IMG/VR virus record: IMGVR_UViG_3300046530_000250
Span: 1-45,977 of that record
Source: a virus
Direction: 5' to 3' (one strand)
Length of the DNA stretch: 45,977 nucleotides
Made by a program: the position numbers and the translations under genes. The stretch's first letter is position 1, and each line of letters starts with the position of its first letter. The notes below the pieces were generated by a model. That model was given only the letters and a program-made list of their open reading frames with translations, did not search any database and was not told the DNA's origin. Positions 1 to 45,977 of this stretch are shown in pieces.

Positions 1-54
1 TTCCATTCCTGATAAACTCCCATCCCTCTCAGCCTCACCCATCCCAGAACGCCA

Positions 55-132
55 ATGCCCCTGATTACCGCGACAACCCCCGCCCCGCTCTCCCGCCGCT
101 TCTCCGTCGCCCCCATGATGGATTGGATGTAG
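55..132 (+). pseudogene. dusA: Truncated 5' end of host dusA (left junction)
   Basis: The ATG at 55 opens 25 codons ending SRRFSVAPMMDWM followed by TAG at 130-132. The segment RRFSVAPMMDW is repeated in the intact dusA start at the right end of the window (45687 onward), where it continues as TDRHCRF. The reading frame here diverges right after the att core and stops, so this is the original start of the gene cut off by insertion. It probably keeps the original dusA promoter but makes only a useless peptide. Confidence 0.85.
115..127. repeat. attL core (13-bp direct repeat with attR)
   Basis: ATGATGGATTGGA is identical at 45768-45780. The flanks differ immediately downstream (T here, C at the right end) and partly upstream, so the core is 13 bp, within a longer imperfect match through the RRFSVAP codons. 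Confidence 0.85.
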
Positions 133-184
133 CCATTCATTGCAGCCCCGGCCCGCCTAGCCCGTCCCGTTTTATTTCCTCTCC

Positions 185-193
185 TTGTAGCAA
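185..193 (-). promoter_or_regulatory. Candidate integrase arm-type site near attL
   Basis: TTGTAGCAA is the reverse complement of the TTGCTACAw motif present three times next to attR (45591-45628). A motif shared by both prophage ends and near both cores fits arm-type integrase binding sites. The surrounding gap 133-345 otherwise holds no gene I can support. It contains a perfect 14-bp palindrome, TGACAGGCCTGTCA, at 211-224, of unknown role. Confidence 0.35.
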
Positions 194-345
194 TTTTTAA
201 GCAGGCTGTATGACAGGCCTGTCACGGGCATTACCGGTTCTTGGTTTGTCGTCCTGGGTAGTCGACCCTTGCTTGGAAAAAGGCGGCAGTAAGCCACTCG
301 CTCAACATTCAACTGCTACGCTGAATTCTTCACGGAGGATTCTCG

Positions 346-555
346 ATGCCACACTCTGACCTGCTCCCTTCCCTGTTGTTTAAGATCAATGAAAACCAAC
401 TCGCCCTGGAAGCCGCCATCCTGGAGCTCACGAATTGGGTCGAGCAGCGGGGAGCCGCGGATGTCGCCGACAACGTGCGCGGCGCCTTGGGAGCGATCGA
501 CCGCAACGAGGAATTCATCAAAATGACACTCGCCGTGATGATGACGCCGGAGTGA
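346..555 (+). CDS. Small conserved hypothetical protein (69 aa)
   Basis: The ATG at 346 follows a good ribosome site (GGAGG at about 333-337). The 69-residue product is mostly helical, with LALEAAILELTNWVEQRG near the middle and IDRNEEFIKMTL near the end. I recall very similar short proteins in Pseudomonas genomes, often near mobile elements, with no assigned function. It has no signal peptide or membrane segment. It is the first gene inside the left end and stands alone; the opposite-strand frame over it has no ribosome site and looks like a shadow. Confidence 0.7.
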   Translation: MPHSDLLPSLLFKINENQLALEAAILELTNWVEQRGAADVADNVRGALGAIDRNEEFIKMTLAVMMTPE

Positions 556-699
556 AAACAAACGGCCAGTTATCGGCAAAAGAAGCCCAGAACTTGGTTA
601 CCTTAACCTGTCAACAAAAATGGACTTGATTGCCGGAGGTGCTTTTATTTCCCGCTGCAAAGCTTGGCGGACCTGTTGAATCTCTCAATCGATCCAAGA

Positions 700-1144
700 T
701 CAGGAATCGCTGGCACTACCTTTTAACCTTTTAGCCAGCGTTTCTCGCTTTGTGAATTTTTCAACCATATGAAAAATGAGAGTTTCAATATCCACTGGTG
801 TTCCAGAAGGACCAACCTCAGCATCTCGAAGCCATTCTTCAACATCGTCTATCAAGACTGGACCATATTTAGTTGTCGAAATCTATTGCGTCCTTTACAC
901 CCGTGAGCAACCCCCTAGTTTGGCCCGCCGAATATTCGATTTTCCGAACCAATTCAATTTCTTGCTTATGTTGCTCGGCAGTACTACGAGATTGATCAAT
1001 GTATTTTATGACTGTATTTTCAAGCCTCTTAACTCCAAGTACTTTTTCGGTCCTAAACTTTTCCTTCCAATCGCCCTCCGCAAGCGCTATCCGTCCACAG
1101 CCACAGCCAGAAGCAGACGCTCGGTTAGGTCCGCGTTCGGCCAT
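700..1144 (-). pseudogene. Frameshifted helical hypothetical gene
   Basis: The leftward frame 1144-869 encodes 91 residues with a strongly helical, charged middle (LENTVIKYIDQSRSTAEQHK) and stops at 869-871. In the next frame the sequence is open from 882 to a TGA at 700-702 and reads like a natural continuation (KYGPVLIDDVEEWLRDAEVG, then HMVEKFTKRETLAKRL). The second frame has no good start, so I read this as one gene of about 148 codons broken by a single-base indel around 872-882. Two tiny overlapping genes are possible. The ATG at 1144 has no clear ribosome site. Function is unknown. Confidence 0.35.
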
Positions 1145-1289
1145 AATCGATCAGTTAACATTCATGGAGCGGCGTATTGACCAGTAGCTAAAGGAGATTC
1201 GTGCAAGTCGCTCATTCCATTCGCTGGACTTGAAGAAGCTGCTCCCTTAGCGTAACCATTAGGCCCTATTCGATCACAGGCAACCGAAA

Positions 1290-1787
1290 ATGACTGAACA
1301 CTCGCTGCACTCTTCATACCGTGAAAAGTTAATCGAGCATTTGCTCATTGGTGAATTACTGAAATTCTCATGGAAAACCAAAGATTTCAGTCTTGAAATA
1401 TCTAAACCTGAGGTTGACAGATCTGGCTACGATATCATTGCCGAAGCAAATGGCATTATTAGACACATTCAACTCAAAGCCACATTCATTGGATCGACTA
1501 CGGCCACACATAAAATCCATATTTCGCTGGCAAAGAAACCGTCCGGCTGCGTAGTTTTAGTTTATTTCAATAATGAAACACTTGAGCTTGGCCCATATTA
1601 TTATTTTGGCGCTGGCCCAGGCCAGCCACTAGCCAGTCTAGAAAATCTAAAAACCGCCAAACACACAAAAGGTGATGCTACCGGCTTAAAACTAGAAAGG
1701 CCAAATATCCGCATATTGAATAAAGGCAGCTTCGTTGAGTTGAAAACCATACATGAGTTATACCATCAACTATTTATAAACGCCTAA
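1290..1787 (+). CDS. Putative PD-(D/E)xK-like nuclease, 165 aa
   Basis: The product has an N-terminal helix with a conserved-looking Glu (YREKLIEHLLIGELL), then SGYDIIAE at about residues 46-53 and RHIQLKA about 10 residues later. The order Glu, Asp on a strand and QxK on the next strand is the usual layout of small PD-(D/E)xK nucleases, with Q in place of D/E. The remainder is a beta-rich domain. I recall similar unannotated proteins in Pseudomonas and other Proteobacteria. The gene is AT-rich against the phage background, has a weak ribosome site (AGG at about 1278) and stands alone between unrelated genes, which suggests transferred cargo. Nuclease activity is inferred from motif spacing only. 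Confidence 0.6.
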   Translation: MTEHSLHSSYREKLIEHLLIGELLKFSWKTKDFSLEISKPEVDRSGYDIIAEANGIIRHIQLKATFIGSTTATHKIHISLAKKPSGCVVLVYFNNETLELGPYYYFGAGPGQPLASLENLKTAKHTKGDATGLKLERPNIRILNKGSFVELKTIHELYHQLFINA

Positions 1788-2119
1788 CAATGGTTAAATC
1801 TGTTAACTTCGCTCTCTTAGGAGGGAGAAGCCAGCTCCTTACCCAGGTCTTGTGGAACGCGAATTGCTACATTCAACTGTGAATTCAATCTATCGACCAA
1901 AGCCCACCCTAATCCATTGGTGAAAGTACAAGCCTATCTGTCCAGCGAGCAAATCCAAGAAAATTTAGCAAATTCGGGGGGTTTAGAATCCTCAAGACAA
2001 TCCGTTGCATAGCCAGCCATCAAAAGATATCATTACGCCATCAGTCAGTCTTTATCGGCTGCCAAAAACTGAGAATTCAAAGTCTCGGAATACCTAAACA
2101 CCGAATTAAAGATCATCGC
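1788..2119. other. AT-rich intergenic region, no gene seen
   Basis: No convincing coding frame. An SD-like AGGAGGGAG lies at about 1820-1828 without a following gene. TTGCTACAT at 1864-1872 is identical to the repeats beside attR. The promoter of the next gene is probably in the AT-rich stretch 2030-2110, but no clear -35/-10 pair can be picked. Confidence 0.4.
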
Positions 2120-3307
2120 ATGGAAAATTTGAATGTGCCACCAGCATCGTCTAATCTTCTCAAAACCGTATGTAATTTATTAGAAGACGGGACTTTATCT
2201 CACTCCTCACTAGACGACATACTCAATAAGCAGCTAAGTGCAGAAGGCGTCAAACGTGCAGACTCCTTTGTTTTTGAGCTGTTATTCAAACGAAGACTAA
2301 AAGCTCTAGAAAAAGACACCACTGACCTGGTAATTTCCTTCAACTGGATCGTTGGTTTCGACAATAAAGACACACCATGCTATTGGTTTAAACTGCAAGA
2401 CGACGACGCCGACTGGAACTGCGCTGACGAAATGCTCGTTAAACACTTACTCAACACAGCCAATCATACAAACAAGGTCCACAAAGCAAAATATTGCCAT
2501 CCAAGCAATATATTCCTTATTAGCGAACTCACCTTGAATGGCTGGACGAATTGGCAAAGCGCTCAAAATTGCCTCAGCATGCTCCCCAACAAAAAAGCAA
2601 AAACAACTATACGCAACACAAACAAAACCAACAGCCAGACTGATAAAAATCACTACAACATCGCTGTTGACTGGCTAACAAAAAAAACCAAACAGGAAAA
2701 CTACTTCAAAGAGGAAATTATAAAAATATCTTTACAGCGCAGATTCATCAACTGCCTATTATCGCCTATCCTTGGTGGCGACCCGGCAGACTTAGATGCG
2801 ATAACGCTCTCAAACAACACCAACATAAAATACCTTGAAATAAAACGAAAATACCCCGCTTATAAATTTAAACATTTCGGAATTGATGAAACGCCACACA
2901 TCAAAATAATGAATTATCTAGCAAAACATCAAGTTGGCATGAGCCATATAATTTTAGTCCCGCCGTGTTGGGAAAAGGAATCCTCTCCAATAAGAACACT
3001 AAACAACGGACTATTCAAAAAGCACTGGACCTGGCTAGGCGCCAACCTAGACAATAACGCCATAACAAATTTAAAAATGCACACTTACGGCTCTAATAGC
3101 GGACAGAGAGACATGGATAGGGACCAGTATGCCATTGACTGGAAGGTAATATTCAACCTAAATAATGGACTACCACTTGATAAGCAAGCAGAACAAAGAA
3201 TTGCTTGCTTCCTCAAAGGTGCATTACCAATACCCTATGCACAGGCAAACTTTAGCGAGCTGAAAAGTCGGTATATTTTAAGCTACAAACATGAATTCTC
3301 ATATTAG
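2120..3307 (+). CDS. AT-rich gene with PD-(D/E)xK nuclease-like core, 395 aa
   Basis: I do not recognise the full protein. In its middle, ILGGDPADLDAITLS is followed by IKYLEIKRKYP: Asp on one strand, then ExK on the next, about a dozen residues apart, as in PD-(D/E)xK endonucleases. A following segment with KHFGID and a helix-strand (MNYLAKHQVGMSHIILVPP) fits that fold. The N-terminal 200 residues are helical and rich in Asn/Lys, and the C-terminus has no known motif. The gene is strongly AT-rich, unlike the phage core, has only a weak ribosome site and no operon partner. It could be a restriction-like or other defence nuclease. Confidence 0.6.
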   Translation: MENLNVPPASSNLLKTVCNLLEDGTLSHSSLDDILNKQLSAEGVKRADSFVFELLFKRRLKALEKDTTDLVISFNWIVGFDNKDTPCYWFKLQDDDADWNCADEMLVKHLLNTANHTNKVHKAKYCHPSNIFLISELTLNGWTNWQSAQNCLSMLPNKKAKTTIRNTNKTNSQTDKNHYNIAVDWLTKKTKQENYFKEEIIKISLQRRFINCLLSPILGGDPADLDAITLSNNTNIKYLEIKRKYPAYKFKHFGIDETPHIKIMNYLAKHQVGMSHIILVPPCWEKESSPIRTLNNGLFKKHWTWLGANLDNNAITNLKMHTYGSNSGQRDMDRDQYAIDWKVIFNLNNGLPLDKQAEQRIACFLKGALPIPYAQANFSELKSRYILSYKHEFSY

Positions 3308-3429
3308 GTGTGAATTCTGAAGACTTGATAACGCGGCTGAATCGCCAATAGCTTTTTGCCCCCATGGCAGGCAGATCCGCCCCAAGCTTTAAGCCTTCTA
3401 ATCTTCCTCCCATCAATAGCCCGGACGGG

Positions 3430-4677
3430 CTATTGAGTAGCTTTGATTCGAGCTACAAAACCATCCACATCTAACAACCAACCAGCCTGATCAGCTGTAT
3501 AAGTAGAGTGGATACCAGCGGGAACAACTAACTGCAAACCATGCGACTGCATTTCTGCCGTTTGCCGCTCACTGATAGCGGCTTCTAGTGTAACAAGATG
3601 CTTTATTGAAACCTTATCAGCTTCGCTAAGGACTTGCCGCCAACGATCTTTACAGGTCGTTTTTGCTCCGAGCATATGAATATTTTCCGGAGGAAACTTT
3701 GGGTCTCTATAAGACTCAAACCCCGGAAAAATAAAATCAGGTTTGGAGTTGTTTTCCGTAGTAAACCCCCTGCCCCGCCCCTGCTCAAAACGCAAGCCGT
3801 GAAGTTTAAATACTTCGCTCAGATAACCTTCAAAAGCATGACCTACTCGAGACTTACGGCGATTCTGGACACTCAATGAGAAACTAATAAACCCATCTAC
3901 ATCATCTCCGTCTTTTCCAAAACCCTCACGAAGTCGATGCTGAACCAAATGCCGCTCATAAATCCTGAACAGCTTTTCCTCATGATCCATCCAGTCCAGG
4001 ATCGCTTGATCGGGGCTAACTAAAGGATCGACCGTTTGTTCGATTGACTCACGGGCATATTTAGAAAATGCAAAAGTAGTTGGAAATTCATTACCACCAA
4101 AAAGAGATACAAGGCGCTCGAGCCAAATATTATCACCAGTTTCAGCGCGACCTGTCTCTATCCCCAAATCTTCCAGCATGAGACGCAATGGAAGATGCAG
4201 CCGAACTGCCTCGACAGAGCCAGCCTTAAACCGGTCATCGACATGATTTATCCCGAAGAGTACGCGCAATTGGCTTTCTATCGTACTGCCAGCAGGTGTA
4301 AAAACCATCAATAGAGATTCGTCGCGCATTTTTGCAACGAGAAGAAAATCTCCCTCGCCGAGCAATTCAGTGACGGCGTTAGTTGAGTAGTAAAGCCTGT
4401 ATTCAGGACTACGATGCAGTTTCTTTCGACGGCAGTCGTACCATGTAACATCTCCGTCTACCGTTTCTGGAGCAACAGACTCGTCGGTGATGTATATCTG
4501 CTTAGTCTTAAATCGATACTCTTGGTCCTTCCCTGGCGTTCCTAAATACTGCTTAAAACCAGCTGCTGGTAGTCCGCCTATTTCATGCTGGTTCGAGCGA
4601 CCGGGGTCAGCATCAACAGCACTCAAATATTTTGCTGCTACACCTTCGAAATAGTCACTAATGCGGTCTGTGAACAT
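3430..4677 (-). CDS. EcoRII-like type II restriction endonuclease (CCWGG)
   Basis: The 415-residue product has the EcoRII architecture: an N-terminal effector domain (about 1-230) and a C-terminal catalytic domain. The catalytic core shows RRKSRVGHAFEGYL (about 273-286), KPDFIFPG with Asp314, and LGAKTTCKDRWRQ with Lys339, Lys343 and Arg345, the EcoRII nuclease signature. EcoRII enzymes cleave CCWGG and need two sites, one acting as effector. Its start overlaps the end of vsr by 20 bp, and the partner methyltransferase lies upstream in the same operon. A 9-bp inverted repeat at 3414-3435 spans the stop codon but lacks a T-run. The family call is strong; the exact target is inferred from the family and the Dcm-type partner. 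Confidence 0.9.
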   Translation of the reverse strand: MFTDRISDYFEGVAAKYLSAVDADPGRSNQHEIGGLPAAGFKQYLGTPGKDQEYRFKTKQIYITDESVAPETVDGDVTWYDCRRKKLHRSPEYRLYYSTNAVTELLGEGDFLLVAKMRDESLLMVFTPAGSTIESQLRVLFGINHVDDRFKAGSVEAVRLHLPLRLMLEDLGIETGRAETGDNIWLERLVSLFGGNEFPTTFAFSKYARESIEQTVDPLVSPDQAILDWMDHEEKLFRIYERHLVQHRLREGFGKDGDDVDGFISFSLSVQNRRKSRVGHAFEGYLSEVFKLHGLRFEQGRGRGFTTENNSKPDFIFPGFESYRDPKFPPENIHMLGAKTTCKDRWRQVLSEADKVSIKHLVTLEAAISERQTAEMQSHGLQLVVPAGIHSTYTADQAGWLLDVDGFVARIKATQ

Positions 4678-5149
4678 TCTGGTTCCAAACGTCTTCGTCT
4701 ATTTGAGAACATTCAGAGCCTTTTATCAGCCAAGAGACGATATGGTCAATCAGCAATGGGGATTTTTTTTTCATGGAACGCACTGCGCACTCCCAAATGA
4801 CGAGCACCCTCCAGCCCAACGCACATAAAGCAGCTACCTGAAGCTCATCCCGAGCCTGATTTTTCCCGATTTTTTCCAGCCAGAATTCGGGGCGTGTTTG
4901 TGGCACTTTGAAATATCGGCAATTGTGGCCGTGCCAAAAGCAACCGTGGATGAAGACCGCTGCTTTGTACTTTGGCAGGACCAGATCTGGCTTACCGGGT
5001 AGGTGTTTCACATGTATTCGAAAGCGAAAGCCCCGCGCATGCAGGGCCTTACGGATCAGCATTTCAGGCGACGTATTTTTGCCCTGAATTCCGGACATCA
5101 TACGAGAGCGCGTTGCTGCATCAACCACGTCAGTCAACGAGTACTCCAT
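4658..5149 (-). CDS. vsr: Very short patch repair endonuclease Vsr
   Basis: The 163-residue product matches Vsr, which nicks beside T:G mismatches made by deamination of 5-methylcytosine in Dcm sites. Visible features: SRMMSGIQGKNTSPE at 15-29 (DNA wedge region), GKPDLVLP with catalytic Asp55, and AVFIHGCFWHGHNC at 64-77 with His68 and His73. The usual FTHGCFW reads FIHGCFW here. Length is normal for the family. It lies 47 bp downstream of dcm and overlaps the restriction gene, so all three are probably co-transcribed. Vsr limits C-to-T mutation caused by its neighbour's methylation. Confidence 0.93.
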   Translation of the reverse strand: MEYSLTDVVDAATRSRMMSGIQGKNTSPEMLIRKALHARGFRFRIHVKHLPGKPDLVLPKYKAAVFIHGCFWHGHNCRYFKVPQTRPEFWLEKIGKNQARDELQVAALCALGWRVLVIWECAVRSMKKKSPLLIDHIVSWLIKGSECSQIDEDVWNQNVHRPH

Positions 5150-5196
5150 TTCGGAGCGCTGCTCGCTCCGATTTCAGAACAGGAAACTTTTGTACC

Positions 5197-6627
5197 TCAC
5201 GCAGGCAGTATTAATTCCCGCTGAGGCTGATCATTGGCAGCTTTTTTTTTGGCCTCCAAAATTCTATCCTTCATCAGTCGAGCCACGGCCTCGAACACAG
5301 GGACCGCAACCGAGTTCCCGAATTGGCGATAAGCTTGGGTATCGGAGACCGGGATAATGAATTTGCTTTCACCTGGCTTGTCGAACCCCATCAGACGGGA
5401 ACACTCGTGAGGAGTAAGTCTTCGAGGACGATTGAGCTGATTCTGTTCACTATTGAAATCCAAATGATCCTTATAACCCCGATCAACCAGAATTTCCGAA
5501 CCGTCCTTGTGGTACCTCGCTGAAAGGGTACGTGCGATGTCATTCGGACGCGTCAATCCAAAACCAAAACCATTGCCCTTCTGACGATGCTTCTCTGCAT
5601 ACTTGTATAGGTAGTCCCAGAGCTTTGGCGTAAGTATGTATTTACTGTCAATGTCCTTTTCCTTATCCAGCAGATCACCAAAGGTTGGGCGATCTTTCGG
5701 TATCAGCTTGTCTATGTCACGCAAGGTGAAGCCACCATGAACATTCAAATCCCGACGAAAACCGACCAGGACGATACGTTCGCGATGCTGTGGAACGAAG
5801 TGCTTTGCATCGATTACTTTCGGATCTGAGCCCTTTGGCGCGTTAACGTCTGCGACCTCATAACCAAGCTCGTCCAAGGCTTCGCAGATGATGCGAAAGG
5901 TGTTGCCCTTGTCATGGCTTTTCAGATTCTTGACGTTCTCCAAAAGAAACGCGGATGGGCGCTTGGCTGCAATAATCCGAGCCACGTCAAAAAACAACGT
6001 GCCCTGAGTTTCACACTCAAAGCCATGTTTTCGACCTAAGGAGTTCTTTTTTGACACACCAGCCAAAGAAAACGGCTGACAGGGGAAGCCAGCGAGGAGG
6101 ACGTCATGATCCGGAATCTCGCGGCGAATATTCTGGTACGCCTCGTCCTCACTTACGTCGGGTCTGTCTGACAACGTAACGGTACGAATGTCCTGATTAA
6201 ACCGGTGACGCGCCGGATCGCAATAGTGGTTCGCCTTGTATGTGCGAACCGCGTATTCATTCCACTCAGATGTAAACACGCACTCGCCACCGATGGCCTC
6301 AAATCCCTTCCGAATTCCACCAATCCCTGCAAACAGGTCAATAAAGGTGAAAGAAGTGTCATGAGTCGGTGGCGAAGGCAAAAGAGATTTCAGGTGTTCG
6401 AATTCTTTATAGAGCAAGCGGGGCTTTGCCTTTCCTTTGACCCAACGATTCACTTTCTCACGGCAATGCTCGGAGCCCACCTCATTAAGTTTCGCAGCAA
6501 GCTGTCCTTGATCATAGATTTCAAGCAGTTTGTGAATCAGTGCACGATCATCTGCATCTGGCTCGGTCAAAGTGGTTGATTGCCCCAATTGAGTAGGTTC
6601 AGGAGTTGCGGCTTCAAAAAGATTCAT
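5197..6627 (-). CDS. dcm: DNA cytosine-5 methyltransferase, Dcm/M.EcoRII type
   Basis: The enzyme methylates the inner cytosine of CCWGG with S-adenosylmethionine. C5-methyltransferase motifs appear in order: [15 protein letters not shown] (motif I, about 95-109), [11 protein letters not shown] with nucleophile Cys183, [12 protein letters not shown] with Glu230, [11 protein letters not shown] (VIII), the target-recognition region, [13 protein letters not shown] (IX) and [11 protein letters not shown] (X). The N-terminal helical extension (about 28-85) is also seen in E. coli Dcm and M.EcoRII. I chose ATG 6627, not TTG 6651, because the ATG has purine-rich ribosome sequences just upstream and family-like length (476 aa). 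It is the first gene of the dcm-vsr-endonuclease operon; a LexA-box match lies about 90 bp upstream. Confidence 0.93.
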
Positions 6628-6718
6628 GGGACCTGCTTTCCTCTGGGTCAAATCTGTGACGAATTGTCACCACTTTATCCCAGTATTCGCCCTTCGTCCA
6701 GGGGCCAGGCACATAATA

Positions 6719-6734
6719 CTGTTTTTACATACAG
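6719..6734. promoter_or_regulatory. LexA (SOS) box match upstream of dcm
   Basis: CTGTTTTTACATACAG fits CTG-N10-CAG, with the AT-rich centre and TA flank (TACTGT) typical of gamma-proteobacterial LexA sites. It lies in the gap between the end of the late operon and dcm. A TATAAT hexamer follows on the plus strand (6737-6742) and TATTAT reads leftward at 6713-6718. The target gene is therefore either dcm, leftward, or something now lost on the right. Confidence 0.6.
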
Positions 6735-6849
6735 CAATATAATTTAGGGCAATCTGACAATTCAGGAATCGTTGTGACTACCGAAATTTTGTGCAGGACC
6801 GGACGGCAAGTAATCTCCATGCCCCAGCATCCGGGATATCGGATGAGTA

Positions 6850-7359
6850 TTAGCTGCGAGGCCGGGACAATCTATCGAAGGCCACCTCACATGCCTCCCC
6901 TGCTACTCGGGCAGCATCGTAAGCCTTTGCCAGCTCTCCCGCTCGAGCATCAGCCCTTTGGAACAGGTGGGAGAGCACCATCGCGGCGCGGGTGGCTGTC
7001 TGGCTTCGTCGGGCAGCATCGGTATCTGCGGCGCACCCACCAGTTCCGGCAACCAGTTTGGCGGCTGCAACGTGCAGCCGCTCACCAGCAGCATCGGCGC
7101 CAGTAGCATCAATCGCCGCCACATTTGTTTTTTCTCGCGCATCACTTCCCACCTGGTTCATTGCTTTTTGCCAACGTTGTTCTTCTGTTCGCGCTGATCT
7201 TTCTGCGGCCGCCCGGGCCTTGGCCTGGAACTCGCCCTGCTCTGCCCACCGCGCCTGCCACTCTGCCTCAGCCTTGGTGCTACCGTGTTTATAGGCACCA
7301 TATCCCAGCGTGATACCGAACATCGCCAAGACCAAAAACCGTAAGGCAAGTCCATTCAT
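6850..7359 (-). CDS. Rz: Rz-like i-spanin (DUF2514-type)
   Basis: The 169-residue product starts with a short hydrophobic segment (LRFLVLAMFGITLGYGAYKHG, about 6-26, uncleaved anchor) followed by a long helical, charged periplasmic domain (KAEAEWQARWAEQGEFQAKA). This is the layout of inner-membrane spanins, which fuse inner and outer membranes at the end of lysis together with the lipoprotein Rz1. Its ATG overlaps the endolysin stop by 4 bp (ATGA). It is the last gene of the late operon, and Rz1 is nested inside it in another frame. Confidence 0.85.
   Translation of the reverse strand: MNGLALRFLVLAMFGITLGYGAYKHGSTKAEAEWQARWAEQGEFQAKARAAAERSARTEEQRWQKAMNQVGSDAREKTNVAAIDATGADAAGERLHVAAAKLVAGTGGCAADTDAARRSQTATRAAMVLSHLFQRADARAGELAKAYDAARVAGEACEVAFDRLSRPRS
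6903..7142 (-). CDS. Rz1: Rz1-like o-spanin lipoprotein nested in Rz
   Basis: Reading a different frame inside the Rz gene, this ORF encodes a lipoprotein signal (MREKKQMWRRLMLLAPMLLV) with lipobox LVSGC at Cys23, then a short proline-rich mature part (QPPNWLPELVGAPQIPMLP). Rz1 proteins are small outer-membrane lipoproteins rich in proline and partner the i-spanin across the periplasm. I chose ATG 7142 over the GTG one codon upstream because AGG lies about 9 bp ahead of it. Complete nesting in Rz is known for lambda-type spanin pairs. Confidence 0.8.
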   Translation of the reverse strand: MREKKQMWRRLMLLAPMLLVSGCTLQPPNWLPELVGAPQIPMLPDEARQPPAPRWCSPTCSKGLMLERESWQRLTMLPE

Positions 7360-7907
7360 GGCAGCACCTTCAATGCGCGCTCATAGAGTGCTTCGCGGTC
7401 GGCCTGTCCGTTGGTAGCGCCATTGATACGCTTGGTGATCCGCAGAAAATCTCCCTGATCGGCCAGAGTATTCAAGCCCGCCCGCTGCCAGAACCAGCCC
7501 GCCGACAGACAGGCATAAACTGGATGCTCGAGCAGTTCCGGCGTGTTCAGCAGGCGACTATCGCCAAACAAAACTTCGCTGCAGGCCTCGTAATTGTCAC
7601 GACCAGTAATCTGAATCAGCCCCCTGCCCCGATATTTCTGGCCATCACCGTCAACCTCTGGGGTATTTCCGAGCGCCTTGGCCAGTTTGCCGGTGTCGTA
7701 CTTCGCCAGGTAGCTGTCGCCGCCCAACTCACGCACGTAGCGCAGCTGCCCGGATTCGTGACCAATTTGAGCGATAAAGGCCGCGATCCGTAACCGGGTG
7801 ATGATGCTGTACTTGCCCATCGCCGCATTGAGTGCAGGAACAAAAACGCCAGCTTTAGCGCCGGCGTTGGGGAGGATCTGCAGCAGTTGTTGCATTGAGA
7901 TAATCAT
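7356..7907 (-). CDS. Endolysin, glycoside hydrolase family 19
   Basis: The 183-residue lysozyme/chitinase-fold enzyme cleaves peptidoglycan glycan strands during lysis. Visible signatures: AAFIAQIGHESGQLRYV with the catalytic Glu in the HES triad, GGDSYLAKYDTGKLAKALGN and KYRGRGLIQITGRDNY, all typical of phage GH19 endolysins. There is no signal peptide, so it depends on the holin. I chose ATG 7907 because AGGAA lies about 9 bp upstream; the frame stays open much farther upstream but only over the preceding tail gene. The stop overlaps the Rz start. Confidence 0.92.
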   Translation of the reverse strand: MIISMQQLLQILPNAGAKAGVFVPALNAAMGKYSIITRLRIAAFIAQIGHESGQLRYVRELGGDSYLAKYDTGKLAKALGNTPEVDGDGQKYRGRGLIQITGRDNYEACSEVLFGDSRLLNTPELLEHPVYACLSAGWFWQRAGLNTLADQGDFLRITKRINGATNGQADREALYERALKVLP

Positions 7908-7932
7908 GCGGTGGTATTCCTGTTGGGGCCGC

Positions 7933-8991
7933 CTATGCGGCGGACTGGGGAGAAACCTGAATGACTTTGATGGCTTGGACAGTTTTTTTCTTCCTGCCGG
8001 CTTTGGTTTTTCCATGTTTACCGCCATTGCACTCCACGGTGGTCGACCATCCGGACTGGGTGTAAACCTGCTCGACCGAGTCGGCCAAGTACTCACCATC
8101 GAGACCGTCCTTGAAGCCCAAGGCATTGATCGGCCGCTCAGCGAAGATGTCCGTGCGCCCGGGCATCTCCAAACGCACACCGGCGCCGGAGCGATTGAAC
8201 GCTGCCAGCCGCGCCTTGGCTGCAGCCTCGGCGGCGGTTTTGTTGGGGTAGATATGGCGGTCGGTATGCACCGCCGGCAAACCATCGGGCACGTCGTCGT
8301 TGTCCAGGGAAACAACCACCAGCTTCCCGTTTTTCTTGTCCTGATGTTTGGTCGCCACGGCCTTGTGCGCATTGCGATCGCCCATACGAAACTGCCAGCG
8401 ACTGACATCGCTACGCGTCAGGGTGATGGCGCCGAAGGCATTGCCGCTCGCGCTCTGCCCCCCTTGGCGCGGCATCACCAACAGCTTGCCATCGGCCACC
8501 TTGGCGGTGCAGTCGTACTGCTTGGCCAGCCGGGTGAGGAAATTGAAATCGGACTCGTTGAGCTGATCCGCCCGGACTACCTTGGTCGCCACCGGACACC
8601 CCGGCTGCCAGCCGTTGCGAGCGGCAATGTCGGTGACGATGGTGGACAGCGGCACATTCTCCCAACTGTCACTGCGAATGGTCTTGCCGGTACCGCGCAT
8701 GTCACTGGCCTTGCCCTTGATCACCAGCGTGTCCGGCGGTCCCGAGACCTCGATCTCGTCGACCACGTACCGTCCCAGGCGGGCCAGCGCCGTTTCGGCA
8801 TAACCGAGATAGACCTCGATGGCACTGCCGCGTGACGGCAACGTGACCTGGCCATCGCGATCATCGATGCGCAATTCAAACTCGTCGGATTCCATCCCGG
8901 GCTTGTCCAGAGTGCGCAGCTGGATCAGCCGATCATTGATCAGCGCCGTGATATCGGCGCCATTGGCCACAATGCGAAAAATAGGGGTCAT
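7933..8991 (-). CDS. Tail hub protein, P2 gpD / late control D family
   Basis: The 352-residue product corresponds to the baseplate hub (gp27-like) that links the tail tube to the spike. Family signatures include the opening FRIVANGADITALINDRLI, a beta-rich domain ending DEIEVSGPPDTLVIKGKA, and the central ESDFNFLTRLAKQYDC, near-universal in late-control-D proteins. It follows gpU and gpX and precedes the lysis genes, as in P2-like tails. The C-terminus ends in a basic KTKAGRKKKT tail. A terminator-like hairpin lies just before its start. Confidence 0.92.
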   Translation of the reverse strand: MTPIFRIVANGADITALINDRLIQLRTLDKPGMESDEFELRIDDRDGQVTLPSRGSAIEVYLGYAETALARLGRYVVDEIEVSGPPDTLVIKGKASDMRGTGKTIRSDSWENVPLSTIVTDIAARNGWQPGCPVATKVVRADQLNESDFNFLTRLAKQYDCTAKVADGKLLVMPRQGGQSASGNAFGAITLTRSDVSRWQFRMGDRNAHKAVATKHQDKKNGKLVVVSLDNDDVPDGLPAVHTDRHIYPNKTAAEAAAKARLAAFNRSGAGVRLEMPGRTDIFAERPINALGFKDGLDGEYLADSVEQVYTQSGWSTTVECNGGKHGKTKAGRKKKTVQAIKVIQVSPQSAA

Positions 8992-9002
8992 GGATTTTGC
9001 TC

Positions 9003-9026
9003 AAAAAAAACCCGCACAAGGCGGGT
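9003..9026 (-). terminator. Intrinsic terminator-like hairpin before tail hub gene
   Basis: Leftward, ACCCGC-(CTTGT)-GCGGGT is followed by a run of seven T. It lies inside the tail operon, between gpX and the hub gene, so it must be read through or antiterminated for the hub and lysis genes to be made. The loop and inner stem match the hairpin before the capsid gene. Confidence 0.7.
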
Positions 9027-9071
9027 CAGAAAGTCAGGATTTGAAGCAGGAGCAGATAGAAGTGTAGTCAA

Positions 9072-9278
9072 TCAATCCCACAGGTTGATTCCGTCTTCAG
9101 AAGGGCGCGGCAGATCCGGCAGCAGGATCACCACACCGGCGCGATAAGGTTGCGGCTCATCGGCTAGGCCCTGATTGGCATCCAGCACCGCTTCGACACT
9201 GCCTGTTAGGTGGCCATAAAAGTTATGGCAAATGGTGTCCAGCAGGTCTCCATCAGACGTTCTGCATGTCATCGCCAT
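9072..9278 (-). CDS. Tail protein X (P2 gpX family, LysM-like)
   Basis: A 68-residue protein starting MAMTCRTSDGDLLDTICHNF, with the pattern VLDANQGLADEPQPYRAGVV and LPDLP typical of phage tail protein X, a LysM-like baseplate component. I chose ATG 9278 because GGAG lies about 10 bp upstream; a TTG at 9287 is too close to that site. It overlaps the end of gpU by 26 bp, which suggests translational coupling. Confidence 0.88.
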   Translation of the reverse strand: MAMTCRTSDGDLLDTICHNFYGHLTGSVEAVLDANQGLADEPQPYRAGVVILLPDLPRPSEDGINLWD

Positions 9279-10098
9279 AGCGTACAAACTCCAGAGTGAA
9301 CCCTTGTTTGCGTGGAATCCCGCCGTGCATCAGCGCGCCCTGCTCCTCCGCGATGGTCTTCAGGCACCAGGTGCCCATGACATCGCCATAACCCGTGGTC
9401 AGCGTTAAGGGATTCAGCTGAGCACCGATGCTGCGCAGGGTATCGAGCTGCTTGAGCCCGCCCTTGAAGCCTGGGTAGATCGTGCCTTTCAGGGTGATTT
9501 TCTCTTCCCCGATGCCAACCGCCTGCTGCGCCGGCCGGCGTGACAAGCGCTCTTGCGAGGCCCAGCGAAACTCGGTCGAACGCGTCAGTTCGTCGAAAGC
9601 CGCGGTGTCCAGGTTGAAGTAATACGGTTGGGCTTTGGGGTCTTGCGGCTGAATGATCATCAGGTGCGGGAACGGCTTCACCGCTTCCGGCGCCGGCGTA
9701 GCATCGGTGGCAAAAGCACTGGTGGGCACGATGCTGGCCAACGATGGACTGACCTGGCCGGCGATCTTGTTGATCGCCGCCGACGCTTTGCCCGCCTGTT
9801 CCTTCAGCGTGCCCATGCGTTCCTGTACTTCGGCAGCGGCTCGGGTGGCCCGCCCGTAGGTGGCCACCACCTGCCCAACCTTGGCCTGCGCCGCCACTAC
9901 GCCACGCATCACCCGTTGCAGCTTGGCGCCGATTTCCGGCCCCACGAAGGGGATGTTTTCCAGTTCGGACGCAGCGCCGGTGATTTCGCTGATCGCCCCG
10001 TTGACCGGGCCCAGCATGCCATCCGCACTCCGACGTCCCGCCTCTCCGGCTTCAACCAGGTACTTGAGACCGGCCTGCAGCTGTTCCATGTAGGCCAT
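9253..10098 (-). CDS. Tail protein gpU family with long N-terminal extension
   Basis: The C-terminal half (about 140-281) is a P2 gpU-type domain: HLMIIQPQDPKAQPYYFNLD, RRPAQQAVGIGEEKITLKGT and the closing GTWCLKTIAEEQG and GFTLEFVRYGDD. gpU acts at tail completion. The first 130 residues are Ala-rich, helical and tape-measure-like (VVAAQAKVGQVVATYGRATR), so the protein is about twice the length of P2 gpU. It has a strong ribosome site (AAGGAG) and follows the tape measure gene by 9 bp. Confidence 0.85.
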   Translation of the reverse strand: MAYMEQLQAGLKYLVEAGEAGRRSADGMLGPVNGAISEITGAASELENIPFVGPEIGAKLQRVMRGVVAAQAKVGQVVATYGRATRAAAEVQERMGTLKEQAGKASAAINKIAGQVSPSLASIVPTSAFATDATPAPEAVKPFPHLMIIQPQDPKAQPYYFNLDTAAFDELTRSTEFRWASQERLSRRPAQQAVGIGEEKITLKGTIYPGFKGGLKQLDTLRSIGAQLNPLTLTTGYGDVMGTWCLKTIAEEQGALMHGGIPRKQGFTLEFVRYGDDMQNV

Positions 10099-10107
10099 GG
10101 GTTCTCC

Positions 10108-12963
10108 TTACAAATGGGGTTCATCGAACAAACGATTCGACGCGTTCTGTTTCGCGGCGTCGGCCATCATCCGCTGCATGTGCGGCATCAGGTCCTGGGC
10201 CAGGCGTTGCGGATCTTTCACATCCCCTTGCACCGTGACCGGCATACTCAAGGAGTACTGAAACTGCTGATCCACTTTGGTCGGTGCCGGTTTCTCTGGC
10301 GCTTTGGGTTGGATCACCGTCACCGGTTTAACCGGTGCCGGTGTGGCCAACGCACGAGCGACATCGCCCAGCGCCGGGCTGGGGGGCGCGGCGGTCGCCA
10401 TCAACAACCCGCTGGGCTCGTTCGCCCCGTTGAAGGAACGCCCCATGCTGGCCAGGCTGTTAACCACCGGCCCCGGCCGAGGCGCCATCAACAACGGTGA
10501 AGCTGGCGTCGCTGACCTTTCTTCTTCGCCACCAAACCACGACTTGCCCGCCACACCACCCAATGCAGTCCCGCCCATGCTGCCCAGGTACGCACCGACC
10601 ATGCCGCCAATCGCGGTACCAATGATGGGCACCACCGAACCGATGGCCGCCCCGGCAGCAGCACCGGCCATGGTGCCTCCCAACGAACCCGCTGCCGCGC
10701 CGTAGCCTTCGGCCTTTTCATCCTGTGTCTGGGCATTCTGGTAGGTATCGAAGGCCATGCTACCGGCCTCTAGCAGCGAGCCACCCGGGATCACCTTGCC
10801 CAGTTTGCCGACCTTCCCGATTGTTCCCGCCACGACTCCTACCTTGGCCAACATACCGCTGGTTCGCGGCAGTGGTACGGCTGGGCGCAGCGCTGGAACC
10901 GGCGCCCTTGGCACGGGGACCGCTGGAGGTGATCGGCCTCCCGGTCGTGGCGGCACGGCAGACCGGCGCCGCCGCGACGAACTACGGGCAGCTCCGCGGC
11001 CACGTCGCCGATTCTCGACAGGTCCACCGCCGCCTATGGTCACGGCGTTCACCACAAACACTTTCCTGACGGTGCCGTCTTCCAGGCCGGCCTGTACATC
11101 ACCGTCGACAGTGGCCTCTTTGGCCAGCGACACCACCTTGAGGCCGGTTGACACCAGGTCAAATCCGCCGGCTTTCTTTCCCTCCGCTCCATCATCGCTG
11201 GCTTCAGGCGTGCCCTTGATGGCCGCCACCGCCTTCAACCCAGTCTCGAACAGGGATAAGGCCTTACCCGTTTTGCTTTTGGGTTCGCCGCTCTGGCCGG
11301 TGGCGCCACTCTCCAACGAGTTGGTGACGAAGACCTTCTGCACCTCGCCAGACTTGCCTTTACCCAATGTCCCACGCGCCAGGTTGAACAATCCTTTACC
11401 GATCTTGTATGAGCTGAACAGCGTTTGCAGCGCGAGGAAACCGCCCCCGACCGCCGCAATGCCGGTGACCACGCCGGGCGAACTGTCCGACAGCGCGCTA
11501 ATACCTTTGGTGAGTTTGGTCAAACCCTCGGCCACGGAGTCCGTCACCGGCCGCAAGGCATCGCCAACGCTGCGCATGGCATCGTCCATCGATTGCGCCA
11601 TTTCGGCCCACTTCTGCGCCGACGACTCACGCCGCTCGCTGAGGTTTTTGTCGAGGATGCCCGACGCTTCGCGCGAGTCGTTCTTCAGCTGGCTGTACAG
11701 CGCCTTGTTCTGCAGGTACGCCGAGAGCGCGGCCTTGACCTGCATGTCGGCGAACAGGTCGCCGGTACGCAAGGCCTCTTCCAGCGACGTCATCATCGCT
11801 TTGGCTTTTTCCGGATCCGCCTCCTGGCTGATTTTCGAAGTGGCTTCGGCCATCAATGCCGCCCGCTTCGGGTCGGTGGCCTGAATGTACTTCTGCGCCA
11901 ACGCCATGCTCGATTCCAGCGTCGACAGGCCGCTCTGCAAACCGGTTTGCATCGAGCCCTTGTAGTCGATGCCGGCCTTTTTGTAGGCCTCCACCGTGTC
12001 GGTCGAACCGATCTTGCCCATCCAGTTTTTCAGATTGTTCGCCGCCTCATCGGCGCCGCCGGCGGTTTTCATCTGCACCTGCAGCATGGCGCCCAGCTGC
12101 GTCACCGCGTCCATGCCGGTGATGTTGAGGTTGCCCATGTTCGACAACAACTCAGGAAACCAGCGGGCCATGTCGACCGCCTCGAAACTGCCAGCCTGTC
12201 CCTGAAAGGCAATGGCTTCGAGTGCCTGCTGCATCTGTTTGGCGTCAGTGATCTTGGCGTTTTGCCCCAGTGCATTGATCATCTTCGCCGTGTCGGCGCC
12301 GTTCGAGCCCTGGCCCACGGCAAACTTGGCTGCCACCGGCGCGTACTCCAGCGCCTTGGCCAGGTCCATCCCGGCGCCGACCAACTGGTTGACCACGTCA
12401 GCGACGTCATTGCGCGCCATGCCGGTGTCGCGCGAAGTCTCGATGATCTTCTGCGACATCTGCTTTTCTTTCGGATCGTTGGCGATGCCAGCCTTGATTG
12501 CGATGTCGCGGACGATGGCCCCGAAGTCCGCACTGACTTTGGTCGCAATTGCCACCGTTGCCACACCGGCCACCGCCTGTCCGACCGTGCTTTTCATCCC
12601 GGCCTTGCCGGCGTCGATCTGCTGATAACCTTTGGCTTTGAATTCAGCCTTGTTCGCGGCCTGACCCAGGGAGCGGTACGCCTTGTCCAGTCGGCCGACT
12701 TCGATACCCTGTTTTTTCAGGCTGTCGAGGTTGGAGTTCAAGCGACCCAACAGCTTGGATGCCCCAGCGGCGCCGCTGTCGTGGGCCTTTTTCCATTCAT
12801 CGCGCAGGCGAATGGTGTCGCCAATCGTGCGCTGCAGCACGCGCGCCTTGTTGCCTTCCGCTTCCAGGCGCTTGATGCGCCCGGTCACCTCATTGAACGC
12901 GGTGCCGATGGTAGGGCTGACGGCACCACCGATCACCAAGCCGAGAGAAAGTTTGTTTGCCAT
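10108..12963 (-). CDS. Tail tape measure protein (TP901 type)
   Basis: This 951-residue protein sets tail length and is probably ejected with DNA. Features in order: a coiled N-terminus (NEVTGRIKRLEAEGNKARVL), a TP901-type core with DTGMARNDVADVVNQLVGAG and NALGQNAKITDAKQMQQALE, helical repeats, an Arg/Pro-rich linker at about residues 645-700, and a Gly/Ala hydrophobic stretch (GAAAGAAIGSVVPIIGTAIG) near 760-800 that could cross a membrane. It is the longest gene and sits after the tail chaperones, as expected. The ribosome site is GGGAG. Confidence 0.93.
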   Translation of the reverse strand: MANKLSLGLVIGGAVSPTIGTAFNEVTGRIKRLEAEGNKARVLQRTIGDTIRLRDEWKKAHDSGAAGASKLLGRLNSNLDSLKKQGIEVGRLDKAYRSLGQAANKAEFKAKGYQQIDAGKAGMKSTVGQAVAGVATVAIATKVSADFGAIVRDIAIKAGIANDPKEKQMSQKIIETSRDTGMARNDVADVVNQLVGAGMDLAKALEYAPVAAKFAVGQGSNGADTAKMINALGQNAKITDAKQMQQALEAIAFQGQAGSFEAVDMARWFPELLSNMGNLNITGMDAVTQLGAMLQVQMKTAGGADEAANNLKNWMGKIGSTDTVEAYKKAGIDYKGSMQTGLQSGLSTLESSMALAQKYIQATDPKRAALMAEATSKISQEADPEKAKAMMTSLEEALRTGDLFADMQVKAALSAYLQNKALYSQLKNDSREASGILDKNLSERRESSAQKWAEMAQSMDDAMRSVGDALRPVTDSVAEGLTKLTKGISALSDSSPGVVTGIAAVGGGFLALQTLFSSYKIGKGLFNLARGTLGKGKSGEVQKVFVTNSLESGATGQSGEPKSKTGKALSLFETGLKAVAAIKGTPEASDDGAEGKKAGGFDLVSTGLKVVSLAKEATVDGDVQAGLEDGTVRKVFVVNAVTIGGGGPVENRRRGRGAARSSSRRRRSAVPPRPGGRSPPAVPVPRAPVPALRPAVPLPRTSGMLAKVGVVAGTIGKVGKLGKVIPGGSLLEAGSMAFDTYQNAQTQDEKAEGYGAAAGSLGGTMAGAAAGAAIGSVVPIIGTAIGGMVGAYLGSMGGTALGGVAGKSWFGGEEERSATPASPLLMAPRPGPVVNSLASMGRSFNGANEPSGLLMATAAPPSPALGDVARALATPAPVKPVTVIQPKAPEKPAPTKVDQQFQYSLSMPVTVQGDVKDPQRLAQDLMPHMQRMMADAAKQNASNRLFDEPHL

Positions 12964-13001
12964 GTCATGGCTCCCCTGTGCAGAGCATTACCGGAAGCGG
13001 C

Positions 13002-13130
13002 TCAATCCGTGAGCCACCAAACCATCTCGGAAAACGGCATGGACTGAATCTCGGCGGCGGAAAAACCCGTGTCCGCCGCGAGACGTTTCGCCACCATCTT
13101 CATCACCCCCGGATCAAACCCCGTCGTCAT
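13002..13130 (-). CDS. GpE-like tail assembly protein overlapping chaperone end
   Basis: A 42-residue ORF with SAAEIQSMPFSEMVWWLTD at its end, resembling the P2 GpE/E' family (a short helix followed by M-x-L-x-E-L/M-x-x-W). It lies where P2 E' lies, between the tail chaperone E and the tape measure gene, and overlaps the chaperone end by 17 bp. Its frame is +1 (equivalently -2) relative to the chaperone, not the classical -1. GGAG lies only one base before the ATG, so independent initiation would be poor and a programmed frameshift is possible. Confidence 0.7.
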   Translation of the reverse strand: MTTGFDPGVMKMVAKRLAADTGFSAAEIQSMPFSEMVWWLTD

Positions 13131-13707
13131 GCTCCAGGCGAAAATAGCCGGCCTGCAGACGGTTGTAGTCCACCACTTTCAGGCCCTCCAGATCGGAGAT
13201 AGCGGCGCCGGCCAGCTCGGCGAACAACATCAGTTCGCGCTGCTCATCATCACCACCTGCCGCACGATCAGCCGCCCGCACTTCGCGCACGGTCGGCGAG
13301 CGCAGGGTCAGCTTGTCGACCTGCACGCCGTTGATCTCGCTCGGGCGTGACAAGCTAACGACGGCGTTTTCGGCGGTGACCGACAGCCACGCTGGGAGCG
13401 ATTTCGAATAGTCGGCGTGCGGCACCAGTTGGGAATAGGCCACTTGGAGGCGCCGGTAGTCCACCACTTTCAGGCCCTCCAGATCCTTGAGGCCCGCCTC
13501 GGCCAGGCTGGCGAACAGCTGCAGCTCGCGCAGTTCATCATCGTCACCAGCCGCCCGGTCAGCGGCGCGGACCTCGCGCACCAGTGGCGCGCGCAGCCTC
13601 AACGTATCGACCTTCACCCCATTGACCTCGCTCGGCCGCGAGAGGGTAATCACCGCGCTGTCGGTGTTGATCGACAGCCAGCCCGGCGGTTTTTTTACAG
13701 TTCCCAT
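13114..13707 (-). CDS. Tail assembly chaperone with tandem-duplicated domain
   Basis: The protein is two copies of the same roughly 90-residue domain, the phage tail assembly chaperone family (E/gp41/gp14 type). Copy 1 runs from PPGWLSINTDSAVITLSRPS to DYRRLQVAY and copy 2 from PAWLSVTAENAVVSLSRPSE to DYNRLQAGY. Both share VREVRAADRAAG and DLEGLKVVDY. The spacing is 97 codons (291 bp). Single-domain members are about 80-100 residues. I chose ATG 13707 because AGG lies about 6 bp upstream, whereas the ATG at 13713 has none. It sits between the tube and tape measure genes, the canonical chaperone position. Confidence 0.9.
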   Translation of the reverse strand: MGTVKKPPGWLSINTDSAVITLSRPSEVNGVKVDTLRLRAPLVREVRAADRAAGDDDELRELQLFASLAEAGLKDLEGLKVVDYRRLQVAYSQLVPHADYSKSLPAWLSVTAENAVVSLSRPSEINGVQVDKLTLRSPTVREVRAADRAAGGDDEQRELMLFAELAGAAISDLEGLKVVDYNRLQAGYFRLEHDDGV

Positions 13708-13727
13708 GGTCATCCTGATTTATTCCC

Positions 13728-14231
13728 TTAGAGGCCCAGTGCGGAGCGCACTTCGGCGAGCTGGTCATTGCCATCGATCACCTGAACACCGGCGATCATG
13801 TCGATTTCGTACATCACGCGGCCGTCGATTTCGAGCTTGTAGTAAACCGGCGCAATGGCGTGTTTGATCTCCGCTGGATCACCGGCTTTCCAGTCACCCA
13901 AATCGACTTCCTTCAGCAGCCCGCGCAAGGTGGCCACGACTGCCGTGACCGTGCCTTTTTGGCCGCGGAACGCGCCACGGAAAGACGCGTTGAAGGCCGA
14001 GCCATCGGCCAGACCGAAGTGCTTGAGCGACTCACGGCGCACGCCTTTAGTGACAAACGACGCTTCCATCTTTTCCAGACCCTGGGCCATTTCGATGGCG
14101 CCGGCCATGCCGCCGCCTCGATACTCGTCGGTCTTGGTGGTCAGCTTGGGCAGGGTCAGACTCGGCACGTCGCCAGCAAAGTTGATACCGTCGACGAACA
14201 GGTTAGTGTTGTACAAAGTTTGAGGAATCAT
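13728..14231 (-). CDS. Major tail tube protein (P2 FII family)
   Basis: A 167-residue protein with the FII opening (MIPQTLYNTNLFVDGINFAG), LTLPKLTTKTDEYRGGGMAG in the middle and YYKLEIDGRVMYEIDMI near the end. It polymerises into the inner tail tube inside the sheath. It has a strong AAGGAG ribosome site, lies 10 bp after the sheath gene, and is followed by the tail chaperones. Confidence 0.95.
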   Translation of the reverse strand: MIPQTLYNTNLFVDGINFAGDVPSLTLPKLTTKTDEYRGGGMAGAIEMAQGLEKMEASFVTKGVRRESLKHFGLADGSAFNASFRGAFRGQKGTVTAVVATLRGLLKEVDLGDWKAGDPAEIKHAIAPVYYKLEIDGRVMYEIDMIAGVQVIDGNDQLAEVRSALGL

Positions 14232-14241
14232 CTAGCGCTCC

Positions 14242-15402
14242 TTAAGCGTCGAGGACTTCGGTCAACCACTGGTTGGTGACTTCGATCAGGAAGTTCGGGT
14301 TTTCCGCTGGCGGCACGTCGGTGAAACGGATGCGCCAATACACCTTTCCCTGTTCGATTTGGCTGGCTGTATTCATTTCGGTGTCCGCGAACACTTCAAA
14401 ATTGATAATCGCGCCGGCGTTCTTCTGATCACGCATGAACGCCTGAAGGCCTTCGGTCACGTCGGCCACGTAGGTCTTGGTGATCGAGCGATCGACCGCC
14501 CACTTGTGCCCCGCCTGGATCGCATCCATGAGGATGTCGCAGGTACGCACACGGGTGACGAACGACCATTTCGGGTCGCTGGACAGCGTGCGGTTACCCC
14601 ACAGGCGATAGCCACCGTCACGAATAATCGTGGTGACATTGGCGTTGTTCAGCAGGTTGGCCCGGCAAGTGTCGTCGCCGTCGAGGTATTCGATCGGGCG
14701 CTTGGTGCCGGTGATGCCGACAAACTCCTTGTTCGACGGCGAGGCCCAGTAGCCATAGGTCGCATCGGTCCAGGCAAAGAGACCGGCGACCCAGGCCGAG
14801 CCCGGCGCGTCTGTGGTTTTGCTCTCGACCGTGTCCCAGTACTGCACACCGGGATCGATCAGAAAAACCCGCTTGCTGCCGAAGTTTTCGGAATAGGCCA
14901 GCGCTTCCTCGTCGGTTGTGTTCGGCCCATCGATGATGGCGATCGCGCGCAACTTGCCGGCCAGGGCATCCATGGCGGTCGCCACGGCTTGGGTCGAGGA
15001 ATGCCCCGGGGCGATCAACAGCTTGGGCTGGGCGTTGTGCTTGCTCTTGCCGTCCAGCAGCGCTTGCAGGCCGGTACGCTCGCCCGAGGCCAGCACGCCA
15101 CCGATGATGGCCGAGGTTTGCAGCGCCTCGTCTTCCAGCTTGGCCACACCCACCGCGACGATCACCGCTTTGGCGCGGACATAGATCGCCTGGGCAGCGC
15201 GGGTGATCGCCGAGTCAGCGCCGAACGCGGCAATCGCCTCGCGCTCGGAGGTGATCAGTACCAGCTCGCCGACCTTGGCCGTGACCAGCGGGCCCGGGGT
15301 GAAGGTGTCACACAAACCAATGATCGAGGACGACGGCAAGGAAATGGTGCGCGCGCCGGTGTCGATCAGCGACGTGGTGACGCCGTGAAAAAATCCAGTC
15401 AT
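14242..15402 (-). CDS. Contractile tail sheath protein (P2 FI family)
   Basis: The 386-residue product has the FI sheath hallmarks: the start FFHGVTTSLIDTGARTISLP, then ASGERTGLQALLDGKSKHNA, PKLLIAPGHSSTQAVATAMD, AIIDGPNTTDEEALAYSENF, and a C-terminal handshake segment PENPNFLIEV-like (PPAENPNFLIEVTNQWL). A sheath makes this a myovirus tail. It begins a tube-sheath block preceded by two hairpins, probably because it needs high expression. The ribosome site GGAG lies about 10 bp upstream. Confidence 0.95.
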   Translation of the reverse strand: MTGFFHGVTTSLIDTGARTISLPSSSIIGLCDTFTPGPLVTAKVGELVLITSEREAIAAFGADSAITRAAQAIYVRAKAVIVAVGVAKLEDEALQTSAIIGGVLASGERTGLQALLDGKSKHNAQPKLLIAPGHSSTQAVATAMDALAGKLRAIAIIDGPNTTDEEALAYSENFGSKRVFLIDPGVQYWDTVESKTTDAPGSAWVAGLFAWTDATYGYWASPSNKEFVGITGTKRPIEYLDGDDTCRANLLNNANVTTIIRDGGYRLWGNRTLSSDPKWSFVTRVRTCDILMDAIQAGHKWAVDRSITKTYVADVTEGLQAFMRDQKNAGAIINFEVFADTEMNTASQIEQGKVYWRIRFTDVPPAENPNFLIEVTNQWLTEVLDA

Positions 15403-15423
15403 AGAGGTCTATCTCCAGAAACG

Positions 15424-15446
15424 AAAAAGCCCCGCGTGAGCGAGGC
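15424..15446 (-). terminator. Terminator-like hairpin just before sheath gene
   Basis: Leftward, AGCCTCGC-TCAC-GCGGGGCT (one mismatch) is followed by TTTTT. It lies about 20 bp upstream of the sheath start, after a second hairpin at 15481-15505. Confidence 0.6.
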
Positions 15447-15480
15447 TGTGAGGGTGTCGGTATTACGCGTAACGGAAAAG

Positions 15481-15505
15481 AAAACGCCCCGTCAGTGCGG
15501 GGCGT
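15481..15505 (-). terminator. Strong hairpin after the fibre assembly gene
   Basis: ACGCCCCG and CGGGGCGT form a perfect 8-bp stem around a 6-base loop. A T-run follows leftward (TTTTC) and a shorter one on the other strand. It immediately follows the fibre-assembly stop codon and separates the fibre block from the sheath-tube block. Confidence 0.75.
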
Positions 15506-16120
15506 TTATTGGGATTGCTCGGCCAGCCAAGGCGGCGCCGGCGGACGGTGATCGAGCAACGGGAACTCGCCGGATTCCGGCCAGTTGCGCAGCGCCTGGC
15601 GGTATTGCTGCAACTGGCTGTATTTCTCAGGCGTCAGGGTGGTGGAAGCGCCCACCTCGACCTCGTCGCGATGCCGCGACACAACCCCATCCGTTGCTGC
15701 TAGCTGCAAATCACGCCAAGCCCGCTCAATCGCCGACATGACCTCCGGGGAGGGCGGCGGCGGATCAACTAGCACCGGGTAGCCATCGGCGCCACTTGCA
15801 ATGACTCGGCCAGCAGATTGCCCATCAAGCAGCGCTGCATGCAGCTCGCGAGTGATTTCCACCGCATCCGCTGGAATCAAACAGGACGGGTTGGCCACCT
15901 CCAGTGTGTCAGGCACGGCGCCCATGTCGGGTACACCCCTGAGTGTCATCGGCTCTTCGCCGGTATTGGTCACCAGTTCGTCGCCAACTGACACCGACTC
16001 GCCTGGCTGCAAAACAACATCCACTGCCGGCCTGATCCACGCTGGATCTTGAACAGTGATCAGACGCGCCCCGTGATACTCGGCACTATAGAAACCGATA
16101 GTATTTGCGCTGAAATACAC
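15506..16120 (-). CDS. Tail fibre assembly protein (Tfa/Caudo_TAP type)
   Basis: A 204-residue protein starting MYFSANTIGFYSAEYHG, the typical N-terminus of phage fibre assembly chaperones, with a C-terminal segment of the SPEKYSQLQQYRQALRNWPE kind (here LTPEKYSQLQQYRQALRNWP). Such proteins help the fibre trimerise and may stay at its tip. The start is GTG (16120) with CGGAG about 7 bp upstream. The gene begins 2 bp after the fibre stop. Confidence 0.88.
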   Translation of the reverse strand: MYFSANTIGFYSAEYHGARLITVQDPAWIRPAVDVVLQPGESVSVGDELVTNTGEEPMTLRGVPDMGAVPDTLEVANPSCLIPADAVEITRELHAALLDGQSAGRVIASGADGYPVLVDPPPPSPEVMSAIERAWRDLQLAATDGVVSRHRDEVEVGASTTLTPEKYSQLQQYRQALRNWPESGEFPLLDHRPPAPPWLAEQSQ

Positions 16121-16122
16121 AG

Positions 16123-18084
16123 TTATTCTCCGATTGCGATGAGGTCAAAATTTCCGCTGCCAGCCGACCAATTTGCCCCGTTCCACCACGCCGACTTGAT
16201 CGTTACACCGTTTTGCGTTTTCGCCGTGGCGCCATAGACAGCAAGGTTTGTTGGTCCCCAGCCACTGCCCGCCCCACTTTCAAACGCCACCACTTCGCGA
16301 CAGGCCGTCGGGAAAGCCATAGGGAACGTAACCGAGCCAATACCGCTGGTTGTAGTGCCGGTGCATCTTTGGATAATCGTTCCGCCCGGCAACTTCTGAG
16401 CCCCGTTGACGCCCAAAATGCTGGCGAAGTCAGCGTTCCGCCCTAGCTCCGCATTCGAGTTAATCACCTGCCAAATCGTGGGCGATACAGCCATAATCGT
16501 CGCGCTTTGACCGCTCTTGATCTTCAAGTTGGCTAGGTCTGGGAGGTCGTGGTTAATAGCCACGCCCGCACCCGGAACAAGAGAGCCGTTAGCACTTGTC
16601 GTAAATACGGTAAATGCCGAGCCCAGCGGAGCACCCAGACTGCCCGGGGATGGCAAGGTAATCACCACCCCATTGGCGCCTATGTACAACGCGTTACCGA
16701 TGTCGGCCGCCGTCAATGTTCGCGAAGTTACTAAAGTCACGAAGCCACGCCAGCTACCCAACGCCCGCTGCACAAACTCAGCATTCACCAACAACTTGCT
16801 GGCATCGAATTGAGGCGGGGTGCTGCCGAACACCTTGGAAAATTGCAATTGAGCCGAGCCCGCCGCCCACCAGGCGTTGGCACCGTTGCCGCTCAGTTCG
16901 AGGGTGGCGCCGGGTTGTAGGTCAATGCTCGTTGGCTGGTTGCCGTTGCCGCCATTGATGGTATCCGTGCCAGCGCAGGCCACGGTTACGACAGCATTGC
17001 CGATGTTACGGAAGTGTATCGCGCCACCCGATGGCACGGTGTTAGCCGCTGGCATCGTCAGCGTGAACGCCCCGATGCACGTTACCAGCGTACCGACCGC
17101 CGCCGTCGTCAGCACGGCGCTCGCCGTGGCATTGGTGAAGGCGCGATAGTTGCCACTAGCGCGACGGACAAATTCCGTCGTAGCCAGTGCCAACCCATAA
17201 TCGAACAGCGGCGGCGTGTTTGCCGTGGGGTTGATCAGCGCCGGCGAGTTGATCGGCGCAAAGCCTTGCGTCACGTTCTGGAACGTCAGCGCCGTAGTGC
17301 CCACGACAATCAAGCCATCCGTGACCAGTTGCCAACGCGTGTCGGCCAGGGTGGCACCCTGCTCGACCGAGGTCAGCAGCGCCGACGTCACCTCGGCATT
17401 GGCGTCGGCATCCGGCGCCCGAGTCCAGACCGCCGCCGCCGCGACGTAAATGCCATTGTCCTTGGCCACGGTCTGGTTTTTCACCAGCACCCGCGCGCCC
17501 GCCGGCACCGCCACGCCATCAATCGTTTGAAGGCCGGCTAATGCGATGTTGGCCGTGGTCGCCACCAGCACCGATTGCTTGTTGTCGAGCTTATACAGCT
17601 CTTCTTGAATCTTCGTATCGACGTATTCGCGAGTCGCCAACACCACCGCCGGGTCAATCTTCAGCGTGATGTTGCCGGTACTGGCGACGATGAAATTCAT
17701 CCGCACCACTTGCGTGCGGCCGGAGCCTTGCGACAGCACCGGCTTGAAGCTCGGCGCGCAGTTGGCCACCGCCACCAGATCGCCGTCCCCGTCGTACAGA
17801 CCGATTTCGCGAATCCAGAAGCCGCCCTCATCGGCCGGGATAATCTGCTCGGCGATGATCACCGCCGGGTTGACCGGGTCGACCCGCACCTGATTCAACG
17901 GCCGGCGGCGCCGCTCATTGATCAGGCTGGTTTGCGTCGCGCTGGGGATCGGGTCGGTTTCGTTGGCATCGCCCACGCCCATATGGGTGAATTTCCAGGG
18001 TACACCGAGCGCGTCGGCGTTCGCCTGCTTGGCCATCCCCACGTTCGTGAGGATCGCAAAAAATTGCGAATTCGCATCAATCAT
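16123..18084 (-). CDS. Tail fibre protein (gpH-like)
   Basis: The 653-residue fibre determines host binding. The N-terminal 160 residues match the phage tail-collar fibre domain (SQFFAILTNVGMAKQANADA, PADEGGFWIREIGLYDGDGD). The middle contains similar modules each introduced by an FVRRASGNYRAF / FVQRALGSWRGF element (about residues 310 and 450), so the shaft is repetitive. The C-terminus (VTFPMAFPTACREVVAFESG through SGNFDLIAIGE) resembles gp53-like fibre tips. Its ATG overlaps the end of gene I by 8 bp. The tip should be the most variable part among relatives. Confidence 0.93.
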   Translation of the reverse strand: MIDANSQFFAILTNVGMAKQANADALGVPWKFTHMGVGDANETDPIPSATQTSLINERRRRPLNQVRVDPVNPAVIIAEQIIPADEGGFWIREIGLYDGDGDLVAVANCAPSFKPVLSQGSGRTQVVRMNFIVASTGNITLKIDPAVVLATREYVDTKIQEELYKLDNKQSVLVATTANIALAGLQTIDGVAVPAGARVLVKNQTVAKDNGIYVAAAAVWTRAPDADANAEVTSALLTSVEQGATLADTRWQLVTDGLIVVGTTALTFQNVTQGFAPINSPALINPTANTPPLFDYGLALATTEFVRRASGNYRAFTNATASAVLTTAAVGTLVTCIGAFTLTMPAANTVPSGGAIHFRNIGNAVVTVACAGTDTINGGNGNQPTSIDLQPGATLELSGNGANAWWAAGSAQLQFSKVFGSTPPQFDASKLLVNAEFVQRALGSWRGFVTLVTSRTLTAADIGNALYIGANGVVITLPSPGSLGAPLGSAFTVFTTSANGSLVPGAGVAINHDLPDLANLKIKSGQSATIMAVSPTIWQVINSNAELGRNADFASILGVNGAQKLPGGTIIQRCTGTTTSGIGSVTFPMAFPTACREVVAFESGAGSGWGPTNLAVYGATAKTQNGVTIKSAWWNGANWSAGSGNFDLIAIGE

Positions 18085-18685
18085 AATAAACGTCCAGGGT
18101 GTCTATGGAGTGTTCACGGCCAACCACGCCGAGGGTTCCGCTGACCTCGATGTCACGCATCACCGGCGGGTAAACGTCGATTTCGTCGCCTTCGTAGACG
18201 CTGACGGCGATATTCAAAACGCCTTGGGTTTCCAGGCTGATCGCCAACCCCGTCAGGTGCCGGGTGACCGGCTTGGCGTCATCGATCAGGCGTTCCAGCT
18301 CCTGATACATTTCCTCGGTGATGCCGGTATCCAACACGCCCACCTTGAGCGCGAAGGTGCCCGGCACCCCCTCGGGCACCGTGTTGAACCACTCGATAAT
18401 CTCGATCAGGTAACCCAGGGGCTCGACCACCCTGCGCAAAGCGCCGATGGTGCCCTTGTGGGCATGGATGTAATACGACGCCTTGATGGCCGCGCGCTTG
18501 GTCGCCTCGCTCCACCGGTAATCCCAGCGGTCAACCGACCAGGCCCACGCCAGGTGCGGCAGCAACGGCACCGGGCAGGTTTCGGAGTTGTACAGCGTGC
18601 GCAGCGGGACAATGGTTTTGTCGTAGAACGACGCCTCCAGGGCGCGCTCCAGGGGCGTGCTATTGACCGGCAGTAGACTCTTCAT
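18077..18685 (-). CDS. Baseplate/tail protein I
   Basis: A 202-residue P2 gpI-family protein: SLLPVNSTPLERALEAS at the start, PHLAWAWSVDRWDYRWSE (a hallmark) at about 43-60, and HAHKGTIGALRRVVEPLGYL. It is a wedge component of the baseplate. It begins one base after the stop of gene J and overlaps the fibre gene start. Confidence 0.95.
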   Translation of the reverse strand: MKSLLPVNSTPLERALEASFYDKTIVPLRTLYNSETCPVPLLPHLAWAWSVDRWDYRWSEATKRAAIKASYYIHAHKGTIGALRRVVEPLGYLIEIIEWFNTVPEGVPGTFALKVGVLDTGITEEMYQELERLIDDAKPVTRHLTGLAISLETQGVLNIAVSVYEGDEIDVYPPVMRDIEVSGTLGVVGREHSIDTLDVYYD

Positions 18686-18686
18686 G

Positions 18687-19568
18687 TCAGCCCGCCGCGA
18701 TCACGGTGAAGCCCATACAGAACGCCGCCTGCGCCTTGGTCGGAGCCAGGTCGACCCAGCCGGTCAACTCGACCCGCGATACGCCGGCAATGTGCAACTG
18801 GGCATCCACCGCCGAACGCGCCACCTCCACCCCCAGGCGCTTGCGTGGATTGATCCACTTAGCGAGGCGGCTTTGCGCCTCGGCCAGACTGGCGTCCGCC
18901 TCAGGGCCGGCGCCGGTCATGTGCAAAATGGCATCAATGCGGTAATTGATAATCTGCGCGCTCTGCACCGTCAGGCGATCGCCCACCGGGCGCACGTTGT
19001 CATCATTCAGCCCCGCCTTGACCGTGGCCAGCAGCTCAGGCCCGGCCTGGCCGTCGCCTTCGGAACTCAACACCGTGACCGTGACGTAACACGGCGCCGG
19101 GCTTTCTGCCGTGGCATCGGCCACCAACGCCGAGGCGTTGCGCGCGTGCAAGATGTAGCTGGCACGCGGTCCGGCCGTGGTCAGACCTTCATAGGTCAAC
19201 TGGATGCGTTCGCGATACGGGTCGTCCTGCTCCTTGATTTCCGCCAGCGGTGGCACCGCCAGCAGATCCTCGGCTTGAATGACCAGGCGCGGACAGTTGA
19301 CGTTACCGCCGAGGTGATCCAGATCGGGGCCAATGGCGTGCGCCAGTAGCAAGGCCTTGGCGGCGTCGTTGACCCGGGCGCGGTTGCCGACCTTGTTATA
19401 GGCCGCCACCTCCAGCAGCTTGACCACCGGATCACTTTCCAGCGGCGCGCTCCAGTTGTCGCCCATGTGTTCGCGAAAGACGCCTAGCCCTTCTTCATAA
19501 GTCAGCTCAAAATCTAACGACTCCAGCACGCTTGGCGCGGGAAGCGACGACAGGTCAACGATGCTCAT
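18687..19568 (-). CDS. Baseplate protein J
   Basis: A 293-residue P2 gpJ-family protein with LTYEEGLGVFREHM, EVAAYNKVGNRARVNDAAKA, AHAIGPDLDHLGGNVN and RIQLTYEGLTTAGPRASYIL, all diagnostic of baseplate J. It forms the wedges that couple host binding to sheath contraction. Its ATG overlaps the W stop (ATGA). Confidence 0.95.
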   Translation of the reverse strand: MSIVDLSSLPAPSVLESLDFELTYEEGLGVFREHMGDNWSAPLESDPVVKLLEVAAYNKVGNRARVNDAAKALLLAHAIGPDLDHLGGNVNCPRLVIQAEDLLAVPPLAEIKEQDDPYRERIQLTYEGLTTAGPRASYILHARNASALVADATAESPAPCYVTVTVLSSEGDGQAGPELLATVKAGLNDDNVRPVGDRLTVQSAQIINYRIDAILHMTGAGPEADASLAEAQSRLAKWINPRKRLGVEVARSAVDAQLHIAGVSRVELTGWVDLAPTKAQAAFCMGFTVIAAG

Positions 19569-19891
19569 ATGCCCACCTCCAACAGCACGCCGTCACCTTG
19601 GTACTTGCCGACGATCTTCAGATTGATTTGCCCGCCGACCACCGAAATGACCCGCACCTGGTCCAGCTTCAAACGCGGCTCCCAACGCCCCAAGGCCCTG
19701 GCGGCCTCCGCTTGTACGGCACTTTTCCAGCCCTCATTGACGGGCAGGTCGACGAAGCGCCGTAGCGTGCTGCCGTACTCTGGCCGATGCCGACGACTGC
19801 CCAGTGGCGTGCCCAAAATGTCGCCGATGGACTGACGTAAATGCGCGATGCCGGAAAAGGGCGTGCCGGTGTGGCGATCCATTCCGATCAT
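19565..19891 (-). CDS. Baseplate protein W (gp25-like)
   Basis: A 108-residue gp25/P2 gpW-type protein. HLRQSIGDILGTPLGSRRHR and the EYGSTLRRFVDLP motif, together with REPRL-like WEPRLKLDQVRV, are the family core. It starts sheath polymerisation at the baseplate. It has GGAG about 9 bp upstream, and V, W, J, I follow in the P2 order, with two small extra genes between V and W. Confidence 0.94.
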   Translation of the reverse strand: MIGMDRHTGTPFSGIAHLRQSIGDILGTPLGSRRHRPEYGSTLRRFVDLPVNEGWKSAVQAEAARALGRWEPRLKLDQVRVISVVGGQINLKIVGKYQGDGVLLEVGI

Positions 19892-19896
19892 TTTGG

Positions 19897-20175
19897 TTAC
19901 TCCGGTAACTGCTCCAGATCTGGATGCGCTTTAAAAAAGGCATATTGGTCATCACCACATGCAGTGACGCGACCAGCCTCTACCGACAGCGTGGCGCCGT
20001 CGGGCAGGATCAGGGTGCGCGAGGTGAAAAGCTTGTCGCGAAAAACGCGTGGGGCGCCGATGGGCTCAACTGCGATAGCAGTAACAGGAAAACCCAGCGG
20101 TACTGGTTTCAATCCTGGCACTGCAATGCCTTCGGCGACCTCGGCGGAAGCGCCATCAGTTCTAGACTTACTCAT
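19897..20175 (-). CDS. Hypothetical tail-region protein, 92 aa
   Basis: I do not recognise a named family. The product is a small beta-rich protein (VFRDKLFTSRTLILPDGATL, SVEAGRVTACGDDQYAFFKA) ending PDLEQLPE. The ATG at 20175 has CTGGAG about 10 bp upstream; the frame stays open 10 codons farther without a better start. It lies directly before baseplate W in a position often holding a small accessory protein in Pseudomonas P2-like tails. A head-fibre or tail-tip accessory role is only a guess from position. Confidence 0.75.
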   Translation of the reverse strand: MSKSRTDGASAEVAEGIAVPGLKPVPLGFPVTAIAVEPIGAPRVFRDKLFTSRTLILPDGATLSVEAGRVTACGDDQYAFFKAHPDLEQLPE

Positions 20176-20194
20176 AAAGCATGCTCCAGATGTG

Positions 20195-20217
20195 AAAAAG
20201 CCCACACTGGGCGGGCT
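20195..20217 (-). terminator. Terminator-like hairpin inside baseplate block
   Basis: Leftward, AGCCC-(GCCCAGTGT)-GGGCT is followed by TTTTT. It lies about 20 bp before the 92-aa gene that precedes baseplate W. The stem is only 5 bp, so it is weaker than the others. Confidence 0.45.
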
Positions 20218-20238
20218 GTGTAGGTGGCGGCTAAAAAA

Positions 20239-20541
20239 CTAAGCGCAACCGGCGGTGACGCTCCTTGCTACTGCATCAGCGATCACCAACGGATCGCCAC
20301 TGCTACAAGTGATGGTGATATTGGTCACTGCCGAGCGCGGCTCTCGCGGCACGTACCGCCCATGACTTAACACCCGTACCAGTGCCTCGGCGACGTCCTG
20401 AGGATCGGCCTCGCTCAAGATGATCGGCCAGCGACTGCGCATTCGATAAGCGTCATAAAGTTGGGCAATCTGCCCTTCCAAGAGCTTTACGATTGTCTCA
20501 ACGTCAACCGCCGTCTTTTCCGAAATTGACTCGTCGATCAT
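20239..20541 (-). CDS. Hypothetical tail-region protein, 100 aa
   Basis: No family recognised. The protein has an amphipathic helix (VETIVKLLEGQIAQLYDAYR) followed by RSRWPIILSEADPQDVAEAL and a Cys-containing end (TITCSSGDPLVIADAVARSV). I chose ATG 20541: GAGG lies 5 bp upstream, formed by the last codons of gene V. It is conserved in position between V and W and is probably co-translated with V. Confidence 0.75.
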   Translation of the reverse strand: MIDESISEKTAVDVETIVKLLEGQIAQLYDAYRMRSRWPIILSEADPQDVAEALVRVLSHGRYVPREPRSAVTNITITCSSGDPLVIADAVARSVTAGCA

Positions 20542-20548
20542 TTCAACC

Positions 20549-21106
20549 TCAGTGTGTGTGGTGGTTGCTGTTACCACCCGCGTCGAGAATGGTCCCGGCA
20601 CTAGTGATGTTCTGCGTGACGTGCAACGGACCGTCGATCTTCACTGACGCTTTCAGGTTGATGTTCCCGGTGGTCACGTTGACGGCGCTGTCAGTGACCA
20701 CAACTTCGGTACTGCCGACTTTGACTGTTACCGTTCCAGTTGGCAGCGTGATGGTGTAGCTGTTGGCCTGCCAGTCGTAGACCAGCGACCCGCCATCGTC
20801 GAAACGCCAGACTTCCACGTGATCGCGGTTATCCGGTTGCGCACCGGCATCCCCATATAGCCCGGGAATGAAGGTCCCCATGCCCGCCTGGCCGCTGGGA
20901 TTGAACAGCACCCCCTGTTCATTCAGGCTCGGTGCGCGCCAGTGACGGGCCTTGCCGGCCGCCAGACTGTGCCAGCGCACCCACGCGCTGACCCAATCAC
21001 CGGCCTGTACCCGAACGGTGGCGGCGGCCAAATCCACCCCCACCACCACGCAAGGCATCAGCATCGCGGCAATCATGCGGTCATGCTCGGCACTGGCGTA
21101 ACTCAT
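20549..21106 (-). CDS. Baseplate assembly protein V (tail spike)
   Basis: A 185-residue P2 gpV-type central spike. The N-terminal OB-like domain includes LNEQGVLFNPSGQAGMGTFI and PGLYGDAGAQPDNRDHVEVW; a beta-helical stem follows (TITLPTGTVTVKVGSTEVVV). The protein ends NHHTH; in P2-type spikes a terminal HxH binds an iron ion at the needle tip. The start overlaps the upstream stop (ATGA). Confidence 0.93.
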   Translation of the reverse strand: MSYASAEHDRMIAAMLMPCVVVGVDLAAATVRVQAGDWVSAWVRWHSLAAGKARHWRAPSLNEQGVLFNPSGQAGMGTFIPGLYGDAGAQPDNRDHVEVWRFDDGGSLVYDWQANSYTITLPTGTVTVKVGSTEVVVTDSAVNVTTGNINLKASVKIDGPLHVTQNITSAGTILDAGGNSNHHTH

Positions 21107-21618
21107 GGCACATCATCCGCAGGGAAAAACTGCTCTTTGGTGTCGTGGTTGAAACCGAACCACAACGAACCCGGTTGCTCATCAGGCCATGGCCATTGTT
21201 GTGCACCGAGGTAAATCTGCTGATGCCATTCCACCAACCAGACGGTGTAGCCATCCAGCTCGGGCCGGGTCCAATCCTGCCCGGCCTGAATGAACACTGC
21301 CGGTTCAACCGCCTGCCCCCAGGTCTGCGTCCGCAAAGTCACCGCGAGCTGGGTGGCCAGTTGCACGGCCTGCTGATGATGGTGCGGCTTGATCGGATCG
21401 ACGACGATGCGTGCCTCGAACCTGCACACTAAAGTCGTTTCTCCGGTGCCGATGTCGACACCAGGTTCGATCTCGGCCACCTCCAGAAACACCGCCGGCA
21501 GCGCCACACGATCCTTGATTTTCGGCCAGGCGGTCACCGCGCACACGCCCGGTAATTCCGCCAATAGTTTCAGCTCGATCGCTCGGTAGAGCTGGTCCAG
21601 GCTAAAAGGCTCCGACAC
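21103..21618 (-). CDS. Probable tail completion/terminator protein, 171 aa
   Basis: The product starts SEPFSLDQLYRAIELKLLAE and contains VFLEVAEIEPGVDIGTGETT and ARIVVDPIKPHHHQQAVQLA. The alpha-beta pattern and its place between a gpZ-like connector and the baseplate genes fit a tail terminator of lambda gpU type, but I see no decisive motif. It uses GTG (21618) with GAGGAG upstream. Its stop overlaps gene V's start, so head-tail joining genes and tail genes are translated as a chain. Confidence 0.65.
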   Translation of the reverse strand: MSEPFSLDQLYRAIELKLLAELPGVCAVTAWPKIKDRVALPAVFLEVAEIEPGVDIGTGETTLVCRFEARIVVDPIKPHHHQQAVQLATQLAVTLRTQTWGQAVEPAVFIQAGQDWTRPELDGYTVWLVEWHQQIYLGAQQWPWPDEQPGSLWFGFNHDTKEQFFPADDVP

Positions 21619-21622
21619 GGCA

Positions 21623-22276
21623 CTAACTCCTCAAATACTTTTGCAGCTCGAAGTTGAGTTCCTGCTGCAGGATCTGCAGCAAACGCTCATCCGCCTTGTG
21701 CACCCAGCTTTCGAAGTGTGGTCGCGCCTGTTCCAGGGACACCTTGGCCTTGGCCAGCGGAAACCGGCTGCCGTTTTCAGCGACCCAACCCGAACTCGGC
21801 CCGCGCCCTGATGACACCGTGCTGTCGGGATAGTCGTCCGCATCGAAATGCTTGCTCGCCGTGCGGATCCAGATATCGGGTTTATTGCCGTAGACCTGTT
21901 TGAGGAATGCGCCCTGGTATCGCCGCCCCGCCACCGAAACGCCACTGCCAGTTTGTCGCGCTCGGCCGATCCGGCTGGACTCGATGGCGTTCAAGCCAAA
22001 CCACAGCTTGCCGCTCATGGCCCCGCCGGTGACCGGGTAGCTGCGCAACCGTTGACGCACCGCAGCGACGGCGATGCGCTCCTGCCGACTGACCGCCCGG
22101 GCGATGTGAGTGCGCAACCAGCCCAGCGTCTTATTGATCGCTCGACGATGCGCCGCCGCGGCCGCCTTGGGCACCACCTTGGCGAAGTCCTGGAACGCTT
22201 GCAGATCTGCCGACGACGACTGGATGGTGACCATCCCACCGCCGGCCGAGGACTTGTAATAGCTACCTACGCTCAT
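21623..22276 (-). CDS. Minor tail protein Z-like connector
   Basis: The 217-residue product is basic and helical, with AAAAAHRRAINKTLGWLRTH and VSRQERIAVAAVRQRLRSYP near the start and GRRYQGAFLKQVYGNKPDIW in the middle. These match the prophage minor tail protein Z family, which completes the head-proximal tail end. Position after the FII-like gene copies the lambda order FII-Z-U. Its ATG overlaps the upstream stop (ATGA). Confidence 0.82.
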   Translation of the reverse strand: MSVGSYYKSSAGGGMVTIQSSSADLQAFQDFAKVVPKAAAAAHRRAINKTLGWLRTHIARAVSRQERIAVAAVRQRLRSYPVTGGAMSGKLWFGLNAIESSRIGRARQTGSGVSVAGRRYQGAFLKQVYGNKPDIWIRTASKHFDADDYPDSTVSSGRGPSSGWVAENGSRFPLAKAKVSLEQARPHFESWVHKADERLLQILQQELNFELQKYLRS

Positions 22277-22593
22277 GCACGCATCCTCAGGATCAAGGCG
22301 ACCAACCCGTCACCGCTGGGCTCCAGCTGCAGCAGGTCATAATCGCCACCGCCATCCAAGACCGGTAGATCAATGCTGACCAACAGGCCCTGCTCCAGGC
22401 CATGGGAATCACTGACACGGATTTCGAAACGAGGCTCACGCAACCCGGTATTGAGCTTGCCGAACTTCGGCTGCAGCCAGGGTGCCGCGAACATACCGAG
22501 CACCGGCTCGTCGCGGCCTTCAATCCGTGCGCTGTCGCCCAGCGTTTCGAACACCACCGCGTCGACCTCAGCAATCAGGTCGCGGAACGCCAT
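22273..22593 (-). CDS. Head-tail joining protein (lambda FII-like)
   Basis: A 106-residue protein beginning MAFRDLIAEVDAVVFETLGD, with PVLGMFAAPWLQPKFGKLNT and LDGGGDYDLLQLEPSGDGLV. The composition and position between capsid and gpZ fit the FII-type attachment protein. ATG 22593 has CTGGAG 8 bp upstream; the longer frame to 22635 lacks a ribosome site. Confidence 0.75.
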   Translation of the reverse strand: MAFRDLIAEVDAVVFETLGDSARIEGRDEPVLGMFAAPWLQPKFGKLNTGLREPRFEIRVSDSHGLEQGLLVSIDLPVLDGGGDYDLLQLEPSGDGLVALILRMRA

Positions 22594-22595
22594 AG

Positions 22596-23591
22596 TCAGA
22601 GCTCCAGCAGGATCTGCGCGCGTGGCCGCGTGCACAGGTGCAGCGGGTTGGACTGGGCTTCACCGGCCATGCCTTTGTTGAACGGCAACGGCTCGATCAT
22701 GCTGTAGTAGGGGATCCCCTGAGTGTTGACCGTTTCCATGTAGTCCGCCGGTGCGAACACCGAGAGGTACAGATCAGGAACACCCTCAGGGACTAGCAAC
22801 GCCTTGTCATCATGGACGAAGGACACGCCGGCGACTTTGCCGCGGTAACGCTCCCAGATAATGCCGCCGAACTCGAAGCTTTCGCGCGCGTCGCCGCGCA
22901 GTGCCGCCGCTTGCTGGCTGTTGAGGTAGGTTTCTTTCACCGACTTGTGAACAATCAGCTTGTTCCAGAAATTCTTGCCGCAGAAGGCGCGGGAGCTGGT
23001 ACTGGTCACACTGCCGAGCGCGTCTTCTTGCATGTCCAACGCTTCGCCGCATTTAACCCGCAGTTCGGTGCTCGGATCCGCCAAGCCCATGGGCAGCTTT
23101 TGACGCTGCACACCGAAGCGATCATAAAGGTCCAACAGTACCGTCGAACCATCGGCATCGAGGATCAGGCCGTTGAGCGCCCCCATACGCTGGAATTCGT
23201 GCGTCGCATCCAACTGCCGGCGTGCTTTGGCCAGGCGGGCATTGACCACGTTCTGCACCGCCTGCAGCTCGGTGCGAGTACCGAAGGCACGAATGCCCTG
23301 GATCTCGTCGGCCTTGATGGTGAAGCGCTCCGGCAGGTGGACGGTGTTAAACGGGATCAGATTGCGCTTGCTGGCCGCGACGACCAGACCAGAACCACCC
23401 CGCTCACCGGCAGGCACCAGCGCCAGGGTATCGCCGTCCTTTTCGATCTGTACGGTCAGGGTGGTGATGCCTTCCTCGCGGAACAAGCCCAGGGCACTGA
23501 TGCGGCCCGGGAGGTAGGGTTGATCGTTGAGTGCGGCGGTCAGCGCGGTAACAGTGAACGCTTCGTCGTCAAAAATGGCGATCTCGGCCAT
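22596..23591 (-). CDS. Major capsid protein E (lambda family)
   Basis: A 331-residue lambda gpE-type capsid protein: start MAEIAIFDDEAFTVTALTAA, then RNLIPFNTVHLPERFTIKAD, ADEIQGIRAFGTRTELQAVQ, LDATHEFQRMGALNGLILDA, and the closing NPLHLCTRPRAQILLEL. ATG 23591 follows CTGGAG; the longer frame upstream runs through a terminator-like hairpin and is not coding. It is paired with decoration protein D and a ClpP-type maturation protease, as in lambda. Confidence 0.95.
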   Translation of the reverse strand: MAEIAIFDDEAFTVTALTAALNDQPYLPGRISALGLFREEGITTLTVQIEKDGDTLALVPAGERGGSGLVVAASKRNLIPFNTVHLPERFTIKADEIQGIRAFGTRTELQAVQNVVNARLAKARRQLDATHEFQRMGALNGLILDADGSTVLLDLYDRFGVQRQKLPMGLADPSTELRVKCGEALDMQEDALGSVTSTSSRAFCGKNFWNKLIVHKSVKETYLNSQQAAALRGDARESFEFGGIIWERYRGKVAGVSFVHDDKALLVPEGVPDLYLSVFAPADYMETVNTQGIPYYSMIEPLPFNKGMAGEAQSNPLHLCTRPRAQILLEL

Positions 23592-23608
23592 GGGTACTCT
23601 CCAGAAAT

Positions 23609-23632
23609 GAAAAACCCCGCACAAGGCGGGGT
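23609..23632 (-). terminator. Terminator-like hairpin between decoration and capsid genes
   Basis: Leftward, ACCCCGC-(CTTGT)-GCGGGGT is followed by TTTT. The loop and inner stem are the same as in the hairpin at 9003-9026. It lies about 20 bp upstream of the capsid start. Confidence 0.7.
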
Positions 23633-23653
23633 GCATGAAGTTGGGTGATCGAC

Positions 23654-23998
23654 CTAGCGAACGATCAGAAAATGAGTGGCCAGCGCCTTTTCAGCATCCA
23701 GATCCAACCCGGTCAGGTGCGCTTCGCTGACCTCCGCCAGTCGCACCACCGCACGGCCGCGGCGTACCACATCGGACTCACCCAGCGGACCGAACAGAAT
23801 GGCGACGGCTGTTTCGCTGCCGTCTTCAGCCGCCGGTGCGTACGGCGCAAAATGACCCGTAGCCGTAACCAAGCCGAGGATCTGGCCCGGGTCCAACGCG
23901 GGACCGGCGGCGACGTTGATGGATTCACGTGAAATGTTGCCCGCGCCTTCCGACAGCAGAAACTCACCGGCGTGGATCGGTTCTTTTTTGATGGTCAT
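23654..23998 (-). CDS. Head decoration protein D
   Basis: A 114-residue lambda gpD-like protein with EPIHAGEFLLSEGAGNISRE at the start and GQILGLVTATGHFAPYAPAA. It caps the capsid threefold axes and stabilises the expanded head. It overlaps the protease stop (ATGA). Confidence 0.92.
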   Translation of the reverse strand: MTIKKEPIHAGEFLLSEGAGNISRESINVAAGPALDPGQILGLVTATGHFAPYAPAAEDGSETAVAILFGPLGESDVVRRGRAVVRLAEVSEAHLTGLDLDAEKALATHFLIVR

Positions 23999-25149
23999 GC
24001 TCTTGCTCCTTTCGCGCCGTGCGCAGTTCCAGATTGAGCGGCTTGTCGAGCGGCCCAGATCGAAGTGGGATCAGGTTGTTTCGCCAGCACCTGCGGTGCT
24101 GGGTCATTGTCCAGCGGCAAGCTGTTGTCAATTTCGAAGCCCTTGCCGCTGCTGACGATCTTGTCGAACAGTCGCGCTCGAACCGCCGCAACGTCCAGGC
24201 CCGCCGCGACATACTCGGCGCAGAACTCGGGTAAGCGTGCGGCCACACAAAGGTCGTTCACGGCCTTGGCACGTGTCAGACCAGCCTGGACGACCGATTC
24301 GCTTTCAAGCCGGGTGGAGCTGAGCAACGGCTCGATCAGGTTGTTGATGCCCGACTCGGCGCATCGTTGCGTGATCATCAGAGCCAGCTTCGCCGAGTCG
24401 ACCACAGGCGGTACCAAGGGTGGGTCGTCGGGCTCTAACTCGGGATCCGGTTCGGGTGGCTCGTCGAGCTGAGCCAGTAGATCGGCCGGCGCGTGCTGGA
24501 AACGCTGCAACACGGCACCCTGGCCGAGGCAAGCTTTCACCGTGACACCGTCACCGACTTCATCGGCCAACCCCAGGGCCACCGCTTCACTGGCGGTCAA
24601 CCAGGTTTCAGCGGCAACCAGGCGCCGCAACTCCTCCTCATCGATGTCCGGAGCCTTGGCTTTGTAGGCCGCAATGATGGCTTCCATCGTCTGATCGAGG
24701 ACGTCGGCCACCTTGCGGAAGTCTTCGGCATTGCCGGCGGCGTAGGTCCACGGGTTGTGAATCATCAGCATGGCGTTGGAGGCGATCACAACGCGGTGTG
24801 CACCGCACACCGCCACGCTGGCTGCACTGGCTGCCAACGCGTCGATGCGACCGGTACAACGCTCGCCCAAACGCGACAACGCGTTGTGCATGGCCAACCC
24901 GTCGAACAGGTCGCCGCCGATACTGTTGAACGCGGCGATCACCGGCGAAACGCCGTCGTCCATCACGCGCAGATCTTGCACAAACTGATTGGCGGTAATC
25001 CCCCAAGCGCCGATCTCGCCGTAGACAAATACTTCGATCACCCGCTCGGCAGCCTCGCCGCTGACCTGCAGCGCGTACCAGGTCTTGTCCTGCACCTGCA
25101 CGCGCTTACCCGCCCGGTTATAAACGCGTGGCCGCGCCTTCTTGCTCAT
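23995..25149 (-). CDS. ClpP-like head maturation protease with scaffold tail
   Basis: The N-terminal 200 residues are a ClpP-fold protease: VFVYGEIGAWGITANQFVQD, FNSIGGDLFDGLAMHNAL, nucleophile Ser108 in DALAASAASVAV, His131 in MLMIHNPWT, and the terminal ETWLTASEAVALGLADEVGD. A Pro/Glu-rich linker (PPEPDPELEPDDPPLVPP) leads to a helical C-terminus that may act as internal scaffold, as in lambda C/Nu3. It follows the portal gene with an ATGA overlap. Confidence 0.92.
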   Translation of the reverse strand: MSKKARPRVYNRAGKRVQVQDKTWYALQVSGEAAERVIEVFVYGEIGAWGITANQFVQDLRVMDDGVSPVIAAFNSIGGDLFDGLAMHNALSRLGERCTGRIDALAASAASVAVCGAHRVVIASNAMLMIHNPWTYAAGNAEDFRKVADVLDQTMEAIIAAYKAKAPDIDEEELRRLVAAETWLTASEAVALGLADEVGDGVTVKACLGQGAVLQRFQHAPADLLAQLDEPPEPDPELEPDDPPLVPPVVDSAKLALMITQRCAESGINNLIEPLLSSTRLESESVVQAGLTRAKAVNDLCVAARLPEFCAEYVAAGLDVAAVRARLFDKIVSSGKGFEIDNSLPLDNDPAPQVLAKQPDPTSIWAARQAAQSGTAHGAKGARA

Positions 25150-26624
25150 GGTTGCTCCTTGTCGTCGACGGGGACGAACGCTTCAAGAGTGGTGTAGTTG
25201 AGGCCAAGGCTTGTGGCCCGGGCCAGATCGGCTGCGTTTTCCGCGTCGACCGTTTCAGCGTCATAGCCGGTACGCAGGACCATCTCACTGCGCGAGGCGA
25301 AGCCGGCCTGCACTTCCATTCGCCGTGCCTGCACGTCCTGCACCGGCTGGATGTAGGCCCAGCCTTGCGGTACCCAACGGGTGCGCAGGTACTCACGGCG
25401 GCGCTGGGCGTAGTCATCCAGCTGGAGGACACCTGACAGCACCGCTATGTCCATCCAGGCCGCCCGAACAGGACGGCACAGCTGGTGCACGTACACGCTG
25501 AATTGCAGTTGTTCCAAACGGCGCCGAAACTCGTTGAGTACCACCCGCAGCGCCCGGTCATTGACCTCGCGCATGTCGCCCGTGAGGATTTCGTAAGGTG
25601 TCCCGGTCCCCGCAGCAGCAGCCATCAGCTGCTGCCGCATGAAGTCGGGATAGTTGTTGCCGGCGTCCGGCGGCTTGGAAAACTCGACCTCTTCACCTGG
25701 CCCCAGCTCCTGCATGGTGCCGGGCTCCAGCGCCACCATCGGCGTGAAGCCGTCGCGATCCAAGCTCAGCGGCTGGCCGGTGACCGGGTCTCTCGGCACG
25801 GGGCCGGAGTCCGGGGCTGGCCGACTGATAAAGCCGGCAAACAGGTTGGCCACTTCCTGCCGGAACAGCACCGCGTCGTCGTAGTTGTCGAGGCTGCGCA
25901 GGCGCTTCAACACCGGAGACAAGCGCGGCACACCGCGCAGTTGGCCCGGCTCGACCGGTTCGAAGATGTGCAGCACTTGGGCGGCCGGTACGCGCACCAA
26001 CCGGTTGTAACTCGCACTCAACGACGATGCATCGCGCGGATGTGCCAGGTACATCCAGTACGCCACGCGCTTGCCCCCGGGGGTGAACTCGATGCCCGCA
26101 CGGATGAAGTTGCCGTCACGGGTGGCCTCGTATTTGTCATGAGGGACAAACTCTGGGGCCAGGATTTGCAATTGCAGCGGCACCGCGAGACCTTCGTCCA
26201 GGCCCCGCGGACGCAACCGAACAAAACATTCGCCCGAGGTTTCCACTGTGCGGGCCACCAGCGCCTGCTGACCGTTGAAGTCGGTGCGCTCGTCGGCGTC
26301 CGATTCATCAACCCAGTCATCCCAGAGTTCCTGCAGCAATTTGCGCAGGGCTTCGTTGTCGGTTTTCGGTCGCGGTGTGATGCCGGTACCGATCAGGTTG
26401 CTGACGCGCTTGTCGATCACGTTGTAGGCATATGGGTCATTGCGAACCGCTGCCCGCGACCGCGAGCGCAGATTGCGCAGCGCCGGGGTGTTGATGCTGT
26501 TGATCCCGTTGTCCGGCGCATCCCAACCAGTGGAGCGGCGGCCCTCTCCGGCGCCTTCGTAACTGGCTTTGATGTTCGAAGGCAACACGAATCCGTTACG
26601 GGTGAGCGTCGGATAGCGGGCCAT
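25146..26624 (-). CDS. Portal protein (lambda gpB family)
   Basis: The 492-residue product forms the dodecameric DNA gate. Lambda-portal features: NLRSRSRAAVRNDPYAYNVI, DFNGQQALVARTVETSGECF, FEPVEPGQLRGVPRLSPVLK, YDDAVLFRQEVANLFAGFIS and TPYEILTGDMREVNDRALRV. I chose ATG 26624, preceded by AAAGGA; it overlaps the gpW stop as TAATG. The longer frame to 26648 lacks a ribosome site. Confidence 0.95.
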   Translation of the reverse strand: MARYPTLTRNGFVLPSNIKASYEGAGEGRRSTGWDAPDNGINSINTPALRNLRSRSRAAVRNDPYAYNVIDKRVSNLIGTGITPRPKTDNEALRKLLQELWDDWVDESDADERTDFNGQQALVARTVETSGECFVRLRPRGLDEGLAVPLQLQILAPEFVPHDKYEATRDGNFIRAGIEFTPGGKRVAYWMYLAHPRDASSLSASYNRLVRVPAAQVLHIFEPVEPGQLRGVPRLSPVLKRLRSLDNYDDAVLFRQEVANLFAGFISRPAPDSGPVPRDPVTGQPLSLDRDGFTPMVALEPGTMQELGPGEEVEFSKPPDAGNNYPDFMRQQLMAAAAGTGTPYEILTGDMREVNDRALRVVLNEFRRRLEQLQFSVYVHQLCRPVRAAWMDIAVLSGVLQLDDYAQRRREYLRTRWVPQGWAYIQPVQDVQARRMEVQAGFASRSEMVLRTGYDAETVDAENAADLARATSLGLNYTTLEAFVPVDDKEQP

Positions 26625-26830
26625 TAAAGTCCTTTGCCTCCGTGGCAAAGCCGAACGACGCGAGAGCGCGGTCCGGCCGAGTTCACCAGCGAGGTGCGGA
26701 TTTCGTCGCGAGCTTTGAGCAGCTCGTCGACAGAGCGGTATTCCACGGTACGATCGGTGTAACGCACGATTTTCTCACCGCGCGCGATGGCCGCCTCAAC
26801 CGCATCGAGGTGCTTTTGGGTAAATGACAT
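26624..26830 (-). CDS. Head completion protein gpW (lambda family)
   Basis: A 68-residue gpW-type protein: LDAVEAAIARGEKIVRYTDR and VEYRSVDELLKARDEIR are the family pattern. It stabilises DNA in the filled head and provides the surface for FII. It lies one base after the terminase stop and overlaps the portal start. Confidence 0.93.
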   Translation of the reverse strand: MSFTQKHLDAVEAAIARGEKIVRYTDRTVEYRSVDELLKARDEIRTSLVNSAGPRSRVVRLCHGGKGL

Positions 26831-26831
26831 A

Positions 26832-28853
26832 TCAGCGTCTCTTCAGGTAACCGCTGCTGGAGCTGCGGCGTTGAGGTGGCGGTGCTACGGGTCGTGATGG
26901 CGCGACGGGAGCAGCGGGTAGCGGAGCCGGTTGTGGTACGACAGCGGGTGTAGCCTGCTCGGTATTGCTGATGCGCTCGCCTTGCACGGGCTTGATACCC
27001 AACGCTTCGTCGAACAATCCTGACTGCGCCAAAGACTGCCGCACCCGCTCCCAGTCATGTTCCTTGTATCGGTTGAGGCCCAGGTAATGTGCCATGGCCA
27101 GGCAGTACACCATCAGGTCGAGTGCTTCGTTACGTTCGGCCTTGCCCTTGACCCATTCGATACGCTTATGACCACGGATGTAGCGCGCCACCTTGCGCTC
27201 CGCCACGCACTGATCGAAGAAATCGTCGGGCAGGTCATTGGCAAAGTGCAATGCGCCGGGGCCGGCTTCGAATGGATAGCGGTTGTAGATCCAGTCCTTT
27301 GCCGTATCGGTACCGACGAACCACAGTTCGGCGCCGTTGCGTTCGGTCTGGCCTTTCCAGGTCACATCGACCATGGACGGGCGCTGAGCAATCACCGGTT
27401 TTCCGGGTTTGCTGGCACCCTTGATGGCGAATACGTTGCGCCAGCGGCGGACGCGGCAGAACTGGTACACCTCATCGGTGTGGTGACCACCAGAGTCGAC
27501 TGCCACTGCAAGAATGCCGAGACCGACACCACACGGATGGCGGTACTTGGCTTTCAGCAACTCGTCCAGAGCGGCCCAAGTGCGCTCATCAGCAGGGTCG
27601 CCTGAGACAATCTGGTAATCGATGACCCAGCGCTCCAAGCCGACGCCCCAGCCCATGGCCATGAACTCCAGGCGGTTGGCCTGAACGTCGACGGCACCGG
27701 TGATCATCAGCACCGCCGCCGGCATCGACCCCAGCCCGAAGAGTTCCAAGCGCGCCCGGGCTCGCAGCACATTGGCCTTGGTCTGCTCTTGAGCCGCGTC
27801 CCAGACCTTCGCCAGCCGGGTGTTGTAGAACACCTGCATCGGTTCAAGATCGCCTTTGGCCTGGGCCTTTTTGGCTTTCTCGAATTGCTTGGCCAGCGAC
27901 TTCCAGTCCATCCAGCCGAGTGGCGAATACAGTGCATTGAGATGAAAACCCACCGTCTCACCGTCGCCTTCGGCGTGGCCACGCCACTCGCCGTTGGCGA
28001 GCATTTCGCCCTTGTGATACTCCTCGATCAGCACATCACAATCAGGGCCGGCGCACTGGTAATGCACCACGCTGTATTCCTTGGAATAGTGCAGACGCTC
28101 CCATTCCAAGGTTTGCATGTGGCCGCAGGATGGACACGGCACGTAGTAGTGACGCTGGTCACTGCCATCGAACAGGTCGGAAATTCGCGAGGCGCCCTTG
28201 ATCGTGGGTGAGCTGGAAAAGTAGAACTTGGCGTTGCGACCGAAGGTACTACCCCGGGTTTCCGCCAGTTCGATGGGATCGCCCTCCTCGCCGATGTCCA
28301 CTTCCCAGCGGTCGATCTCGTCGCCGTACACGTAACGCGCCGACAACTCCGACAGGTTGGCCGCCGAGCCCGCAGTGGTCACGTACAACGTCCCACCCTC
28401 GAACTCCTTGGTGTCCATCGTGTTGCGCGAATCCCGCGAACGGCTGGCCGCCACTCGCTCGCGCAACACCGGTGTCGCTTTTATCGTTTTGCCGATACGC
28501 GCCGACACCCGTTTGGCCAGACCGAGACTGGGCAGCAGCGCCAGGATGTTCGACGGCGCCATGTGCATCAAGCCGCCGATCCAGTTGAGGCCGATCTGGG
28601 TTTTCATCAACTGCGACGCGACCATAGTGATCACGCGCTTGCAAGGGTGAGCCGGCGACAGGCAGCGCATCGGCTCGCGGGCATACGGTGTACGCGAGGT
28701 GCGGTACTGGCCGGGCTCAGCGGCACCGGTGTCGCGCGGAATGCGCATGTACTCATCGGCCCACTGATCGATCCAGACATCCGGGTCGGGCCGCAGCCCA
28801 CGGAAATACGCCTCGCGGTACACCTCTGCACCGTCAGGAATTTCTGTGGGCAT
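26832..28853 (-). CDS. Terminase large subunit (lambda gpA family)
   Basis: The 673-residue packaging motor and cos nuclease. gpA-family features: WADEYMRIPRDTGAAEPGQY, MVASQLMKTQIGLNWIGGLM in place of Walker A, YVYGDEIDRWEVDIGEEGDP (Walker B and following), GSTFGRNAKFYFSSSPTIKG, a Cys-containing segment (VPCPSCGHMQTLEW with a later YQCAGPDCD), and AVDSGGHHTDEVYQFCR in the nuclease part. A Pro-rich C-terminal tail ends in SSSGYLKRR. Lambda-type terminases usually cut at cos sites. Confidence 0.95.
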   Translation of the reverse strand: MPTEIPDGAEVYREAYFRGLRPDPDVWIDQWADEYMRIPRDTGAAEPGQYRTSRTPYAREPMRCLSPAHPCKRVITMVASQLMKTQIGLNWIGGLMHMAPSNILALLPSLGLAKRVSARIGKTIKATPVLRERVAASRSRDSRNTMDTKEFEGGTLYVTTAGSAANLSELSARYVYGDEIDRWEVDIGEEGDPIELAETRGSTFGRNAKFYFSSSPTIKGASRISDLFDGSDQRHYYVPCPSCGHMQTLEWERLHYSKEYSVVHYQCAGPDCDVLIEEYHKGEMLANGEWRGHAEGDGETVGFHLNALYSPLGWMDWKSLAKQFEKAKKAQAKGDLEPMQVFYNTRLAKVWDAAQEQTKANVLRARARLELFGLGSMPAAVLMITGAVDVQANRLEFMAMGWGVGLERWVIDYQIVSGDPADERTWAALDELLKAKYRHPCGVGLGILAVAVDSGGHHTDEVYQFCRVRRWRNVFAIKGASKPGKPVIAQRPSMVDVTWKGQTERNGAELWFVGTDTAKDWIYNRYPFEAGPGALHFANDLPDDFFDQCVAERKVARYIRGHKRIEWVKGKAERNEALDLMVYCLAMAHYLGLNRYKEHDWERVRQSLAQSGLFDEALGIKPVQGERISNTEQATPAVVPQPAPLPAAPVAPSRPVAPPPQRRSSSSGYLKRR

Positions 28854-28857
28854 GGGC

Positions 28858-29460
28858 TTAACTCGTGGTCAGTGCGTGTTCAAGATCTGCTGAGGACATG
28901 CGCTCGGCATCCTCCAGCGAGCGACGGATCGCCGCCGTCAGGTGTTTTTCGATTTCCCAAGGGTCTGTCATGGAGGCCAGTTCGGGAGCCAGCTGCGGAG
29001 GCATCCCCAGCAGTTGATCGCGCAGCATGCGGCCAGCGTTGTAAGCACCCGTCTGGACCGCCGTCGCGGACACCAGTGAACCCTTGGCCTTGTGCAATTC
29101 GATCTCAGCGAGCTGTGCCAGATTGTGTTCGCGTAGTGCGCGGGCTTTCTGGAAGTCCGGCAACTGCCCGGCAGGGGCAGTCACTGGCGACGGCGCAGCC
29201 ATTGAAGTTGGCTCGACCTGGCTGGACAGTTGGCTGTACACGTCACGCTGCAGCCGTTCTTGGTGATGCCGATCAGCAACGGCGGATTTGCTCGGGTCAG
29301 CGGTGTCCCGAATCAACGCTTCGCTGGCCATGACATCCACCTGCTTGCCATCGGCGGTGAGCACCAGCCGGTTGTTGTTTTTCAACCAGGTGATGTAACT
29401 GGGCGCCCTGCCGATGCGAGCCGCGAAGGCGCTCTTTGACAGGTACATTGGTTCTGTCAT
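28858..29460 (-). CDS. Terminase small subunit (Nu1-like)
   Basis: A 200-residue protein with an N-terminal helix-turn-helix (LSKSAFAARIGRAPSYITWL), a Pro/Ala-rich linker, and a helical C-terminus (NLAQLAEIELHKAKGSLVSA, AYNAGRMLRDQLLGMPPQLA) typical of Nu1-type DNA-recognition subunits. It precedes the large subunit by 4 bp and has a strong AGGAGG ribosome site. It should bind the packaging site. Confidence 0.85.
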   Translation of the reverse strand: MTEPMYLSKSAFAARIGRAPSYITWLKNNNRLVLTADGKQVDVMASEALIRDTADPSKSAVADRHHQERLQRDVYSQLSSQVEPTSMAAPSPVTAPAGQLPDFQKARALREHNLAQLAEIELHKAKGSLVSATAVQTGAYNAGRMLRDQLLGMPPQLAPELASMTDPWEIEKHLTAAIRRSLEDAERMSSADLEHALTTS

Positions 29461-29605
29461 AAGCCCTCCTTTTCAACGGCTTTTCAATGCAAACCTTTCA
29501 ATTTCAATGGATTGAATTTCAGTAAGCTGGCAATCCTGCTGCTAACACTTTCCCGCGGGTTTCCGACCCCGTACCCACCGGATAACCCCAGGGTCCCCGG
29601 CGATT

Positions 29606-29950
29606 TCAGACCTGTCCGCCGCCATTCGGCGGAGCATCGCACACGCCCAGCCGCTTGGCAGCCCAGCGTTCGTACAACCCGATGGCAACATCCGCACCGG
29701 CCATCGCAGTCAGGCACCCTAAGGCGCCCGCCGTCCAGAGCGACATGCCGGCAGCGATCATCAGCATCATCGCCGTCACCCCGCAGACAATGCAGGCACC
29801 CGACCGAAGCGCGAGCCTGCGCAACAACGCCCAGCCCCGCGCCCCGTCCTTGTCCGCCCGCCACATCTCCCCCGATACGCCGCCGATCAGCGCCAGGACG
29901 ATCACTAACCAGATCGGCATTTCTGCCAGTGCTTGCTGCTCGCTTGTCAT
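29606..29950 (-). CDS. Phage holin
   Basis: The 114-residue product has three hydrophobic stretches: MPIWLVIVLALIGGVSGEMW (about 11-30), SGACIVCGVTAMMLMIAAGM (about 50-69) and LWTAGALGCLTAMAGADVAI (about 71-90), followed by a charged tail. This is the pattern of lambda-S-like holins that time lysis. It is the first gene of the late block, separated from the endolysin by all structural genes. A terminator hairpin lies 20 bp upstream. Confidence 0.82.
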   Translation of the reverse strand: MTSEQQALAEMPIWLVIVLALIGGVSGEMWRADKDGARGWALLRRLALRSGACIVCGVTAMMLMIAAGMSLWTAGALGCLTAMAGADVAIGLYERWAAKRLGVCDAPPNGGGQV

Positions 29951-29968
29951 CGCCTACCCCATGAACGC

Positions 29969-29994
29969 AAAAACCCGGCGCAATGGCCGGGTTT
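29969..29994 (-). terminator. Leader terminator upstream of holin
   Basis: AAACCCGGC and GCCGGGTTT form a perfect 9-bp stem with a 6-base loop, followed leftward by TTTTT. It lies between the Q-like gene and the first late gene, as the tR' terminator lies in lambda. It is a natural target for antitermination. Confidence 0.75.
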
Positions 29995-30478
29995 GGTGGT
30001 GTGGTACCTGCCGCTCTCTGCGGTCGCACCTATCGAAGATGACTACTTTTTACAGGTCGATTCCGGTGGCAGCAACCCTGTTTTAATGCCACCCGGTGAA
30101 TAAGTGGGTAACACAGGGTGAACGCCTAGCGAATGTCGGCGAATACACCACCACGGCATTCTGTTGATGCGGTGGTGTCCCATACGTCCCACTGTTCAGA
30201 ATCGAAGTGGGACGCCTGAGAGCGCCTAAATTCGGGGCTTCGCCCCACTGTCCTACTTATCTTTCTTCTTTCTCGTGTAAAGGAAGAAATTTAAAGAACA
30301 CGCGTTCGCGCGTAAGCGCGTAGTGCTCGCCCGCTACGCTCACACGGGCGGGAGGCACTTCTAGGCGGGACGGTGGGACAACCCAACAACGACAAGGCCC
30401 GCACCTGTCCCACGGCATCAAAACGCAGCGAGACAAGACGGGCCAGTGGGACAACCACAACCGTAGCGATGCCTGGGG
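29995..30478. promoter_or_regulatory. Late leader region with repeated GTGGGAC motifs
   Basis: This 480-bp gap between the Q-like gene and the holin has no supportable gene. It holds a perfect 9-bp inverted repeat (CGTCCCACT 30185-30193, AGTGGGACG 30206-30214), the 11-mer GTGGGACAACC twice (30373-30383, 30446-30456), another GTCCCAC at 30407-30413, and GC-rich inverted repeats around 30235-30250 and 30300-30355. It probably contains the late promoter and the binding or loading sites of the late regulator. Confidence 0.5.
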
Positions 30479-30838
30479 TCACGCAGCCTTCCCCATTAGC
30501 ACCCAGTAGATCTGCAGATGCGCATCATGCAAACGCTGGTAGTACGTGTCGCGGCCACAACCGCAGTGGGCATACCGCAAGCGCATATCCACATCGAGCG
30601 TACAGTAATGCTCCCGCACCACCGTGACCAGCTCCGGTGCCAAGTGCTTGCTCACGATCAGCTCAATGTCCAACGAACTCTCCAGCGGCGCACGGAAGGC
30701 ACGCCGCCCCCTGATCAGTTGCCCGTTGCTCTCCATCATCATGGCAACCATATTTCCCCCAGCCAGCCCCCCTTTTGAATGTTCCGAGTGCAGCTCCTGC
30801 GCCCACAACCGAAGCAGCGCATCGATTTCCTTAATCAA
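30479..30838 (-). CDS. Putative Q-like late antitermination protein
   Basis: A 119-residue protein whose C-terminus (HYCTLDVDMRLRYAHCGCGR then DTYYQRLHDAHLQIYWVLMG) resembles the terminal helix-turn-helix of phage antiterminators of the Q family and related late regulators. Position is the best support: last gene of the early-left block, directly upstream of the late leader. I chose TTG 30838 because AGGAG lies 7 bp upstream; it overlaps the primase end by 8 bp. It could instead be a late transcription activator. Confidence 0.6.
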   Translation of the reverse strand: MIKEIDALLRLWAQELHSEHSKGGLAGGNMVAMMMESNGQLIRGRRAFRAPLESSLDIELIVSKHLAPELVTVVREHYCTLDVDMRLRYAHCGCGRDTYYQRLHDAHLQIYWVLMGKAA

Positions 30839-33047
30839 AGCAAGGCTCCTCAATCGGTTCCCGCTTCAACGCCGAAGCACCGCCCCACCCTGCCGGCTTC
30901 TTGTAAGCCCAAGGCCGCTGCCCACTCTTAGCCAACGCCGTCAACCGTACACGCCGCCACCCCAACCGATGCATGATCGCACCGACGCGCATCTGCTCCG
31001 GCTTGCCCCAATGCCCGAAGTCCAACTTCAACGCACTGGTTAACACCTCGCTGCCGGTGGTGGTCTCGCCGATCTGCGACTCTTCCAGCCAGGTCAGAAT
31101 CGGCCCTTCCCACTCATCCACCACAAACCGCTCGTCCTGTTCTTCACCGAACATTGCGGCCTCATCGAGCGTCACCCACCAAAGGTCGCCCGCGTCGTAG
31201 CAGAACACCGCCTCGGCCCACAGCTGATCACGCATCGAACGCAACAACTCCAGATCAACCTTGGTACACGCCACCGGCCAATAACGACGGTTGCCGGTGG
31301 CATCCTTCAGGTACTCGTCTTGGTTGGTCGTACCCACGAAAACACACTGGCGTGGCACGTCCATCGTTCTGCGGCCGTAGCTCTCGCGATAAGTGTCAGT
31401 AGACGCCGAAAAGAACTGCTTGGCCTTCGTACTCTCAGCCTTGTTGAAGCTGTCCAGCTCCCCCAGCTCAACGATCCACTTGCCCCGGATCGCCTGAAAG
31501 CCGTCCTTGTCACCCAGTGCAAACGGCGTGTCCATGAACCACTCGCCGCCGAGGATGCTCATCGCGGTGGACTTACCAGCGCCCTGCGCGCCCTCAAGAA
31601 TCATCACCGAGTCAGCCTTGCAGCCCGGCTTCATCACCCGCGCAACAGCAGATAACAACCAGCGCTTGCCGACCTTCGAGGAGTAGCCAGTGGCCTTGAC
31701 GCCCATAACTTCGGTGAGCCAACTTTCAAGGCGTGGCACGCGATCCCATTCCAACTTGCGCAGGTATTGCCGCACGGGATGAAACGCATGGTCATGAGCA
31801 ACCACGCTCACTGCCTCGATCACATGCGAGGCCTTGACCCGCAAGTTGTACTGCTGCGCGAGCCACTTCATCACCCGCACGTCGTCAATGTCCGCCCAAT
31901 CGCCCGTGCCGCCGCCATAAGGCGCCGCACGCAGCTTCACGATCTTCGAACTGAACGCGCTGTAACTGATGACCCCGGCCCAACGCTCATCGTTGGCCAG
32001 GATCAACTCGACGTTCTGCATGTGCGCAATCAGCGCGCCGCTTTCGCTGCGTGCCAGCAGATCCTTCCAACCACCAGCAGCCGGCGGCTGGACCACCGCC
32101 AACACCTGACGGCGCACCGCCTCCAAACCTTCCGCAACATGCAGGTCGTTGAAGTCGGTCCACTTGGCTTCCCGCTCACCGGAGAAAATCGGCGCAACCA
32201 CCTGGCCACCGACAATCAACGCCGCGTTGTTTGCTTTCTCCTCACCGGGGTTCCAGGCGTCACCATTCGGCTTCGTGGTCTTCCAGTCATCGTCTCGGCA
32301 GATGATTAGCGGGCAACTGGCAAAACGCTCCCGCATAGCCTTGCAAACCACCAACAAATTGCCCGCATCAAACGCAACGGCCACGGTCAGTGACGTGGCC
32401 ATATGCAGGCTTGCGCCGGTCGCGTACCCCTCACACACCAGCACCGGCTCGCCCGGATCCGGGTGTGGCCCGATCAGATGGAAGGCGCCCTCTTTCGACA
32501 TGCCGTAAGGCCAATATGACTTGTCCCGGCCGGTATCCTCTTGCTTGGTCGGGAACACCACCTGCAGGCCAACAATCTCGTCCCGCACATTGCTCATCGG
32601 TACCAGGAACGCACCAGTGCGCGGCGCATACCGAACGCCGAAGCCGACAATCTGCTTGCGATCCAGATAGTCGCTACGGCCCTTCTCCGGCATGCGCTTG
32701 AACATGCCCGCTGCCCGCTTTGCCGCACGGCGTGCCGCATTGGCCGAGATCTCAGCCGCACGCCGCTTGGCCTCTTCCTGCCGAGCGCGCATAACCTCGC
32801 GCTCTTCTGGCGACATCCGCCCGGCCTTGACCTTGATCTTCTGCGACTCGCCCGAACGCCAGTCACCGAACGCACCGAAGATCAGCGTCTCGCCTTTCTC
32901 GGTGCGTTGCTCATGTACAACATACCAGCCGTTCTTTTCCTTGCCCTTGTCTTGGGCCGTCTTGCAGCGGGTCAGCTTACCGAACACCAATGGCTGCGCA
33001 GGCTCAAGACCGTAGTCCGCGAATTGTCCCAACACCTCATCAAGCAT
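30831..33047 (-). CDS. Toprim primase fused to VapE-type helicase
   Basis: The 738-residue replication protein has an N-terminal DUF-like beta domain, a Toprim-like domain (VLVCEGYATGASLHMATSL at about 208-226, then CPLIICRDDDWK), and a C-terminal superfamily-3-like ATPase of the VapE type: Walker A EGAQGAGKST, Walker B-like KWIVELGELDSF, then QCVFVGTTNQDEYLKDATGN and RRYWPVACTKVDLELL. It should prime and unwind phage DNA. It overlaps the zinc-finger gene upstream by 8 bp. Confidence 0.9.
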   Translation of the reverse strand: MLDEVLGQFADYGLEPAQPLVFGKLTRCKTAQDKGKEKNGWYVVHEQRTEKGETLIFGAFGDWRSGESQKIKVKAGRMSPEEREVMRARQEEAKRRAAEISANAARRAAKRAAGMFKRMPEKGRSDYLDRKQIVGFGVRYAPRTGAFLVPMSNVRDEIVGLQVVFPTKQEDTGRDKSYWPYGMSKEGAFHLIGPHPDPGEPVLVCEGYATGASLHMATSLTVAVAFDAGNLLVVCKAMRERFASCPLIICRDDDWKTTKPNGDAWNPGEEKANNAALIVGGQVVAPIFSGEREAKWTDFNDLHVAEGLEAVRRQVLAVVQPPAAGGWKDLLARSESGALIAHMQNVELILANDERWAGVISYSAFSSKIVKLRAAPYGGGTGDWADIDDVRVMKWLAQQYNLRVKASHVIEAVSVVAHDHAFHPVRQYLRKLEWDRVPRLESWLTEVMGVKATGYSSKVGKRWLLSAVARVMKPGCKADSVMILEGAQGAGKSTAMSILGGEWFMDTPFALGDKDGFQAIRGKWIVELGELDSFNKAESTKAKQFFSASTDTYRESYGRRTMDVPRQCVFVGTTNQDEYLKDATGNRRYWPVACTKVDLELLRSMRDQLWAEAVFCYDAGDLWWVTLDEAAMFGEEQDERFVVDEWEGPILTWLEESQIGETTTGSEVLTSALKLDFGHWGKPEQMRVGAIMHRLGWRRVRLTALAKSGQRPWAYKKPAGWGGASALKREPIEEPCFD

Positions 33048-33267
33048 CGCGCGCCCCCTTCAATTCCAAGAGGGAAAGGCAGTCCACACACTGTGTACAG
33101 CCGGGTTGAGCCAGACGCCGAGCCTCCGGAATCGGTGCGTCACACGTTTCACAGAACAGAAACGAATGCGCCGCCAAAGCAGGCTTGGCGGCGAGGCGAC
33201 GTGCAGCCAGCGCCTGATCAATACGCTCCTGCACCAGGTCATTAGCGAAGTCGACGATATCAACCAC
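33040..33267 (-). CDS. DksA/TraR-type C4 zinc-finger protein
   Basis: A 75-residue protein with LVQERIDQALAARRLAAK (helix) and the four-cysteine finger CETCDAPIPEARRL...CTQCVDC, as in TraR/DksA small proteins that bind RNA polymerase in the secondary channel. The start is GTG 33267, with GGGG 8 bp upstream; GTG 33276 is an alternative. It overlaps the CII-like gene and the primase. Confidence 0.85.
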   Translation of the reverse strand: MVDIVDFANDLVQERIDQALAARRLAAKPALAAHSFLFCETCDAPIPEARRLAQPGCTQCVDCLSLLELKGARDA

Positions 33268-33778
33268 GATCAGCACCCCGCGTTGTCTGGTTGACGTACG
33301 TGGCGCGGTTAAACAACCCCAGCAGCCCTTGAATCCCTCGAAACACCTGCAGGCGAATCGCGGCCAGCTCCTCATCAGAGACCACACCGTCGCCAATGCT
33401 CTTGGCCCAGGTATCCGCCAGATCCGCCACCTGCCGGAAGTACTCGGCAATACCGGTGGTCAACGTCTCGGGCATGTCGTTGGTGTACGCCTCGGCCAGC
33501 TCCTGCCAGGTCGTATCGCCGACCAAGGCATGCACCGCATCCAGAATGCGGCGATCCTTGGTCAGCTCCAGGATCTCGCCGAACTCTTGAATGTTAACCG
33601 TGTGGCTGGGGTGGGTTGGGGACAGCTTATGCTGCAGCGTGGTCGCATTTCGGCCGGTGGTGGCGGCGATGGCAGCGGCGCCACCGGGGTAGTCCCTTGC
33701 GGCATGGTAAAGCGCAAGATCGAGCGGCAGGACTTCCCGCTGCGCCCGGGCTAGAGAGCTCAGAATGATACGGCTCAT
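33260..33778 (-). CDS. CII-family regulatory protein (CP76 type)
   Basis: The 172-residue product matches the phage regulatory CII family of P2/186-like and mu-like Pseudomonas prophages: ALYHAARDYPGGAAAIAATT, GRNATTLQHKLSPTHPSHTV and a helical C-terminus. Such proteins promote lysogeny through the repressor promoter. The ribosome site is AAGGA, 8 bp before ATG 33778. It is the first gene of the cro-distal leftward operon. Confidence 0.88.
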   Translation of the reverse strand: MSRIILSSLARAQREVLPLDLALYHAARDYPGGAAAIAATTGRNATTLQHKLSPTHPSHTVNIQEFGEILELTKDRRILDAVHALVGDTTWQELAEAYTNDMPETLTTGIAEYFRQVADLADTWAKSIGDGVVSDEELAAIRLQVFRGIQGLLGLFNRATYVNQTTRGADRG

Positions 33779-33869
33779 GGCATTAATCCTTGTAAGTTGC
33801 CAGTGCCGCGCGGCGTGCAGTGGTGATACATTTGCCGCGTGGCTTGAAAGGGCCCAAACGCCGGCTAGA

Positions 33870-34106
33870 TCTTAGGGATCGATACCGGCACCGTGCCGGA
33901 GCGAGCAATCCGTTGCTCACCCCTGGCGCAACAGCTGCCCAATCTGTGGTGGAAAAGGCAGCAACACCAAAGCTTCCGAGCCTTGGAAAAGCGCGATAAA
34001 GAGAGGTGGTTACATGTGGTGTGCCCGCCTATTTTTATCGCGACCCGACAGCGCTGTGGTGGTGTGTGCCGGGAGGAACTGGGCGGCCTTATGGCCGCCT
34101 TTTTTC
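33870..34106 (+). ncRNA. Candidate structured RNA ending in a terminator
   Basis: This rightward stretch has three strong hairpins: a 15-bp palindrome CCGGCACCGTGCCGG (33885-33899), GAGCAA-TCCG-TTGCTC (33903-33918) and the terminator at 34082-34105. A weak promoter-like pair TTGAAA/TAGATC with 16-bp spacing lies at 33844-33871. It lies between the CII-like and cro genes, opposite to their direction, and would be antisense to a cro read-through transcript. A 31-codon ORF lies inside. It may be a regulatory RNA, comparable in concept to P4 CI RNA; transcription is not shown. Confidence 0.3.
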
Positions 34107-34109
34107 TAA
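34014..34109 (+). CDS. 31-codon ORF overlapping the terminator
   Basis: ATG 34014 has GAGAGG 7 bp upstream. The peptide runs MWCARLFLSRPDSAVVVCAG then RNWAALWPPFF. The last codons (WAALWPP) are written by the terminator stem itself. I recall short ORFs ending in similar NWAALxxPFF in other phage immunity regions. The coding value is uncertain because the constraint may be on RNA structure. Confidence 0.35.
   Translation: MWCARLFLSRPDSAVVVCAGRNWAALWPPFF
34082..34105 (+). terminator. Strong rightward intrinsic terminator
   Basis: GGCGGCC-TTAT-GGCCGCC is a perfect 7-bp GC stem followed by TTTTTT. It terminates only rightward transcription; no T-run follows on the other strand. Since annotated genes here run leftward, it implies a rightward RNA. 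Confidence 0.85.
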
Positions 34110-34110
34110 T

Positions 34111-34371
34111 CTAAGCTGCAGCTTTGTGAGGTGCAGATGCATTCAGAAGCCATTCGGCCTCGAACGCGTTGTCTCGCTGCTTTGCAGCTGTCGCTAAAAG
34201 AACAGCGTATTTGGTTTCGCCCGTGTAGTCGGTTCGCGGTAGGTAAGCCGCTTGGCGCCATTTGTTCAGCGCCTGATAGCTCCGGTCGCAAACTTTGGCG
34301 GCGGCCCCAATGCCGCCCACGGCTTCAAAAGCGAATGCAATGGCGTTCGGAAAATCTTCGGGGTCCAACAT
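34111..34371 (-). CDS. Cro-like regulator (YdaS/Cro type)
   Basis: An 86-residue protein with an N-terminal helix-turn-helix of the Cro/YdaS kind: FAFEAVGGIGAAAKVCDRSY then QALNKWRQAAYLP. ATG 34371 has GAGG 6 bp upstream; the longer frame to 34428 runs through the operator region and is rejected. Divergent to the CI repressor. It should turn off the repressor during lytic growth. Confidence 0.82.
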   Translation of the reverse strand: MLDPEDFPNAIAFAFEAVGGIGAAAKVCDRSYQALNKWRQAAYLPRTDYTGETKYAVLLATAAKQRDNAFEAEWLLNASAPHKAAA

Positions 34372-34384
34372 GGCAACCTCATTT

Positions 34385-34401
34385 ATCAACTTGTGGTTGA
34401 T
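34385..34401. promoter_or_regulatory. Repressor operator overlapping the cro promoter
   Basis: ATCAACTTGTGGTTGAT matches ATCAACC-N3-GGTTGAT with one mismatch in one arm. It lies immediately downstream of a perfect leftward -10 (TATAAT, 34402-34407 on the minus strand), so bound repressor would block cro. A degenerate second site with one good arm (ATCAACT) starts at 34409. Confidence 0.75.
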
Positions 34402-34441
34402 ATTATAGATCAACTGACTATTGCGCAATCTTTATGACACT

Positions 34442-34458
34442 CTCAACCCATGGTTGAT
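34442..34458. promoter_or_regulatory. Operator covering the cI start codon
   Basis: CTCAACCCATGGTTGAT differs from ATCAACC-N3-GGTTGAT by one base. The ATG of cI (34450-34452) is inside it, so the repressor may limit its own expression. No ribosome site precedes this ATG; the message may be leaderless. Confidence 0.7.
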
Positions 34459-35181
34459 AAAAATGCACTCCGCGCAGCTTTTAGCGAGCGCCTACATGAA
34501 GCCCTCGACGATGCCGGCATACGTAGCCGGGGTCGTGGTGTGGATATTCATCGTCAGTTGAAAGTCTTGGGTGTGGATAAGACCACACAAGCGATTAGCA
34601 AGTGGCTGAACGGAGACGCAATGGCCGAAGCTGACAGCATGGCTGCTCTTTGTTCTTGGTTGGAAGTACGCCGGGAATGGCTGGAATACGGGGTTTTACC
34701 GAAACAGCAGACTGGGGAAAGCAATGTTCAGCAACTGTCTGCTGGAGATGGAAGCAACGTCAGTGCAGTAACTCAGCGCTTTGGCAAGGTGCCCTTGATT
34801 TCTTGGGTTCAGGCTGGAGCATGGTGTGAGGCGATCTCAAACTTTGAAGGTTGCGACGCAGACTCCTGGCTGTCGTGTCCCGTACAGATTAGCCCCCAAG
34901 GATACGCCTTAAAGGTACTCGGGGATTCCATGACGAATCCAGGACCAGGTCGTAGCTATCCTGCGGGATGCATTATTTTTGTAGATCCAGAGGCGGAAAC
35001 CAAAACTGGAGATAGAGTAATTGCCAGAGTGCCACGCACCAACGAGGCCACGTTTAAGATTTTGGTGGAGGATGCGGGACGACAATTTTTGAGGCCAATT
35101 AATCCGCAATATCCAATTATTGATATTACGGAAGAAACTCACATATGTGGAAAAGTAGTTGGCTCTTTCATACCAGAATAA
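34450..35181 (+). CDS. CI repressor, LexA-like (S24) self-cleaving
   Basis: The 243-residue repressor has an N-terminal helix-turn-helix (VDKTTQAISKWLNGDAMAE, about 42-60) and a C-terminal LexA/S24 domain. The cleavage site Ala122-Gly123 is in SWVQAGAW, the nucleophile Ser160 in LGDSMTNP, and the general base Lys203 in EATFKILVED. RecA-stimulated cleavage should induce the prophage after DNA damage. Matching operators lie in the cro/cI gap and at the early promoter at 36499-36515. Confidence 0.93.
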   Translation: MVDKNALRAAFSERLHEALDDAGIRSRGRGVDIHRQLKVLGVDKTTQAISKWLNGDAMAEADSMAALCSWLEVRREWLEYGVLPKQQTGESNVQQLSAGDGSNVSAVTQRFGKVPLISWVQAGAWCEAISNFEGCDADSWLSCPVQISPQGYALKVLGDSMTNPGPGRSYPAGCIIFVDPEAETKTGDRVIARVPRTNEATFKILVEDAGRQFLRPINPQYPIIDITEETHICGKVVGSFIPE

Positions 35182-35192
35182 AACCAATAAAC

Positions 35193-36371
35193 TTATTCAT
35201 CTAATGATAGATAATCCTTCCTTGCTAGATTATAGGGAACACTCCTATTCTCACCAAATGCACCTCCATAAACCTTTTCCAAATCCAACATTGGAAAGTC
35301 TTTCTCTCGATGATATTGGAGAACCATAGTTCTATCGACCATAATACCTTCCTTGCCACCGACTACGAATCTCGACTTACTACCTTTGAGCAATTTAATA
35401 GGTAAATGCTCAAACATTTTATACTTGATTAGAAGATTCTTGAATCTGCCTTTATCACAGACGCCATCCAAACAATTTATAAACAACAACGCCAATTCTT
35501 TTGTTGAAAGCTGCGCACGCAAAATGCTGGCATATTTATTTTTGTTTGCCTTCGAAACTACCGACTCATCATATCTATCAATTAGCTTCAGAACTTGATA
35601 CAAATTTCTAAAGTAATGACCAACGACATGATTGTGCTCGCTCTGAATAAAACCATATCTATCTAATACTTGCCTTGGAGAAGCAGAACCTTTAGCAAGA
35701 AACTTTAAAATCTCATCAAATGCAGCTCTCCCCTCAAATACCGTCACTGCGGCTATTGCAGGAGCAGACTCCTCTTTATAAAGCTCATCAGGAAACGACG
35801 AACTTACACTCGCGACGTTCAGAAACTTCTTTATTCCAGAAAGTTTCTTACGGTAGGCATTCTCATCAAGCAGACTTAAGTCAAATTTTATATTATCCGC
35901 AATTTTATGATGCAGCTCGAGAGTATTAAAGAAAGTATTTTCGACGGATTGCGTAGTTAAAGCTTCAGCTGTTTTTTCATACTCAACTCGTGACAATCTT
36001 AAATCGTGTCGCTGTACAACTATCGTCACAATAAGACCAAGAAATGTAAGGAAGGTCAGTATTGGGTTTAAGACCCCACCAAAGAAGTCACCAAAAATCC
36101 CTGCTACGCCCTCATGATTATTTACAAGCCAAACATCCACAACAAACAAAAACAACACCACACAGAGTGCATAAAACATCAAATTAAAGAGCGCCTTGGA
36201 CAGCACGTTATTTTCTTTTTCATTATTGCTCTCGGAAAGAACCTCCACGAAAGACCCATATGATGCATTCTTATAGTAAATAAACGAATACATCATCTGA
36301 GCGAAGGTACTGCAAATTTGAACGAAACCTATTGCCCAAAAAAAAGGGAAGATAAAACCCAAATAATCCAT
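35193..36371 (-). CDS. Putative phage abortive infection protein (putAbiC)
   Basis: A 392-residue membrane protein with hydrophobic segments at about 3-25, 62-83 and 98-118, then a cytoplasmic domain. The segment FGDFFGGVLNPILTFLTFLG followed by an EYEKTAEALTTQSVENTFFN helix and LHHKIADNI is the signature of the putAbiC family, associated with abortive infection. It is clearly AT-rich, converges with cI (11-bp gap) and lies in the usual site for lysogenic-conversion genes. It may protect the lysogen from other phages. Family membership is from memory of the signature. Confidence 0.8.
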   Translation of the reverse strand: MDYLGFIFPFFWAIGFVQICSTFAQMMYSFIYYKNASYGSFVEVLSESNNEKENNVLSKALFNLMFYALCVVLFLFVVDVWLVNNHEGVAGIFGDFFGGVLNPILTFLTFLGLIVTIVVQRHDLRLSRVEYEKTAEALTTQSVENTFFNTLELHHKIADNIKFDLSLLDENAYRKKLSGIKKFLNVASVSSSFPDELYKEESAPAIAAVTVFEGRAAFDEILKFLAKGSASPRQVLDRYGFIQSEHNHVVGHYFRNLYQVLKLIDRYDESVVSKANKNKYASILRAQLSTKELALLFINCLDGVCDKGRFKNLLIKYKMFEHLPIKLLKGSKSRFVVGGKEGIMVDRTMVLQYHREKDFPMLDLEKVYGGAFGENRSVPYNLARKDYLSLDE

Positions 36372-36489
36372 ATTTTTGTCCAGTTAACAAAAGCCACGAA
36401 ACGAAATGGCCATCATCTTACTGAAGATACGGCGATATGACATCAGACACCCACAGAACATGAAGCAACGGCATAAAAACAACCAATAG

Positions 36490-36518
36490 TTGACATTCAT
36501 CAACCACTGGTTGATATT
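36490..36518 (+). promoter_or_regulatory. Rightward early promoter with CI operator in the spacer
   Basis: TTGACA (36490-36495) and GATATT (36513-36518) are 17 bp apart. The perfect palindrome ATCAACCACTGGTTGAT (36499-36515) fills the spacer and matches the cro/cI operators. Bound repressor would silence the whole early operon that follows. Confidence 0.8.
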
Positions 36519-36553
36519 TGCCTCACTCTTCCACCACAGAGCGAGGCAACACC

Positions 36554-36730
36554 ATGCACACCACAGCCACCCTGCACGTCCATCCGGCCGCCGCTAACTC
36601 CTTCCGCATCTTCGAAATTCGGCGCCTAGCGCGCGAATATGGCTGCTCGTTCGTCACCACCAAGCCGAAGTCGAAAGCCCGTACCGCGCCCACGCCTTTC
36701 GATCCAAACGGCGGAGGGCAAGCGGCATGA
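36554..36730 (+). CDS. Small early protein, 58 aa
   Basis: Unrecognised. The product starts MHTTATLHVHPAAANSFRIF, with a helix FEIRRLAREYGC and a basic Ser/Lys-rich tail. ATG 36554 has GAGG 8 bp upstream. It is the first gene after the early promoter and overlaps the next gene (ATGA), which supports it as real. Confidence 0.65.
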   Translation: MHTTATLHVHPAAANSFRIFEIRRLAREYGCSFVTTKPKSKARTAPTPFDPNGGGQAA

Positions 36731-37317
36731 GCAAGTTCAAACTCAACAACCGCACCCTGCTGTTGCTCAACGCCCAGGTCAACCTGACAGAGACTTTCAA
36801 CCACGTCCTGCGGTCAGCGCCCAAGCGTGAAGCTTTGCCGTTTCGTCTCAGGGTTGAGCGGGGTACGGCCGACACCGTTTTCGTCGTTGAGATGAACAGC
36901 GAACGCCACACGCTGACCTTGAACAACGAAGAAAAAATGCACCTCAAGCTGGCCGATTTCATCGAAGACATCGCCAATGGTCCATTCGACTCGAGCAACA
37001 CCGGTGACCTGATACACCTGCCTCACGCAAGCCGCGAATACGGCCGGCTTGATACGCGGGACAGACAGCGCGTGTTCGAACGGGTGATCACCGGCGGCAG
37101 CTTGAGCCTCGACATGGGCTTCGATCTGCCCCTCCACGTCGCGATCCATCGCACACACACCCGCCCCGGCGTCACCACCATCTTGAGCATCGGCATCAAA
37201 AGCCCACGCACCAAGTGCTTCACCGTGTGCGGTTCCGACGTCGAGATCTACAGCAAGGTCGTCGAGTCCATCAACCATTTGGCTGCTGCGGCGACACCTT
37301 CCGCACACGCAGCATGA
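36727..37317 (+). CDS. Early hypothetical protein, 196 aa
   Basis: No family recognised. It is a mixed alpha-beta protein: FKLNNRTLLLLNAQVNLTET at the start, ADTVFVVEMNSERHTLTLNN in the middle, and GVTTILSIGIKSPRTKCFTV near the end. No membrane or signal segment is visible. Fourteen bases separate the last sense codon region from the next gene. Possible role in early phage development. Confidence 0.7.
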   Translation: MSKFKLNNRTLLLLNAQVNLTETFNHVLRSAPKREALPFRLRVERGTADTVFVVEMNSERHTLTLNNEEKMHLKLADFIEDIANGPFDSSNTGDLIHLPHASREYGRLDTRDRQRVFERVITGGSLSLDMGFDLPLHVAIHRTHTRPGVTTILSIGIKSPRTKCFTVCGSDVEIYSKVVESINHLAAAATPSAHAA

Positions 37318-37327
37318 GGGGGCCGCA

Positions 37328-37612
37328 ATGGAACGCACGCTCGCTCAAGCCGCAAACCAACTCAGCCTGACTCGGCCAAAGCTCATCAAATTGATGCGCG
37401 AAAAGGGTCTGCTCAATGAACGGAACCTGCCGGCCTACCCCACCCGTGATCGCGACTATCTGCGAATCAAGGACGGTCATTGGTACCACGACCAACTCGG
37501 CATGCAGTACAGCCAGTCGACCCGGGTCAAACAACCCGGCATCCGTTGGCTGGCCGAGCAACTGGGATTGGCGCTACCCGCCATCCCGGTAGACACCCGT
37601 GAGGTGGCCTAG
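37328..37612 (+). CDS. KilAC-like antirepressor domain protein, 94 aa
   Basis: The whole 94-residue protein resembles the C-terminal KilAC/ANT domain of phage antirepressors: TLAQAANQLSLTRPKLIKLM, REKGLL, YPTRDRDYLRIKDGHWYHDQ, then PGIRWLAEQLG. It is the C-terminal half only; the usual N-terminal Bro/Rha domain is absent. It may interfere with a repressor or bind early DNA sites. Confidence 0.75.
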   Translation: MERTLAQAANQLSLTRPKLIKLMREKGLLNERNLPAYPTRDRDYLRIKDGHWYHDQLGMQYSQSTRVKQPGIRWLAEQLGLALPAIPVDTREVA

Positions 37613-37778
37613 GGAATACGCCCGCCAGATCATCGCCATGCGGACACGAGAGGAGCGCAACGCCGCGCTCCTCGAAGTGCCCGAACATCTGCGCGAGCTG
37701 ACCAGAACGCACTGCCTGAACGCATGGAACCACCCGGCCAGAAAACAACGCAAGGAGGCCCAACAAAGCCATGAGTAA
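37599..37778 (+). CDS. Small phage protein, 59 aa
   Basis: The frame PREYARQIIAMRTREERNAA then LLEVPEHLRELTRTHCLNAW matches a small helical protein that I recall in many Pseudomonas prophage early operons. It starts at GTG 37599, overlapping the previous gene, or at ATG 37638. Its stop overlaps the start of the PrtN-like gene. Function unknown. Confidence 0.6.
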   Translation: MRWPREYARQIIAMRTREERNAALLEVPEHLRELTRTHCLNAWNHPARKQRKEAQQSHE

Positions 37779-38088
37779 CACAGCACAGAACCCGCTGCGC
37801 CTGCACCCGGCACCGGAGTCAGCCACCGTCGAACTGCTTTACCGCATCTTCGGCGACGTCCTGATCCCGCTGGACAAAGTACGCGAGCAGTACTTCCGCA
37901 ATCTCAACGAGCAGTCGTTCGTGGCCGAGATCAGCAGCGGCCGAATCCAGCTCCCCATCACCACGCTGGACACAAGCCGCAAGGCGCCGAAGTACGCCCA
38001 CATCCGGCACGTCGCCTCACTGATCGACATCCGCGCCTTCAAGGCCGACGAAGACATGCAGCGACAGCAAGACGATTCCACCGAGTAA
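37771..38088 (+). CDS. PrtN-like pyocin activator protein (first copy)
   Basis: A 105-residue protein of the PrtN family: ELLYRIFGDVLIPLDKVREQ, YFRNLNEQSFVAEISSGRIQ, LPITTLDTSRKAPKYAHIRH. PrtN activates pyocin genes by binding P-boxes. Here it is an early phage gene that may activate phage promoters. AGGAGG lies upstream (37753-37758), with ATG 37771. Confidence 0.85.
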   Translation: MSNTAQNPLRLHPAPESATVELLYRIFGDVLIPLDKVREQYFRNLNEQSFVAEISSGRIQLPITTLDTSRKAPKYAHIRHVASLIDIRAFKADEDMQRQQDDSTE

Positions 38089-38139
38089 CACACACATCGG
38101 CTGACACCACCAGCCATCACAATTTCAGGAGCACACCAC

Positions 38140-38679
38140 ATGAACGCTACTCAAATCTGCGCATTGATCGGCCTCATCCTTGGCGTAGGCCTCATCTACT
38201 GGATCGCTTATCGCAACGGTCAAAAAGATGGGCAACTGGAGGGAGAAGAACACGGCAAGGTAGCCTCCATCGATACTACAAACACCGTCATACGAGAGCT
38301 GGAATCAGAATTGCGCTTCATGCGCACCGAAAATTGGCACCTGAACAAGACCTATCAAGCACTGAAAGGGACCGAGGCCAGCCAAAGCACACACGGCATC
38401 AACCTTTCCGCCTTGCGTGAACTGGAATCGGAACTGCGCTACCAGCAAGCAGATCAGTGGTACCTGGTAAAAACCATCGAGCAACTCAAGGCAGTCCAGG
38501 CATTCGGCGAAGTCGAACGCCAAACCTTAATGGCCGCTGCCGAAAAACTCCGTCTGGCTGCAGACACCTTCCGAGCCATGAGTGCCCGCGAGCAATCCAA
38601 GCAAGCGCTCGAACTACGGGAAAGGATTCTGGTCATGATTTCCCTGCTACAGCCAGTAGCGCAGGAGCGTGCCGCATGA
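38140..38679 (+). CDS. Membrane-anchored coiled-coil protein, 179 aa
   Basis: One N-terminal membrane segment (ICALIGLILGVGLIYWIAYR, about 6-25) is followed by a charged helical region with a repeated element, IRELESELRFMRTENWHLNK and LRELESELRYQQADQWYLVK. So the coil has two similar segments about 45 residues apart. No known family. It has a short leader and overlaps the next ORF (ATGA). Confidence 0.75.
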   Translation: MNATQICALIGLILGVGLIYWIAYRNGQKDGQLEGEEHGKVASIDTTNTVIRELESELRFMRTENWHLNKTYQALKGTEASQSTHGINLSALRELESELRYQQADQWYLVKTIEQLKAVQAFGEVERQTLMAAAEKLRLAADTFRAMSAREQSKQALELRERILVMISLLQPVAQERAA

Positions 38680-39017
38680 ACGGGAGGATCAATGACATCG
38701 CCGCCCACCGAAACCCGGCTCACGCTACGTCAGCATCTGACGTACCAACTCGCAACCGAACCTCGGAGGAAAGCGGGATGCAAAAGGATCTGCACGAAAC
38801 CCAATTTAAGACCGCTTTGCTCTGCAAAGAAACCTGCGTCGACACACTAGAAACGAACAGCCTCTGCTGCGCAGCAGCAGGCATTATTGCGCCTTCCAGC
38901 ACCACCACCGAGGCGCTTACACCCCACGAAAAGCTGCGCGAGGCAACGACACCCAATGCAACGCTAATCGCTCAGAATCGCCCGCCCGCGCAGCCTCTTG
39001 AGGGGTATGAGCTCGTA
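38676..39017 (+). pseudogene. Possible early gene truncated by an antisense moron
   Basis: An ORF from ATG 38676 (ATGA overlap) or ATG 38778 (strong GGAGG site, 8 bp upstream) includes GMQKDLHETQFKTALLCKET and Cys-rich text, with no family recognised. From about 39018 the frame stays open only as the antisense of a membrane-protein gene. The frame's stop at 39708-39710 meets the methyltransferase start, as an intact operon gene would. I read the 5' part as real and the 3' part as replaced, but a full-length 345-aa protein cannot be excluded. Confidence 0.4.
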
Positions 39018-39632
39018 TCAGGACTTCAATTTTTCAAGGTACAAGGTTTCAGAGACGATGAGATCGCTCACATGGGACTTAATCTCAGAGAGATCATCAA
39101 CCGCTCTCTTCCGATCAGTCATACCAGAAACGTTATCAGGGAAGATCAGCTTGATGAACTTCATGACAAGCATACGTACATCGTAAACATGCTTCAAAAA
39201 CAACACGTCAGAGCTCTTCAAACTCAAAATATTCAGCCGTTCGATTACATCCAGGGAACGGTCGTATACAAACTCCCTAGCCCATCCATACTCGCCGTTG
39301 TTCCGGCTACCAATCGGGGACCCAAGAAGTTCCTGAGTCTCCTGAATCAAATTTCGAAATTGGTGGTAGGCCCCCACCACACCCTCTACTTCCGTGATCT
39401 CCCTTCTTCTACTTTCATCTTTTTTCATCACCGCCGGAACAATGACTGCAACGAATATTGCGAGAACAGAGCCGACAGCTTGAACCCAACCAGAAGCGTC
39501 CTTAGGAAGCCATTCAAGCTTCACCCAATAAGCAATAGAACCAGCCAAAAGCCAGAAAGCAGCCGATCCGAACACCAGATACCAAAGCGCCCAGATACTC
39601 CGTTCAATCATCCGATTCTTATCCAACATCAC
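39018..39632 (-). CDS. Membrane protein, moron on the opposite strand, 204 aa
   Basis: A protein with two N-terminal membrane segments (ALWYLVFGSAAFWLLAGSIA, about 15-34, and AVGSVLAIFVAVIVPAVM, about 52-69) and a helical cytoplasmic domain. It lies antisense inside the early operon, with AGGAG 6 bp before GTG 39632 (ATG 39629 is an alternative). The two-TM-plus-helical plan resembles small membrane-anchored effector or exclusion proteins. Base use is more AT-rich than its neighbours. Confidence 0.7.
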   Translation of the reverse strand: MMLDKNRMIERSIWALWYLVFGSAAFWLLAGSIAYWVKLEWLPKDASGWVQAVGSVLAIFVAVIVPAVMKKDESRRREITEVEGVVGAYHQFRNLIQETQELLGSPIGSRNNGEYGWAREFVYDRSLDVIERLNILSLKSSDVLFLKHVYDVRMLVMKFIKLIFPDNVSGMTDRKRAVDDLSEIKSHVSDLIVSETLYLEKLKS

Positions 39633-39702
39633 CCATGGCTCCTAGCCATAAAAAAACGAAGCATGACCAGATCCGGCCGCATCGTCCATTTAGGAGGGAA
39701 AA

Positions 39703-40458
39703 GTGAATGAGCTGGCTCTTTTCGCAGGCGCTGGTGGCGGAATACTCGGCGGCCACCTCCTCGGCTGGCGCACCGTCTGCGCCGTTGAGCGTGATGCCTA
39801 CGCCGCACAGATTCTGGCGCAACGACAAACCGATGGACTGCTCCCGCCTTTCCCCATTTGGTCTGACGTGCGCAGTTTTGACGGACGCCCATGGCGAGGG
39901 CTTGTTGACGTGGTTTCGGGAGGATTTACTTGTCAGGACATCTCGGCCGCAGGCAACGGCCTGGGTATCGCCGGCGCCCGCTCCGGACTGTGGCGGCAGA
40001 TGGCACGCATTACCGATGAGGTACGACCGCGCTACATCGAACTGGAAAACTCACCATTGCTTGTGGGAAGAGGACTTGCCGTGGTGCTCGGTGACCTTGC
40101 CGAAATGGGGTATGACGCGCGATGGGGTGTTATCGGAGCGGCTGACTTCGGCGCGCCTCATCAGCGAGATAGGATCTGGCTCATCGCGGAGGATACCAGC
40201 CAGACGATGGCCAACGCCGGTGGCCAGCATGGCAAAAGGGTCCTCCCCTGCCGCACTGACACGCCGATCAGGTGCCGACCACTCAAACGATCAATTGGAT
40301 CACTCAGTGATGGCACTGGATGGTGGCCATCTGAACCCGGAATGGGCCGAGTGGCTGATGGGGTGGCCCATCGGCTGGACCGACTTAAAGCCATTGGCAA
40401 CGGGCAGGTTCCAGTCGTGGCTGCAAGAGCATTCGAATTGCTGTCCGATGGACGATAA
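39703..40458 (+). CDS. Phage DNA cytosine-5 methyltransferase
   Basis: The 251-residue product has C5-methyltransferase motifs: ELALFAGAGGGILGGHLLGW (I), DVVSGGFTCQDISAAG with Cys77 (IV), YIELENSPLLVGRGL (VI), FGAPHQRDRIWLIAE (VIII) and AIGNGQVPVVAARAFELL (X). The usual PCQ is TCQ, a rare change beside the nucleophile. Target recognition is short, as in small phage enzymes. It starts with GTG 39703, with AGGAGG 5 bp upstream. Another frame is open along nearly the whole gene. Confidence 0.85.
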   Translation: MNELALFAGAGGGILGGHLLGWRTVCAVERDAYAAQILAQRQTDGLLPPFPIWSDVRSFDGRPWRGLVDVVSGGFTCQDISAAGNGLGIAGARSGLWRQMARITDEVRPRYIELENSPLLVGRGLAVVLGDLAEMGYDARWGVIGAADFGAPHQRDRIWLIAEDTSQTMANAGGQHGKRVLPCRTDTPIRCRPLKRSIGSLSDGTGWWPSEPGMGRVADGVAHRLDRLKAIGNGQVPVVAARAFELLSDGR

Positions 40459-40474
40459 CCAGGAGGTCGCGTGA
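39707..40474 (+). CDS. Overlapping ORF in the methyltransferase gene, 255 aa
   Basis: This frame starts at ATG 39707, 9 bp from the same AGGAGG that serves the methyltransferase, and ends at a TGA that overlaps the GTG of the next gene (GTGA). It encodes MSWLFSQALVAEYSAATSSA, then SNWKTHHCLWEEDLPWCSVT, LPKWGMTRDGV and NPEWAEWLMGWPIGWTDLKP (from 40334). I recall this pattern as a widespread phage protein family often annotated near or as methyltransferases. Shared DNA codes EPGMGRVADGVAHRLDRLKA in the methyltransferase frame. Openness alone is weak evidence in GC-rich DNA; the motif match and the start/stop coupling are the support. Confidence 0.5.
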   Translation: MSWLFSQALVAEYSAATSSAGAPSAPLSVMPTPHRFWRNDKPMDCSRLSPFGLTCAVLTDAHGEGLLTWFREDLLVRTSRPQATAWVSPAPAPDCGGRWHALPMRYDRATSNWKTHHCLWEEDLPWCSVTLPKWGMTRDGVLSERLTSARLISEIGSGSSRRIPARRWPTPVASMAKGSSPAALTRRSGADHSNDQLDHSVMALDGGHLNPEWAEWLMGWPIGWTDLKPLATGRFQSWLQEHSNCCPMDDNQEVA

Positions 40475-40740
40475 ACACCATTTTTCTCTTGATGGCCCAG
40501 TATCACGGGCAAGCGGTCATCCCCTTGGATCGCGTGTGTGCCGATTACATGAATCTCACCGTCGAGAAATTCAAACACAAGCGACTTGCCGGGGAGATCG
40601 ATATTCCCGTCGTCCGCCTTGGGCCTGAAAGTCAAAAGGCTGGGCTCGGCATTCACTTGACTGACCTCGCAGCCTACATTGATCGACAACATCAACGTGC
40701 AACGGCGGAGCAGAATCAACTAATGGGGAGGCGCACATGA
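40471..40740 (+). CDS. PrtN-like pyocin activator protein (second copy)
   Basis: An 89-residue PrtN-family protein: TIFLLMAQYHGQAVIPLDRV, CADYMNLTVEKFKHKRLAGE, IDIPVVRL and HLTDLAAYIDRQHQRA. The start is GTG 40471 with AGGAGG 4 bp upstream. It is diverged from the copy at 37771, so they probably have distinct targets. Confidence 0.85.
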   Translation: MNTIFLLMAQYHGQAVIPLDRVCADYMNLTVEKFKHKRLAGEIDIPVVRLGPESQKAGLGIHLTDLAAYIDRQHQRATAEQNQLMGRRT

Positions 40741-40892
40741 TCAGTCGCATAGCTCCGCCCTTACCTACCAATGGTGTTACCATGCGCGGTCAACAATCTC
40801 ACGCCGTAACGTGTAAATTCGAGAGCTCAGCGCTTGAGTGCCTGCGGAAAGATCCTAAACAGTACGCCTGCGAATCTAAATTGGAATCAACC

Positions 40893-42011
40893 ATGAACAA
40901 CCCTGTAGTCATCGATCTCTTCTCTGGTGTCGGTGGCCTTAGCCTTGGAGCCTCTAGAGCTGGCTTCCACGTTGCAGGTGCATTTGAAATTGATAAATAT
41001 GCAATTGCAACACACAGCATCAATTTCCCACATGCTAACCACGTTCAGGCTGACATAGGTTCATTGACCGGCAAAGAAATCCTCGAACTCTCTGGCTTAA
41101 AGCAAGGGATGCTCGACGGACTTATCGGCGGGCCTCCTTGCCAAGGCTTTAGCACTATGGGGAAACGTGATGACACCGATCCTCGTAACCAACTTTTTTA
41201 TCATTTCTTTAGACTCATTAAAGAAACAAAGCCAAAATTCTTCATCGCCGAGAACGTACCTGGCATTCTTACTGAAAAATACAAAGTGCACGTTCAAACT
41301 GCGTTAGACCTAGTGCGCAAAGACTACACCTTACTTGACCCTATCAAAGTCAAAGCTGATCGTTATGGTGCGCCCACTACACGGACGCGAATATTCTTTA
41401 TAGGATTCAAATCTGAAACACTGAAATACGAACTTAGCGCCGAAATATTTCTACCGCATCCAGAGACTTCTCTGGTTAACGTCAAGTCGGCGCTTGAAGG
41501 ACTGCCGACTATGATCCGTGCAGACTGGCAAGCGGAAGAGCAGTCCTGGAGAAAAGCGCAACCTCATTCCGACAGTGAATTTCACAAGGCGGTGAACGGA
41601 AACATTCCAACAGGTATAGGCTCAGCAAAAGCCATTGAACTGCTTTTTGAAAAACAATTGGTTTCTGGCTGTTTGGGCACACGCCATATACCGGAGGTTG
41701 TGAAACGCTTTGCTCGCTTAAAAGCTGGAGAGGTGGACGCCATTTCCAAAGCCAAACGACTTGATCCAAATGGGTTCTGCCCAACATTGAGGGCCGGGAC
41801 CGGAAGCGACAAAGGTAGCTTCCAAGCTGTGAGGCCGATTCACATGACAGCCCCCCGAGTAATTACTCCACGAGAGGCTGCACGCTTACAGGGTTTCCCT
41901 GACTGGTTCCAATTTCATCCAACCAAATGGCACAGCTTCCGCCAGATAGGAAACAGCGTTAGCCCCATCGTGGGCGAACACATCCTGACATCTATATACA
42001 GATGTTTATAA
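40893..42011 (+). CDS. DNA cytosine-5 methyltransferase of the right cargo triad
   Basis: The 372-residue protein has all main C5 motifs: VIDLFSGVGGLSLGASRAGF (I), GGPPCQGFSTMGKRDD with nucleophile Cys83 (IV), FIAENVPGI with Glu120 (VI), YGAPTTRTRIFFIGF (VIII), ITPREAARLQGFPDWF (IX), FRQIGNSVSPIVG (X). I chose ATG 40893, with GGAA 7 bp upstream; the open frame extends to 40737 but the added text is unlike the family. It converges with the GHKL operon, stops overlapping by 6 bp (TTATAA). It is more AT-rich than the phage core. It may protect against a linked restriction activity. Confidence 0.92.
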   Translation: MNNPVVIDLFSGVGGLSLGASRAGFHVAGAFEIDKYAIATHSINFPHANHVQADIGSLTGKEILELSGLKQGMLDGLIGGPPCQGFSTMGKRDDTDPRNQLFYHFFRLIKETKPKFFIAENVPGILTEKYKVHVQTALDLVRKDYTLLDPIKVKADRYGAPTTRTRIFFIGFKSETLKYELSAEIFLPHPETSLVNVKSALEGLPTMIRADWQAEEQSWRKAQPHSDSEFHKAVNGNIPTGIGSAKAIELLFEKQLVSGCLGTRHIPEVVKRFARLKAGEVDAISKAKRLDPNGFCPTLRAGTGSDKGSFQAVRPIHMTAPRVITPREAARLQGFPDWFQFHPTKWHSFRQIGNSVSPIVGEHILTSIYRCL

Positions 42012-42986
42012 CACCACTCGTGAATACCAAGGGAAGAGCCTGTAGAAGTTAATAAAATTCTCCATCTCTTCCCCTGCCACCCGCTGGTTGGAACCGGCGT
42101 AAAACTGCAGATTGCCATTAATATCCGCTACCGTTGCCCCAGGCAGCATCGATTCAATGTGCACACGCTCCTTTGCGGATAATGCCGGAACACTAATACT
42201 TGTTGGAGTCTTGCACGTTTCGTTAAAAAACGTCCAATGCCTCAACCGAGTCTCAGTTAAAAATGGCTCCACTTCGTCCTCTCGCAGAAGAATTCCCGTC
42301 ATAGTCAGCATTTGTTGTCCATCACTGTATACAAAGGCTGTCAGTGGCTGAACTATCAGTCCTGGATCCCCTTCAAGACCATGCTTCGCTGCAGACATCA
42401 GAGCATGCAGTAAAACATTTGGATAATTCTTAGGAGTTACATCATCAGCTGAAACTTGCGCGGGGCTATAACTACTTAGCTTACGCATGATTGCTCGAGC
42501 ACGATGCTCTCGCAGATCCGAGCCATCACTGGGGTTTCCCAATGATGCGGGATTAGCATTTAGAGTTATCTTAAAAACGTCACCATGCCCAAGCTTTGCC
42601 GTCAGCCGCTGAACCTCCGTCAGCTGCGACGTAATGTCAGGAGTTGCATAGTCAAACCAGACGATACTTCCTTCCGCCGAATCGAACTCATAGTCGCTCA
42701 AAAACTCATCGCTCGACTCATTCCTAAGCTCTATACAGGAGAGCGGCTTATTGAATTTTTGACGCTGAAAAACATTGGGATCCATCTCAAGCGAGACCAT
42801 CTTTGATATCCTCAAAGCGGAATGCAGATGCTTAAAATCCTCCAAGAACGGACCACCAAAACCTATATAACTATAGTCTGAAATATTTCTAAAGCGGCCA
42901 ACGCGCGCAAGTAAATCCACGAACAGATTACGTTCTATCGCCTTATTCTGGCGAAGATGATATGGAATACTCCCCCCTGCACTCAT
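42006..42986 (-). CDS. Rossmann methyltransferase-like protein of the triad, 326 aa
   Basis: The protein opens SAGGSIPYHLRQNKAIERNL, then YSYIGFGGPFLEDF (about 38-51), which resembles the glycine-rich SAM loop, MVSLEMDPNVFQRQKFNKP (acidic residue at the second strand), and SIVWFDYATPD (about 107-117) as a motif-IV-like strand end. So it has a class I methyltransferase-like fold; I recall annotation of relatives as putative O-methyltransferases. The gene starts 2 bp after the GHKL gene, with AAAGGA in front, so the two are co-translated. Substrate is unknown; it could be a non-catalytic nucleic-acid-binding partner. Confidence 0.7.
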   Translation of the reverse strand: MSAGGSIPYHLRQNKAIERNLFVDLLARVGRFRNISDYSYIGFGGPFLEDFKHLHSALRISKMVSLEMDPNVFQRQKFNKPLSCIELRNESSDEFLSDYEFDSAEGSIVWFDYATPDITSQLTEVQRLTAKLGHGDVFKITLNANPASLGNPSDGSDLREHRARAIMRKLSSYSPAQVSADDVTPKNYPNVLLHALMSAAKHGLEGDPGLIVQPLTAFVYSDGQQMLTMTGILLREDEVEPFLTETRLRHWTFFNETCKTPTSISVPALSAKERVHIESMLPGATVADINGNLQFYAGSNQRVAGEEMENFINFYRLFPWYSRVVL

Positions 42987-42988
42987 AC

Positions 42989-44380
42989 TTAAATCCTTTT
43001 CAAGGCTTCATCAAAGCATTTCGCGCCCACATCACCAGGCAAGGCATCCTCATCATCAAAAAAATGAATGCCAAGTGCTTTAATATCTTGAATTGGACGA
43101 GAGAATCGCAGGAATCGATGCTCTTGATTGACGACAGGCATAGGCAATTTCGGTTTGAATTTTTTGCCCTTGATAACACCACGCTGATCCGCGGTCCATT
43201 GATCAGCAGGGATGCTATTCATGATACCGGCCGGACTCGTCGAAACCGCAGTTTGACTAAGCTCCGCTCGTTCTCTCGAGGGCCTCTTCCATTTATTCGT
43301 GAAAGCAGTAAAGATTTTTGTACCTTCCCGCATGAACTCTTTTACAGCTAGATAAAGGTCTGAATTCCCATCTATACCTCGCTTAGTCGTGGTCACCGGC
43401 AACAAAGAAGCATCATTACACTTGAATGTTACTACCCCTGCGATAGAAACAAATTGGGTATGATACTGGGGTACACCCGCCTCACCCCAACCAGTGACTC
43501 GCGTCTTATCGGCATATAGCACAACGCGATCATTACAGATTAGAGTCCAGCCTGCCTTTTCAGTCGACGGGCGACCTGCTAGCGACTCCTCCTCCTCCTC
43601 ATCTGTAGGCAGATCTCTGTAAAAACCTACTGCCAGCGCAATCTCAACGCCTTTATACACACCAGAATAAACGTAAGGCGCAATACCATTACCGGTTGTT
43701 AAAGCATTTTGGTTGTAGATAAAACTGGACGTTTGCGGGAAAATTTCTTCACCATTGACGAAAACATTAAACCCCTTCGATATAATATTTCCATAATAAG
43801 CGGCAATCGACTTCTTCAAATCATCCACAAAACCTGTCTGGTCCGAAAATAACCGCGACACCCCCTCATCCAGGTCTTCAACCCTTAAACTGGTACCCCT
43901 GCTTTCCAATGAGGAATCAGTCACTTCCTCAATAGGTAAATCCCAATCGTCGTCGTCAGCAAGCCACTCAGGGCTAATTACAACCTTGTATGAAGCGTCA
44001 TTAGCATGCGTCTCGATTATGGAAGAACGCCCAAGCTTGAATATCGCCCGCTTCATCCCGATGCCGTAAACACCAACAGTGGGGACATCACTATCGGTGT
44101 CTCTATCGGGGCGACCCAATCGGAAAGCTCTGTTGAGAGCGACGCTCTGAGGTATACCACCGCAATTGTCAATAATCGAAAAAAAATCTTTATCGAAAGT
44201 TATTTCAGCCTTAAATCCTACATATGGCTGATCCGAAGCCAATTCATCTTTCTTCTCTCGCATTGCGCCGTCAACACAGTTGTCGAGCAGGTCGAGAATA
44301 GAATCCTTTAACTCAATATCCCTCGTAAGCATCTCGACAAAAAAGCGCTTTGCGGGGTGGGCGTTGATTCTACCTGCCAT
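42989..44380 (-). CDS. GHKL ATPase (MORC/MutL/Hsp90-like), 463 aa
   Basis: The N-terminal half has the Bergerat ATP-binding fold: N-box SILDLLDNCVDGAM (about 27-40, Asp at the usual Glu position), G1 IIDNCGGIP (about 69-77), G2 VGVYGIGMKRAIFKLG (about 102-117), and RGTSLRV (about 161-167). The C-terminal part has YDLAVKEFM-like and FFDDEDALPGD segments of unknown function. Prokaryotic MORC-like GHKL ATPases are known to be linked to restriction-modification gene clusters. AAGGG precedes ATG 44380. It is the first gene of a two-gene operon converging on a C5 methyltransferase. Confidence 0.85.
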   Translation of the reverse strand: MAGRINAHPAKRFFVEMLTRDIELKDSILDLLDNCVDGAMREKKDELASDQPYVGFKAEITFDKDFFSIIDNCGGIPQSVALNRAFRLGRPDRDTDSDVPTVGVYGIGMKRAIFKLGRSSIIETHANDASYKVVISPEWLADDDDWDLPIEEVTDSSLESRGTSLRVEDLDEGVSRLFSDQTGFVDDLKKSIAAYYGNIISKGFNVFVNGEEIFPQTSSFIYNQNALTTGNGIAPYVYSGVYKGVEIALAVGFYRDLPTDEEEEESLAGRPSTEKAGWTLICNDRVVLYADKTRVTGWGEAGVPQYHTQFVSIAGVVTFKCNDASLLPVTTTKRGIDGNSDLYLAVKEFMREGTKIFTAFTNKWKRPSRERAELSQTAVSTSPAGIMNSIPADQWTADQRGVIKGKKFKPKLPMPVVNQEHRFLRFSRPIQDIKALGIHFFDDEDALPGDVGAKCFDEALKRI

Positions 44381-44486
44381 AATAAATCCCTTAAAAAATA
44401 ACTGTCGCCGACCAACAAATGGTTCCCTTAACCCTGACAGGAAACGCCTTTTACTTTGACAATCTCAGCGCTGGCCCAAAGCCACA

Positions 44487-45584
44487 CTAGCGCGAATCTA
44501 CAACTTTTCCTAGCCAGCTCCAGCCTGCATACACGTCGCCGCGCCCCCGCAAATGGGTATAACGACGCAGAGAATTCCAGTCCCGATGCCCGGAAACGCT
44601 CGAGACCCTGGGAATGTCCCAGTCCATCTCGAACAGGCGGCTCACGCCCTCATGCCGCAGGTCATGGAAATGCAGATCCTCAATGCCCAGAAGAGGGCAG
44701 GCACGGGTAAAGGACGCCGACACCGATTTACCGTTGTAGGGAAAAATCTCATCGGCCACTTTTGGCATAGCTTGAACGATCGCCCAAGCTTCATCCGGTA
44801 GATGGCACCAGACGTTGTTGCCGATCTTCTGCCCCGGGTTCTTCATGTCTCGCACCAGGACCGCCTGCCGGACACAGTCGAGATCGTCCCAGCGCATCCG
44901 GGTGATCTCCTCCTGGCGGCGCGTTGAAAAAATCGCAAAGGCGATCAGCTTCGGCATGTCGATCTGAGCTTTGCGCCGGGTCTGCATTTCAAAGTAATGC
45001 CGCATGAGCTTGTCCAGCTCGGCGAGGGTCGGTCGGCGGTTGCGCTCCTTGCTTTTGCTCACCATGCCGAGCTTGCGCAGCACCTTGCGCGCGTCAGGCA
45101 TGGCTAGAGGATCCACCTCGTAGCCCCACGCCGGTCGGGCCACGGACAGCACCGCGCCCAGGTGCGACAGATCGTTGCCGACCGTCTGCGCCTGGACACC
45201 ACCGCCCTCCTCGCTCATCCGCCACTGCGCGAATTCCACCAGCTTCTGGCTGCTCAGTGCCGAATCGTCGAGCTCGCCCAACCAGGTGTCCTTGATCGCG
45301 TTCAGCGTCGCACGTTTGGTTTTGCCCAGCGGCCGGATCCTTTCGTATTCGGTCAAGTACTGCTCGATCATCTTCCTGATCGTCACGCCCTTGCGGTTCG
45401 CGCGCTCGATGGCACCGGGCTCGGCCAGCTCCGTCTCACGGCGCTTGATCCAGGCCTGGGCGACCTGCTTGCGATCGAAGGTCTGGCTTTCCTGATAAAC
45501 TGTCTTCCCGTCCCGATTTATCCGTATCTGCGCCGTGTAGGCCGTCGAATTGTCCTTGCGCTTGCGTGATGTGATCGTGCCCAT
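44487..45584 (-). CDS. int: Tyrosine recombinase / phage integrase
   Basis: The 365-residue integrase has an N-terminal arm-binding domain (TAQIRINRDGKTVYQESQTF), a core-binding helical domain (QYLTEYERIRPLGKTKRATL) and a catalytic domain. Catalytic residues: Arg in FSTRRQEEITRMRW, HDLRHEGVSRLF (His-x-x-Arg), GHRDWNSLRRYTHL with the His and the Tyr nucleophile. It catalyses integration at dusA. It lies about 180 bp from the attR core. The start ATG 45584 has no strong ribosome site, and a TTGCTACAT repeat lies directly upstream. Confidence 0.95.
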   Translation of the reverse strand: MGTITSRKRKDNSTAYTAQIRINRDGKTVYQESQTFDRKQVAQAWIKRRETELAEPGAIERANRKGVTIRKMIEQYLTEYERIRPLGKTKRATLNAIKDTWLGELDDSALSSQKLVEFAQWRMSEEGGGVQAQTVGNDLSHLGAVLSVARPAWGYEVDPLAMPDARKVLRKLGMVSKSKERNRRPTLAELDKLMRHYFEMQTRRKAQIDMPKLIAFAIFSTRRQEEITRMRWDDLDCVRQAVLVRDMKNPGQKIGNNVWCHLPDEAWAIVQAMPKVADEIFPYNGKSVSASFTRACPLLGIEDLHFHDLRHEGVSRLFEMDWDIPRVSSVSGHRDWNSLRRYTHLRGRGDVYAGWSWLGKVVDSR

Positions 45585-45590
45585 TTTCAG

Positions 45591-45628
45591 TTGCTACATG
45601 AGTAATTTCGCTTGCTACATTGTAGCAA
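45591..45628. repeat. TTGCTACA repeats beside attR / int promoter
   Basis: TTGCTACAT occurs at 45591-45599 and 45612-45620, and TTGTAGCAA at 45620-45628. The last two form a perfect inverted repeat TTGCTACATTGTAGCAA. They lie between int and the core, so they are candidate integrase arm sites and could also let the protein repress its own gene. Confidence 0.6.
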
Positions 45629-45686
45629 CCGACCTTAGAAAACAAGGAAAAATGGGTAAAAACCGCTGTATAAAAGATCAGTATCA

Positions 45687-45977
45687 ATGAATTTCGAAAA
45701 ACCTGAAGAGACTGTTAACACTACCCCATCCCGTTCAGAGCCGTCTCGCCGGTTCAGCGTGGCGCCGATGATGGATTGGACTGACCGTCACTGCCGTTTC
45801 TTCCTGCGCCTGCTATCAAAAAACGCCCTGCTCTACACCGAAATGGTCATCACCGGTGCGCTCCTCAACGGCGACCACGAACGTTTCCTGCGCCACAACG
45901 AAGCCGAACACCCGCTCGCGCTGCAACTCGGCGGTAGCGTCCCGCTGGACTTGGCGGCCTGCGCGCGCATGGCTCAG
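45687..45977 (+). CDS. dusA: tRNA-dihydrouridine synthase A, N-terminal part
   Basis: The frame from ATG 45687 is open to the window end (97 codons). It reads RRFSVAPMMDWTDRHCRFFL then KNALLYTEMVITGALLNGDH and HPLALQLGGSVPLDLA, the DusA FMN-binding N-terminus. DusA reduces uridines in the tRNA D-loop. The first ~20 residues (MNFEKPEETVNTTPSRSEPS) lie on the phage side of the core and replace the original MPLITATTPAPL. Transcription must now come from phage DNA. Confidence 0.93.
   Translation, partial: MNFEKPEETVNTTPSRSEPSRRFSVAPMMDWTDRHCRFFLRLLSKNALLYTEMVITGALLNGDHERFLRHNEAEHPLALQLGGSVPLDLAACARMAQ
45768..45780. repeat. attR core
   Basis: ATGATGGATTGGA, identical to 115-127, encoding MMDW of DusA. 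The downstream sequence is the uninterrupted host gene. Confidence 0.85.

Follow-up and report, generated by a model that had tools for sequence, protein, structure and literature searches.

M.EcoHK31I (YGGCCR), and likewise M.EaeI, are C5-cytosine methyltransferases that consist of two polypeptides. In M.EcoHK31I, these are an α chain of 309 aa and a β chain of 176 aa, the latter of which is said to be read out-of-frame within the gene for α, as reportedly described by Lee, Kam and Shaw in 1995. The large subunit of this enzyme carries motifs I-VIII and X and is predicted to contain the target-recognition region (TRD), and the small polypeptide carries only motif IX (PMC3404938). A different division is found in M.AquI, where one portion of the split enzyme is catalytic and the other contains the TRD and motif IX (PMC3404938). 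Finally, an HNH endonuclease with a ShiLan domain has been found hidden within a phage methylase (PMC11855218). Here we describe a locus in a viral sequence of 45,977 nucleotides (IMG/VR record IMGVR_UViG_3300046530_000250, referred to in its full length as the window), in which a C5-methyltransferase gene is overlapped by a second long frame on the same strand.

Organization of the overlapping frames

The locus contains frame A and, shifted by +1, frame B, which are organized as follows.

39692-39697, + strand: Shine-Dalgarno (SD) sequence AGGAGG, common to A (5 nt to GTG) and B (9 nt to ATG)
39703-40458, + strand: frame A, GTG start, 251 aa, C5-cytosine methyltransferase, putative catalytic (α) subunit
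39707-40474, + strand: frame B (+1), ATG start, 255 aa, proposed TRD/motif IX (β) subunit
39703-39712, + strand: dual start GTGAATGAGC, GTG of A with the ATG of B 4 nt downstream, consensus RTGAATGAGY
39707-39898, + strand: B residues 1-64, constrained N-terminal extension, found only in the long form
39919-39939, + strand: motif IV of A, GGFTCQD, with Thr in the window copy and Pro in 125 of 126 homologues
40202-40327, + strand: B residues 166-207, resembling a TRD (WPTPVA...), under selection in B with A near neutral
40331-40384, + strand: B residues 209-226, motif IX, LNPEWAEWLMGWPIGWTD, assigned by profile HMM and hhalign
40390-40413, + strand: motif X of A, AIGNGQVP, the sole stretch of A aligning to single-chain C-termini (E 1e-5)
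40471-40740, + strand: next gene, PrtN/PyocinActivator family (phrog_1300), whose GTG start overlaps the stop of B

These coordinates agree with the description in the earlier note, which had listed two frames of about 250 codons starting at GTG 39703 and ATG 39707, a single AGGAGG serving both starts, C-terminal motifs of both proteins encoded by the same bases and a stop codon of the second frame that overlaps the start of the following gene. Latter overlap involves the TGA at 40472-40474 and the GTG at 40471 of the PrtN-family neighbour.

 A second gene of the PrtN/PyocinActivator family (phrog_1300) is located at 37771-38088, and a canonical single-chain C5-methyltransferase (40737-42011) adjoins the overlap locus. 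It is followed by a Methyltransf_35 protein (42006-42986), a GHKL ATPase with a sub-threshold match to MzaB (42989-44380) and, beyond it, a tyrosine recombinase (44487-45584). The region 40737-44380 may constitute prophage cargo or a defence module. A protein with AbiC- and AbiP-like PADLOC matches is encoded at 35193-36371.

Homology of the encoded proteins

Frame A is a C5-methyltransferase, as had been proposed from its motifs in the earlier note. It matches PF00145 with an E-value of 3.9e-29, though only over positions 4-167 of the 324-position profile, which comprise the catalytic half, and it also matches phrog_363 and the HhaI family. The protein contains the SAM-binding motif I, the PCQ motif IV, an ENV-like motif VI, the QRxR of motif VIII and motif X, but no recognizable motif IX. 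An equivalent of PREAARLQGFPDWF, the in-frame motif IX of the other C5-methyltransferase encoded in the window (40737-42011), is lacking in A, and a search of frame A with the motif IX HMM gave no hit in overlap-type loci apart from two sub-threshold matches of 1.1 and 2.6 bits. The predicted structure of A corresponds to the large domain of C5-methyltransferases, with Foldseek matches to HaeIII, HhaI and DNMT1, and falls below a pLDDT of 50 at residues 171-216 and 222-234. In the window copy, Thr replaces Pro in the PCQ motif (39928-39930), a substitution that is unique among 126 aligned homologues; the activity of this copy may be impaired or weakened, or the position may contain a sequencing error.

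The region missing in A is found in frame B: by sequence comparison, the C-terminal portion of B corresponds to the TRD and motif IX of C5-methyltransferases. The C-terminal halves of single-chain enzymes align to B residues 159-226 (hhalign probability 98.2%, E 4.1e-14) and subsequently to A residues 222-251 (82%, E 1e-5). Equally, the HMM built on motif IX of B detects the methyltransferase's own frame in the single-chain contig L260 (39.6 bits, E 1.6e-11) and likewise in L240, L299 and L187. A similar division is manifested in the PADLOC orphan-methyltransferase profile PDLC03718, of which A matches the N-terminal positions 6-158 and B the C-terminal positions 296-351. B further matches phrog_1008, a family annotated as DNA methyltransferase that corresponds to the second half of the split enzyme of Streptomyces phage Samy. 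The earlier note had assigned B to a separate, widespread phage protein family, a view that we abandon: neither Pfam nor NCBIfam contains a family that fits B, and its similarity is to the TRD and motif IX absent from A. Weak matches of the B profile to sequences of PDB entries (apolipoprotein E, villin) were judged to be due to chance. Modelled alone, B is predicted with low confidence (pLDDT 54), as may be expected for a subunit that needs a partner.

We consider it highly probable that A and B form a heterodimeric C5-methyltransferase similar to M.EcoHK31I, with A as the α and B as the β subunit. In such an enzyme, A would provide the catalytic large domain, which includes the SAM-binding site, the cysteine of the PCQ motif and motifs VI, VIII and X, and B would provide the target-recognition region and motif IX as small DNA-contacting domain. 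A single ribosome-binding site would initiate both chains at starts 4 nt apart and so couple their supply. We infer that B is translated, that it would assemble with A and that activity would depend on it; the complex would methylate phage or prophage DNA, probably as protection from host restriction. A naturally split enzyme provides a precedent in favour of a heterodimer (PMC3439449). The conserved N-terminal part of B, 64 residues without methyltransferase counterpart, would also be compatible with a genuine overlapping-frame protein that serves a function of its own, such as anti-restriction, next to an A that works without it. We find this improbable, as B holds exactly the TRD and motif IX that A lacks, as the same pieces are joined in single-chain relatives, and in light of the precedent of M.EcoHK31I.

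Maintenance of both frames

Within the window sequence itself, the open frame B is only mildly unusual, with no stop codons compared to a mean of 3.1 after synonymous shuffling of A (p ~0.02), and the case for dual coding thus rests on relatives. For that purpose, 169 loci were collected from genomes and viral contigs with A or B as query. The +1 frame of practically every intact homologue is open between the start of A and its last codons, at A identities as low as about 52% and GC contents of 45-64%, while the +2 frame contains 10-27 stops. Among 126 distinct A homologues, counted over a core without the start codon and the last 15 codons, we find 3 internal stops in B compared to 442 expected from synonymous shuffling, whereas the +2 frame of the same sequences shows 2011 stops compared to 1342 expected. 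The dual start is similarly preserved: RTGAATGAGY is found in 151 of 170 parsed loci, with a purine-rich SD ahead of it in most of the homologues displayed. In loci with this start, codon 2 of A is always AAT, although AAC would equally encode Asn but remove the ATG of B.

Both frames have also left their imprint on the pattern of substitutions. Third codon positions of A coincide with second positions of B. In pairs with 80-90% A identity, differences at positions 1, 2 and 3 of A amount to 0.119, 0.045 and 0.147, respectively, where third-position divergence reaches 0.22-0.54 in neighbouring genes; the ratio of position 3 to position 1 is 1.24 compared to 2.2-4.2 in these neighbours, and the third positions of A are about two to four times more conserved than theirs. 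When substitutions are counted by their effect in both frames, purifying selection acts on A and B overall, with dSS being a rough estimate that is based on about 5 SS sites per pair. The selected frame switches along the gene, from A for motifs I-VIII to B for codons 166-228. In codons 2-75, both frames are constrained and the A-synonymous rate is low (0.14-0.16), whereas in codons 76-100 constraint is found in A only (A-synonymous rate 0.61). In codons 166-207, B is constrained (dNN/dNS 0.11-0.12) while A is near neutral (dNN/dSN 0.66-0.91). Constraint resides mainly in B in codons 208-228 and more in A in codons 229-248, which include motif X. In pairs at 55-65% A identity, the identity of B lies above the null expectation from synonymous shuffling in all regions, with values of 0.535 vs 0.320 for codons 1-64 and 0.386 vs 0.291, 0.408 vs 0.277, 0.183 vs 0.091 and 0.758 vs 0.319 for four further regions in order, figures that are to be read as effect sizes and not as p-values since the pairs are non-independent. 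Over codons 65-165, the similarity in B is in part only a shadow of that in A, since the profile of B 65-165 also matches the +1 frame of single-chain enzymes.

Together, these comparisons strongly support a true overprinting with both frames being maintained, as the earlier note had suggested; the second frame is almost uninterrupted in relatives and under purifying selection in the comparison of homologous DNA. The course of selection from A to B and back to A would in principle also fit one full-length methyltransferase produced by two programmed frameshifts, of which the first would enter frame B ahead of the TRD and the second return to A ahead of motif X, with no separate B. This we regard as very unlikely, considering that B has a conserved ATG of its own next to the shared SD, that it is constrained from residue 1 onward, and that in short forms of the locus B begins at internal starts near codon 45-65 of A, in 24 of 39 cases with an SD-like motif. 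The notion that frame B is no more than a shadow, left open by chance and preserved only through the conservation of A, can be dismissed with near certainty. In its favour are the p-value of only ~0.02 in the single sequence and the partial shadow similarity of B. Against it are the stop counts in 126 sequences (3 vs 442), suppressed third-position change, a near-neutral A where B is constrained and a similarity of B that greatly exceeds the shuffle null.

As separate observations, locus L029 contains a nonsense codon at position 106 of A (GAG to TAG) that leaves B open with a missense change, reflecting either a copy with a dead A and an intact B or a sequencing error. In two records (L175:1442-2140 and L184:1501-2229), depositors have annotated frame B as hypothetical protein and missed frame A, and in other phage records frame A is annotated and frame B missed.

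Distribution and evolution of the overlap

A total of 333 loci were typed by the frame in which the motif IX profile matches. Of these, 237 carry the motif in the +1 frame (193 of the long and 44 of the short form) and 31 in A's own frame, including L054 and L049, which are close relatives of the window disrupted by indels. No match of the profile was obtained in 65 loci, several of which are truncated, frameshifted or canonical enzymes that are too distant. In L292, the profile matches the +2 frame (36 bits) and not the +1 frame, indicating an indel or another arrangement. The best-defined short-form B proteins comprise about 160-220 aa and lack the N-terminal extension (residues 1-64).

The overlap is not restricted to Pseudomonas, a possibility that we had considered. 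Among broader homologues, phages infecting Salmonella, Klebsiella, Acinetobacter, Vibrio and Microcystis as well as Leptospira plasmids retain the long form, and the overlap is also found in a Verrucomicrobiales genome. In homologues from phages of Mycobacterium, Porphyromonas and Bacteroides and from two Stenotrophomonas phages, B is open only from codon 20-40 on. Motif IX resides in the methyltransferase's own frame in Mycobacterium phage Tweety gp72 and in L240, L260 and L299. In a quick tree of catalytic domains, the overlap types fall into one clade of 120 rows with single-chain rows nested inside, and short-β and single-chain relatives occur in the same clade.

Concerning the direction of the frame change between single-chain and overlap forms, we infer, with a slight leaning towards this scenario, a general phage architecture in which the recognition domain of an ancestral single-chain enzyme has moved to the +1 frame and the new subunit has grown upstream to the start of α, leaving one ribosome-binding site for both. 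If so, specificity would evolve in a frame that overlaps an otherwise unconstrained linker, and L260 and L299 would represent reversions to a single chain. Relatives with TRD and motif IX in the enzyme's own frame offer a test bed for the change of the reading frame of a domain.

Relation to known systems

To our knowledge, dsDNA phages and bacteria rarely contain long same-strand overlaps with strong evidence for selection on the two frames, and in the literature on gene overlap and overprinting we found no description of the A/B overlap in phages. Complementary portions of a single enzyme would be encoded in the two frames, so that the overlap may fix their stoichiometry. Since gene callers annotate one frame or the other, as hypothetical protein or as methyltransferase, only one half of the enzyme is present in many databases, and cloning a single ORF of a predicted orphan methyltransferase of the overlap kind may yield an inactive protein.

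In having a protein in an alternate frame of a phage methylase, the locus is reminiscent of the ShiLan HNH endonuclease, which is a homing-endonuclease insertion, whereas here there is no insertion and both frames encode parts of the enzyme. Tweety gp72, Arthrobacter phage MidnightRain gp84 and the contigs L260, L299 and L240 share the homologous catalytic domain, TRD/IX and motif X, but combine them in a single reading frame with motif IX in frame. A catalytic part separate from the TRD/IX part is common to M.AquI and the AquI-like gp49/gp50 of Samy (L189:351-1692), a C5-methyltransferase encoded by two adjacent non-overlapping genes. In these systems, a separate gene encodes the TRD together with motifs IX and X, whereas here the second chain overlaps A and motif X remains in A.

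Judged from published descriptions, the closest likeness is to the bacterial M.EcoHK31I; a search of E. coli genomes with the short-form relative L195 as query found nothing. In both cases the large chain carries motifs I-VIII and X and the small chain motif IX, and in the window and its relatives, as reportedly in M.EcoHK31I, the small chain is encoded out-of-frame within the gene of the large chain. The short-form B of about 160-220 aa is also close to the 176 aa ascribed to its β. Subunits of a methyltransferase that overlap in different frames would thus already be known from M.EcoHK31I. What the present locus and its relatives add is a broad spread among phages, quantitative evidence that both frames are selected, a start region common to the two chains, the greater length of β and the placement of the TRD in the frame of β. 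In contrast to M.EcoHK31I, the locus described here resides in a phage or prophage, its β of 255 aa shares the SD of α, from which it starts 4 nt later, and extends over the entire α frame, and selection on the TRD acts in the frame of β, whereas the published prediction places it in the large subunit (PMC3404938).

Follow-up and report, generated by a model that had tools for sequence, protein, structure and literature searches.

A C5 methylase, a GHKL ATPase and a Methyltransf_35 protein in a prophage cargo slot form a recurrent gene module with a possible role in defence

The window analysed here, the whole stretch of 45,977 nucleotides at positions 1 to 45,977 of IMG/VR virus record IMGVR_UViG_3300046530_000250, carries near one end a C5 cytosine DNA methyltransferase of 372 aa (40893..42011, plus strand; PF00145, 4e-64) that faces two genes on the minus strand. 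These encode a 463-aa GHKL (Bergerat-fold) ATPase with Hsp90/GyrB/MORC-like N-terminal and middle domains (42989..44380; PF13589 HATPase_c_3, 2.7e-8) and a 326-aa Methyltransf_35 protein with a predicted class-I, Trm1-like methyltransferase fold (42006..42986; PF20553, 1e-88), here called the partner. All three open reading frames of an earlier sequence-only reading stand, as does its description of their arrangement: the 3' ends of the methylase and partner genes converge and share 6 bp, and the ATPase stop at 42989 is separated from the partner start at 42986 by a 2 bp gap, as a coupled pair. An in-frame ATG at 40737 would be a possible upstream start for the methylase, but its homologues begin at the methionine at 40893. 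The three genes are indeed richer in AT than their surroundings: their G+C contents are 0.476, 0.465 and 0.461, whereas the phage core has 0.613 and the integrase gene 0.604.

The triad is bordered on one side by a tyrosine integrase gene, int (44487..45584, minus strand; PF00589, 3.8e-16), and on the other by a gene for a PrtN-like pyocin activator (40471..40740, plus strand; PF11112, 7e-25). At the window end, on the side of the integration site, lies the 5' part of host dusA (45693..45977, plus strand), the translation of which (SVAPMMDWTDRHCRFFLRLL...) we take to be DusA. That the site next to int is a place for cargo was borne out by a comparison, anchored on int, of 80 prophages whose integrases are related. 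Across these relatives the first PrtN-like gene lies anywhere between 337 and 5341 bp from int, and in sister prophages the interval holds known defence genes instead: Septu, PD-Lambda-5_A, a PARIS-like (AriA-like) system, NACHT-LRR and Mrr-STAND. Two other sets of GHKL and methylase genes occupy the same interval in sister prophages, and the slot at one locus (L252) holds a set that resembles the HEF_HK, Response_reg_2 and C5 methylase loci discussed below.

The nearest solved structure to the methylase is 3g7u (E 3e-137); the enzyme is 60% identical to ECs_1953 of the E. coli O157 prophage Sp10 and 48% identical to the enzyme of Pseudomonas phage PfAC20, both of which also carry the triad. 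The ATPase matches phrog_20521 (3.5e-185), and its AlphaFold2 model (pLDDT 91.0) is matched by Foldseek to the N-terminal and middle domains of TRAP1, GRP94, the GyrB 43K fragment and MORC3; rows from annotated records were left out of the alignments used for structure prediction. The residues D33, N34, D37, D71, G74, G75, G103, G106, G108 and K110 are invariant, and the position of the general base is taken by Asp30, not Glu. Neither Pfam and profile matches nor the predicted structure of the ATPase shows a nuclease domain, and across the ATPase–partner pair Pfam finds HATPase_c_3 and Methyltransf_35 alone.

The earlier description of the partner as Rossmann methyltransferase-like agrees with its predicted fold and can now be refined to a named family, as the protein scores 298.1 bits on PF20553 Methyltransf_35 against a curated cut-off of 27; it also matches phrog_19983 (6e-114). 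From the AlphaFold2 model (pLDDT 94.8) we are confident in predicting a class-I methyltransferase fold closest to the tRNA methyltransferase Trm1, the best Foldseek match being 3axs (E 3.6e-8, TM 0.45). The conserved residues are Y9, R12, K15, R19, Y40, G44, D50, E67, R75, W110, D112, T141, Y220, D222, E273 and P319. It is by predicted fold alone that Trm1, which makes m2,2G26 in tRNA, is the nearest structural neighbour: identity is only 14%, motif IV reads W-x-D-Y in the partner and D-P-F/Y in Trm1, and hhalign against a three-sequence Trm1 profile gave a non-significant E of 0.39. Searches of the partner sequence against solved structures returned only weak, implausible matches, and none with a deep profile. 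A colinear similarity to the 411-aa protein of another GHKL–methylase set from the slot was likewise not significant (E 0.1), and literature searches on PF20553 and on the tags of the Sakai genes yielded no functional study.

Whether three such genes belong together can be judged from their neighbours elsewhere, and the suggestion that they form a system would have fallen had their homologues not co-occurred in other genomes. Among 116 dereplicated relatives the partner lies immediately downstream of the ATPase in 110, mostly with a 4-bp overlap, and a C5 methylase is found within 7 genes in 101; in an independent sample anchored on PF20553 the ATPase is adjacent in 9/9 assessable loci and the methylase is present in 8/10. 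The triad occurs in at least a dozen bacterial phyla, widely on chromosomes and with varying gene order around the same three families, and its recurrence in more than 100 diverse loci excludes chance by far. The module is present in about 1% of sampled genomes, and a related form is carried by 209 of the 5426 complete E. coli genomes. The genes have also co-evolved: distance matrices co-vary for ATPase and partner (r=0.81) and, only moderately, for ATPase and methylase (r=0.45), values that 0 of 2000 permutations reach. The ATPase and partner are an inseparable core, and the C5 methylase is its usual companion.

Decayed loci point to an asymmetry between the components. At three loci (L004, L083 and L330) an intact methylase stands beside a broken partner, and among the loci examined no intact pair was seen beside a broken methylase; the independent sample has one chromosomal pair outside the cyanobacteria that lacks a methylase (L323), and that pair too is decayed. 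This pattern, from three to four loci, would resemble that of restriction–modification systems. Five cyanobacterial pairs in the set have no linked methylase, and a full-length relative of the enzyme is encoded elsewhere in 6/6 tested cyanobacterial genomes with the pair. As an unlinked third component it is suggestive only, since the methylase is common there without the pair (63/194 versus 4/194; chance p ~0.01 for 4/4, kinship ignored). In Microvirga pR24_2 (L003) the pair sits inside a class 1 DISARM operon, between drmMI and drmA and so beside another protective methylase; as a general part of DISARM it was rejected, this being a single case to which a plasmid collection added no second.

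Nucleases are not part of the core, for none is constant among the neighbours of the 116 loci, and no nuclease domain was found in the three proteins by Pfam, PADLOC or PHROG profiles or in the predicted structures. Of a Type II restriction–modification system the DNA methyltransferase is present (PF00145, 4e-64), and a cognate restriction endonuclease was found neither in the unit nor as a constant neighbour across the 116 loci. The remark that no nuclease is visible needs one refinement, namely that a Vsr endonuclease accompanies the genes in roughly 30% of loci (34/116, and 4/10 in the independent sample). HNH_2 adjoins the cassette in 5–6 loci. A hidden fourth core gene was sought and rejected: only Vsr (34/116), integrases (14) and HNH (6) recur near the triad, and tallying 141 flanking genes with Pfam and PADLOC gave the same answer.

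We lean slightly towards reading the triad as a restriction-like defence module guarded by methylation, whose GHKL clamp licenses the partner as effector, drawing on the co-occurrence, the co-varying distance matrices, the asymmetry of broken genes, the DISARM neighbourhood, the content of the slot and the predicted folds. The C5 methylase would mark resident DNA at its target sites, and the GHKL protein would survey DNA as an ATP-gated dimeric clamp. On DNA without the C5 mark, such as that of an incoming phage, the clamp may engage its co-translated partner, a putative SAM-dependent effector or second modifier of nucleic acid (DNA or RNA), and the invader or the infected cell would be stopped without a dedicated nuclease. 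Vsr would most simply repair the T:G mismatches that arise from deaminated 5mC.

The strongest rival, which we consider unlikely, is modification without restriction: methylase and partner would set two DNA marks while the ATPase opens or grips the DNA, and the outcome would be gene regulation, or protection of the prophage and its host against other restriction systems. The nuclease-free core, the two methyltransferase-fold proteins and the SAM-site-like residues G44, E67 and D112 kept in the partner all fit, as does carriage by phages, to which anti-restriction marks are an advantage. Against it, an intact pair is rare without a DNA methylase, and methylases outlast a broken partner, a pattern more in keeping with a dangerous effector than with another protective mark; the DISARM operon, a slot shared with defence systems and the spread on chromosomes also speak against it.

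Quite unlikely, in our estimate, is a nuclease borrowed in trans, with a MutL-like GHKL protein bringing Vsr, HNH or the repair nucleases of the host to unmethylated DNA and the partner serving as a DNA-binding or recognition subunit. The recurrence of Vsr and HNH_2 beside the module and the precedent of MORC/paraMORC and MutL with nucleases (PMC2292703) speak for it, and this prophage encodes a Vsr of its own at another site (4658–5149); yet no such nuclease lies near roughly 70% of loci, and mismatch repair at 5mC sites accounts for Vsr, which accompanies ordinary C5 methylases too. That a solitary C5 methylase merely travels with two accessory genes of unrelated function (regulatory or repair, for example) is improbable, for although such enzymes without a restriction partner are common and the cyanobacterial pairs are unlinked from theirs, linkage is near-universal in more than a dozen phyla despite differing gene orders, and the slot and DISARM contexts speak against it.

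Within the defence reading, we speculate on a more specific version that is itself rather unlikely: the clamp senses DNA without the C5 mark and activates a Trm1-like methyltransferase that modifies nucleic acid, perhaps an RNA such as tRNA, the module being exchangeable in its slot. If so, infection would be disabled by methylating nucleic acid instead of cutting DNA, and the triad would be one of several GHKL–methylase modules that swap in the same prophage slot. The module is widespread and yet invisible to PADLOC; PfAC20, for example, was scored in the literature as the carrier of no more than an incomplete system, its cytosine methyltransferase counting as an orphan (PMC11878078). To recognise the triad is to see a class of C5 methylases thought to be solitary as components of a system that can be tested; it lets one ask whether a GHKL ATPase and a methyltransferase restrict phage without a nuclease, and would offer a tractable experimental model for bacterial MORC-type ATPases.

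PADLOC 2.0.0 matched neither the ATPase nor the partner to any family at E up to 1. The anti-phage system MZA includes a GHKL ATPase, MzaB, to which the triad ATPase is weakly similar (E 0.004), but its 15.5 bits fall far below the MzaB cut-off of 850, and the Z1 helicase and other Mza proteins are absent beside the triad; DrmA, DrmB, DrmC and DrmD of DISARM are likewise absent beside the triad in the window. The HEF_HK, Response_reg_2 and C5 methylase (and Vsr) loci of Bellieny-Rabelo 2021 (PMC8011034) share the plan of a C5 methylase, a HATPase_c_3 ATPase, a small partner and a frequent Vsr; their partner is receiver-like and their ATPase carries an extra histidine-kinase-like domain, whereas the triad partner has a predicted methyltransferase fold.

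Closest are the MORC/paraMORC operons of Iyer, Abhiman and Aravind, who in 2008 proposed the theme of GHKL ATPases with DNA methylases (PMC2292703). Those operons share with the triad a GHKL and S5/middle-domain ATPase beside C5 methylases, sometimes with Vsr or HNH nucleases, as well as a mobile, patchy distribution, and a role in DNA superstructure was proposed for them. The triad ATPase has the GHKL ATP motifs and a C-terminal S5/middle domain, and the methylase neighbourhood recurs in 101 of the 116 loci. An SF2 helicase accompanies about 70% of MORC operons, whereas the triad core has neither an SF2 helicase nor a restriction-fold nuclease, and no SF2 helicase family recurs among the neighbours of the 116 loci. 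The general base is Asp30 here and Glu in MORC/paraMORC, and the constant Methyltransf_35 partner is not mentioned in the available part of the paper. The suggestion of a new defence or modification system holds in so far as the triad is a real unit whose core pair has no PADLOC model, but because the GHKL–methylase theme was put forward in 2008, the triad is a variant of the paraMORC–methylase theme and not something entirely new in kind.

Three genes adjoin the tyrosine integrase gene (int) in the arrangement that the sequence-only reading had described: coordinates and Pfam matches agree on a C5 methylase (40893-42011, + strand; PF00145, 4e-64) whose 3' end overlaps by 6 bases the end of a convergent unit on the - strand, in which a GHKL ATPase (42989-44380; PF13589, 2.7e-8) is followed, 2 bp later, by a 326-aa partner (42006-42986; PF20553 Methyltransf_35, 1e-88). 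The triad is also more AT-rich than the phage core, as had been claimed, with a G+C of 0.46-0.48 against 0.61. The host is probably a Pseudomonas, because the window ends in what we take to be dusA and the closest chromosomal relative, locus L053 of Pseudomonas lurida (ATPase identity 74%), has an integrase of the same family adjoining. Nearby, at 39703-40458 (+), lies a second, short C5 methylase of a common phage kind (251 aa, phrog_363 type), overlapped in another frame by a 255-aa open frame (39707-40474).

Viral contigs were searched with the partner (45 loci) and the ATPase (69 loci), and GTDB genomes with the ATPase (best 80 of 392 relatives retained); removal of ATPases above 85% identity left 116 loci, a sample biased toward the query, with ORFs and clusters called by simple scripts. 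The partner lies immediately downstream of the ATPase on the same strand in 110 of the 116, and their typical overlap of 4 bp suggests translational coupling. A C5 methylase stands at most seven genes away in 101, convergent as in the window in 43 of these and immediately upstream and co-directional in 36. By record titles, the loci span Pseudomonadota, Cyanobacteriota, Bacillota, Chloroflexota, Acidobacteriota, Planctomycetota, Nitrospirota, Verrucomicrobiota, Campylobacterota, Latescibacterota, Poribacteria, Calditrichota and others. Since this sample was anchored on the ATPase, an independent one was drawn on PF20553, which occurs in ~1% of genomes (two proteobacterial classes and Bacillota): among ten non-seed loci, one cyanobacterial, the ATPase adjoins the partner in 9/9 where the contig allows, and 8/10 have a C5 methylase. 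The genes thus keep company outside this prophage, the outcome on which the idea of a system had been staked beforehand. Inter-locus distances of the ATPase correlate strongly with those of the partner (r 0.81) and moderately with those of the methylase (r 0.45), values reached by 0/2000 permutations in either case. Distant, larger GHKL ATPases (~620 aa) on two haloarchaeal plasmids (L005, L006) have Dam-type adenine methylases instead.

The triad also occurs in prophage Sp10 of E. coli O157:H7 Sakai (ECs_1953-1955, annotated 'DNA methylase' and 'hypothetical protein') and in the Pseudomonas filamentous phage PfAC20, whose set the literature describes as an incomplete system for defence in which a cytosine methyltransferase stands alone (PMC11878078). 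At the DNA level, the triad is present in 209/5426 complete E. coli genomes.

Intactness was scored in 126 loci: the whole triad is intact in 104, three (L004, L083, L330) keep ATPase and methylase beside a broken partner, and none has an intact ATPase-partner pair beside a broken methylase, an asymmetry that, in small numbers, resembles restriction-modification. Intact pairs with no C5 methylase nearby comprise contig-edge cases, five cyanobacterial loci (L061, L063, L070, L071, L331) and L003, a Microvirga plasmid (NZ_CP102847.1) whose pair is flanked by drmMI and drmA within a DISARM operon, adjoining a protective methylase other than the triad's; in L323, also without a methylase, the ATPase is broken and the partner split. 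All six cyanobacterial genomes tested encode a full-length C5 methylase elsewhere, a link that is weak because such a methylase occurs in 63 of 194 cyanobacterial genomes and the pair in 4 (p ~0.01, kinship uncorrected).

The strongest, though indirect, evidence for a defence role comes from what fills the interval from int to the first PrtN-like gene after it. Across 80 related prophages compared through their integrases, this interval varies from 337 to 5341 bp and is a defence-cargo slot; the sequence-only reading had already taken the place beside int for a standard site of cargo. The triad fills it in the window only; elsewhere it holds Septu PtuA (L291), PD-Lambda-5_A (L262), an AriA-like ATPase (L264), a NACHT-LRR protein (L251), an Mrr-STAND protein (L245) or a C5 methylase with a Z1/MzaC-like helicase (L257). 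Five prophages (L235, L241, L258, L260, L266) carry a C5 methylase, a 661-aa HATPase_c_3 ATPase and a 411-aa protein (~1181-5466), possibly a sister system, the last having no Pfam match and an N-terminus like the Methyltransf_35 start; L252 (1628-6738) carries one set of N6 methylase, double GHKL/histidine-kinase-like, receiver-like and metallo-beta-lactamase-like proteins. At least three different GHKL-methylase sets alternate here. At the opposite end of the prophage, in AT-rich DNA, lies a complete EcoRII-type restriction-modification set (3430-6651, -): EcoRII-C nuclease (3430-4677, -; PF09019, 5e-65), Vsr (4658-5149, -; local profile, 4.7e-56) and Dcm-like C5 methylase (5197-6651, -; PF00145, 1e-78), adjoined at 776-3307 by AT-rich ORFs of 134, 165 and 395 aa with no Pfam or PADLOC match. 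With a putative AbiC-type abortive infection gene at 35193-36371 (-; PF16872, 2e-24; PADLOC AbiC, 1.5e-14; G+C 38%), the prophage therefore has at least three defence-like modules.

The partner does look methyltransferase-like: its AlphaFold monomer model (97 sequences, pLDDT 94.8) is predicted to be a class-I methyltransferase, nearest to Trm1 (E 3.6e-8, TM 0.45) with small O-methyltransferases behind; a sequence-profile comparison with Trm1 gave no significant link. Near-invariance, across 106 sequences, of the SAM-site-like G44 and E67, of W110 and D112 in a W-x-D-Y motif and of Y-x-x-R-x-x-K-x-x-x-R at the N-terminus leads us to infer a catalytic protein acting on nucleic acid. The ATPase model (AlphaFold monomer, 64 sequences, pLDDT 91.0) resembles Hsp90/TRAP1, GyrB and MORC3 in their N and middle domains and keeps all GHKL motifs; the general-base position, usually Glu, is Asp30 in 98% of sequences, which may make hydrolysis slow or gated. 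It has no nuclease domain, and neither the 116 loci nor the independent sample has a constant nuclease, in keeping with the earlier remark that none was visible; HNH_2 occurs at 5-6 loci and REases occasionally. Vsr (PF03852) accompanies 34/116 loci and 4/10 of the independent sample, most simply for repair of 5mC deamination; the rival is that the GHKL protein recruits it, as MutL recruits nucleases.

Most likely, the C5 methylase would mark self DNA, the GHKL clamp would check DNA for that mark, and unmarked DNA would cause the clamp to license the partner to attack or modify nucleic acid. Precedents for a GHKL ATPase governing an attached effector are paraMORC proteins of RM neighbourhoods that carry fused HEPN RNase domains (PMC3710099) and VcSduA, whose phage defence needs both GHKL and nuclease activities (PMC12137116). 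No PADLOC 2.0.0 (2023 version) model matches ATPase or partner, NCBIfam gives the ATPase a sub-threshold MzaB similarity alone, and we found no functional study of the family in the open-access literature. The earlier proposal of GHKL ATPases with methylases in restriction-modification, which the sequence-only reading mentioned, is indeed a theme in the portion of Iyer et al. 2008 considered here (PMC2292703); the triad shares it, and parallels the HEF_HK/Response_reg_2/C5-methylase/Vsr loci (PMC8011034). It differs in lacking helicase and nuclease and in having a constant Methyltransf_35 partner, of which that portion makes no mention.
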